From assembly GCA_029262295.1 (NCBI GenBank), contig JAJCZR010000061.1:1-37032 (forward strand): a DNA stretch of 37,032 bases. Direction: 5' to 3'. Below are positions 1 through 37,032 of the stretch, piece by piece. The position numbers and the translations under genes were made by a program. The number at the start of each line of letters is the position of its first letter. Positions within the stretch are counted from its first letter, which is position 1. The notes beneath the pieces were generated by a model that saw only the letters and a program-made list of their open reading frames with translations, was not told the origin of the DNA and did not search any database. Source of the stretch: Deltaproteobacteria bacterium (GTDB taxonomy: Bacteria; Desulfobacterota_D; UBA1144; Nemesobacterales; Nemesobacteraceae).

Positions 1-167
1 TTGCAGATAAATTTGATATATCAAAACCAGCTATTTCTAATCATCTTAAAATACTTCAAGAAGCCGATTTGGTGAGTAATAAAAAAGTGAGACAGCAAAG
101 AATTTATTCAATTAATAAAAATAAGATTAGAGAGCTGAAAAAGTTTTTAGATGACATAACTGGTTAA
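1..167 (+). CDS. ArsR-type HTH regulator, C-terminal part (5' end outside window)
   Basis: The open frame enters from the left edge (first whole codon at 3) and stops with TAA at 165-167. The 54 visible residues contain the recognition-helix pattern SKPAISNHLKILQEADLV followed by a short beta-wing (QQRIYSI), which is the winged-helix signature of the ArsR/SmtB family. These are small dimeric repressors that leave DNA when they bind a metal or another signal. The inducer-binding residues cannot be judged because the N-terminal half is missing. It lies inside the mobile element whose right end is near 4695, so it is probably cargo or a regulator of the element. Confidence 0.8.
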   Translation, partial: ADKFDISKPAISNHLKILQEADLVSNKKVRQQRIYSINKNKIRELKKFLDDITG

Positions 168-240
168 TTGAATTCAATGCTAATAACAGCATTACAATTT
201 ATATAAATAAAATATAAACTTTAATAATAGGGGATGTATT

Positions 241-459
241 ATGAATAAAACAATTCTTATTTCTGTGATTTTAATACTGGCCGTCTACATTTTTATGAAC
301 AGGCAAATTATCACTGTAACCACTGATATAAAACAAGGCGTATCCTACAATCGAGTTGAAGTTATTAATAAAATTACTGGAAATGTTAAGATAATTTATT
401 GCAACCAAGAAAGTATCACCTGCGTAATGCAAAATGAAATTAATGTTAGTTCTAAATAA
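241..459 (+). CDS. Small single-pass membrane-anchored protein, unknown function
   Basis: A 72-residue protein with one hydrophobic N-terminal segment (about residues 4-18, ILISVILILAVYIF) followed by a polar 50-residue tail carrying two cysteines (about 54 and 61). It could be an anchored periplasmic peptide or an uncleaved signal anchor. A GGGGA-like ribosome site at about 229-234 supports the ATG at 241. It follows the ArsR-type gene by about 70 bases on the same strand and may share its transcript. I do not recognise the family. The gene is within the mobile element. Confidence 0.55.
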   Translation: MNKTILISVILILAVYIFMNRQIITVTTDIKQGVSYNRVEVINKITGNVKIIYCNQESITCVMQNEINVSSK

Positions 460-482
460 TTTTTGCTAAAGGCTAAGAAATA

Positions 483-836
483 TTAATCTAACACAGTCCC
501 TTCAAAAACCTTTTTTGTTAGATGTAATTTCATTAAGTGTTCTTTATTTGGATTTGTTTTTAAAATTTTAAGTAGTTCGCTTGCCAAGTAACAAGTAGAT
601 TTAGGATTATCTTTTTTTACCGTTTTTATCATATACTGATTTGAACAAAACCAGATTTCTTCATTTAATAATTTAGAATATATAGGTATTGCCATATCCC
701 TTTTAGATAATTCTTTCAAAGTAAGTTTTGAAATTCCTGTAATAGTATCTTGGGATGAATCATAAAATGAATCAACATAAATATCCTTTTCTGACTGATT
801 TATCTTATTTAAAATATTATCCCATATAGCACTCAT
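483..836 (-). CDS. Hypothetical protein of mobile element, 117 aa
   Basis: Unrecognised soluble protein of 117 residues with no signal peptide or membrane segment. It is rich in Lys, Ser and Leu and ends in a basic stretch (HLMKLHLTKKVF). A GAGGG ribosome site lies about 8 bases before the ATG at 836 on the minus strand, so the gene looks real. It is downstream of the primase-helicase on the same strand but separated from it by a strong hairpin terminator (935-973) and by iteron-like repeats, so it probably has its own promoter. Context suggests an accessory gene of the integrated element; no function can be assigned. Confidence 0.6.
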   Translation of the reverse strand: MSAIWDNILNKINQSEKDIYVDSFYDSSQDTITGISKLTLKELSKRDMAIPIYSKLLNEEIWFCSNQYMIKTVKKDNPKSTCYLASELLKILKTNPNKEHLMKLHLTKKVFEGTVLD

Positions 837-865
837 AGTTGGTTACCCTCTATATAGCTCAAAAA

Positions 866-1043
866 CCGTTACAACCGTTACAATTCGCAAAATATATAAT
901 AATACCCGTAGTTTATGGCATTATATGTGCTTTTAAAAAACCCCTTACACTATGTAACTTGTAAGGGTTTTTTAGATTGCTAGAAATTAACATAAACGCT
1001 TATAATCATTTAATAATATTATTTTTGTAACGCATGTAACGCA
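866..1043. repeat. Iteron-like TGTAACG repeats, possible element origin
   Basis: Two exact tandem 9-mers CCGTTACAA occur at 866-874 and 875-883. Two exact tandem 9-mers TGTAACGCA occur at 1026-1034 and 1035-1043, inside the last codons of the primase gene. On one strand all four share the core TGTAACG (inverted in the first pair). Short directly repeated boxes beside a primase-helicase gene are what iteron origins of plasmids and integrative elements look like. Function as an origin is inference; the repeats themselves are directly visible. Confidence 0.45.
935..973. terminator. Intrinsic terminator after primase gene
   Basis: A hairpin with arms 935-949 and 960-973 (AAAAAACCC(C)TTACA against TGTAAGGGTTTTTT, one bulged C) and a 10-base loop. 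A-rich on one side and T-rich on the other, it can terminate in both directions. It most likely ends the leftward primase transcript, whose stop codon is at 1019. Confidence 0.8.
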
Positions 1044-3472
1044 TTTTGAGGCTCTATAGAAGAACCCCAGCGTTGAGATAGGTCTTCAATTTGCTTTTTT
1101 GTTAATTTATAGCCCCTAATTGGCTCATGTCCTTTTCTGTGTGTTTGTGATCTTGAACCCATTTTTCTAAGTAAGGATTGAGCATCTTTGTTCTTTTCCA
1201 CCCAATCTATGCCACCATTATTGAAAATTTGGACAGCTTCTTCAGATGTAATAATAATTTCATCTAAACCTTCTGAATTGATATGTTCTCTCATTATGTC
1301 GATTGCTTTAACAAAATAGGCACTATCTTCGCTTTCTTCTTTTGTATAACTCAATCCAATTGAGGCTAGTTTTAGTTGTTCAAAAAGCTTTATTGTATCT
1401 TTATCTTCAACATTATTAAGTACAACTGCAGCAATTGAGTACAAAATCTCAAGTCCATCCTTTAATCTATCATCAACATTTTCTGAAATAATTTCATCTT
1501 TGAAATTTGAATATGCTTCATATATCTTATTGGCATTATTAAGTGCAAAAATATGTAGATTATCTCTTAAACCATGAAAAATCCCCTGCATCCTATCAAT
1601 CTGTAGTCTTTCAACTTTCTCATTTCTTTTTTTTCTAATAAGTTCAATTTTTATAGCTCTGTCGGCTGTTGCATCTTCAAGATAGTTGATCCCAGCTAGT
1701 ACAATAGGTCTGAATACAGAAAATTGCTTGACCTTGTTTTCCTTTCCATCACATCTTGATATATAACCTTGTCTTCTATATGCTGAGTTCAATATTGAAA
1801 GTCTTTCGCCTGTTTCTTTCTTTTTTATCAGGTTCTCGGCTTCATCCCATAGCAAGGTTCCTGCTGTAATAGATGGCACTCTATAAAGAACAGCATCACT
1901 CGGAGCTGTTTCGATTCCGTTTGCGTTATAACAAAGTTCAGACAATAGCTCCAATAATCTTGTTTTTCCACATCTTTTAGTTGGAGAATTAATCCAAAGA
2001 AAAGGGTAGAGGGGAAAAATTCTATGTAAATAAGTTCCCATTACCCATAATGAGGTTAAATCTGATTGCCAGTCATCCTTGAATATGACAAATTTATTTA
2101 GCATGTCTTTTATTTCCGAAAAAATAAAAAATGAAGACACTGGATTACTATTGCTTTGAAGGTATTTTTGTATTCCTTTAGCTGAAAATTTTGAAAATAT
2201 TGGTTTGTCTTCTAAATAGTATTCATTTTTAACTTGTTCTAAGTTTCTTACTTTGTTGTCAGATATAAATAAGCATTCACCGTTAAGTTTAAGACCGTAC
2301 ATCAATTCACCATCAATAAAGTTCATTGAAGAATGTATGTATTTTTTGTTATCTGAGGAAGAAAAAATTTTTTCTTCCTCTACAATGCTTTCATGTGTTT
2401 TAGCCTTTTTTAATGATTCATCGACTATCTCTTTGAATTTTTCTACTCCAACATCCACTAATATTTCATCAGCATCTTTTTCTTTATTTCCTAATTGAAT
2501 AACACTACATTTGAATTCTTTTGATAATTTGTATGATGCTTCTTTTCCAGCTTTATCAGGATCAAATGATATATATAAATGGCTTGTGGCATTATCTATC
2601 AAACTTTTATTAGCTTCTGAAACTTCTTTTCCTAATAATGAACAGCTTGGAAATCCTGCTTTAATAAATGCTAGAGAATCGGGAATAGATTCTGTAATTA
2701 TGCAAAGGTTTTTATTTAGATTTTCTGAAAATGTTATGGGTTTATTTGGACATAGTTCATTGTTTGGAAGTCCTAACCATTTGGGGTATCTGTCGTTTAC
2801 AATAGGAAATTGTCTTGACCAAATTGATATTGGAGTACCTTTATCGTAAATTGGAAAAATTAATCGATTTTGAAAACTTTCATACGAATTACGATTGCCT
2901 TTTTCTTTAATAATTCCAAGTTCTAATGAATTGGCTTTATGTTCTTCTGATAAAAAATTAGAAAAAATATTCTTTCCAACATAGCCAATTTTATAGTCTT
3001 CTATTTGCTCAATTGTAATCCCTTTCTCAAGTTTTAAAGATTCTTGAATATTTGTGTTAGTTAACAAATTTTCATGAGCTTTATTTACGTATAATTCGAG
3101 AGTATAAATTAAACCCAAAGGGATTTGTTTTATTTGTGTTGCTTCACAATCAATTGGAAGGTGGTATTTTTCGATTAATGATTTAGCTGCATCAAATTGA
3201 GAGTTATGACTGTGTAGTTCTTTTACTAGGCTTATTACATCTACAATTTTTTCACAACCGAAACATTTTGCACCTAGATTATCTGGTAAAAGAGTAAATG
3301 AAGGTTCTTTTTCATCATGAAATGGACATAAAGATTTTCTATTATTAAAATCGATGCCGTAGTCTTTGGCAACATTTACAAAATTGAGATTTTTTTTAAC
3401 TTCTGAGAAAATATCCACTTCGTAAGTTTCAGAATTATTCCTCAAAGGTGTATTTTTTTTATTCTTCATCAA
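1019..3472 (-). CDS. Primase-helicase: CHC2 zinc finger, Toprim, DUF3631-like ATPase
   Basis: Three recognisable parts lie in 817 residues. A DnaG-type zinc finger has C49, H52, C70 and C73. A Toprim primase core has E261 (TESIPDSL) and the DPD pair at 304-306. A P-loop ATPase region has Walker A SPTKRCGKT (496-504), Walker B LLWDEAE (540-546) and an Arg-rich segment after GINYLEDATADRAIKI resembling DUF3631 proteins of phages and integrative elements. Such fusions make primers and unwind DNA to start replication of the element. The gene overlaps the AlpA-like gene upstream by 14 bases, so they are co-transcribed. It is followed by iteron-like repeats and a terminator. No linked helicase loader is seen, consistent with a self-contained replication protein. 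The first in-frame ATG pair at 3472 is used. Confidence 0.88.
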   Translation of the reverse strand: MMKNKKNTPLRNNSETYEVDIFSEVKKNLNFVNVAKDYGIDFNNRKSLCPFHDEKEPSFTLLPDNLGAKCFGCEKIVDVISLVKELHSHNSQFDAAKSLIEKYHLPIDCEATQIKQIPLGLIYTLELYVNKAHENLLTNTNIQESLKLEKGITIEQIEDYKIGYVGKNIFSNFLSEEHKANSLELGIIKEKGNRNSYESFQNRLIFPIYDKGTPISIWSRQFPIVNDRYPKWLGLPNNELCPNKPITFSENLNKNLCIITESIPDSLAFIKAGFPSCSLLGKEVSEANKSLIDNATSHLYISFDPDKAGKEASYKLSKEFKCSVIQLGNKEKDADEILVDVGVEKFKEIVDESLKKAKTHESIVEEEKIFSSSDNKKYIHSSMNFIDGELMYGLKLNGECLFISDNKVRNLEQVKNEYYLEDKPIFSKFSAKGIQKYLQSNSNPVSSFFIFSEIKDMLNKFVIFKDDWQSDLTSLWVMGTYLHRIFPLYPFLWINSPTKRCGKTRLLELLSELCYNANGIETAPSDAVLYRVPSITAGTLLWDEAENLIKKKETGERLSILNSAYRRQGYISRCDGKENKVKQFSVFRPIVLAGINYLEDATADRAIKIELIRKKRNEKVERLQIDRMQGIFHGLRDNLHIFALNNANKIYEAYSNFKDEIISENVDDRLKDGLEILYSIAAVVLNNVEDKDTIKLFEQLKLASIGLSYTKEESEDSAYFVKAIDIMREHINSEGLDEIIITSEEAVQIFNNGGIDWVEKNKDAQSLLRKMGSRSQTHRKGHEPIRGYKLTKKQIEDLSQRWGSSIEPQNALHALQK

Positions 3473-3677
3473 TTTGATTCTCCAAATCTAACCATTTCAA
3501 GAATTTTTTAGTATTTAGATATACTCTCGATCCTATCCTTCTTCCCCTGGGCATTTTCCCTGTTCTTTCATATTTCCTTAAAGTCCACATAGGAATTGAA
3601 GATATTTGAGATGCCTTTTTAAATGTTATTTGTAAGGGTAATTCGGATTCTTTTATAATATGAATTTTTGAAGCCAT
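3459..3677 (-). CDS. AlpA/excisionase-like HTH DNA-binding protein
   Basis: A 72-residue protein with a MerR-like winged helix: TFKKASQISSIPMWTLRKYERTGKMPRGRRIGSRV followed by YLNTKKFLKWL. This layout is typical of AlpA/Xis-type proteins that bind att sites or promoters of integrated elements and steer excision. A perfect AGGAGG ribosome site precedes the ATG at 3677. The 3' end overlaps the primase start, placing both in one operon. I infer that it regulates excision or replication of the element; a plain transcriptional regulator is equally possible. Confidence 0.75.
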   Translation of the reverse strand: MASKIHIIKESELPLQITFKKASQISSIPMWTLRKYERTGKMPRGRRIGSRVYLNTKKFLKWLDLENQIDEE

Positions 3678-3759
3678 TTTTTAGTTCCTCCTAAAATATT
3701 TTTGTATTATTTAGGATAGAATAAAATGACTTAGAAAGATGGTGGCTAATTAAAAATTA

Positions 3760-4560
3760 TTAACCACTACTTTCGTAGTAGAAATCACGCAAGCTATGAT
3801 AAGGAACATTTAACTTTATTGAGAAAAAATATATTGCAACTTCTTTAACCTTACTTATCTCAAATTTTGGATCTGGTTCTTGATTTAATTCGGAATTAAA
3901 AATTGATAAATGAGCATAATTAATAGAATCTTCAGTAATTATTTTTCTCCCTTTTTTTACTTCCATCATAGATTCTTTGATCTTAGTTGCTAATAAATTC
4001 ACATGTATTTGAAAATAATCTTGATTATTTTCAAATAACAACTCAAATAGTGGACTGTCAAATGAATATGCTTTACCTTTTTTAGTTGTTTTTAATAATG
4101 GCAATTTACATTGATCTAAAATATCGTCTACTCTTTTTTTTACTTTAGTCTTCATTATTTTTGAAGCAAGCATATAAAATTTCAATATATTTGAATACTT
4201 ATTAGTAAAAACTAATTTATTATTTCTCAAGAGCTCTTTTTTAATTAACCGTGGTTTCAAAAAATACTCTATTTCTTCTTTTTTTTCATTAGTGAACACA
4301 AACAATTCTTGAACTACTCTAATTTTTTCAAAATCTGTTCTAGATTTCTCTCTAACAAACTCATATATGAGATAATCAACACATAAGTCAACATCTTCTT
4401 TTTCATGTAATTTAGGTATAAAAGGTTTGATTAATTGATATAAAATACCTTTTATTAAATTGTAATTCTCATAACCGCAAAATATAAGATTAATGTAATG
4501 GGTGTCTGGATAGGTGTCTATTTTGTCTGATAATAGATTTTTTAGTATGCCTTTAGCCAC
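3760..4560 (-). CDS. Unknown 266-aa protein at the element's right end
   Basis: A soluble, Lys-rich protein with no signal peptide or membrane helix; no family recognised. The first half is helix-rich with FVREKSRTDFEKIRVVQELFVF. The second half contains a basic patch (MKTKVKKRVDDIL) and TTKKGKAYSFDSPLFELLF. The start is GTG at 4558-4560 (GTG GCT AAA GGC) with a TATAAT box about 18 bases before it at 4578-4583. It is the last gene before the attachment-site scar at 4651 and is read toward the AlpA-like and primase genes, as a replication initiator or early regulator would be. That role is a guess from position only. Confidence 0.6.
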   Translation of the reverse strand: MAKGILKNLLSDKIDTYPDTHYINLIFCGYENYNLIKGILYQLIKPFIPKLHEKEDVDLCVDYLIYEFVREKSRTDFEKIRVVQELFVFTNEKKEEIEYFLKPRLIKKELLRNNKLVFTNKYSNILKFYMLASKIMKTKVKKRVDDILDQCKLPLLKTTKKGKAYSFDSPLFELLFENNQDYFQIHVNLLATKIKESMMEVKKGRKIITEDSINYAHLSIFNSELNQEPDPKFEISKVKEVAIYFFSIKLNVPYHSLRDFYYESSG

Positions 4561-4650
4561 AATGCTAAAATAACAATATTATAAGTATTTTCAAGGGAAT
4601 TAATCTTTGTACACCATTAGCTATATTAGTATCAAAAAACTATATCAATT

Positions 4651-4695
4651 CCTTGCCAAGGAGAAGGTCGCGGGTTCGAATCCCGTTTCCCGCTC
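4651..4695 (+). repeat. tRNA-Gly(GCC) 3' fragment, attachment-site scar of integrated element
   Basis: The segment starts with the anticodon loop TTGCCAA in CCTTGCCAAGG, continues with the T arm (GCGGGTTCGAATCCCGT) and ends with the 3' acceptor strand TTCCCGCTC. It matches the 3' half of bacterial tRNA-Gly(GCC). The 5' acceptor and D arm are absent; the bases upstream are AT-rich and unrelated. Tyrosine-recombinase elements integrate in tRNA 3' ends and leave exactly such a copy at the distal end. Because the copy reads rightward, the element extends leftward from here, and the intact tRNA-Gly should lie left of the window. Confidence 0.8.
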
Positions 4696-4744
4696 AATTT
4701 TTAATTTTCTTAAACTTATTCAACATTCTGTTTAAAATAGCACA

Positions 4745-4773
4745 TTGATACATATAGCCCATTGGGTTACTCT
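4745..4773 (+). promoter_or_regulatory. Possible promoter of the toxin-antitoxin operon
   Basis: TTGATA at 4745-4750 and TACTCT at 4768-4773 are 17 bases apart, a fair -35/-10 pair. The predicted transcription start would fall near the GTG codon at 4780, which could make the toxin message leaderless. Confidence 0.35.
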
Positions 4774-5121
4774 ATACTTGTGAATAAAAAACTTGTCACT
4801 GTTGTAGAACATTCTTATTACATAAAACGTGCAGAAAGAGTTATAACAACAGACCAGATGCAAGATATAACAGACATTCTGGCTATTAATCCTAAAGCTG
4901 GTGATGTAATGGGGGGAACAGGAGGTTTCAGAAAACTCCGTTATGCAGGAATTCAAGGTAAAGGGAAAAGTGGTGGATTTAGGATAATACAAATTTATAT
5001 AAAAATAGATGAAAAAGTTCATCTTGTTGATATATTCGGAAAAAACGAAAAGGACAATTTAAGTAAAGAAGAAAGAAATGAACTTACAAAATTAGCAGAA
5101 ATTTTAAAAGGGAAGAATTAG
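4762..5121 (+). CDS. RelE/HigB-like toxin of a type II toxin-antitoxin pair
   Basis: 119 residues with the pattern of RelE/ParE-superfamily (HigB2-type) toxins: VVEHSYYIKRAERV, then DITDILAINPKAGDVMGGTGGFRKLRYAG, GKGKSGGFRIIQIYI and a C-terminal LVDIFGKNEKDNLSKEERNELTKL. Family members cleave mRNA on the ribosome; catalytic residues are scattered basic side chains and cannot be pinned down here. The start is uncertain: TTG at 4762, or GTG at 4780, which sits just after a promoter-like sequence; no clear ribosome site is seen. The antitoxin follows 9 bases downstream, the toxin-first order usual for HigBA and RelE-NadS pairs. The pair lies 70 bases outside the attachment scar. Confidence 0.85.
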   Translation: MGYSILVNKKLVTVVEHSYYIKRAERVITTDQMQDITDILAINPKAGDVMGGTGGFRKLRYAGIQGKGKSGGFRIIQIYIKIDEKVHLVDIFGKNEKDNLSKEERNELTKLAEILKGKN

Positions 5122-5130
5122 GAGAATAAA

Positions 5131-5418
5131 ATGAGTGAAATATTTGAATCAATCAAAAAAGGTGTTGAAGAAGCAATTGAATGGAAGAAGGGCAAAAAAA
5201 CTGGTGCCCGAGTTCATATTTACACTGCAATGGATGTTGCAAAAATTCGCAAGAAAACTAAAATGAGTCAGAAGAAATTCTCAGAGGCTTTTTCCATTCC
5301 TTTATCTACTTTAAGAAAATGGGAACAAGGACAACGCGTGCCTCAAGGCCCGGCTCAGGCTTTGTTAAAAATTATAGATAAAGATGCAAAGGCCGCCCTG
5401 GAGGCCATCCACAGATAA
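5131..5418 (+). CDS. Xre-family antitoxin (HigA/NadS-like)
   Basis: 95 residues with a Xre/Cro helix-turn-helix: VAKIRKKTKMSQKKFSEAFSIPLSTLRKWEQGQRVP, followed by GPAQALLKIIDKDAKAALEAI. The SxxTLRKWEQGxRxPxGPA motif is typical of NadS/HigA antitoxins, which neutralise the RelE-like partner and repress the operon. An AGGAG ribosome site precedes the ATG at 5131. Its toxin is encoded just upstream on the same strand. Confidence 0.88.
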   Translation: MSEIFESIKKGVEEAIEWKKGKKTGARVHIYTAMDVAKIRKKTKMSQKKFSEAFSIPLSTLRKWEQGQRVPQGPAQALLKIIDKDAKAALEAIHR

Positions 5419-5445
5419 CTAATCCGAACAGTTTAAATTAATGAC

Positions 5446-6123
5446 TCATTTTTCTTCAGAAGTATCTGTTGAGTTTTTATCAGATTTATTAAAAATTTGA
5501 TCTGAAGAAAGCACATTTATAAAAACATCTTTTGGAATTAAACATCTATCTACATCTAGTCCGCAAAAATCTCCGAATTCTTCAATCTCAATTGTGTCAT
5601 CACCGTAATAAACACCAATGCTTTCATCTACGAGACATACTCCATTAAAAAAATCAAAATCAATTACTTCATAACCGCTACATGGATTGTAAACATAACT
5701 CCCATTATAAAACTCACTTTCATTATTTGCTTCACATTCATTAAGCTTAATTGTTGTAATATAATTTCCGGGAGTTAAATTCACTGTCATTTCAGAAAAT
5801 CTTGGTGTGCAAACAAAGTCGTAAAACAAACTGTTTTCTACCTCTGGAATTGATTCTTCATAGTAACCATCGGTTGCCAGATAAGTATCAAGAACCTCAA
5901 TATCAAATCTGAAATCATCAATTAGAAGTTCGCCACTACCAGCCACATATTCATGATCTCTGTAAGCATCTAGCTCTATAGACAGACCTGTTTCAAAATT
6001 GGTTGCTGAGACCTGAGTTTCAAAATCTGGCATATCATCATTAAAGCTGCTTTCTTCGAGTGAACATCCACCAATAATTAAGAGAGGTAAAAAGAGTATT
6101 GTTAACAACAGTTGAATTTTCAT
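5446..6123 (-). CDS. Predicted lipoprotein, unknown function
   Basis: 225 residues beginning with a lipoprotein signal (MKIQLLLTILFLPLLIIGGC; C20 is the likely lipidated residue). The mature part is strongly acidic, rich in Asp, Glu and Tyr, and has seven or so further cysteines (for example in FVCTPRF, LNECEAN, NPCSGYE and the CGLDVDRC stretch), suggesting disulfides outside the cytoplasm. The segment TVNLTPGNYITTIKL resembles a beta-sandwich strand pair, but I recognise no family. An AGGAGA ribosome site lies before the ATG. It is monocistronic and convergent with the antitoxin gene. Confidence 0.7.
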   Translation of the reverse strand: MKIQLLLTILFLPLLIIGGCSLEESSFNDDMPDFETQVSATNFETGLSIELDAYRDHEYVAGSGELLIDDFRFDIEVLDTYLATDGYYEESIPEVENSLFYDFVCTPRFSEMTVNLTPGNYITTIKLNECEANNESEFYNGSYVYNPCSGYEVIDFDFFNGVCLVDESIGVYYGDDTIEIEEFGDFCGLDVDRCLIPKDVFINVLSSDQIFNKSDKNSTDTSEEK

Positions 6124-6260
6124 CGCTTTCTCCTATCCTGAATTTCAATAATACAAACCAGAATAGAAGAAAAGTGTTTCAGGAAAGTTTATTTGATTTG
6201 TTTTTGGGTATAGAACTATTTCATTTAAAATTAACAAACGAAAAAAATATTTTGCTAATT

Positions 6261-7361
6261 CTACGTATCAAATGCTTTCATTTTCTTTAAAATATCATCC
6301 ATAGTCCTATCTTTCTCTTCTTTTGACATTTTAGATACTCGATTTCCTAATCCTTTTTGTCTAGGAATTAAAAATCTTTTCCAAGCTTTTAGTGTAAAAG
6401 AATTATCAAGCTCTGGCGGATAATTTCCATAATCAGACGAATATTTTTCTTTCTCTAATTCAGACAAATTTTTCCACCATTGCGAAATTCTATTAATATC
6501 ACTTCTCAATTCGTTAGTATCAACAAATATTTGATAGTCTGATACTAAACATTTGCACAATTTAATTTGATCTTTGTCGCAACTAGAGAATACGTAACAA
6601 AATGGTAGATAAAATAAATATTGCAAATCTATAATATTGGTAGTCTTAGTCCCAATAACCCTAAAAAGAAGAGAATAAAAAAATAGAAGTAACGCTTTTA
6701 AAATAAAGAACCCATATTCTGAAAACACTTTAATACTTTTATGATTTCCATCAATCCATCTATTAATTATTTTAGTTTTATCATCATCATTAAAAATGAA
6801 AGAATTAACTAGCCACATAAGCATCTCTAACTGATCTGCTTGATTCTCACTTGATAATTTTATTTCTGTAACTTTAACTACATCATCTAAATTTTTGATT
6901 TTTTCATTTTTTTTTATTAATTTTTCAAAGCTACTTACTAAATCTTCAAAATTAATTTTAGATAAATATGTTTCATATGATTTAGCATATTCTAGTTCTA
7001 AATCATTAAACTCTCCCCTTTGCCATCTAATAAACATTGAAGATTCTTCTGTTCTATCTATAAGTACCCCATTATTCGTTATTTTAGTTGGAGTAACTAC
7101 TGGCCTGCCATCAATAACAAAGTCAAAACCCAATAATGATTGTAATAACAATATGTCAAACATCTCATTTGTAGCAGAAAAAACTGAAAGTCTTTTTGAT
7201 AAGCTAGAAACTTTTTCTCTTGGATATTTTCTCAAATCTGCAATAATTTCACCTATGAGTATAGGTGTATTATTAATGTGATAATATTTACTAATTGTAT
7301 AGTATTCAGATGTGGAAAAAGTCTGAAAAGCGGATTTATCTAATGTTAAAAATGGTCCCAT
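6261..7361 (-). CDS. Hypothetical protein, possibly PIN-like nuclease family
   Basis: 366 residues. The N-terminus (LTLDKSAFQ, D8) and PILIGEIIADL (E about 38), with a later YLFYLPFCYVFSSCDKDQ segment followed by DYQIFVDTNELRSDI, resemble a group of large uncharacterised bacterial proteins that carry PIN-like acidic clusters. That link is from pattern memory, not an alignment. The segment FFILKALLLFFYSLLF (about residues 216-232) is hydrophobic but may be a buried helix rather than a membrane segment. No clear ribosome site is visible at the ATG. It lies in an accessory stretch beside toxin-antitoxin and nucleotidyltransferase genes, so a defence or toxin role is possible but unproven. Confidence 0.6.
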   Translation of the reverse strand: MGPFLTLDKSAFQTFSTSEYYTISKYYHINNTPILIGEIIADLRKYPREKVSSLSKRLSVFSATNEMFDILLLQSLLGFDFVIDGRPVVTPTKITNNGVLIDRTEESSMFIRWQRGEFNDLELEYAKSYETYLSKINFEDLVSSFEKLIKKNEKIKNLDDVVKVTEIKLSSENQADQLEMLMWLVNSFIFNDDDKTKIINRWIDGNHKSIKVFSEYGFFILKALLLFFYSLLFRVIGTKTTNIIDLQYLFYLPFCYVFSSCDKDQIKLCKCLVSDYQIFVDTNELRSDINRISQWWKNLSELEKEKYSSDYGNYPPELDNSFTLKAWKRFLIPRQKGLGNRVSKMSKEEKDRTMDDILKKMKAFDT

Positions 7362-7417
7362 TATTAATAAGTAATCATTCTTATATAATATTCAATATTA
7401 AAGCTGGTGAGTTTATA

Positions 7418-7477
7418 CTAATCCCCAAAAGGAAGAAAGTTTTCGGTTGATTCTATATTGTAAATTAGTTTTTGAAG
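7418..7477 (-). pseudogene. Duplicated C-terminal scrap of the glutathione S-transferase gene
   Basis: Read on the minus strand, 7477 to 7418 encodes LQKLIYNIESTENFLPFGD and a stop. The intact gene at 7833-8432 ends IQKWIENIESTENFLPFGD and a stop. DNA identity is high for about 40 bases and fades upstream. No start codon or further transferase sequence is present, so this is a relic of a tandem duplication or recombination that now flanks the dodecin gene. Confidence 0.75.
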
Positions 7478-7525
7478 ACGGCGAGCTCTCAATTAAAAAC
7501 CCGCCGTAAATAAGTTTGTATTCTT

Positions 7526-7732
7526 TTATCCTTCGAGGACAAAAGTAATTCTTAGATGCGCTCTATATTCTTCAATATTACCTTTATCATCAATAGAAGC
7601 ATTCATCTTTGTTACTTCAATTCCTGTTAATCCTCTTAATGTCTTATTAGCTCTTTCCAAAGCATTATTAACTGCATCATCCCAGGATTTTGAAGAACCT
7701 CCAATAATTTCTGTAATTCTTGCAACTGCCAT
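7526..7732 (-). CDS. Dodecin, flavin-binding storage protein
   Basis: 68 residues matching dodecins along their full length: ARITEIIGGSSKSWDDAVNNALERANKTLRGLTGIEVTKM, then YRAHLRITFVLEG. Dodecins form hollow 12-mers that bind flavins (FMN, riboflavin) or CoA and buffer them in the cytoplasm. In many members a Trp in the middle of the chain stacks on the flavin; here the only Trp is at about residue 17 and the central position is Leu-Thr-Gly, so ligand preference may differ. A strong AGGAGG site precedes the ATG at 7732. It sits between an intact glutathione S-transferase and that gene's duplicated tail. Confidence 0.9.
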   Translation of the reverse strand: MAVARITEIIGGSSKSWDDAVNNALERANKTLRGLTGIEVTKMNASIDDKGNIEEYRAHLRITFVLEG

Positions 7733-7832
7733 AGTATTACCTCCTTAGTTTTATTTGAATCTTTGGTAACAGCATTATAGATAATTTTTGTTTGGATGTT
7801 AAGTAACTTGAGAGAATAAAAATAGAATTCTT

Positions 7833-8432
7833 CTAATCTCCAAAAGGAAGAAAGTTTTCTGTTGATTCTATATTCTCAATCCATTTTTGAATATTAAGAT
7901 AATTGGTAAGTTCAACTCCACCTTCGGGTGCGAGCATTATATAGGGATAACAGGCGATATCTGCTATTGAGTAACTATCCACAAGAAAATCTTTGCCTTT
8001 AAGATGCGCGTCAAGAGTTTTTAAAGCAGAGTTACCCTGCATTTGAAATTTTTTCATATCTTCAGGATCATGGTCGGGAACAAATTTGGTTAAATACCTG
8101 GCCATTGCAAGATTTGGATCAATTGAAGTTTTTCCAAATAAAACCCACTGGGCAATATGCCCATAAGTTTCAGGATTATCGGAAGTAAATGAATTTGGAG
8201 AATACTTTTTAGCAAGATAAAAAAGGATTGCATTTGACTCCCACATCACAAAATCACCATCCACAATCACAGGAATCTTTTGATTGGGATTTACTTTGGT
8301 GAACTCTTCACCTTTATGCTCACCTTCAAATAGTTCAACTATTATCCTTTCAAACTCCACACCAAGCTGATGTAAAAGTAGCCTCGGTTTGTAAGCATTT
8401 CCAGAAAGTTTGTGGTCGTATAGTTTTATCAT
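7833..8432 (-). CDS. Glutathione S-transferase family protein
   Basis: 199 residues with the thioredoxin-like N-terminal domain (MIKLYDHKLSGNAYKPRLLLHQLGVEFE, cis-Pro motif NPNQKIPVIVD, then WESNAILFYLAKKY, where E-S binds the gamma-glutamyl part of glutathione). The all-helical C-terminal domain follows with the conserved SIADIACYPYIM. The likely catalytic residue is Ser10 in LSGN. The family conjugates glutathione to electrophiles or acts in isomerisation; the substrate is unknown. Its start is 2 bases from the stop of the nucleotidyltransferase gene, so both are co-transcribed. Confidence 0.92.
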   Translation of the reverse strand: MIKLYDHKLSGNAYKPRLLLHQLGVEFERIIVELFEGEHKGEEFTKVNPNQKIPVIVDGDFVMWESNAILFYLAKKYSPNSFTSDNPETYGHIAQWVLFGKTSIDPNLAMARYLTKFVPDHDPEDMKKFQMQGNSALKTLDAHLKGKDFLVDSYSIADIACYPYIMLAPEGGVELTNYLNIQKWIENIESTENFLPFGD

Positions 8433-8433
8433 T

Positions 8434-8733
8434 TTAATTTGAGTAAACCAACTGCTTTGTTAAATCAATTTCCTTTTTAAAATAAGGGTTTCGTATTCTT
8501 TCTTTATTAACCAAGTAAACGTCTTTATCTAGTATAGCCTCAAGTTCTTCTTTGAGATCAAAATATCTATCAAAACTTCCTTTTATTTTTTTCTCCAGAA
8601 AAGCAACTAGAAAATGAACATCTATTTTATTAAAAGAATCATCATTTTCATATGACCCAAATACTGAGAGTCTTTTTACTCTGTATTTTTTACAGATTTG
8701 AGAGATTTTATCATTACTAAGGTCTAAATTCAT
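8434..8733 (-). CDS. Minimal nucleotidyltransferase (MNT-like), second catalytic Asp replaced
   Basis: 99 residues of the MNT fold: KRLSVFGSYENDD, then KIDVHFLVAFLEKK, and a C-terminal LDKDVYLVNKERI where the third carboxylate (DVYLV) is kept. Active members have GSxARG...SDxDFLVEF; here the second motif reads IDVHFLVAF, so Asp-x-Asp has become Asp-x-His. That should weaken or abolish nucleotide transfer. MNT proteins are often antitoxins paired with a HEPN toxin, but no HEPN gene is next to this one; the neighbours are a glutathione S-transferase and a thioesterase. It may be a degraded orphan. The spacer upstream consists of TTAGG-like repeats, which also supply its GGGG ribosome site. Confidence 0.75.
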   Translation of the reverse strand: MNLDLSNDKISQICKKYRVKRLSVFGSYENDDSFNKIDVHFLVAFLEKKIKGSFDRYFDLKEELEAILDKDVYLVNKERIRNPYFKKEIDLTKQLVYSN

Positions 8734-8776
8734 TTTACTAACCCCTAAAACCTAATCCCTAATACCTATCACCTAA
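8734..8776. repeat. Degenerate TTAGG/CCTAA-like short repeats
   Basis: The whole gap between the thioesterase and nucleotidyltransferase genes is made of variants of CCTAA: ACCCCTAAAACCTAATCCC followed by TAATACCTATCACCTAACTA. A shorter relative (GGTTAGATGTTAGGG) lies at about 29562-29576, before the endonuclease III gene. The origin may be replication slippage. Confidence 0.6.
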
Positions 8777-9271
8777 CTACTCATAAATATAATCTAAAAA
8801 TTTGCCGGTAAATCTTTCTTTTCCTAATACATCAAACACAACTTCTTTTTTAGGAAGGAAGTAAGCTACAGAACTCTTAGTACACTCAACACCATCTTCA
8901 TCATAAATAGTTGCATCAACAAAGACGTGCCTTCCTCTTACTTTCGTAACCTTACCCCTTACCTCAAGCTCAATATCACTATCTACTTTTTTGTTGTAGC
9001 TGATCTCCACTTTTGTTGTAAGCCCAATCTTTCCGACTTTATCAAACATAGTCCAGAAAGCCAGTTCATCTACAAGTGCACACTGAACTCCTCCATGAAG
9101 AATCCCCGGGAAACCCGCCATATATTCTTTCGGTTTGACTCTTGTGAAGACCTCTTCTTTTTCATCATCAGCATAAAACTTTAGCTGAAGTCCGTGCTTG
9201 TTATTCGGATGACAGGCAAAGCAGTTGTTATCAGGGAAATCAAGAAATACATTTTCTATTTCTCTTGGCAT
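8777..9271 (-). CDS. PaaI-like hotdog thioesterase
   Basis: 164 residues with a hotdog fold. The hallmark HGGVQCALVDELAFW (about residues 59-73) carries the catalytic-loop HGG and the helix acid, followed by TTKVEISYNKKVDSDIELEVRGKVTKVRGRHVFVDATIYDEDGVECTKSSVAYF. Such enzymes hydrolyse acyl-CoA thioesters. The N-terminal CFACHPNNKHGLQLKFY is typical of the PaaI/4HBT subgroup with a CxxC-x-N-x-GL lead-in. The natural acyl group cannot be read from sequence. The start is only 2 bases from the gyrA stop codon, so translation is probably coupled. Confidence 0.88.
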   Translation of the reverse strand: MPREIENVFLDFPDNNCFACHPNNKHGLQLKFYADDEKEEVFTRVKPKEYMAGFPGILHGGVQCALVDELAFWTMFDKVGKIGLTTKVEISYNKKVDSDIELEVRGKVTKVRGRHVFVDATIYDEDGVECTKSSVAYFLPKKEVVFDVLGKERFTGKFLDYIYE

Positions 9272-9273
9272 CG

Positions 9274-11706
9274 CTAATCACTTTCAACTACTTTTGTAAC
9301 AGCTGCCACAAACTCATCCTGCTTAAGATCAATTAACCTGAGACCTTGGGCACTTCTTCCATAGACACTTATTTCAGAAACTTTCATTCTTATTACCTTT
9401 CCACCATGAGTAGTAATAATCATTATTTCCATATCATTGGTAACCTGAAAGGCCCCTACAACTTTGCCATTTTTTCCGGTTGTTCTGATAGTCATTACGC
9501 CTTTACCACCCCTGCCGGTTAAACGGTATTCAGAAGCTTTTGTACGTTTACCATAACCCATATCAGTAACCGTTAGAATCTGTGCGTCAGGGTTTTTAAT
9601 TACCTCAAGGCTTACAACTTCATCACCTTTCCCAAGCCTTATACCCCTTACACCTGTTGCAGTCCTTCCCATGTCACGAACATCATCTTCATTAAACCTT
9701 ATTGCCTGGCCATTTCTTGAGGTAATAAGTATTTGATGCGCACCATTACTGATACTTGCCTCTACAAGCTCATCATCATCACGAATATTAAGGGCAATAA
9801 TCCCGCCAGCCCTTGGCCTTGAATAAGCCATAAGCTTGGTCTTTTTAATAACACCCTTTTTAGTTCCCATCACAATATATTCATCTTCTTTAAATTCTAT
9901 TACCGGAAGCACGGCTGCCACAGTTTCATTTTTATCAAGATCAAGAAGATTCACCATAGCCTTACCACGGGCAGTGGGACCAGCTTCAGGAAGTTCATGG
10001 ACTTTAAGCCAGTAACATTTTCCAAAGTTGGAAAAGAAAAGAACGTAGTTGTGCCGTGAAGCAATAAAAAGGGCATTAACAAAATCGGTATCCTTTGTGC
10101 TCATACCTGTTTTGCCTTTGCCGCCTCTTCTCTGGCTTCTATAAACACTGAGTGGAGTATTCTTTATATAACCATCATGAGTTGTTGTAACAACCATATC
10201 TTCATCAGCAATAAGATCTTCAATGGAAATCTCACCCGGGCTGTCGATTATCTCAGTTCTTCTTACATCGTTATACTGATCTTTAATTGCAGTGAGTTCT
10301 TCAACTGCTATATCGAGTATCAGTATTTCACTTCCAAGAATTTCTTTAAGCTTTTTAACAGTCTCAACAAGCTCAGCTCTTTCCTCAAGAATTTTACCTC
10401 TCTCAAGGGCAGTAAGCCTTTGAAGCCTCATATCCAGAATTGCCTGGGCCTGTTTTTCAGAAAGGCCAAGATTGCTCATAAGCCCTTGCCTTGCAATAGC
10501 AGGGCTTTCGGAACCTCTAATGAGCTTTATAACTTCATCAAGATTATCGAGCGCAATTTTTAACCCTTCTAATATGTGCAGGCGAGCTTCAGCTTTTGCA
10601 AGCTCATACTGAGTGCGCCGGGTTATTACCTCTTTTCTATGTTCAATAAACTGTGCTAATACTTCTTTTAGTGATAATACCTTTGGCTGATTTCTTACAA
10701 GGGCAAGCATTATTATTCCGAAAGATGTGTCCATCGGAGTGTGTTTGTAGAGCTGATTTAAAACAACCTGGGCGTTATCTCCCCTTTTCACATCTACTAC
10801 CAAGCGAATACCTTCCCTGTCAGATTCATCCCTTACATCGGAAATACCTTTAATCTTTTCATCTCTAACTAGCTCGCCGATACGGGCAGCAAGTTTTGCC
10901 TTATTCACCTGATAGGGAATTTCATTAATAATGATTATTTCCCTGTCGCCTTTTTTTTGTTTTTCAATATATGCTTTTGCCCTTACCCTTATTATTCCCC
11001 TGCCAGTTTCATAAGCTGAACGGATTTGATCTCTTCCGCTTATAAAAGCACCGGTTGGAAAATCAGGGCCGGGGATAAACCCCATTAATTCTTCAACAGT
11101 AATATCAGGATTTTGTATCTGGGCTATAACTCCATCTAGCAGTTCCCCAAGATTATGGGGCGGAATGTTTGTCGACATACCAACAGCAATTCCCGAAGAA
11201 CCATTTAAAAGAAGATTTGGAAGTTTTGTGGGAAGTACTGATGGCTCCATTTCACCGCCATCGTAGTTTGGAACAAAGTCGACTGTTTCTTTATCAAGAT
11301 CCTCGAGCATCTCACTTGAGATCCTCTCAAGCCTGACCTCCGTGTATCTCATTGCTGCAGGATTATCGCCATCAATAGAACCGAAGTTACCCTGCCCGTC
11401 TACTAGCATGTAGCGCATTGAAAAATCCTGCGCCATTCTTACAAGTGAATCATAGATAGCTGAATCACCATGAGGGTGATATTTACCCATTACATCACCG
11501 ACAATTCTTGCCGACTTTTTGTATGGCCTGTTCCAGATATTTCCGGTCTCACTCATGCCGTAAAGTATCCTTCTGTGTACTGGTTTTAAACCGTCTCTTA
11601 CATCGGGAAGTGCCCTGCCGACAATTACGCTCATCGAGTAACTGAGATAAGACTCCTTCATCTCATCTTCAATATTTACGGGCAAAATCTGTGGATCATT
11701 AGCCAT
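9274..11706 (-). CDS. gyrA: DNA gyrase subunit A
   Basis: 810 residues, the usual GyrA length. The winged-helix breakage-reunion domain contains the active-site Tyr121 (AAMRYTEVR). The quinolone-determining region [19 protein letters not shown] keeps Ser82 and Asp86, so no classical resistance change is seen. The C-terminal beta-pinwheel has the GyrA box QRRGGKG (about residue 530), which distinguishes it from ParC. With GyrB (not in the window) it introduces negative supercoils. An AGGAGG ribosome site precedes the ATG at 11706. It forms a transcript with the thioesterase gene downstream. Confidence 0.97.
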
Positions 11707-11826
11707 ATCTGGATTAATCCTCCTGGATTAAATTAAAAGGTTTAGAGCTTTGCTTGGAATTAAAATTATTAAGTTTGTTTAGTGGGATTATTATACTAAA
11801 TAAAGAGGGTAAATACTAATTTTTGA

Positions 11827-12711
11827 TCAGGAATCCTGAAACTTTTTATTGCTCTTGTTTTCATACATATTTTTATCGGCGGCCTTTAACAATTCATCAA
11901 GTGTCACAGGGTTTTCAGGATCATACACGGCATAGCCTCTACTTACGGCTAAAGTATATTCTTTATCTTCGGAAGCATTGAAAGCATCTAAACTACTTTG
12001 AAGTCTCATATCCATTTCTTCAATTTCATCTGAATCTGCATTAAGCACTAACACAATAAATTCATCGCCGCCAAACCTGCAGTAAAGATCAGTTTCCCTG
12101 AACGTTTGCTTAATGATCTTGGCTGTGTGAAGTATTGCTTCACTACCAATCAAGTGGCCACATCTGTCATTAATATCTTTTAGATGATCAAGATCAAGAA
12201 AGCAAAGTAAAAAAGAGTTGCTGAAATTTTTAAGGTAATTTTCCGCATGGGCCTTAAAACCCCTGAAATTATATAAACCACTTAGCTCATCTATATAAAC
12301 CAGGCTTCGCAAATTTTCTTCCGATTTGTGCCTCTCAAGTGCATATTCCACTTTGAATACTATGTTTCTTGTAAAATCCTCACCTTTAAGAAGGTAATCC
12401 TGTGCCCCAAGTTTTAATGCTTCCATCGCCTGCGACTTATCATCATCGCCTGTTAGGATTATCACTGGAACATCATGAGCGCAGTTTTTAATGGTGCTCA
12501 ATGTATTTATCCCATTACTATCAGGAAGATTAAGATCAAGAAGTATTACATCCACAGAATCATTCACCAAGACATCCACTGCTCTGCTTAAACAGGATGC
12601 TTTTTTAAGGTTAAAAGTAGTCTTTTTTGAACCTGAAAACAGTTTTATCAAAAACCCCAGATACGACTCATCGTCTTCCACTAAAAGTAGATTTGGTATT
12701 TTTTCTTCCAT
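11827..12711 (-). CDS. Response regulator with GGDEF diguanylate cyclase domain
   Basis: 294 residues. The receiver domain (1-125) has the acidic pair D13/D14, phospho-acceptor D59 (ILLDLNLPDSNG), T87 and K109. The GGDEF domain (135-290) has DELSGLYNFRGF, the metal-binding LDLDHLKDIND, the active-site GGDEF at 214-218, and an RxxD inhibitory site (RETD, 205-208) exactly five residues before it. It should therefore make cyclic di-GMP when phosphorylated and be inhibited by product. No cognate kinase is adjacent. It is divergent from rsmD; the shared intergenic region is 12712-12870. Confidence 0.93.
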   Translation of the reverse strand: MEEKIPNLLLVEDDESYLGFLIKLFSGSKKTTFNLKKASCLSRAVDVLVNDSVDVILLDLNLPDSNGINTLSTIKNCAHDVPVIILTGDDDKSQAMEALKLGAQDYLLKGEDFTRNIVFKVEYALERHKSEENLRSLVYIDELSGLYNFRGFKAHAENYLKNFSNSFLLCFLDLDHLKDINDRCGHLIGSEAILHTAKIIKQTFRETDLYCRFGGDEFIVLVLNADSDEIEEMDMRLQSSLDAFNASEDKEYTLAVSRGYAVYDPENPVTLDELLKAADKNMYENKSNKKFQDS

Positions 12712-12854
12712 TTTTTTCTCTATAAATAAGTTGATAAATACAATTATAGTGCAACTTTATGCGAAATGTTACAATATTTGTAATAGAAATCAAAATTTGC
12801 AACATTTGTTGTTTTTCATTTTAAATCCTGTTTTGTAAATACGATGTCAGGGTG

Positions 12855-12871
12855 TAATATAGATTATTAAA
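12855..12871 (+). promoter_or_regulatory. -10-like box immediately before rsmD
   Basis: TAATAT at 12855-12860 ends 10 bases before the rsmD ATG at 12871, with no ribosome site between. Transcription would begin about 4 bases upstream of, or at, the start codon, consistent with a leaderless message. Confidence 0.35.
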
Positions 12872-13419
12872 TGCAAGTACAGACAGGCGAACTAAGGGGC
12901 ATGCGGCTTAAAGTTCCGAAAGGAAATACGGTAAGACCTACTTCCGGCAGAATTAAAAAATCCATTTTTGATACAATTGGAATTATTGATGAAAATTCTA
13001 TAGTGCTTGATATTTTTTCGGGATCTGGAAGCCTGGGAATAGAAGCTTTAAGCAGAGGTGCAAAAAGCGCCACTTTTATTGAACAAAACAGGTCAGTAGC
13101 AAAAACCCTCAAAGAAAACATAGCAAATTGTGGTCTTGAAAAAAAAGCAAAAGTATTAGAGCTTGATTACAAAAAAGCCTTGGATCTCCTAAGCAGAAAA
13201 AACGTAAATTTCGACTTAATATTTATAGACCCGCCCTATAAACTTTACGAAGAAGAGTCTGTAGAAAATCTTGTTGCTTTAGGCCTAAATCTTTTAAATG
13301 AAAATGGTATGTTTATAATTGAACATAATAAAAAAGACGAAATAATTCATAATCTTTTTGAGGTGAAAACAAAGAAATATGGTGAGACTATGATCAGTTA
13401 TTTCTGGAGAGACATTTGA
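12871..13419 (+). CDS. rsmD: 16S rRNA guanine(966)-N2 methyltransferase
   Basis: 182 residues. The N-terminal GELRGMRLKVPKGNTVRPTSGRIKKSIFD is the RsmD signature. The SAM-binding motif I is VLDIFSGSGSLGIEALSRGA (45-64), and the catalytic motif IV is DPPY at 120-123. The enzyme methylates G966 of 16S rRNA during 30S maturation. It overlaps coaD by 4 bases (stop TGA within TTGA), a conserved pairing in many bacteria, so both are translated from one message. Confidence 0.95.
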   Translation: MQVQTGELRGMRLKVPKGNTVRPTSGRIKKSIFDTIGIIDENSIVLDIFSGSGSLGIEALSRGAKSATFIEQNRSVAKTLKENIANCGLEKKAKVLELDYKKALDLLSRKNVNFDLIFIDPPYKLYEEESVENLVALGLNLLNENGMFIIEHNKKDEIIHNLFEVKTKKYGETMISYFWRDI

Positions 13420-13916
13420 ATAAAAACACCGTTATTTATCCCGGTTCATTCGATCCGTTTACAAATGGTCATCTAAACATTATTAATAGAAGCTCAAAAG
13501 TATTTGAGAAAGTAATTGTTTCTGTTGCCCATAATGTTTCAAAAAAAACTGTATTCACTATTGATGAAAGAGTTGAGATAATAAAAGAGATTTTTAAAGA
13601 CCGTCCCAATATTGAGGTCGACAGTTTTCAGGGCCTCCTTGTAGAATATGCAAAAAAAGTGAAAACAAACACCATATTAAGGGGAATGAGATCAGTCTCA
13701 GATTTTGAATATGAATTTCAAATGGCACTTGCCAATAAATCAATAGATGACAGCGTTGAAACTATATTCATGGTAACAGACAGTGAATTCACATACATAA
13801 GTTCTTCACTTATAAAGGAGATTGTCACTCTTGGTGGTTCGCCCAAACACCTTGTGCCCGATATTGTAGAAAAAAAATTAATAGAAAAACTTCAAAGAAA
13901 ACAGGAGGAAAATTAA
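13416..13916 (+). CDS. coaD: Phosphopantetheine adenylyltransferase
   Basis: 166 residues, standard length. The nucleotide-binding motif YPGSFDPFTNGH (8-19) has the TxGH core as TNGH, and the signature ISSSLIKE is near residue 130. It makes dephospho-CoA from 4'-phosphopantetheine and ATP, the penultimate step of CoA synthesis. The start is TTG at 13416, overlapping the rsmD stop; no later start would keep the first beta strand. The aminotransferase gene follows 4 bases downstream. Confidence 0.96.
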   Translation: MNKNTVIYPGSFDPFTNGHLNIINRSSKVFEKVIVSVAHNVSKKTVFTIDERVEIIKEIFKDRPNIEVDSFQGLLVEYAKKVKTNTILRGMRSVSDFEYEFQMALANKSIDDSVETIFMVTDSEFTYISSSLIKEIVTLGGSPKHLVPDIVEKKLIEKLQRKQEEN

Positions 13917-13920
13917 TAAC

Positions 13921-15114
13921 ATGAAACTTTCTAACAGGGTTAAAAACCTAAAACCATCTGCCACACTCGCGATTACTGCAAAAGCAAAAGCACTCAGAGC
14001 CGAAGGAATTGACATTATAGGTTTTGGAGCTGGAGAACCAGACTTTGACACACCGGAAAATGTTAAGAACCAGGGAATAAAATCTATTGAAGACGGCTTT
14101 ACAAAATACACACCTGTTGGTGGAATAAATGAACTAAAAGATGCTATCATTAATAGCCTCAAAAAAGATCATGGGCTTGAGTACACAAGGGATGAAATAA
14201 TTGTCTCATGTGGTGCAAAACACTCGATCTACAACATTACGCAGGCACTTTTTGATACTGGTGATGAAGTATTAATTCCATCTCCATACTGGGTTTCATA
14301 TCCTGATCAGATTGCACTCACTGGTGCCAAACCTGTGATAATTGAGACAACTGAAGAAAATGAATTTAAACTCAAAACAGATGATCTTAAAAATGCCATA
14401 AACGAAAACAGTTCAGCAATAATACTTAACTACCCTTCTAACCCCACTGGCACAACATACACCAGAGATGAGCTTGAGGAAGTTGTGGAAATTGCGCTTG
14501 AAAACAAGCTGACAATAATCTCAGATGAGATTTATGAAAAGATAATTTATGGTGGTGCAAAACATGTATCTGTCTGTGAACTAAGCAAAGAGGCAAAGGA
14601 ATCGACGATTCTTGTAAATGGTGTTTCAAAATCATACTCAATGACAGGCTGGAGAATTGGTTATGCAGCAGGGAATAAAGATGTAATAAACGCAATGTCC
14701 AAACTTCAGGGACAATCCACTTCAAATCCAACATCTATTTCACAGATGGCTGCACTTGAAGCTTTAAGCGGGCCGCAGCAAGTTCTTGATGAAAGGTGCA
14801 AAGAGTTTGAAAAAAGGAAAGATTTTATTGTTAAAAGGTTAAACGAAATAGAAGGTTTTAGCTGCTTTAACCCCAAAGGTGCTTTTTATGTATTCCCAAG
14901 CATTAATGGTTTTGTTGGAAAAGAGTATGAAGGAAAAAGCATTTCAGGATCTATCGACTTCACAGAGTTTTTACTTGAGAAGGCAAAAGTAGCAGTAGTG
15001 CCAGGTATAGCATTCGGTAAGGAAAACTATCTTAGGATTTCTTATGCCACATCAATGGAAAATATAGAAAAAGGTATGGACAGGATTGAAGAAGCTGTAA
15101 AATCCTTATCTTAA
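13921..15114 (+). CDS. Class I aspartate aminotransferase
   Basis: 397 residues of the fold-type I PLP family, Igamma-type aspartate/prephenate aminotransferases. PLP-contacting pieces are GAGEPDFDTP, NYPSNPTGTTY, SDEIYEKIIY and the Schiff-base lysine K237 in NGVSKSYSMTGWRIGY; the substrate-carboxylate arginine is in YLRISYA near the end. It exchanges amino groups between aspartate (or prephenate) and 2-oxoglutarate. An AGGAGG site at about 13904-13909 supports the ATG at 13921. It belongs to the rsmD-coaD transcript, an order I associate with deltaproteobacterial genomes. Confidence 0.93.
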   Translation: MKLSNRVKNLKPSATLAITAKAKALRAEGIDIIGFGAGEPDFDTPENVKNQGIKSIEDGFTKYTPVGGINELKDAIINSLKKDHGLEYTRDEIIVSCGAKHSIYNITQALFDTGDEVLIPSPYWVSYPDQIALTGAKPVIIETTEENEFKLKTDDLKNAINENSSAIILNYPSNPTGTTYTRDELEEVVEIALENKLTIISDEIYEKIIYGGAKHVSVCELSKEAKESTILVNGVSKSYSMTGWRIGYAAGNKDVINAMSKLQGQSTSNPTSISQMAALEALSGPQQVLDERCKEFEKRKDFIVKRLNEIEGFSCFNPKGAFYVFPSINGFVGKEYEGKSISGSIDFTEFLLEKAKVAVVPGIAFGKENYLRISYATSMENIEKGMDRIEEAVKSLS

Positions 15115-15123
15115 ACTTCTCTG

Positions 15124-16251
15124 ATGAAAACCAATGATTTAAAAATCGGTTTTCCAGCAACCCTTACAGGTGATCTTAGCCTTCAGGGAAAAGAATGTTT
15201 CAAAGGGATTCAACTTTGGTTTAAAGAAGCTGAAGAAAAAGGTGGAATAAGTGTAGGTTCTACAGATCTTAAAATAATTCCCAAACTTTTTTACTATGAC
15301 GACAATAGTAATCCTGAAAAAACTAAGAACAATACAAAACTCCTTATTGAAAAAGATAAAGTCGACCTTTTAATTGGCCCTTATTCCAGCAGCCTAACCC
15401 TAAGTTGTATAGAAGCTGCATCTACGTTTGAAAAAGTGGTCTGGAACCAGGGTGGATCTTCGGATGAAATCCACAAAACCGGTTACAAAAAAATCGTAAG
15501 TTCAATAACTGAAGCTGGAAGATATTTCAGGGGAATTATTGATCTCATCATTTCACTTGAAAATCATAACGCTAAGATTTCAATAGTTAGAAAAAAAGAC
15601 AGCAGTTTTTCGGCTCATGTATCTAACGGAGCAAACTCTTATGCTGAAAATCAAAATCTCAGTACCAAATTATTTGAGTTTAAAGGCGGGGCTACCAGTT
15701 TCACAGAAATTATAGCTGAGATTAAAAACTACAAGTCAGATTTCATCTTCTGTGTTGGAAGCGCAACAGATGATATAAGTTTCTGCAAAGCTCTTATTAA
15801 TTCTCCTGAAATAAAATATAAGTTTACTGCAACTCTTGCTGCCTCAATAAATGAGTTTAAATTACAGCTAGCTAAAGACAGTGAATATTTTGTTGCCACA
15901 AGCCAGTGGGAACCTTCACTCAAATTTGATGTAATTTTTGGACCTAACTCGGAAGAATTCTCAAATAATTTTAAAAAAGAATTTGGCTATTTCCCCGACT
16001 ACACGGCTGCTCAGTCATATAACATGTGTATCATTTTAGAAAAGCTGGTTCAAACAGTTGGAGTAGATGAAAGCGATATGTTAAATGAAGCCCTTAAATC
16101 AAAATTCACAACTTTTTATGGAAGCTTTGAGGTTGAAAATGAAACAGGGAAACAGATAGGACATGAAATGATTGTTGTTCAGTGGCAGGAAGGGGAAAAG
16201 AAAATTATATATCCACCTGATAAAGCAAATTCATTTTTTTTAAGTGCGTAA
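15124..16251 (+). CDS. Periplasmic-binding-fold (LivJ/AmiC-type) protein without signal peptide
   Basis: 375 residues with the type I substrate-binding fold of branched-chain amino acid and amide receptors: IGFPATLTGDLSLQGKECFKGIQLWFKEAEEKGGI, DKVDLLIGPYSSSLTLSCIEAA, the hinge region SEYFVATSQWEPSL and a late FPDYTAAQSYNMCIILEKLV. The chain starts directly at the first beta strand (MKTNDLKIGFPATL); there is no hydrophobic leader and only 9 bases separate it from the preceding stop, so no hidden signal peptide exists. No permease or ATPase gene is near. A cytoplasmic sensor role like AmiC is an inference; loss of export by truncation is the alternative. No ribosome site is obvious. Confidence 0.85.
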   Translation: MKTNDLKIGFPATLTGDLSLQGKECFKGIQLWFKEAEEKGGISVGSTDLKIIPKLFYYDDNSNPEKTKNNTKLLIEKDKVDLLIGPYSSSLTLSCIEAASTFEKVVWNQGGSSDEIHKTGYKKIVSSITEAGRYFRGIIDLIISLENHNAKISIVRKKDSSFSAHVSNGANSYAENQNLSTKLFEFKGGATSFTEIIAEIKNYKSDFIFCVGSATDDISFCKALINSPEIKYKFTATLAASINEFKLQLAKDSEYFVATSQWEPSLKFDVIFGPNSEEFSNNFKKEFGYFPDYTAAQSYNMCIILEKLVQTVGVDESDMLNEALKSKFTTFYGSFEVENETGKQIGHEMIVVQWQEGEKKIIYPPDKANSFFLSA

Positions 16252-16309
16252 AAAAAAACAAATAGAGCAAGCCAATGCAAGCACTGACTTGCCCTATGGA
16301 GGATGGGGA

Positions 16310-16604
16310 ATGAAAACTAAAAAATTATACTAATATTTCAGAACCCGTCATAATTATAGAACATTTTTGATTTATAAGCAAAGAGTTTATTCAAAATATT
16401 TTCAAAAATACAAAATTTAAAAAGACAGACAATAATTGGCTGAATCAAGACGATATAGCTCTTTTAATTCAGGGTAAAAGGGCGCCACTCAAAAAAGAAG
16501 CACTTGATATTTTCTTGTGTGCTTCAGTCTGCCCTATGGATGTTCTTCATTTTGATGATGAAGATAACGGAAAAGAAGAGCATATAAAGGATCACATTTA
16601 TTAG
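16310..16604 (+). pseudogene. Broken small reading frame in the 16252-16639 gap
   Basis: A GGAGG site at about 16298-16302 leads to ATG at 16310, but this frame closes after seven codons. In the next frame a coherent sequence runs NYTNISEPVIIIEHF, stops at TGA (16368-16370), and continues FISKEFIQNIFKNTKFKKTD and NNWLNQDDIALLIQGKRAP until TAG at 16602-16604. The continuation has no usable start codon before its last quarter. A frameshift at the A6 run near 16317 and one nonsense change would explain it. The family is unknown; other genes in the window use TGA as a stop, so recoding is unlikely. Confidence 0.4.
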
Positions 16605-16696
16605 CTCTATTATCATTTTTTCATTACTTAAAACAATAATTGACGCTCAATGACAATTATTGTAATCTAATCTTATCAAACTTTATTGAGCATTTA

Positions 16697-17146
16697 ATGG
16701 GCAGAAACTATTCAAAAATTGGCGAACTTTTAGTAAACGAAAATTTTATTAGAGACTTTGAACTTAACTACGCCCTAAAGATTCAGAAGCAAAGAGCGTT
16801 TCCCAAAAAAATTGGTCAGATTCTACTCGAAAAAAATTTACTAAACACAGATCAGCTTCGAAAAGCACTTGGCCTTTTTCATGGTGTTGAAGCAGTCGAC
16901 CTTTCCAGCACGGAAATTGATACAAATGCTTTGAGAATAATTAATATTACTACAGCATTCAAATTTCCGTGTATTCCATATGATTTCACTGAAAGAGGTG
17001 CAGTTAAAGTTGCCCTTTCCGACCCTGGGAACTGTACAAACCTTGATATTCTTCGCTTTAAGATCAACTATCCAATAATTCCGGTTTTTGCCTACGAAAG
17101 AGAAATAATAAACGAAATTAGGTTTTACAGCAGCCAGTTCAAATAA
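16697..17146 (+). CDS. Stand-alone MshEN/GspE N-terminal-type domain protein
   Basis: 149 residues from the ATG at 16697 (a longer form could start at TTG 16640). It reads YSKIGELLVNENFIRDFELNYALKIQKQ, KIGQILLEKNLLNTDQLRKALGLFHGVEAVDLS and a second half with CIPYDFTERGAVKVALSDPGN, which is the layout of the N-terminal domain of type II secretion / type IV pilus ATPases (GspE, PilB, MshE). In MshE this domain binds cyclic di-GMP through two RLGxx-like 24-residue motifs. Here the two KIGELL/KIGQILL segments sit at those places, but the Arg is Lys. The ATPase part is absent. It may be a free c-di-GMP-responsive adaptor. It ends 1 base before a strong terminator. Confidence 0.7.
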   Translation: MGRNYSKIGELLVNENFIRDFELNYALKIQKQRAFPKKIGQILLEKNLLNTDQLRKALGLFHGVEAVDLSSTEIDTNALRIINITTAFKFPCIPYDFTERGAVKVALSDPGNCTNLDILRFKINYPIIPVFAYEREIINEIRFYSSQFK

Positions 17147-17181
17147 AAAAGGCGCATTCCCTAAACGAGAATACGCCTTTT
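17147..17181. terminator. Bidirectional intrinsic terminator
   Basis: Arms AAAAGGCGcATTC and GAATaCGCCTTTT enclose a short loop, with A-run before and T-run after, so it works on both strands. It separates the convergent MshEN-like (+) and fasciclin (-) genes. Confidence 0.85.
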
Positions 17182-17205
17182 GTGTATCGAGGGTTGATTC
17201 TTTAC

Positions 17206-17808
17206 TTATTTTGGAAGTAAAACTGTATCAATTACGTGAATCACTCCATTTGACTGATAAACATCGTAAGTCGAAATGTTTGCATGATTTCCATTTTCAT
17301 CTATCACAACAACATTTTTAGGACCGTTTGTTGTAACAGTAAGGGTTCCGCCGCTAACTGTTTTTAGCTTTGCAGTACCATTGCCTTCAGAAAGGTTTGC
17401 AGCAATTGCTGCTGTATCAATATTTCCTGAAACCACATGATAAGTAAGCACTTTTGCTAATGTGTCTTTGTTTTCCGGTTTAAGTAATGTTTCAACTGTT
17501 CCTTCCGGAAGATTTTCAAATGCATCATTAGTTGGTGCAAAGACAGTAAATGGCCCTTTGCCTTTAAGTGTTTTAACAAGTTTTGCTGCTTTTACCGCTG
17601 CAACAAGTGTTGTATGATCGGCTGAATTAGAAGCATTTTGAATAATGTTCTTTTTGGGAAGCATTGCCTGGCCGCCTACCATCACCGTGTTGTCTTTCAT
17701 CATCATCTTTTTTTCTTCATGACCATCTGCTAAAACATTTGATGTAAGAAAAGAAAGAGTTACTGCAAAAAATAATACTGCTGTTAAAGTTCTGTAAATG
17801 TTGTACAT
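17206..17808 (-). CDS. Exported fasciclin (FAS1) domain protein
   Basis: 200 residues: a cleavable signal peptide (hydrophobic 9-23, likely cut after VLADG or at LADG), a His/Met/Lys-rich linker (GHEEKKMMMKD), then one FAS1 domain. The H1 box is GPFTVFAPTNDAFENLP and the H2 box is NGVIHVIDTVLLP. FAS1 domains mediate adhesion at the cell surface or in the periplasm; single-domain bacterial versions are common. The Met/His stretch after the signal could bind metal. An AGGAGGT site precedes the ATG. Monocistronic, ending in a shared terminator. Confidence 0.93.
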   Translation of the reverse strand: MYNIYRTLTAVLFFAVTLSFLTSNVLADGHEEKKMMMKDNTVMVGGQAMLPKKNIIQNASNSADHTTLVAAVKAAKLVKTLKGKGPFTVFAPTNDAFENLPEGTVETLLKPENKDTLAKVLTYHVVSGNIDTAAIAANLSEGNGTAKLKTVSGGTLTVTTNGPKNVVVIDENGNHANISTYDVYQSNGVIHVIDTVLLPK

Positions 17809-17905
17809 ATTTTGAATGTACCTCCTGTTTGATTTGTGTATGTATACGGATTTAAAAAGTAAGCGGATTAAAAATATTGCTTAGAATTAAAGCAAAATCA
17901 GATAT

Positions 17906-17981
17906 TGGTGGAGCCGATCGGGATCGAACCGACGACCTCATGAATGCCATTCATGCGCTCTCCCAACTGAGCTACGGCCCC
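17906..17981 (-). tRNA. tRNA-Ala (anticodon GGC)
   Basis: On the minus strand the 76 bases fold as a cloverleaf. The acceptor is GGGGCCG with CGGCTCC, the D arm contains AGCTCAGTTGGGAGAGC, the anticodon stem CATGA/TCATG carries loop ATGGCAT with anticodon GGC, and the T arm has GGTTCGATCCC. The CCA end is encoded. It reads GCC and GCT alanine codons. No integration scar is seen next to it. Confidence 0.95.
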
Positions 17982-18114
17982 TTGTTTAGGATTAATAAAT
18001 TTAGTTTTATTTACTGTATTGTCAACCATAAATATTTAATAGTACTGACCAGATAATACAACATTCTTTTTTTAATTATGTATAATTCCCTTTTTATTTT
18101 ATCTGAAGGAGATA

Positions 18115-19416
18115 ATGATGAAATCTATAAATGTGGGGCTTATCGGAGCCGGAACAATCGGATGCGGGGTTTACAAAATTCTCAATGAAAACAGTGAAAT
18201 AATAGAAAAACGTACTGGAATTAAACTCAACCTGACTAGAATTGCCGATATTGATATTGAAAAACAGCGCCCTGTAGATATCCCTAAAAGGCTTTTCACA
18301 ACTGATGCAAATGAAATAATCAATGATGATTCTATATCAATTATTATTGAACTTATCGGCGGCACGACTATAGCAAAAGATCTTGTTTTGGCCTCAATTA
18401 AAAATGGGAAAAACGTTGTAACGGCTAACAAAGCACTTATAGCCCATCATGGAGATGAGATATTCAGTGAAGCTGAAAGAAATGGTGTGGAAGTTGCTTT
18501 TGAAGCTAGTGTGGGTGGGGGCATACCTATAATAAAGGCTAGTCAGGAAAGCTATGTGGCAAACAATATTGAATCTATTCACGGAATTATTAATGGGACA
18601 TGCAACTATATTCTTTATAAAATGTCGGAAGAGGGAAGAGATTTTAATGATGTGTTAGAGCAGGCACAGGAGGAAGGATATGCAGAAGCTGACCCTTCTT
18701 TTGATATAGATGGTATTGACGCTGCACATAAACTTTCAATTCTAATAATGCTTTCCTATGGAGTTTTTCTTGATTTTGAAGACATTCAGGTTGAGGGGAT
18801 AAGAAACATTACGCCCACTGATATAAATTTTGCAGATCAGCTAGGGTACAAGATAAAACTTCTTGCAATCACAAAAGCCAAAAAAAATGGGCTTGAAGCT
18901 GGTGTATATCCGGCACTTGTTAAAAAAGGGACCCAGCTTGCAGATGTGAGCGGGGCATTTAATGCAATATATGTTGTTGGAGATGCCGTTGGCCCTACAA
19001 TGCTTTACGGTATGGGAGCAGGCATGATGCCAACTGCCAGCGCTGTTGTGGGTGATATTGTTTCAATAGCAAAAAACATTGGTGGCAAAGAGAGCAACCT
19101 TCCAAAACTTTATTCGGATAAGGAAAAGATCAATCTATTGAATCTCAAAGAATCTTCCAACAAATATTATCTAAGATTTCAGGTTGAAGACCGCCCCGGC
19201 ACGCTCGGAAAAATTACAAGCATTCTTGGCAAAAACAAAATAAGTATAGAGTCTGTAATTCAAAAAGGAAGAGAAAAAGATGGAGGGGAAGTGCCTGTTA
19301 TAATCATGACACATGAATCTAAAGAAAAGAACCTTCTATCTGCTTTAAAAGAGATTAAAGGTTCAAAACTTCCTTTATCAGATCATATGTTTATCAGGAT
19401 TGAACAACTGAGTTAA
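18115..19416 (+). CDS. hom: Homoserine dehydrogenase with ACT domain
   Basis: 433 residues. The NAD(P)-binding loop is GLIGAGTIGCGVY, the substrate region runs from ANKALIAHHGDEI through EASVGGGIPII to GTCNYILYKM and EAQEEGYAEADPSFDIDGIDAAHKL (catalytic Asp/Lys region), and a C-terminal ACT domain begins at about 350 (YYLRFQVEDRPGTLGKI). It converts aspartate semialdehyde to homoserine for threonine, methionine and isoleucine; the ACT domain suggests threonine feedback. A GAAGGAGAT site precedes two adjacent ATGs (18115, 18118). Its stop overlaps the ntrB start by one base. Confidence 0.96.
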   Translation: MMKSINVGLIGAGTIGCGVYKILNENSEIIEKRTGIKLNLTRIADIDIEKQRPVDIPKRLFTTDANEIINDDSISIIIELIGGTTIAKDLVLASIKNGKNVVTANKALIAHHGDEIFSEAERNGVEVAFEASVGGGIPIIKASQESYVANNIESIHGIINGTCNYILYKMSEEGRDFNDVLEQAQEEGYAEADPSFDIDGIDAAHKLSILIMLSYGVFLDFEDIQVEGIRNITPTDINFADQLGYKIKLLAITKAKKNGLEAGVYPALVKKGTQLADVSGAFNAIYVVGDAVGPTMLYGMGAGMMPTASAVVGDIVSIAKNIGGKESNLPKLYSDKEKINLLNLKESSNKYYLRFQVEDRPGTLGKITSILGKNKISIESVIQKGREKDGGEVPVIIMTHESKEKNLLSALKEIKGSKLPLSDHMFIRIEQLS

Positions 19417-20477
19417 TGGAAAAAGTTGGACAAAATTATATACCATATAAAGATATTTTTGATTCTATCCCCGACGGAATAATTATAACCACCAAAGACC
19501 TCAAGATTATAAGTGTTAATGAATCTTCTGAAAATCTTCTTAATATCTCAAGAAAAAAGGCAACCGGCAAAAAACTTTCAAGATATTTTCCAGATGAGAT
19601 AACAGACATCTGCAAAAAAGTTATCTCAGAAGAAAGAATTATTTATGAAGACGAACTAATCTACAGAACACCCCTAAATTCTACAATAAAAATTGAATTT
19701 ACAGGATCACCTTTTTATAGTAGCGATGGTAATGTTTCTGGGCTTACAATTCAGATAAAAGATAAAGAAAAAATCAATTTTCTTACTAAAATGGACAAAC
19801 AGGAAAACATGGAAGAAAGCTACGAATTCCTTGCCAGGGGACTTGCACATGAGCTCAAAAATCCGCTTAGCGGAATTAAAGGGGCAGCCCAACTACTATC
19901 CACTGAGCTGAATTCTACGGAGATATCCAAATGCTCTGAGATAATTGTAAAGGAAGTTGATAGATTAAGGGATCTTACAAACAAAATCAGGGGAATTGAC
20001 AGTTTTGATAAAGGTTCATTTAAAGAAGTGAATATTCACGAACTTTTATTTGATATAATATTTCTTGAATCAAAGATAAAGGATAATGTAGAGTTCAAAC
20101 ACTTTTTTGATATTACTATCCCCCCGATTATTGCAGATAAAGATTCAATTAAGCAGGTGCTTATAAACATTGTCAAGAATGCAGGAGATGCAATAAAATC
20201 TAATGGGGAAATCACTCTCAGCACAAAGTGGGTAACAGATTATAAATTAAAAGATAAAAATAGTGTGCTTATATCAATAAAGGATAATGGAATTGGAATT
20301 GATAAAAAAAATATAAAAAAGATATTCACACCCTTTTTCTCAAATAAGAAAAAAGGTTCGGGACTTGGCCTTTTTATATCCAATCAGATTGTCACAAAAC
20401 ATGGTGGATTTATTCTTGTGGACAGCAAACCAGACGAAGGAACAGAGTTTAAGATCTATCTTCCGACCGGGAACTAA
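19416..20477 (+). CDS. NtrB-type sensor histidine kinase
   Basis: 353 residues: a PAS domain (about 10-120, IFDSIPDGIIITTKDLKIISVNESSENLL), a HisKA domain with phospho-acceptor H145 in ARGLAHELKNPLSGIKGAAQLL, and an HATPase domain with N box LINIVKNAGDAI, DNGIGID and the G2 box KKGSGLGLFIS. No membrane segment or signal peptide, so it is cytoplasmic like GlnL/NtrB, which is switched by PII. The start ATG shares a base with the hom stop; ntrC follows 65 bases downstream. The presence of glnB and glnA nearby supports a nitrogen role. Confidence 0.9.
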   Translation: MEKVGQNYIPYKDIFDSIPDGIIITTKDLKIISVNESSENLLNISRKKATGKKLSRYFPDEITDICKKVISEERIIYEDELIYRTPLNSTIKIEFTGSPFYSSDGNVSGLTIQIKDKEKINFLTKMDKQENMEESYEFLARGLAHELKNPLSGIKGAAQLLSTELNSTEISKCSEIIVKEVDRLRDLTNKIRGIDSFDKGSFKEVNIHELLFDIIFLESKIKDNVEFKHFFDITIPPIIADKDSIKQVLINIVKNAGDAIKSNGEITLSTKWVTDYKLKDKNSVLISIKDNGIGIDKKNIKKIFTPFFSNKKKGSGLGLFISNQIVTKHGGFILVDSKPDEGTEFKIYLPTGN

Positions 20478-20542
20478 AATAGTTTTTCCATTTTTTTTGT
20501 TATATGTATTATATAAAAACTCAAAAGAAAGGGCTGTAATTT

Positions 20543-21967
20543 ATGCAACACAATATTTTAATTGTAGATGATGAAGAAAGTATCAGATGGGTCCTGGGGA
20601 CTTCACTTGAAAAATCCGGATATAAAGTTGACTATGGAGAAAATGGCGCGCAGGCCCTGGATAAAGCATCTTCGAAAGATTATTCACTGATACTTCTTGA
20701 TATAAATATGCCCGATCTTGATGGGTTTGAAGTACTAACTCAACTTAAAAACAGTGATATAGAATCCCCCATAGTTTTAATAACAGCCCAAAATACGGTA
20801 AGCAATGCAATCGAATCAATTCAAATGGGGGCTTATGATTATATAGCAAAACCTTTTGACCTTGAAGCAGTTGGCAGGGTTGCTAAAAAGGCAATAGAAA
20901 GCTATAAAAGCGCAAAAAAAATAAAGGAAAACAAATTTTCTGATGAGAGCATATCACTTTCGGAAATTGTTGGAAGCTCAGGCGAGATGCTTGATATTTA
21001 TAAAACTATCGGAAGAGTGGCCGACAAAGATATAACCGTATTGATAACAGGTGAGAGCGGCACGGGAAAAGAACTTATAACAAAAGCCATTCACTACAAC
21101 AGCCTTCGTAAGAACAATAAAATTGTCTCTGTAAATATTTCAGCAATCCCCAAAGAATTAATTGAAAGTGAACTTTTCGGACATGAAAAAGGTGCATTCA
21201 CAGGGGCGGTTAGCTTTAAGAAAGGAAGGTTTGAAGAAGCAAATGGTGGCACACTTAATATTGATGAAATCGGAGAGATGTCGGTCGATCTTCAATCCAA
21301 ATTGTTAAGGGTGCTTGAGGAAAAGAAGATATACAGACTTGGTAGCGAAAACCCTGTTGAGGTGGATGTAAGAATAATTGCAAGCACCAACAGAAAGCTT
21401 GAAGAAGAGGTAGAGAAAAAGAATTTCAGGGAAGACCTTTTTTACAGACTTAATGCTATCACTGTAAACCTTCCACCTTTGAGGGAAAGAAAAGATGATA
21501 TCACAAAGCTTATAGATCATTTCACAAACAAATATTCTGACGAACTAAATCTTGAGAAAAAGATTTTTTCAGATGAAGCAAAACAGATGCTTGTCGACCA
21601 TAACTGGCCCGGGAATGTAAGAGAACTAGAGAATGTTGTTAAAAAAGTGATGGTGCTTAGCCCCGACAGGATTATTAGCAAAAAAATACTTACCGAAGAA
21701 ATAAATTTTAATCAAAACAAAAATGAAGCAAGAGAATTAAGTGAGATTGATAAAATTATTAGTGATCAGATAGAAAAGTTGCTTGAGGATGCAGACTACG
21801 ACTCAAAAGATATTTACAACATGGTTATTAACAGATTCGAAAGACATCTGATTGAAATTCTTTTAAAAAAGACTAACGGAAACAAAAAAAAGACTGCTGA
21901 AATTTTGGGGATCAACAGAAATACATTATCAAAGAAAATAAAAGAGCTAGAAATAAAATCAGGATAA
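20543..21967 (+). CDS. NtrC-type sigma-54 activator
   Basis: 474 residues. The receiver has D10/D53/K103 (phospho-acceptor D53 in LLDINMPD). The AAA+ domain has Walker A GESGTGKE (170-177), the sigma-54 contact loop GAFTGA (217-222), Walker [13 protein letters not shown] (235-246) and the Arg-finger region [11 protein letters not shown]-terminal Fis-type helix-turn-helix [22 protein letters not shown] follows. It activates -24/-12 promoters such as the one found upstream of glnB at 22928. Paired with the kinase just upstream. Its 3' end overlaps the convergent rnc by 9 bases. Confidence 0.93.
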
Positions 21968-22624
21968 TTTTTTATCAAGTTTATTAAGAGCTTGTTTTGC
22001 GGCAGACTGCTCTGCTTCTTTTTTATTTTTCCCTTTTCCCTTACCTAAAAATTTTGAAACTATCTTAGCTTCAACGTAAAAGGTTTTATTATGGGGCGGA
22101 CCTTCCTCCTTCATTACTTCATAGGACGGAATTTCTTTGAATTTCTTTTGAGTTATCTCCTGGAGTTTTGTTTTACAATCTGTGTATATATCATCGTTTT
22201 TAAGAGTGTAATTTATAAGCCTTGATATTATCGTATAGCTTTTTCTATAACCGCCATCAAGGTATATTGCCCCGATTATTGCTTCAAAAGTTCCGCATAA
22301 ATTTGATTTTCTATCTCTGCCGCCAGTATTTTCTTCACCTTTACCAAGCAATATTTGCTTATCTATCTTTAGTTCCTGGGCATATTTTGCGAAATTGGAT
22401 TTACTCACTATAGCAGCCCTTATCTTTGAGAGTTCACCCTCAGTAGCACCAGGGTATTTTTCATAAAGTACCTTGGCTGTTACACAACCAAGTATGGCAT
22501 CACCCAAAAATTCAAGCCTTTCATTACTTTCCACTGAACTTTCATTTGCAAACGAGCTGTGCGTCAATGCTGTTTCAAGTAATTCAGAACTTTTAAATTT
22601 ATACTCAAGCTTTTTTTCAATCAT
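21959..22624 (-). CDS. rnc: Ribonuclease III
   Basis: The catalytic domain has the signature NERLEFLGDAILG and a later ECxF-like GTFEAIIGAIYLDGG whose acid binds Mg2+. A C-terminal dsRNA-binding domain (DCKTKLQEITQKKFKEIPSYEV through KGKGKNKKEAEQSAAKQALNKL) completes it. It cuts double-stranded RNA in rRNA precursors. I start it at ATG 22624 (MIEKKLEYKF, 221 residues); TTG 22648 or ATG 22642 would add the hydrophobic stretch LMIIFLF, which is not usual. No ribosome site decides it. Tail-to-tail overlap with ntrC could form antisense RNA at the ends. Confidence 0.93.
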   Translation of the reverse strand: MIEKKLEYKFKSSELLETALTHSSFANESSVESNERLEFLGDAILGCVTAKVLYEKYPGATEGELSKIRAAIVSKSNFAKYAQELKIDKQILLGKGEENTGGRDRKSNLCGTFEAIIGAIYLDGGYRKSYTIISRLINYTLKNDDIYTDCKTKLQEITQKKFKEIPSYEVMKEEGPPHNKTFYVEAKIVSKFLGKGKGKNKKEAEQSAAKQALNKLDKKLS

Positions 22625-22927
22625 GAACAAAAAAATTATCATCAACAATATTTAAAATCAATACTTGAAATTTTATAATGCCAAACACATTGTCTATTTT
22701 TTAAAATGACCTGCCTAATAATTGTGCAAATAAAGTAATATCAATAGAGTTGACTGGAAAGGGCTTTTAACTCTACTTAAATTTATTTTTGTTCTATGGA
22801 AAAAAATCAAAATATTAAAATCATCAATAATCATTAGTAGTTAGAGCCAGTTTTGTGTTACTATTGTGAATAGAAATTATTATGAATACTGGCTAATTAG
22901 CCATTACTAGCTTAATAATTCGAGAAA
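22625..22927. other. Non-coding region between rnc and glnB
   Basis: No gene seen. It holds an imperfectly spaced repeat TAGAGTT (22745-22751) / AACTCTA (22769-22775), a TTGACT hexamer within it that might be a -35 box, and a perfect 14-base palindrome TGGCTAATTAGCCA (22890-22903) about 25 bases before the sigma-54 promoter. The palindrome is a candidate regulator site. A consensus NtrC dyad (TGCACC-N5-GGTGCA) is not visible. Confidence 0.5.
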
Positions 22928-22943
22928 TGGTATGTTGTTTGCC
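22928..22943 (+). promoter_or_regulatory. Sigma-54 (-24/-12) promoter of glnB
   Basis: TGGTATG-TTGT-TTGCC matches the consensus TGGCACG-N4-TTGCA, with the invariant GG and GC exactly 10 bases apart. Transcription should start near 22954, about 40 bases before the glnB ATG. NtrC encoded at 20543 is the obvious activator. Confidence 0.85.
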
Positions 22944-22978
22944 ATATATAAATGTAAAATAATTTTGTATATGAGTAG

Positions 22979-23332
<354 letters not shown>

Positions 23333-23403
23333 TTTTCATCTTTAATTCCAGAAATACAATTAACCATACATTAGTTTAGAAAAATAATAAGATGGAGTAA
23401 GTT

Positions 23404-23437
23404 GGGAAAATGTAATAATAGATCATTACATTTTCTC
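23404..23437 (+). promoter_or_regulatory. Long hairpin in the glnA leader
   Basis: GAAAATGTAAT (23406-23416) pairs perfectly with ATTACATTTTC (23425-23435) around loop AATAGATC, and two more outer pairs extend it to about 13 bp. No U-run follows, so it is not a standard terminator. It ends about 15 bases before the glnA ribosome site (AGGAGG), placing it to act on processing, stability or attenuation between glnB and glnA. Confidence 0.6.
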
Positions 23438-23466
23438 AAATTTCTTTATTAGGAGGTTTCATCATA

Positions 23467-24918
23467 ATGGCAACAAAAAAGAAGAAAGCAGCTTCAGGTT
23501 CAACTGCAACCTCTGCTGGAGTATCAAAATTTATAAAGGATAACAACATTGAATTTGTTGATTTCAGGTTCCTTGATTTTATAGGGACTTGGCAGCATTT
23601 CACAGTCCCAGCATCGGAAGTTGATAAAGAAACATTTGAAGGAGGGCTTGGGTTTGATGGATCAAGTATTAGGGGATGGCAGTCAATCAATGCTAGTGAT
23701 ATGTTACTTATCCCGCAGCAGGAAACTGCAAAGGTTGATCCTTTCATGGAAGCACCAACATTAGCAGTAATATGTAATATTGAAGATCCGATTACAAGAG
23801 AACCTTATTCACGTGATCCGAGAAACATCGCAATAAAAGCAATTGAATATTTGAAAGGAACAAAAACTGCAGATATGGCTTTTTTCGGTCCTGAACTTGA
23901 GTTTTTTATTTTTGATGATGTTAGATATGATCAAACAGCAAATTCTGGATATTATTTTGTTGATTCTATGGAAGGTATTTGGAACTCAGGAAGAGAAGAG
24001 TTTCCAAACCTTGGTTACAAACCACGCCATAAAGAAGGTTACTTTCCTGCACCACCTTCAGACAGTATGCACGACATAAGATCAGAAATGGTAACTGTAT
24101 TGCAGGAACTCGGCATTATTGTGGAAGCTCATCATCATGAAGTTGCCACAGGTGGCCAACAGGAAATTGATATGAAGTTTGCTCCTCTAATAGATATGGG
24201 CGATCAGATGATGTGGTATAAATACGTAATTAAAAATGTGGCCAGAAACCACGGGAAGACAGTTACTTTTATGCCAAAACCACTTTTCGATGATAATGGA
24301 TCAGGTATGCATATTCACCAGTCACTTTGGAAAGGAAATAAACCGCTTTTCGCTGGAAATGGCTATGCAGGAATGAGTGATATGGCAATGCATTATATTG
24401 GCGGAATACTAAAACATGCAAGGGCAATATGTGCTTTTAGTAACCCAACTACCAACTCTTATAGAAGATTAGTGCCTGGTTTTGAAGCGCCTGTAAACCT
24501 TGCTTATTCAGCCAGAAATAGAAGTGCATCTGTAAGAATACCAATGTACTCTCCAAGCCCTAAAGCAAAAAGGCTTGAAACCAGATTTCCTGATCCATCA
24601 TGTAATGGTTATCTAACATTCTCAGCAATGTTAATGGCTGGTCTCGATGGAATCCAAAATAAAATCAATCCTGGTGATCCACTCGATAAAGATATTTATG
24701 CACTTGGCCCTGAAGAACTTGCAGGAATACCAAATGTGCCTTCTTCACTTGAAGAAGCTATGAAATCCCTTGAGGAAGATCATGAGTTCTTACTTAAAGG
24801 TGATGTCTTTACAGAAGACGTGATTGAAACCTGGATAGAGTATAAAATAAGTGAAGAAGTGAATCCAATTAAACTTAGGCCTGTACCTTATGAATTTATG
24901 CTCTACTTTGATGTATAG
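23467..24918 (+). CDS. glnA: Type I glutamine synthetase
   Basis: 483 residues. Signatures seen: [12 protein letters not shown], the ATP-site [38 protein letters not shown], and the adenylylation-type tyrosine Y411 ([16 protein letters not shown]), which points to the GSI-beta group controlled by GlnE. It condenses glutamate and ammonia with ATP. The N-terminus carries an odd Lys/Ala/Ser-rich extension ([18 protein letters not shown]) of about 18 residues before the usual start. An AGGAGG site sits 9 bases before the ATG. Downstream is a strong terminator. Confidence 0.97.
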
Positions 24919-24952
24919 ATTCAAGCTGGTTTAGGATAACAACTTATTATTT

Positions 24953-24985
24953 AAAGGGACACAAGGCTGTGTCCCTTTTTTTATT
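24953..24985. terminator. Intrinsic terminator of glnA
   Basis: AAAGGGACACA-aggc-TGTGTCCCTTTTTTT: an 11-bp perfect stem, 4-base loop and T-run. It overlaps the 3' end of the convergent Fic gene, whose stop is at 24981, and may terminate both. Confidence 0.9.
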
Positions 24986-25862
24986 TGTAATCAACACCCA
25001 TCTTCCAAACACCTTTTTCACGAAAAGCCGGGACGGTCTGTCTTCTTGCTGAGTTTAGAAGCGAATTAAAAGACCTTTTCCTATTTTCAGAATACATTTT
25101 AAGTAAGACTATTTTTTTGCCTTTCAAATATGCAGCTCGTTTATGAAAAGACTCCAGAAGAGATAAATAGATAATCTTGTTCATACTCTCACTTTTATTA
25201 TTATTTTGATACTCACTGAATGAGAAGTGGTAATCTGATCTGATTTTGTTTCTAATAATTATTGGAGGAAACCCAGCTTCCATAAGTTGATAATTTATTA
25301 AGATACGTCCAACCCTTCCATTACCATCACAAAAGGGATGTATAGTTTCAAATTCAAGATGAAAGTTTATTATTTTTTGAAGGAAATAAGTCTCAGTATC
25401 CAACTTGTAATTTAACAAAAGCTCATCAATCATTGTTTCCACCTCATCGGGTGGGGGAGCTATATAAGTGCCAACCCTCACATACTCATTTTCCTTCCGA
25501 AACCTTCCCGCAATATCATCATCAATATTTGTAATCAACATATTATGTAGAAATAGAACTAGTTCTTTATCAAGAGGCCTGGGTTGATTTATTTTTTTTA
25601 TATAACTATAAATTCTGGCAAGATTTTTTGCTTCAAAAACTTCCCTGATAGAAATATTTCTTGAAACCTCAAGTCCCATTAAAATCCTTTCGGTCTCATC
25701 AATAGTTAATGTAGAATTTTCAATTGCATTCGAGTTATATACTGATTCAGGAAGTTCTGCTTCAAAAATGATATCAAGTAGAGAATCTTTTCCCTTGCTT
25801 AGACTCTCAAATTCCTTTTTAAGAGAGTTTATCTTAATTTTGTTATTTTTCGTTAATTTCAT
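24981..25862 (-). CDS. Fic family protein, class II (N-terminal inhibitory motif)
   Basis: 293 residues. The catalytic Fic loop HPFCDGNGRVGR (175-186) matches HPFx(D/E)GNGRxxR in full, so AMP transfer from ATP to a hydroxyl of a target protein is expected. The inhibitory motif SNAIEN (44-49, form (S/T)xxxE(G/N)) lies N-terminal, as in class II enzymes that hold themselves inactive. The C-terminus ends in a short HTH-like piece (FNSLLNSARRQTVPAFREKGVWKMG). The target is unknown. The promoter has an operator-like inverted repeat, and TATACT sits 6 bases before the ATG, suggesting a leaderless transcript. Confidence 0.92.
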   Translation of the reverse strand: MKLTKNNKIKINSLKKEFESLSKGKDSLLDIIFEAELPESVYNSNAIENSTLTIDETERILMGLEVSRNISIREVFEAKNLARIYSYIKKINQPRPLDKELVLFLHNMLITNIDDDIAGRFRKENEYVRVGTYIAPPPDEVETMIDELLLNYKLDTETYFLQKIINFHLEFETIHPFCDGNGRVGRILINYQLMEAGFPPIIIRNKIRSDYHFSFSEYQNNNKSESMNKIIYLSLLESFHKRAAYLKGKKIVLLKMYSENRKRSFNSLLNSARRQTVPAFREKGVWKMGVDYK

Positions 25863-25878
25863 GCAAAAAGTATATGCT

Positions 25879-25936
25879 ATTAACGATTTTTTATCAAGAA
25901 ATCGTTAATATTGCTCAAAATTACTGATTATTAACG
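25879..25936 (-). promoter_or_regulatory. Operator-like TTAACG repeats at the fic promoter
   Basis: ATTAACGATTT (25879-25889) and AAATCGTTAAT (25899-25909) form a perfect 11-bp inverted repeat with a 9-base spacer; a third half-site TTAACG is at 25931-25936. The repeat lies where the -35/spacer region would be, upstream of TATACT (25869-25874, minus strand). A repressor bound here would block the fic promoter. Confidence 0.6.
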
Positions 25937-25996
25937 TTTTTTGGAGTTTGGAAAAATTTATTGATTATGAAGAAAAGAGGAGAAAAGCTAAGTTTA

Positions 25997-27967
25997 CTAA
26001 AAAACCAGGACTGCAACTATCAATATAACACCGCAGACCATAGCAACAGCGTAGTATCTTGTAAGCCCGGATTGAAAAGAACTCATCTTTCTTGAGAGGT
26101 TTTTAACAGAATCACTAAGTCCATTTAATGCACCATCTACAACAGATTTATCAAAGTTTGAGAACTGACGGGAAAAATCATTAAATGGCTCAACAAAAAT
26201 ATCATTGTATATCTCATCCACATACCATTTGTTGAGCGAACCTTTGTAGAGGCCTTTTATGATATTGCCCTTTTCCACTTTCTTCGAAAGCACATTTGGA
26301 ATTACCATAAACTGAATGATGGCAATCAGGATACCAAGAAAAGCTGCACCAATGGAAATAAAAACCAGTGCCCAATGGCCTAGATGAAAGCCACTTCCGT
26401 GAGGAGCTTCATGAGGAAGCATAGAAACTGAACTTGCAAGAAACTCTTCAATAAGGTTTGGAAAATGACTCAGTCCAACTCCTTCACTCATAAAATGAGG
26501 AACACCTATCAACCCACCAATCACTGAAAGGATAGCCAAAACTATCAGAGGAATTGTCATGCTTCTTGGTGATTCATGGATATTCTTTTTTACCTCTGTA
26601 GACATGCGAGGGGAACCTTCAAATGTGAGAATATAAAGCCTTGTCATGTAGTAAGCAGTAAAAACTGCAGTAATGCAGCCAATAATCCAGAAAAAAGTGT
26701 TGCCACTATTATAAACAGAAGCAAGTATCTCATCTTTACTGAAAAAACCGGAAAGAAGAGGAAATCCGGAGATTGCGAGCGTGCCAATCAGAAATGTTAT
26801 AGCTGTGGTTGGGATCATCTTTCTAAGCCCACCCATATTCCTTATATCCTGATCGTCAGACATTGCGTGAATAACACTTCCTGAACCCAAAAATAAAAGA
26901 GCTTTAAAAAATGCGTGTGTTACAACATGGAATATAGCAAACATATAGGCTCCTACACCAGCAGCCATAAACATATACCCAAGCTGGCTTACCGTGGAGT
27001 AGGCAAGCACCTTTTTTATATCATTTTGAGTGAGCGCAATTGTGGCAGCAAGAAAAGCTGTAAGTGAGGCTACTGCTAATATAACATTGAGGGCAATCGG
27101 GCTCATATTGAATATCATGCTGCATCTACTCACCATGTAGACCCCGGCCGTAACCATTGTGGCAGCATGAATAAGTGCACTCACGGCTGTTGGACCAGCC
27201 ATAGCATCTGGAAGCCAAACATAAAGTGGGAACTGTGCTGATTTTCCAACTGCCCCCACAAATAGAAGCAGCGCAATAGCAGTAATTATAGAGACAGAAA
27301 TTCCTCCGGCAAAAACCGGGTCTGCAAGTTTGGAAAAAACATCCTGATAATTAAGTGAACCAAACACAGTAAAGATCAAAAATATTCCAAGTATAAAGCC
27401 AAAATCGCCTATCCTGTTTACAATAAATGCCTTTCTTCCGGCATAGGCTTTTAGAGAATCTTCATACCAAAAACCTATAAGAAGGTAAGAGGCAAGCCCT
27501 ACTCCTTCCCAGCCAACAAACATCATTAGAAAGTTGTTGCCGAGGACAAGCATAAGCATAAAGAAAATAAATATATTTAGATATGTAAAATACCTTGCAT
27601 AAGACTTATCATGGTGCATATAACCAATAGAGTAGACATGTATTAGAAATCCAACCCAGCATACAACCATTGCCATTACTGCAGATAGTGTGTCAAAAAG
27701 AAGTTCAAATTTTATATTCATCTCACCAGATGGTATCCAGGTGAAAAATTCGCTTACTATTAAACGGCTATCAGGATCAGATTTTATAAGGTTAATGAAA
27801 AGGTATGTTGAAAGTAGGGCAGATATAAGAATTGCACCGCATGCAATATAGGAAATAACTTCTTTATTATCGGGTTTTGAAGTAAGTTTTTTTGAGATCC
27901 CGCTCGCATAAAGAAGACCGTTAATCAGTGCGCCAATAAGCGGGGCTAAAACAATTATTGCAAGCAA
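25997..27967 (-). CDS. nuoL: NADH-quinone oxidoreductase subunit L
   Basis: 656 residues, very hydrophobic, with the Proton_antipo_N piece (SYARYFTYLNIFIFFMLMLV) and the antiporter-like core: GWEGVGLASYLLIGFWY, KSAQFPLYVWLPDAMAGPTAVSALIHAATMVTAGVYM with the functional lysines and glutamate (VGWEG). A C-terminal lateral helix segment follows (IYNDIFVEPFNDFSRQF). It is one of the three proton-pumping membrane subunits of complex I. The start is TTG at 27967 after a GGAGG site. Order nuoJ-K-L with 2 and about 20 base gaps; no nuoM or nuoN follows, the next gene being fic after a break. Confidence 0.95.
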   Translation of the reverse strand: MLAIIVLAPLIGALINGLLYASGISKKLTSKPDNKEVISYIACGAILISALLSTYLFINLIKSDPDSRLIVSEFFTWIPSGEMNIKFELLFDTLSAVMAMVVCWVGFLIHVYSIGYMHHDKSYARYFTYLNIFIFFMLMLVLGNNFLMMFVGWEGVGLASYLLIGFWYEDSLKAYAGRKAFIVNRIGDFGFILGIFLIFTVFGSLNYQDVFSKLADPVFAGGISVSIITAIALLLFVGAVGKSAQFPLYVWLPDAMAGPTAVSALIHAATMVTAGVYMVSRCSMIFNMSPIALNVILAVASLTAFLAATIALTQNDIKKVLAYSTVSQLGYMFMAAGVGAYMFAIFHVVTHAFFKALLFLGSGSVIHAMSDDQDIRNMGGLRKMIPTTAITFLIGTLAISGFPLLSGFFSKDEILASVYNSGNTFFWIIGCITAVFTAYYMTRLYILTFEGSPRMSTEVKKNIHESPRSMTIPLIVLAILSVIGGLIGVPHFMSEGVGLSHFPNLIEEFLASSVSMLPHEAPHGSGFHLGHWALVFISIGAAFLGILIAIIQFMVIPNVLSKKVEKGNIIKGLYKGSLNKWYVDEIYNDIFVEPFNDFSRQFSNFDKSVVDGALNGLSDSVKNLSRKMSSFQSGLTRYYAVAMVCGVILIVAVLVF

Positions 27968-27986
27968 CTAAATAAACCTCCGAAGA

Positions 27987-28292
27987 TCAACCTTTAAGAA
28001 TTTTAAGAAGATCAATATCAAGACTCTGCCTTTGTTTATAAATTGCCACAACAAAAGCAAGCCCTACTGCCACTTCTGCCGCAGCAACAGTGATTGTCAT
28101 AAGTATAAAGACATGGCCAGCCATACCACCATGCAACTTTGAAAATGCTATAAATGCAAGATTACAGGCATTAAGCATAAGCTCAAGGCACATCAGAACA
28201 ACCAGAATATTTCTCCTTGTCATAACACCATAAACACCAATGGCAAAAAGAATTGCACTTAACACTATGTAATGTGAAACGGTAATTTCCAT
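27987..28292 (-). CDS. nuoK: NADH-quinone oxidoreductase subunit K
   Basis: 101 residues with three transmembrane helices, the normal NuoK size. The conserved glutamates lie in MCLELMLNACNLAF and in VAAAEVAVGLAFVVA, which form part of the proton path of complex I. A GAGG ribosome site precedes the ATG. Its start is separated from the nuoJ stop by a single base, so translation is coupled. Confidence 0.96.
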   Translation of the reverse strand: MEITVSHYIVLSAILFAIGVYGVMTRRNILVVLMCLELMLNACNLAFIAFSKLHGGMAGHVFILMTITVAAAEVAVGLAFVVAIYKQRQSLDIDLLKILKG

Positions 28293-28293
28293 C

Positions 28294-28800
28294 TTAAGCT
28301 TTCCTCACCTTTGCAATTACCACTACTCCCACAATTGCCACTACAATGAGTATTGAAGTAAGCTCAAAAGGAAGTAAGTAATCTGTAAAAAGTAATGTTC
28401 CAACTTCTTTTACAGTTCCAAAATTTTCTGGATCCGAAAGTTTTGAAAAAGATTTTGATGTGATAAAGAGTTTTGAAGCGAAGTAGCCCACAATAATTAT
28501 AAAAACAAACAAAAAAGTGAGCCTTCTTGGGATATTAAGGGCATCAAAACGTAGCTCATCATCCTTGATATTCAAGAACATTACGGTAAACAAAAACAGT
28601 ACCATTATTGCACCAGCATAAACCAAAACCTGTATGGCCGCTGCAAAATGTGCATTTAATAATATAAAAAGAACAGCAGTTGAAAAAAGTGTAAGAACAA
28701 GTGAAATAGCACTGATTACAGGGTTTTTATTGCTTACGACCATAATCGCCCCTGCAATTGAAAGAATTGAAAAGATATAGAAGATGATGTTTTGAGACAA
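28294..28800 (-). CDS. nuoJ: NADH-quinone oxidoreductase subunit J
   Basis: 168 residues with five predicted helices. The conserved VLVYAGAIMVLFLFTVMFLNI of NuoJ helix 3 is clear and the C-terminal VVAIVGVVVIAKVRK fits the family. It belongs to the membrane arm of complex I. The start is TTG at 28800 with an AGGA about 11 bases before it. It is the first gene of the nuoJKL cluster; no other nuo gene precedes it in the window. Confidence 0.93.
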   Translation of the reverse strand: MSQNIIFYIFSILSIAGAIMVVSNKNPVISAISLVLTLFSTAVLFILLNAHFAAAIQVLVYAGAIMVLFLFTVMFLNIKDDELRFDALNIPRRLTFLFVFIIIVGYFASKLFITSKSFSKLSDPENFGTVKEVGTLLFTDYLLPFELTSILIVVAIVGVVVIAKVRKA

Positions 28801-28890
28801 AATATTTAATCCTTAAAGGAAGCAAATTGCTGAATAATCACAATGAATTATAGTTGTTAAGATTATATAGTCAAACATGAAAAAGGAATA

Positions 28891-29559
28891 TTATCTGCTT
28901 TTTTTAACGCCCACTTTACAGCAATAGTCCACAACTGGACATTCACTGCAAAAAGGAGAGATAGGGCGGCATATTTTTTGCCCAAAAGCAACCAGAATTG
29001 AATTATATTCGATCCAGTATCTTTGAGGCAGTTTATCCCTAAGCTTCATCTCAGTTGCATGGGGATCCTTTGTTTTCAGATACCCTAACCTGTTTGATAT
29101 TCTATGCACATGTATATCAACGCAAATCGCCGGCTTTGCAAACCCAAGTGAGACAACAAGATTTGCAGTCTTTCTACCAACTCCATCAAACTTCAAAAGC
29201 TCATCAAGATCATCCGGGACTTCGGAATTATATTTTTCAATTAACTCTTTACATGCCTTCAAAATATTCTTTGATTTAACACGATAAAAGCCAACTGGAT
29301 AGATAAGTTCTTGAAGTTCCTTTTCAGTAAGCTTCACCATTTTTTTTGGTGTATCAGCCTTTTTGAAAAGCCGCTTTGAAGCCTCAGCAGTGGTTTCATC
29401 TTTGGTTCTAAGGCTTAAAATAGTGGAAATTAAAACCTTAAAAGGGTCTTTTGAAGAAACTGAAGTGAGCGTAACTATAGGCACATCCCACTTCTTTGAT
29501 TCCTTTCTTAGAATTTTGAGAACTTTGGAAATATCATTATCTTCAAACTTTTTCGGCAC
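28891..29559 (-). CDS. nth: Endonuclease III (DNA glycosylase/AP lyase)
   Basis: 222 residues. The helix-hairpin-helix [20 protein letters not shown] carries the Schiff-base K130, catalytic D148 is in [15 protein letters not shown], and the four-cysteine 4Fe-4S loop C-x6-C-x2-C-x5-C is present ([17 protein letters not shown]). It removes oxidised pyrimidines and nicks the abasic site. The chosen start is GTG at 29559 (VPKKFED); no ribosome site is apparent and a TTAGG-like repeat lies just upstream. Single gene on this strand after a break from nuoJ. Confidence 0.95.
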
Positions 29560-29601
29560 AGGTTAGATGTTAGGGTTTTTGAAGATAAATGCAAATATTA
29601 T

Positions 29602-29635
29602 TAACAGGGTTATCTAGTATCGGACAACCCTGTTA
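29602..29635. terminator. Hairpin after the sigma factor gene (weak terminator)
   Basis: TAACAGGGTT (29602-29611) pairs perfectly with AACCCTGTTA (29626-29635) around a 14-base loop. It lies between the sigma factor stop (29679) and the nth start. No long T-run follows on either strand, so it could be a weak terminator or a processing hairpin. Confidence 0.5.
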
Positions 29636-29678
29636 GTTTTAAAATTTAAGAATTACCTTTTATACTTGCCAGATAGTC

Positions 29679-30854
29679 TTAAGCTGCGTTTTCCAAAAGG
29701 CTTCGAAGCACTGGTGCAGATCTTGATTTCCTGAGCCGTACAAGGGCCTTTTTCTCAATTTGCCTTATGCGCTCTCTTGTTAACCGGTAAATTTTACCAA
29801 TCTCATCAAGAGTCAGAGCATCTTCATAGCCAATTCCAAACCTCATTTTCAATACATCTCTTTCTCTTGGTTTAAGATTATGAAGAGCATCCTCCAGATT
29901 TTTAGGAAGTGACATCTCTGCAAGCATTGAATCAGCAGAGGTAAGTTTCTCATCAGCAACAAAATCAAGATATGTTGCATTGTCGCCATCCCAGACGGGC
30001 GAATCAAGGGTTACAGTCTTGATTCCTGCACCAAGTATTCTTTTTACACTCTCGATCGACAAATCACCTTCCTCTGCTATCTCATCGGCAAGAGGTTCTC
30101 TTCCATACTCTTTTAACAACTTCATACGAAGTTCTCTTACTTTTGATGATTGCTCAAGGATATAAGCAGGCACTTTTACAGTTCTTGTCTGACTGTATAT
30201 GCCCCTTGTCATCGATTGATTTATCCACCAGCAGGCATAAGTCGAGAATCTGTAGCCTTTGGAATAATCAAACTTCTCCACTGCTTTTATCAGACCAATA
30301 TTTCCTTCCTGGATAAGGTCCATAAAAGATACACCTCTTCCAAGATAACGTTTTGCCATACTTGCAACAAGACGAAGGTTGCATTTCACAAATTTGTTTC
30401 TAAGATTGTTGAACTTGGTTATATATGATTTTAGTTTTGCAATATTATTTAATAGTTCTTTTTCTTTCTTGCTCAACTTCTCTTTTTCTTCAAACTTTTG
30501 CGAATAATTATTCAAAAAATTAAAAAGTAGTTCATTATTACCGGGAATACGCTCTTTTATATGAGATTTAATACTGCCTTTCAAAACCTTTATCCACTTC
30601 TCACAATTAGCAATCTGTGCAGAAATATTTATTTCGTCTTTAGGCCTTAAAAGTGATTCATGAGCTACATCCTTAAAATAAGAATTAATAAGGCGTAAAT
30701 CTGGATTTATTTCCACAAATCCCTTTGAAACATTCTTTGGACTCTGACTTTCCTGATCAGTTTCATAATCCTTATCTATTGACTTATTAATATCAATATC
30801 TTTGGAATCATGCTGATCCTCAAAAAATTCGTCATACTGAATTTCTTTCCCCAT
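29679..30854 (-). CDS. Sigma-70 family RNA polymerase sigma factor (RpoD/RpoS-like)
   Basis: 391 residues. An acidic N-terminus (1-45) is followed by region 1.2 ([24 protein letters not shown]), a Lys-rich helical insert of about 70 residues (83-153), region 2 ([37 protein letters not shown] to [29 protein letters not shown]), region 3, and region 4 ([45 protein letters not shown]). Region 1.1 is absent. Region 2.4 ([12 protein letters not shown] instead of DQARTIRIPVHM) is closer to RpoS-like group 2 factors, so it may be an alternative rather than the main sigma. An AGGAGGTGCC site precedes the ATG. Palindromic boxes upstream suggest special control. Confidence 0.85.
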
Positions 30855-30887
30855 TTGGCACCTCCTTCAATAAAAATTTTTGTTCCG

Positions 30888-30994
30888 TACTTAAAATTTA
30901 GAACGGTATTTTAAGTAGCCTACTTAATTAAACTATCGAAATCCTCAGTTGTTACAAAAAAAAAATTTATTTTTTTTGGATTAAAAAACTGAGG
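30888..30994 (-). promoter_or_regulatory. Cluster of TACTTAA boxes and inverted repeats upstream of the sigma factor
   Basis: TACTTAAAAT (30888-30897) and ATTTTAAGTA (30908-30917) are an inverted pair 10 bases apart. The second overlaps a near-perfect palindrome TTAAGTAG-C-CTACTTAA (30911-30927), giving three TACTTAA boxes in 40 bases. Further out, CCTCAGTT (30943-30950) pairs with AACTGAGG (30987-30994) across A- and T-runs. This is the 200-base leader of the sigma gene; I see no reading frame in it. Confidence 0.55.
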
Positions 30995-31054
30995 AAACGA
31001 CCTTAATAGTTAATACGAATGGGAAATACAAAAAGATGCAGAAAAATTTTTAAC

Positions 31055-31810
31055 TTATTGAATTAAGCCTTCATCACTTACTCCCATACACTTATCCCTT
31101 ATATCATCCCATTTCTGGAAAAAGAGTTTTAGATTTAGCCCGGCTTCTTCAATACTGTTTTGCGAAACAAGGTACAAAATATTTTTAATATCAAAAACAC
31201 TATTCTCGTTCTTTAATGTATAGAGGTGAATATTGCTGCAAATATCACCATAATTAAGGATTAAAAAACTTTTATCATCAAACCCAGATAAAAGATTATC
31301 AAGATGGTTAATGCTCAAAAGAAGTTCGCCTAAGAAAGAAGAAAGTGCATTGCCTCTGGAATCATCTGAGTTTATATTACCCTCAAGAATATTTCGGGCA
31401 TCATCTAATCTTTTTATGGAACTCAAAAGATTAGAGTCATAATGTATCGAATTAAAACCCCAATGAGAGTAAAAGTTTTTTCTTTCATCTTCGGCAACAA
31501 GAATAAACCATTCAAGTGGCACTACGTTTTCAGAAGAAAAAATATTATCTGTGTTATTTGTGGGGGCAATAAAGTATTCACCACTTCCATCTTTCATAAA
31601 AAGACAGTCGTCAACTTCATTTATTTCAATTCCAAGATGATTTGCTATAGACTTTTTGAACGCAGAGTATTCATTGCCAAACCACATTCCAAAAGGAGAA
31701 GTCGGGCCACCCCAGTACTTTTCATAATATTTAACATAATCTTCCCAGTAATCTTGTCTTTCTCTAAAAGAACCAAGAGGTTCGTATACTATTAATGTGC
31801 TTGAAGGCAT
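31055..31810 (-). CDS. Hypothetical protein, 251 aa
   Basis: Soluble and acidic, no signal peptide. The N-terminal third is aromatic-rich (RERQDYWEDYVKYYEKYWGG, FGMWFGNEYSAF); the middle contains CLFMKDGSGEYFIAPTN and VVPLEWFILVAEDERKNFYSHWGFNSIHY; the rest is helical. This reads like a small globular ligand-binding or SMI1/KNR4-like domain followed by a helical part, but I cannot name a family. A TATTAT box ends about 5 bases before the ATG, suggesting a leaderless message. It lies downstream of nothing on its strand and is divergent from the MerR-like gene. Confidence 0.6.
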   Translation of the reverse strand: MPSSTLIVYEPLGSFRERQDYWEDYVKYYEKYWGGPTSPFGMWFGNEYSAFKKSIANHLGIEINEVDDCLFMKDGSGEYFIAPTNNTDNIFSSENVVPLEWFILVAEDERKNFYSHWGFNSIHYDSNLLSSIKRLDDARNILEGNINSDDSRGNALSSFLGELLLSINHLDNLLSGFDDKSFLILNYGDICSNIHLYTLKNENSVFDIKNILYLVSQNSIEEAGLNLKLFFQKWDDIRDKCMGVSDEGLIQ

Positions 31811-31921
31811 ACTATATAATAAAAGGATAGAACTTTAAAAATCAAACACCTTTAAAAAAACTAAATATTAAGGCAACTGTTTCAAAATATTTAATTTTTA
31901 TTAAAATTAGGGTTAAAGACA

Positions 31922-32641
31922 ATGGATGATATAACTTTAGAAGAACTTATTAAGCAGGCCCACAAAAGAAAAATTGATCTTGGTGAAGAGCCTGAGAAAA
32001 CAATTAAGAATTGCTCCGCTATGGGCCTTATTCCCAAACCTGCGAGGAAGAAGAAAAAAGATGGGAGTGGAATTACACTTGTCTACCCTGAAAAGACACT
32101 AAATAAACTCAGGCACATAAAAGCCCTTAAATCTGAAGGGCTAACCCTGGAGCAGATAAGGGACAACTTTGCCATTTTATATGTGCAAAATTCATTATCT
32201 GATCTTTTTAAAGATGCTGATGACAACAAAGTAAAGCAGCTTGCAAAGATGATTGGTGGAAAAGAAAAAGAACTTGAAGCAATGGTTGAATCACCTCTTG
32301 TGTATTTGATTGAAGGTATGTCATCAAAAGAAGCAAAAAAATTACTTACTCTTTTTTGTGGGGTTGGTTTTTACTCTATGCTTGAAGCTCAAAAAGAACT
32401 TGAAAAGTTTAATTTTAATGATGCAAGGAAGGCATTATTTAAAGCGATCTTTTACAACTCGATAGCTATGCTCAGAATGGCAAGGACCACAAATGATAAA
32501 AACCTTGAAAAAGCTGCCTCCAAAGTCTATGAAGAAATGGTGCTTGAACCTATAAGCAAGGCAAGCAGCCTTGTAAGAAAACAGTTTATTAACTCTGTTG
32601 AGGACTACCTTGAAGAAAAAGGTTTTGATAAAATTGATTAG
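31922..32641 (+). CDS. MerR-like winged-helix regulator
   Basis: 239 residues. The N-terminal 75 residues form a MerR-like DNA-binding domain (TIKNCSAMGLIPKPARKKKK, YPEKTLNKLRHIKALKSEGLTLEQIRDNF), with the wing KKKDGSGITLVYP. The C-terminal 150 residues are helical and contain SPLVYLIEGMSSKEAKKLLTLFCGVGFYSMLEAQKELEKFNFNDARKALFKAIFYNSIAMLRM; no metal-binding Cys cluster typical of MerR is present, so the effector is unknown. A weak site (AGGGTTAAAG) precedes the ATG. It faces the PAS protein gene tail to tail with an 11-base gap. Confidence 0.8.
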   Translation: MDDITLEELIKQAHKRKIDLGEEPEKTIKNCSAMGLIPKPARKKKKDGSGITLVYPEKTLNKLRHIKALKSEGLTLEQIRDNFAILYVQNSLSDLFKDADDNKVKQLAKMIGGKEKELEAMVESPLVYLIEGMSSKEAKKLLTLFCGVGFYSMLEAQKELEKFNFNDARKALFKAIFYNSIAMLRMARTTNDKNLEKAASKVYEEMVLEPISKASSLVRKQFINSVEDYLEEKGFDKID

Positions 32642-32651
32642 ATCTCAAAGA

Positions 32652-33647
32652 CTAAATGTCATCAAGAAAATCGAGACTATCAATATCATGTAAATCTTCC
32701 GTGGAAATCGAGTAAATATTACTTTTTTGTTCAGGCAAATCAGAATCTATTTTTTTGACTGTCTTTGTATCATAATCAATACCATCTTTTTCAGAAGAAT
32801 CGCTGATTTGTCTTCCGGGCTCATCATCTATTTCAAGATCAATTGATAATCCCTCATCCATTGAATTAAAGTTTTCTTTTAACTCAGCTTTTGTACTACT
32901 TATTTCAACTTCTGGGCTTCCCAATATTTCAGTGTCCATATCTTCTTTATCAGTAACCACTTTTAAAGAAATTTCTTTCTCTTTATCAACTGGCTTTTTC
33001 TCAACATTTACGTTTTCAGTTTTACCATTTTTCTCTTCAATTTTAATAACAGCATCATTATCAATATCATTAAAACTAAGCTCATTAATTGACAACTCTT
33101 TTGGTTTGTTTGGAAGTTTAGCTTTAACCTTAGTTTGTTCTTTCGAGGGTTTTGTATCTTCAATCTCCCTTAACTTTTTAAATGTCAGAATTATCTTGTT
33201 AAGCTCACCACTGTCTTTATATTTTGGACTTGCTTTATACTGGATTTCAAATTTGAGGTTATCTTTACTTTTTAAGATTATATCCCTGGTGAGTTCAATT
33301 TTTGAATCAGTTTCTAATACCTTAGATATAGGATCATCAAGTTGATCAAGGCTTTGAGAATCATAAATATTAAATACTTCACACACTTTTTTATTCATTG
33401 CATCAGTTATGTACCAGCCCGTAAGTTCCTGCGCCTCTAAATTAATGTATCTAACTTCTCCCTTTTCATTGGTAAAAATAATTGCATCAGGAGAAATATT
33501 AGTGTTGTCAAAATGGGAAGGCCCATTTGTAACCTTATTTTTCACATTATTTACTGTATGATTTGATACATTCTGGTTACCATAGTGATAATCGAAATCA
33601 GGTTCCAGGCTTATTGAATTAACATCTTTTAACTGTGCATTCTGCAT
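32652..33647 (-). CDS. PAS-domain protein with long acidic disordered tail
   Basis: 331 residues from ATG 33647, chosen because GGTGAGG precedes it (a longer form to 33704 would add a hydrophobic 19 residues, MLLVLIVITKTNFYG, with no ribosome site). A PAS domain lies at about 55-165 (ISPDAIIFTNEKGEVRYINLEAQELTGWYITDAMNKKVCEVFNIYD). The rest is low-complexity, Asp/Glu/Lys/Ser rich, and ends in short acidic motifs (LHDIDSLDFLDDI). No kinase, GGDEF or HTH output is attached, so signalling would be through a partner. Convergent with the MerR-like gene. Confidence 0.75.
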   Translation of the reverse strand: MQNAQLKDVNSISLEPDFDYHYGNQNVSNHTVNNVKNKVTNGPSHFDNTNISPDAIIFTNEKGEVRYINLEAQELTGWYITDAMNKKVCEVFNIYDSQSLDQLDDPISKVLETDSKIELTRDIILKSKDNLKFEIQYKASPKYKDSGELNKIILTFKKLREIEDTKPSKEQTKVKAKLPNKPKELSINELSFNDIDNDAVIKIEEKNGKTENVNVEKKPVDKEKEISLKVVTDKEDMDTEILGSPEVEISSTKAELKENFNSMDEGLSIDLEIDDEPGRQISDSSEKDGIDYDTKTVKKIDSDLPEQKSNIYSISTEDLHDIDSLDFLDDI

Positions 33648-33930
33648 TTTAAAAACCTCACCATAAAAATTTGTTTTCGTAATTACTATTAATACAAGTA
33701 ACATGCCAAAAAGGGATGCACCTTATCTTACGCATAAAAAGGGCTTATTAGATTATTTTAATAGATATGTTTGTTTCAACACAGAAAATAATGTGCATAA
33801 TTTTGCATTGTTAACTTTGAATTGTTACAAATTTTGGGAAATGGCTAAAATTTTTACTTTTTATAGTGCAAAAACAATCGCATTATCAATTAATATTAAT
33901 TTCAACTTCATTCCAACTCTTAAAATTCTG

Positions 33931-33945
33931 TATAATTGAAACAAA
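33931..33945 (+). promoter_or_regulatory. -10 box directly before the patatin gene
   Basis: A perfect TATAAT at 33931-33936 ends 8 bases before ATG 33945, so transcription should start at or next to the start codon. No ribosome site exists upstream. The -35 region is weak (TTCCAA at 33911 or TTCAAC at 33901). Confidence 0.5.
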
Positions 33946-34760
33946 TGAGAATCGGATTAGTACTTAGCGGCGGAGGGGCAAAAGGTTCTGCTCATCTGGG
34001 AGTTTTAAAAGCCTTTGAAGAAAAAGAGATAAAGTTTGACTATGTCTCTGGCACTAGCATAGGGGCTTTTATAGCAGCTGTATATGCAAATGGAAACATA
34101 GATAAACTGATTGAAGATTCATTCAAGATCAGGATTAAAGAACTTCCAAAATTAATCCGTCCTATAATATCAAAAAAAGGGCTTTTTAGCGGCGCTCAGA
34201 TTGAAAAAATGCTTTCCAAGTTTGTGGATGTAGAAAATATAGAAGAACTTGATATCCCCCTTTCAATAGTATCAACTGAAATCAACTCTTCGAGTCTACA
34301 TACTTTCACTGAAGGAAGTATCTATAAAGCAGTCAGGGCCAGCATGTCTATCCCTGGAATTCTAACACCACTTATTGATGGTGAGAATATGTATGTTGAC
34401 GGAGGATTTTTAGAACCGGTGCCCGTAAAAGCGGTAAAGGATTTAGGGGCTGAAAAAATTGTGGCAATTGATCTCATTACTGCAACAGCTAAAAGAAAAT
34501 TCACTTCTATCAAACCGAATGTAAATGATGATTTTGGAAGCAAACATGTTTTTGATATTATCCAGAGATCATCAATTGTTACTCAGTCAAGATTAATAGA
34601 AAAGAGCTTTGAAGATTACAAACCTGATCTCATTATAAGACCTGATGTTTCAGAGATAAATACACTTGATTTTCACAAGAGCAAACTCGGAATTGAAAGA
34701 GGTGTAGAAGCAGTTAACAAGTCACTTACCGAGATAAATGAGTTTTTTGAGCTTGTTTAA
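33945..34760 (+). CDS. Patatin-like phospholipase (RssA-type)
   Basis: 271 residues from ATG 33945 (TTG 33936 would add three residues but overlaps the -10 box). The oxyanion loop GGGAKG is at 9-14, nucleophile Ser38 in GTSIG, and catalytic Asp152 in DGGFLEPVPV, completing the Ser-Asp dyad. Such enzymes cleave acyl chains from phospholipids; bacterial RssA-type members are cytoplasmic with poorly known substrates. The 3' end overlaps the convergent glycosyltransferase gene by 4 bases. TATAAT immediately upstream suggests a leaderless message. Confidence 0.92.
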   Translation: MRIGLVLSGGGAKGSAHLGVLKAFEEKEIKFDYVSGTSIGAFIAAVYANGNIDKLIEDSFKIRIKELPKLIRPIISKKGLFSGAQIEKMLSKFVDVENIEELDIPLSIVSTEINSSSLHTFTEGSIYKAVRASMSIPGILTPLIDGENMYVDGGFLEPVPVKAVKDLGAEKIVAIDLITATAKRKFTSIKPNVNDDFGSKHVFDIIQRSSIVTQSRLIEKSFEDYKPDLIIRPDVSEINTLDFHKSKLGIERGVEAVNKSLTEINEFFELV

Positions 34761-36145
34761 CTGGAAATCGAGAACTTCCCCTTTTTCCATGCCCAAAAAA
34801 TCAGGAACCACACAGGTACAAACTCAAGCCATACTATTACGTTTGTGAAAAAATTGAGATCGCCCAAAGGCTCAAGAAAATATCTGAAATAATAAAAAGG
34901 AAGAAGCGCAGTCAGGGAAAGGAAAGATAAATGGGGTGTGATCGACAAAAAGAGAATCACCCATGTGAAATACCAGGGAAACTGCGTGGGGCTTATTAGG
35001 AAAGCAAAGCCTACAATAAGAAAAGCCTTTTTATAAATACTTTCCGAGCTGTTAACAAAAGCAACATATACAATCCAAAGCAGCAGTATTGCAACAATCA
35101 AAATTCTTGCATATTTCTGTGCATGACCCGGATGAATATCAACCGCACTTAAAACTGACTCAAGAGCAAAAAGTACAATCCTGAAAAATGAACTGTTGTT
35201 TTCCCAGCTTTTACTATATGCAACAAACCCCGAAGCTGAATCGAATTGTGATAACAAAACAGGCACAAAAATGACGGCAGCTGTCACTGCAAATACAGTG
35301 ATTTTCAAAACAAGCTCTTTCGGTTTTTTTGTTAAAGGGTTCAAAAATAGTGGAAGAAAGAAAACAGGCCATAACTTTATTCCGACGCTAAGTGAAAGTA
35401 GCCCGGTTGAAATATATTTTTTGTTTTTTAAAAAAAGAAGTAGTGCAGCTAAAACCAAAGGAAATACCATTACATCCATGTGTCCGGAATTAAATATCTC
35501 TTTTATAAGAAGGGGGTTCCACCAGTAGATCAAAATATTTGTAAGAGGTATTTTAAGACGCTGGAAAGTGAGCATCAATAGTGCAAGTGTTATAAGATCA
35601 AAGCCGAGGAGTATTATTTTCCAGACTACAACATTCCAGGGAGAAATAAGATAAGATAAAGAAAAAAACATTTGTGCAACAGTCGGATAAATTGTTTTGA
35701 AACTGGGGTTATTAATCTTCTTTATAATATCGCCTGAATCTTCTGCAAGAGCTCCTAGTTTATTGCTACCACCACCATTTACTATTTCCTCAGGAGAATG
35801 TTCATAAGGGCTTTCACCGTTTGCCAAGACAGCTCCGTCCCACAAATATCTGTAATAATCATCTTCAAGAATAGGTTCCGAAAAAATAAAGACAACTCTG
35901 AACAATATTCCAAAAAGAATAATCAGGACTAATGAGCTTTTATCAATAAGATTCAGTTTTTTTACATTATATAAGTAAATTAACCCGGCAAGAGTCAGCA
36001 AGAAGACAAGCAATAGAATCTTGCTGGAGTCTAGATTTTCTTTATCCGATAGAAAAGGTGAAAGATTTGAAATGTTGATTATTAATACAAGAAGTGCCGT
36101 ACCAAAAAGTAAAAGAATCGTATTAGGTTTTTTAAGTCGGCTCAT
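34757..36145 (-). CDS. GT-C fold membrane glycosyltransferase (GT87/mannosyltransferase-like)
   Basis: 462 residues with about 11-12 hydrophobic segments. Between the first helices lies an extracytoplasmic loop with the metal/catalytic acid motif EPILEDDYYRYLWDG (about 92-106), and later IYPTVAQMFF, WWNPLLIKEIFNSGHMDVMVFPLVLAALLL and GIKLWPVFFLPLFL, all typical of polyprenyl-phosphate-sugar-dependent GT-C enzymes of the GT87/DUF2029 group. The donor is probably polyprenol-phosphate mannose or similar; the acceptor is unknown. Convergent overlap of 4 bases with the patatin gene. Monocistronic. Confidence 0.8.
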   Translation of the reverse strand: MSRLKKPNTILLLFGTALLVLIINISNLSPFLSDKENLDSSKILLLVFLLTLAGLIYLYNVKKLNLIDKSSLVLIILFGILFRVVFIFSEPILEDDYYRYLWDGAVLANGESPYEHSPEEIVNGGGSNKLGALAEDSGDIIKKINNPSFKTIYPTVAQMFFSLSYLISPWNVVVWKIILLGFDLITLALLMLTFQRLKIPLTNILIYWWNPLLIKEIFNSGHMDVMVFPLVLAALLLFLKNKKYISTGLLSLSVGIKLWPVFFLPLFLNPLTKKPKELVLKITVFAVTAAVIFVPVLLSQFDSASGFVAYSKSWENNSSFFRIVLFALESVLSAVDIHPGHAQKYARILIVAILLLWIVYVAFVNSSESIYKKAFLIVGFAFLISPTQFPWYFTWVILFLSITPHLSFLSLTALLPFYYFRYFLEPLGDLNFFTNVIVWLEFVPVWFLIFWAWKKGKFSISS

Positions 36146-36211
36146 AATTTTAAGTTTATTGTGATTATTGAGTAATATTACGAGACTAAATTATATAAAG
36201 GTTCTATTTGG

Positions 36212-36754
36212 ATGAATGACAATCGAGAAAAATTAAAACTTATTCTAAAAAACAAATCAATTTTGAAAGGAAATTTCACTTTAGCCTCTGGCAAAAAAAG
36301 TAATTATTACATTGATGCAAGACTTACGACCCTTGACCCGGAAGGAGTAAACTTGATCTCCAGAATATTTCTTGAAGAAATTAAAAAGAGTCCTGAAATA
36401 AAAGTTGTTGGCGGCCCTACTATGGGTGCAGATCCAATTGTTGGTGGAACTATCGCCCTTAGTCATGAACTGGGAAATCCATTAGATGGTTTTCTCGTAA
36501 GAAAGGAAGAAAAAGGACATGGCACTGGCAAGATTATTGAAGGAAACCTGAAAGCAGGAGACAAAGTGGCAGTTGTTGAGGATGTGATTACAACAGGCGG
36601 ATCAGTTTTTAAAGCCATTGATGCAATTGAGAAGTTTGGAGCTACTGTTGAAAAAGTTTTGGTTGTTGTCGATCGCGAGGCTGGTGGTGAAGAACTTTTC
36701 AAAGAAAAAGGTTATGAACTCTTTTCAATACTTAAGGTTTCTGAGTTGTTGTAA
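36212..36754 (+). CDS. pyrE: Orotate phosphoribosyltransferase
   Basis: 180 residues, the short bacterial/archaeal form. The N-terminal KGNFTLASGKKSNYYIDARLTTLDPEG is the orotate-binding signature, GGPTMGADPIVG follows, and the PRPP motif is VAVVEDVITTGGSVFKAI. It joins orotate to PRPP, giving OMP in pyrimidine synthesis. No other pyr gene is close. The start ATG at 36212 has a TATAAA-like box about 15 bases before it and no clear ribosome site. Divergent from the glycosyltransferase gene. Confidence 0.95.
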   Translation: MNDNREKLKLILKNKSILKGNFTLASGKKSNYYIDARLTTLDPEGVNLISRIFLEEIKKSPEIKVVGGPTMGADPIVGGTIALSHELGNPLDGFLVRKEEKGHGTGKIIEGNLKAGDKVAVVEDVITTGGSVFKAIDAIEKFGATVEKVLVVVDREAGGEELFKEKGYELFSILKVSELL

Positions 36755-36763
36755 GTCTTTGTC

Positions 36764-36895
36764 ATTCCAAATTTAATTTGGAATACAGAATTAAGAAAAA
36801 CAATTAGTTAAATAGAATTTTTTCAGCAATAGTGTGAATTTTGAGATGTATTTATTATTCCAGTCAACATACTGGATTCCGAGTCAAGCCCGGAT
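36764..36895. repeat. REP-like short repeats next to the insertion sequence
   Basis: ATTCCAAATT-T-AATTTGGAAT (36764-36784) is a perfect palindrome. About 90 bases on, ACTGGATTCCGAGTCAAGCC followed by CGGAT (36871-36895) resembles dispersed intergenic repeats of the form GGATTCCG-n-CGGAATGAC; here it breaks off where the insertion sequence begins. No gene is seen in 36755-36903. Confidence 0.45.
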
Positions 36896-37032
36896 TGTAA
36901 AGGTCAAGTAATTCGTTGCGCTAATTGCTCTAACATTTTCTTGGGAGTAAGACCATTAATTCCCTGATGAGGCCTTGCAGTATTGTAGTAAAGTAAATAC
37001 TGCTGAAGCTCATCTTTAAAATGTTCTAAACT
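36896..37032 (-). mobile_element. End of an IS481/IS3-like insertion sequence (continues past window)
   Basis: The element end is inferred at TGTAAAGGTCAAG (from 36896), which begins with TG and overlaps the transposase stop codon, as in IS481-type elements. Outside it is a REP-like repeat that stops abruptly. The other end is beyond 37032. Confidence 0.5.
36904..37032 (-). CDS. IS481/IS3-like transposase, C-terminal part (5' end outside window)
   Basis: Reading the minus strand from the right edge gives 42 residues: EHFKDELQQYLLYYNTARPH followed by QGINGLTPKKMLEQLAQRIT and TGA at 36904-36906. The YNxxRPHQGxxxxTP motif is the conserved end of the rve (DDE integrase) domain of IS481 and IS3 family transposases. 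The catalytic DDE residues lie outside the window. Whether the copy is intact cannot be told. Confidence 0.85.
   Translation of the reverse strand, partial: SLEHFKDELQQYLLYYNTARPHQGINGLTPKKMLEQLAQRIT

Follow-up and report, generated by a model that had tools for sequence, protein, structure and literature searches.

The window, that is, the whole 37,032-nucleotide contig C61 of a Deltaproteobacteria bacterium, contains near its left edge the 3' part of a tRNA-Gly(GCC) gene that lacks its beginning. The question raised by this locus is how such a fragment came to lie there, and to what the DNA that precedes it belongs. Our analysis indicates that positions 1-4649 very probably represent one end, the attR side, of an integrative mobile element, inserted in tRNA-Gly(GCC) between proB and the GST-gyrA gene block.

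The comparison of the window with its own genome (G000) by BLAST revealed an exact match of 48 bases between window positions 4650-4697, on the forward strand, and the end of another contig, C15. There, ARAGORN identifies a complete tRNA-Gly(GCC) gene (gcgggaatagctcagttgg...ccttgccaagg...cccgctc; G000:C15:41757-41835) that stops two bases short of the contig end, adjoins proB, and is the sole intact copy in the genome. The match, with 100% identity, covers positions 30-77 of the tRNA gene plus its flank, from the anticodon arm through the 3' end to the second base beyond it. The 5' half is absent from the window, and neither ARAGORN nor Rfam calls a tRNA at this place. Since the longest tRNA match in 50 block-shuffled versions of the window was only 12 bp, the 48-bp match is not due to chance. 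The first-pass annotation, which had recognised a tRNA-Gly(GCC) part without its 5' half at 4651-4695, was therefore correct to within two bases, and the intact gene that it had predicted to the left is present on that side, next to proB. C15 ends precisely where the shared 48-mer ends, as expected if an assembler collapses the two copies of a repeat, and this end would fit two copies of an attachment site within one genome.

To see the site without the element, 40 relatives were searched for gyrA and for tRNA-Gly(GCC), and 34 of them carry both on a single contig. The distance between the two is 0.97-1.88 kb in 31 of these 34, and nearly all loci examined show the order proB, tRNA-Gly(GCC), a GST-like gene, a thioesterase-like gene, and gyrA, with the element absent; a Sir2 gene is additionally found in the g2 genomes examined by Pfam. 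As the genus holds no second genome, this empty site is seen at the distance of family and order. The comparison with element-free relatives, which had been proposed as a check, thus gave the anticipated result, with proB-tRNA-Gly(GCC)-GST-gyrA contiguous in most. In the genome at hand, the same order is divided, in unchanged relative orientation, over two contigs: proB and the intact tRNA gene lie on C15, and the 3' fragment, GST, thioesterase, and gyrA genes lie on the window contig. This division of a conserved gene order indicates that an element has its distal (attR) end in 1-4649. Observed directly are the 48-bp repeat without mismatch, the complete tRNA gene, and the uninterrupted ancestral site.

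According to the mechanism that we propose, the element would have integrated into the single tRNA-Gly(GCC) gene, most likely by means of its own tyrosine integrase, and the crossover would fall within the stretch that encodes the anticodon arm. An identical 3' half brought in by the element would have taken the place of that of the host gene, leaving an intact tRNA gene on the proB side, and the original 3' half of the host would have been displaced to 4650-4697. C15 and C61, which are separate contigs in the assembly and both end before the left part of the element, would then be linked through it.

The boundary to the right of the scar is less simple than had been supposed. A change to a different set of genes at the scar had been claimed, and there is such a change; the conserved chromosome, however, resumes with the GST gene at 7833 and not at 4698. 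The 3.1 kb between them (4698-7832) contain a RelE/NadS-type toxin-antitoxin pair, a lipoprotein-like gene, a gene for a 366-aa protein, and dodecin, are lineage-specific in that they are missing from the same interval in relatives, and may belong either to the older host side or to an older insertion. From 7833 to 11706, on the reverse strand, the GST-like gene, the thioesterase-like gene, and gyrA follow in the order found beside tRNA-Gly(GCC) in relatives. A direct repeat lies at this second boundary: positions 7413-7476, which read NIESTENFLPFGD-stop, repeat with 86% identity the terminal 64 bases around the stop of the GST gene (7828-7891). The dodecin gene consequently has a GST 3' end on either side, one restored and one orphan, a layout like that of a second integration or duplication scar; the orphan end, beyond dodecin, resembles an older insertion scar at the 3' end of a protein gene. 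The RelE-like toxin and NadS-family antitoxin genes are located beside the tRNA scar, at 4762-5418, and a similar pair is found on contig C30 (L133:2176-2815), near an ArsR paralog with 80% DNA identity to the gene at the left edge of the window.

The DNA to the left of the scar has a GC content of about 0.29 across 1-4650, whereas much of the conserved chromosome has 0.35-0.41, and contains six genes or open reading frames. Adjoining attR on the reverse strand (3760-4560) is the gene for a 266-aa protein without a Pfam match, for which neither 57 further genomes of the phylum nor viral contigs yielded a relative. It is followed, on the same strand, by a gene for a 72-aa MerR/HTH_17-like protein (3459-3677), AlpA- or excisionase-like, which overlaps the start of an intact reading frame of 817 codons (1019-3472, reverse strand). 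The latter encodes a DnaG-type primase (CHC2 zinc finger, DNAG_N, and Toprim domains in Pfam) joined in one protein with a helicase-like half, in which Walker A/B-like motifs are recognisable. A 117-aa protein is encoded at 483-836 on the reverse strand, a 72-aa open reading frame with a hydrophobic N-terminal stretch and no Pfam match lies at 241-459 on the forward strand, and the 3' part of an ArsR-family regulator gene (PF01022, E 4e-7), cut by the contig end, occupies 1-167 on the forward strand. These calls agree with the earlier ones for the ArsR tail and the DnaG domains; the AlpA-like call stands as a weak one (E 0.01-0.1), with scores of E 0.01 for PF00376, E 0.098 for HTH_17, and E 0.01 for the excisionase family PHROG 66. 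Confidence in the predicted structures is low, with a pLDDT of 58 for the HTH protein and 41 for the helicase half. The small HTH protein is probably an AlpA-type regulator or excisionase of the element, as far as these weak sequence matches indicate, and the element would replicate with its own predicted primase-helicase.

The same DNA had been described as the right half of an element. Its right end is indeed what we see; as base 1 is the end of the contig, "half" is more than can be demonstrated, and the visible part is better called a right end. A search for DNA overlaps of window positions 1-150 with the other contigs retrieved only diverged paralogs of the ArsR gene, at 80% (C30) and 76% (C5) identity. 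Of tyrosine recombinases, the bin contains just two, named from their neighbours and length: XerC, adjacent to scpA-type genes, and XerD, adjacent to hslVU. Family searches of the 98.8%-complete bin, in which the interval between the tRNA gene and the fragment is only partly assembled, detected no non-Xer tyrosine integrase, no serine recombinase or resolvase, and no convincing terminase, with no Terminase_6N above the cut-off; positions 1-4649 contain neither terminase nor structural genes. With XerC and XerD as its only recombinases and no convincing terminase, the bin does not hold the left part of the element. All contigs of this genome among those listed are at least 11 kb long, and our guess is that filtering may have removed a short contig with the left part. 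The integrase of the present element is predicted to lie to the left of base 1, towards the tRNA gene, by analogy with the succession of HTH, primase, and integrase genes that recurs within the same taxonomic order. Thus, in G022:C333, a DnaG-type primase with 36% identity over the primase half has an HTH_17 protein gene upstream and a tyrosine integrase gene about 6 kb downstream, and in G036:C99 a DnaG-type primase gene adjoins that of an integrase; no sequence link is detectable between the HTH protein of the window and the HTH_17 protein of G022.

The arrangement predicted for an intact tRNA gene with its integrase is found in another family of the same order. In G018:C4, a truncated and convergent tyrosine recombinase gene, of which the C-terminal part is left (L131:4844-5317, 158 aa, PF00589 E 5e-12), follows the intact tRNA-Gly(GCC) gene at a distance of about 10 bases or less. 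The distance from tRNA-Gly(GCC) to gyrA is 16.7 kb, and at about 10 kb there is a degraded tRNA-like 3' fragment with the same orientation (L124:9800-9822; a weak match, E 0.045). This independent recombinase remnant at the same tRNA gene indicates that the spot has been used at least twice. In a genome of a different family (G020:C26), about 8 kb (L118:6386-14706) with genes for a DUF4437 protein, a carboxylesterase, and glutamate dehydrogenase stand between tRNA-Gly(GCC) and GST; with its metabolic genes and no visible tRNA scar, this insert was not counted as an element.

An element that has already decayed, having lost its integrase and most of its genes so that it is now immobile, with a left part that is short or gone, is the alternative that best survives these data, and we consider it rather unlikely. 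It agrees with the lack of an integrase in the bin and with decay of such kind at the same tRNA gene in G018, and the lengths of the listed contigs require only a short missing piece to be assumed. On the other hand, the identity of the two 48-bp copies and the intact frame of 817 codons suggest a fairly recent event, and the loss of short contigs accounts equally well for the missing part. Far less probable is a chromosomal rearrangement without any element, an inversion or translocation with its breakpoint in the tRNA gene. The chromosomal paralogs of the ArsR gene would allow some of the left DNA to be ordinary chromosome; however, the 3' duplication of 48 bp is clean, the intact gene is kept on its original proB side, and the primase-helicase and HTH genes are missing at the same site in relatives. 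An assembly chimera at the conserved tRNA repeat can be practically dismissed: the end of C15 exactly at the repeat does suggest that the assembler stumbled there, but no tRNA 5' half precedes position 4650, so that a join at the whole tRNA gene of another organism cannot yield this sequence and an attR-type junction is required in any case.

The type of integrative element is suggested by its relatives, the best of which is a fragment of a prophage or satellite in G037:C110, from the same order. Its helicase half is 50% identical to that of the window, its relative of the 117-aa protein is 49% identical and, as here, encoded directly downstream of the helicase gene, and the gene order is equal. 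An HTH gene and a gene for the terminase large subunit, split by a stop, come next. In contrast to the element in the window, this fragment is not at tRNA-Gly(GCC), and an unrelated N-terminal half replaces the DnaG primase: the products of L114:185-2650 and of window positions 1019-3472 have only the helicase half in common. The motifs of the G037 N-terminal half, which has no Pfam match, recall archaeo-eukaryotic-type primases. In the genome_contigs collection, the only match was to the DnaG half, in a TM6 genome; in the phage and plasmid collections, almost all matches were to the DnaG half, and no record covers 80% of the query; and viral contigs gave no relative when scanned with the primase or the 266-aa protein as query, or with an alignment of the helicase. 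Because the G037 fragment has the same helicase half and 117-aa reading frame together with a TerS-like gene and an interrupted gene for the large terminase subunit, a prophage or phage satellite is slightly favoured over a conjugative element.

The locus shares several features with the islands in tRNA genes of the Islander and TIGER class (PMC4383910). According to this principle, the island restores the tRNA gene, and the displaced 3' fragment, located downstream on the same strand, marks its far end. Here, too, we find an intact tRNA gene and a terminal fragment of the same gene, foreign genes beside the fragment, a crossover of the anticodon type, and a site uninterrupted in 31 of 34 relatives; the downstream position and same orientation of the fragment follow from synteny with relatives, as the contigs are not joined. 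Islander also looks for a non-Xer tyrosine integrase between the tRNA gene and the fragment; in the assembled part of this interval, neither an integrase nor attL is seen. The element, of at least 4.65 kb with its left end missing, compares with an Islander length range of 2-200 kb. Satellites with an AlpA regulator and a primase, P4-like (PMC8628076) or PICMI (PMC10803314), likewise carry a small HTH regulator gene directly before the primase gene near one att end. The PICMI model, however, has a DUF3987/DUF5906 primase, whereas that of the element has only the DnaG-type CHC2, DNAG_N, and Toprim domains and a separate helicase-like half; and the AlpA-family regulators of these satellites would correspond here to an HTH protein with weak scores (HTH_17 E 0.098, PHROG excisionase E 0.01) and a low-confidence model (pLDDT 58). 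The integrase that such satellites carry is not seen in the assembled right end.

A tentative idea, to which we give limited credence, is that these elements form an undescribed group of phage satellites or prophages that target tRNA-Gly(GCC), with interchangeable primase domains on one conserved helicase half and a recurrent site beside gyrA. In such a group, the primase half would be of the DnaG type here, and unrelated and possibly of the archaeo-eukaryotic type in G037. The mechanism itself is the textbook one; insertion in tRNA genes is common for such elements, and the finding is real but ordinary. What it contributes is one precise, synteny-checked attachment site, whose attR scar could be found from the sequence alone, in a lineage whose mobile elements seem to have received little attention, together with two useful by-products: the region between proB and gyrA as a place of repeated integration, and primase domains that seem to have been exchanged on a common helicase half.

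Follow-up and report, generated by a model that had tools for sequence, protein, structure and literature searches.

In phage lambda, the initiator gene O, the product of which is neither a helicase nor a primase, has the iterons of the origin within its reading frame, and the host DnaB is recruited. In Gram-negative PICIs, the origin is located immediately 3′ of the replication gene and consists of two iteron sets with an AT-rich region between them, and the pri-rep-ori segment of EcCICFT073 sustains plasmid maintenance (PMC6092414). In the SaPI Rep and SCCmec Cch2 helicases, it is the C-terminal domain that binds iterons located directly downstream of the gene (PMC7581432). Furthermore, the archaeal plasmid pRN1 carries an essential origin and a terminator just downstream of its primase-helicase gene (PMC4234260).

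The window, i.e., the whole stretch of DNA that was analysed, is a complete contig (C61) of 37,032 bases that starts inside a truncated ArsR-type gene. As the initial annotation had described, four copies of TGTAACG (867–873 and 876–882 on the reverse strand, 1026–1032 and 1035–1041 on the forward strand) form two tandem pairs, each with a 9-bp period and oppositely oriented to the other, and one of the pairs indeed sits in the last codons (..NALHALQK*) of a primase-helicase gene. The features of this region are as follows.

483–836, reverse strand: gene for a 117-aa protein, function unassigned, adjoining the repeats, with a 49% identical homologue in the same place in locus L034
867–882, reverse strand: putative iteron pair 2, TGTAACG GT TGTAACG, in the opposite orientation to pair 1
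about 932–976, no strand: central hairpin, terminator-like in both directions, predicted by RNA folding
943–966, no strand: degenerate central copies, CCTTACA (943–949), TGTAACT (953–959) and TGTAAGG (960–966), recognised from the sequence and the L034 alignment
976–1025, no strand: candidate unwinding element between the hairpin and pair 1, AT-rich (84% A+T over 50 bp)
1026–1041, forward strand: putative iteron pair 1, TGTAACG CA TGTAACG, embedded in the final codons of the 817-aa ORF
1019–3472, reverse strand: gene for the 817-aa primase-helicase, assigned from Pfam matches (PF01807, PF08275, PF13155), identity to L034 and an AlphaFold2 model
3459–3677, reverse strand: small HTH gene, AlpA/excisionase-like, directly upstream of the primase-helicase gene, assigned from weak matches (PHROG 66, E = 0.01; MerR, E = 0.01)
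3760–4560, reverse strand: gene for a 266-aa protein, possibly of the same element, with no Pfam match and one weak PHROG match (E = 0.015)

The repeats are probably (at roughly 0.83) the iterons of a replication origin, one that shares sequence with the 3′ end of the gene for its initiator. This reading rests on the presence and arrangement of the repeats, the absence of the paired motif elsewhere in 57 genomes of the phylum, the DNA conserved in the homologous locus L034, the layout in two distant relatives (L037 and L038) and the recurrent association of similar arrays with the 3′ ends of phage primase-helicase genes, so that, as the initial annotation proposed, an origin embedded in the tail of the replication gene that it serves appears to be the best supported interpretation. 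The sequence is best read as an iteron origin that would be bound by the C-terminal domain of the helicase, similar to the PICI/SaPI pri-rep-ori module. The MCM-like helicase half would bind the heptamers via a C-terminal winged-helix-like domain, form rings on both of the inverted pairs and melt the AT-rich DNA between them, after which the fused DnaG-type primase would lay the first primers.

Compared with the described systems, the putative origin of the window is very likely a variant of the PICI/SaPI-type arrangement, which is known from a few phage satellites and was also observed here next to several other families of phage replication genes. In EcCICFT073, a primase-helicase is likewise followed by two iteron sets around an AT-rich stretch (PMC6092414). 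However, its heptamer is TGTCTACC rather than TGTAACG, its iterons are outside the gene whereas pair 1 of the window is in the last codons, and its helicase is of the D5 type whereas the window encodes a DnaG-type primase with an MCM-like helicase. In CFT073, CTGTCTACC 9-mers, again with 9-bp spacing, directly follow a PHROG 864 primase gene, which we take to be that of EcCICFT073 based on gene content and on old locus numbers next to phoPQ; this stretch lacks the GTTAC/GTAAC core. SaPI Rep and SCCmec Cch2 share with the window an array 3′ of the helicase gene, and the predicted structure of the window helicase matches that of PriRep1 (7pds), the SaPI protein, although the SaPI/SCCmec primase type is different. 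The window also resembles pRN1 in having the putative origin and a terminator-like hairpin 3′ of a primase-helicase gene, but pRN1 has a 100-nt stem-loop there instead of iterons. The location of iterons within the initiator gene is shared with lambda, whereas O is unlike the primase-helicase of the window.

By score, the array is modest. Its Poisson cluster score was 5.8 and that of the L034 array was 7.3, both below the threshold of 8 used for the phage families. The array is small, and what gives it weight is that it is conserved and unique. TGTAACG was expected at 1.38 copies per shuffled window, and the fifth copy in the window is distant, at 18417. Any heptamer with at least three G/C occurred four times within 180 bp in only one of 100 dinucleotide shuffles, and exactly one such heptamer, CGTTACA, did so in the real window; six further heptamers with at most two G/C also passed, with shuffles averaging 2.4 heptamers of any composition. 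Within the 2.2-Mb genome, TGTAACGNNTGTAACG was found only at these two places. Across 57 genomes of the phylum, it was found at three sites in two genomes, all at the 3′ end of a primase-helicase gene, the third being in G036, and a reversed-pattern control gave two matches, both in G019. That the four copies arose by chance or as an unimportant repeat at the protein level would be compatible with so small an array in an AT-rich window, but the shuffle, genome, homologue and codon-phase tests all oppose this explanation and make it extremely improbable.

The inverted pairs are 143 bp apart, and the gap between them has a modest excess of A+T (75.5% vs. 66% in the window). The terminator that the initial annotation had placed between the pairs corresponds to a real hairpin, with a folding energy of −13.7 kcal/mol (z = −3.1) on one strand and −15.3 kcal/mol (z = −3.7) on the other, and a terminator scanner restricted to loops of 3–8 bases reported no terminator for it. 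The degenerate central copies in this hairpin align with an exact CGTTACA..TGTAACG pair in L034.

The N half of the primase-helicase contains a DnaG-type Zn ribbon, DNAG_N and Toprim domains according to Pfam, and the C half (1022–2392) is predicted to be an MCM-like AAA+ helicase, for which no Pfam match was obtained. An AlphaFold2 model of the helicase half with 49 relatives (pLDDT 84) had an AAA+ core, and the order of helices and strands at its C-terminus appears to suit a winged helix. Foldseek matched the model to MCM (E = 7 × 10⁻⁶) and to PriRep1 with dsDNA (7pds, E = 2.9 × 10⁻⁵, ranked ninth), with TM-scores of only 0.3–0.4, and NrS-1 ranked thirty-eighth. VIA-align likewise matched it to MCM replicative helicases (Z = 17.8, 267 residues, rmsd 5.1), and PriRep1 was not among the 50 matches listed. 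A search of the helicase profile against PDB chains by sequence yielded no match, and the nearest viral structure model was a phage protein annotated as DnaG/twinkle. With respect to DUF3631 (PF12307), the window protein had no Pfam match and the L034 protein scored 21.0 bits against a cut-off of 24, and phmmer related the window protein to a DUF3631 protein, L079 (E = 6 × 10⁻²⁶).

L034 (G036:C110) was the sole close relative of the window protein found. Queried with either the window protein or A1, viral contigs gave no closer relative; genome contigs gave only one, with 27% identity over the primase half, and phages and plasmids gave no record covering 80%. The C halves of the L034 and window proteins were 49% identical and the N halves were unrelated, that of L034 having no Pfam or PHROG match. 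This fusion of one helicase half to unrelated N halves (window 1019–3472, L034:185–2653) is a swap of the primase module.

In the same place as in the window, L034 carries five copies, which read CGTTACA twice and then TGTAACG three times in the sense of the primase gene, the same order as in the window, and are followed by a gene for a 108-aa homologue of the 117-aa protein. The alignment bears out that this single close homologue keeps the repeats, read in another codon phase. Because they are retained despite the unrelated N half, the repeats go with the helicase half. The surroundings of pair 2 are the best conserved DNA between the two loci, where GAATTGTAACGG.TGTAACGGTTTTT is common to both with one base different. 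Translated, the tail repeat of the window encodes ALH/ALQ, that of L034 encodes SVT, and the distant relative L079 reads it as GVT, AVT and CNA. Given the difference in codon phase between the window and L034, the DNA rather than the peptide seems to be conserved, and selection seems to act on the DNA.

Weak helicase relatives of the same phylum were also found in G015, G026 and G021. Those of the first two genomes, L037 and L038, were 24%–25% identical to the window protein over approximately 270 residues, and these two proteins were 77% identical to each other. Neither locus contained TGTAACG. In L037, GTTCACA was located at +42 and +51 from the stop codon and TGTGAAC at +142, +150 and +159 (score 7.3); in L038, GTTCATA was located at +35, +44 and +52 and TATGAAC at +143 and +152 (score 6.5). 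Both arrays are thus inverted and mostly 9-bp-spaced, lie within 170 bp after the stop codon and have the order found in the window, and they are likely to be the origins of related elements. The heptamer differs between L037 and L038 in both arms together, as expected of sites that one protein reads. The two arrays are positioned after 6229 and 6314, respectively, on the reverse strand of the loci, and the helicase ORFs encode 783 and 779 aa. In G021:C682 (L304), where the 3′ end of the gene was not located, no strong array was found in the 3.5 kb available (best score 5.8).

The repeats could instead be operators of the 117-aa gene, bound by the primase-helicase or a small regulator, with one pair falling in the upstream gene by chance, and the conserved surroundings of pair 2 would suit this. 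Pair 2 is 31–46 bp upstream of the start of this gene (ORF 483–836), and the corresponding pair in L034 is 35–50 bp upstream of the start of the 108-aa gene. A promoter-like match also overlaps pair 1, although shuffled sequences yield at least as many such matches. However, pair 1 is within the upstream gene and L034 retains it in a different codon phase, the two pairs have a terminator-like hairpin between them, and no ATG-initiated ORF of at least 70 residues was present on that strand within 360 bp downstream in L037 or 1,130 bp in L038. Similar arrays also follow the primase-helicase genes of three families, as described below. An operator role is accordingly very improbable compared with an origin.

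Families chosen by protein alone from viral contigs were scored, each gene by its strongest heptamer cluster between −300 and +400 relative to the 3′ end, with a threshold of > 8. These comprised 63 DUF3631 loci, a Zn_Ribbon_Prim set (the best 80 of 191 relatives of L054 and L145) and a third, D5 family of relatives of L069 and the EcCICFT073 primase; loci with no stop codon in the stretch or with less than 200–300 bases after it were dropped. In the Zn_Ribbon_Prim set, 59 of 76 3′ ends scored > 8, whereas none of 73 primase 5′ ends and only 2 of 322 ends of other genes did; L232 is a 96% DNA copy of the seed L054, and the count without it is 58/75. For DUF3631, the corresponding values were 11 of 57 3′ ends, 0 of 54 5′ ends and 3 of 319 other gene ends, where the 11/57 omits L159, L170, L222 and L162 (non-seed, 9.7) and includes the seed L172 (5.4), giving a corrected 12/57. 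In the D5 family, 74 of 80 3′ ends exceeded the threshold versus 0 of 427 controls, with the seed L069 (L337) omitted from the count. At a lower score of > 5, 43 of 322 (Zn_Ribbon_Prim) and 51 of 319 (DUF3631) control gene ends were also included. Identical heptamers 9 bp apart numbered 1.39 per region versus 0.23 in controls and 1.90 versus 0.14 (6- and 13-fold).

The independent lineages behind this association are few. Clustering at 70% identity gave eight Zn_Ribbon_Prim clusters (five with scores of > 8), 41 DUF3631 clusters (eight with > 8) and three D5 clusters (one with > 8 and all three with > 6). The 9-bp-spacing, clustering and DUF3631-TerL counts omit L162 and L172. The heptamers themselves were diverse. 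TGTTACG was 131-fold enriched at Zn_Ribbon_Prim 3′ ends, and TGTAACG ranked joint eighth there by the number of loci with at least two copies; simple heptamers such as CTCTCTC and ATATATA were likewise enriched. TGTAACG ranked only 683rd in the unselected DUF3631 set, in which the heptamers vary widely and many proteins end in tripeptide repeats. The inverted order of the repeats also varies between families. L069 has ten copies of TGTAACG at the end of its primase gene, which belongs to PHROG 864, as does the EcCICFT073 primase; as the sole query against viral contigs, it retrieved itself and one relative.

Two other lines were set aside as evidence. Among 120 loci selected by the repeat pattern, 15 had a recognised primase, eight of them with the pattern near its 3′ end, and five were the chosen queries; in the ten non-query primase loci, the pattern was near in three (L155, L065 and L074) and 1.4–10 kb away in seven. 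The number of pattern matches in viral contigs was also rejected, since chance alone would yield many. TGTAACG clusters were additionally observed inside or across early phage genes at L039:11086–12057 and L087:6663–7379, and the L039 gene matches DnaD-like helicase loader/replisome organiser families, a further replication context.

Among 16 named phages, only phi1422 and MinM1 (10.1) scored > 8 at the 3′ end of the primase gene, followed by KLER1-1 (7.4) and S-H1 (7.3), and the other 12 scored ≤ 5.2. The Bdellovibrio phage phi1422 has 11 copies of TGTTACC in 307 bp directly after the primase gene, flanking a T/A-rich core. Acjo_20, one of the 12 low-scoring phages, has nine copies of TGTTACA 5′ of the primase gene. 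GC-skew extrema in eight phage records (seven whole and one covering 50,000 of 52,767 bases) were uninformative.

The repeats could alternatively be a packaging site (pac/cos), bound by the terminase small subunit. Many of the pattern-selected clusters have terminase genes or unidentified genes as neighbours. TGTAACG clusters adjoin terminase genes in L073, L046, L152, L040, L068, L114 and L090, and no primase was recognised next to these seven clusters. L034 runs from the primase through the repeats, the 108-aa gene and an HTH gene to TerL (two ORFs), and the start of TerS in MinM1 scores 7.7. Moreover, a TerL-like ORF occurs 0.7–3.3 kb downstream in 42 of the 76 Zn_Ribbon_Prim loci, and the result for this family is therefore confounded. 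In contrast, of eight Zn_Ribbon_Prim loci in which 3.5 kb or more of downstream sequence contained no TerL, six still had arrays. Of 19 repeat-rich DUF3631 loci (score > 6), 17 lacked a recognisable TerL in the stretch available, which for 12 of the 17 included 3.5 kb or more on the downstream side. The D5 family had arrays in 74 of 80 loci and TerL in 0 of 80. In phi1422, the array directly follows the primase gene, with the terminase 7.5 kb away and a TerS score of 3.6, and neither the window nor L037 and L038 contained a recognisable TerL-like ORF. TerL was sought in all these cases by phmmer with 10 to 15 queries, a search that can overlook distant members. Overall, a packaging role appears quite improbable, and a replication origin remains the preferred reading of the array. 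By similar layout, L124 and L141 also have TGTAACG clusters beside terminase genes.

From these few independent lineages, we infer tentatively, at slightly less than even odds, that heptamer arrays with 9-bp spacing that mark the 3′ ends of primase-helicase genes might be a general kind of origin among tailed phages and phage satellites, and not only among PICIs. The tripeptide-repeat tails of many of these proteins (VTx, CNA, SAT, VAD, EQA) would then be iterons read as protein, and the heptamer and the DNA-binding domain would change together. If this is true, the tail of a single gene would allow the origins of many unstudied phages to be predicted from sequence, and protein tails that resemble repeats could be identified as DNA elements. 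For the window, the array provides a candidate origin for an uncharacterised element. A phrase search of the open-access literature found no earlier report of an origin at the 3′ end of a primase gene, and a search for the heptamer letters in the same literature gave no phage origin among the matches listed.

The element may be a satellite, a plasmid or a prophage; the contig ends at base 1. The terminase genes 3′ of the repeats in L034 suit a phage, prophage or satellite. The element was not filed as a PICI because no integrase was recognised (Pfam scan of the ten ORFs of 3–7361) and the AlpA evidence is weak. The 117-aa protein had no Pfam match and only weak PHROG matches (best E = 0.0095), and its predicted structure was poor (pLDDT 62.8).

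A 64-nt direct repeat (7413–7476 and 7828–7891, 86% identical) encloses a dodecin-like gene and resembles a duplicated attachment site. Its second copy extends over the 3′ end of a gene (7833–8432) that appears by eye to be glutathione transferase-like, and the genome contains no further good copy. A search for the insertion site through the synteny of relatives gave dodecin as the sole match outside the genome itself. The segment 4762–5418 contains an ORF of 119 aa followed by an HTH_3 protein with an MqsA-antitoxin-like match below the cut-off, a possible toxin-antitoxin pair. Finally, a cluster of CGTTAAT/ATTAACG at 25851–25960, at the 5′ end of the reverse-strand ORF 24981–25862, may be an operator array.
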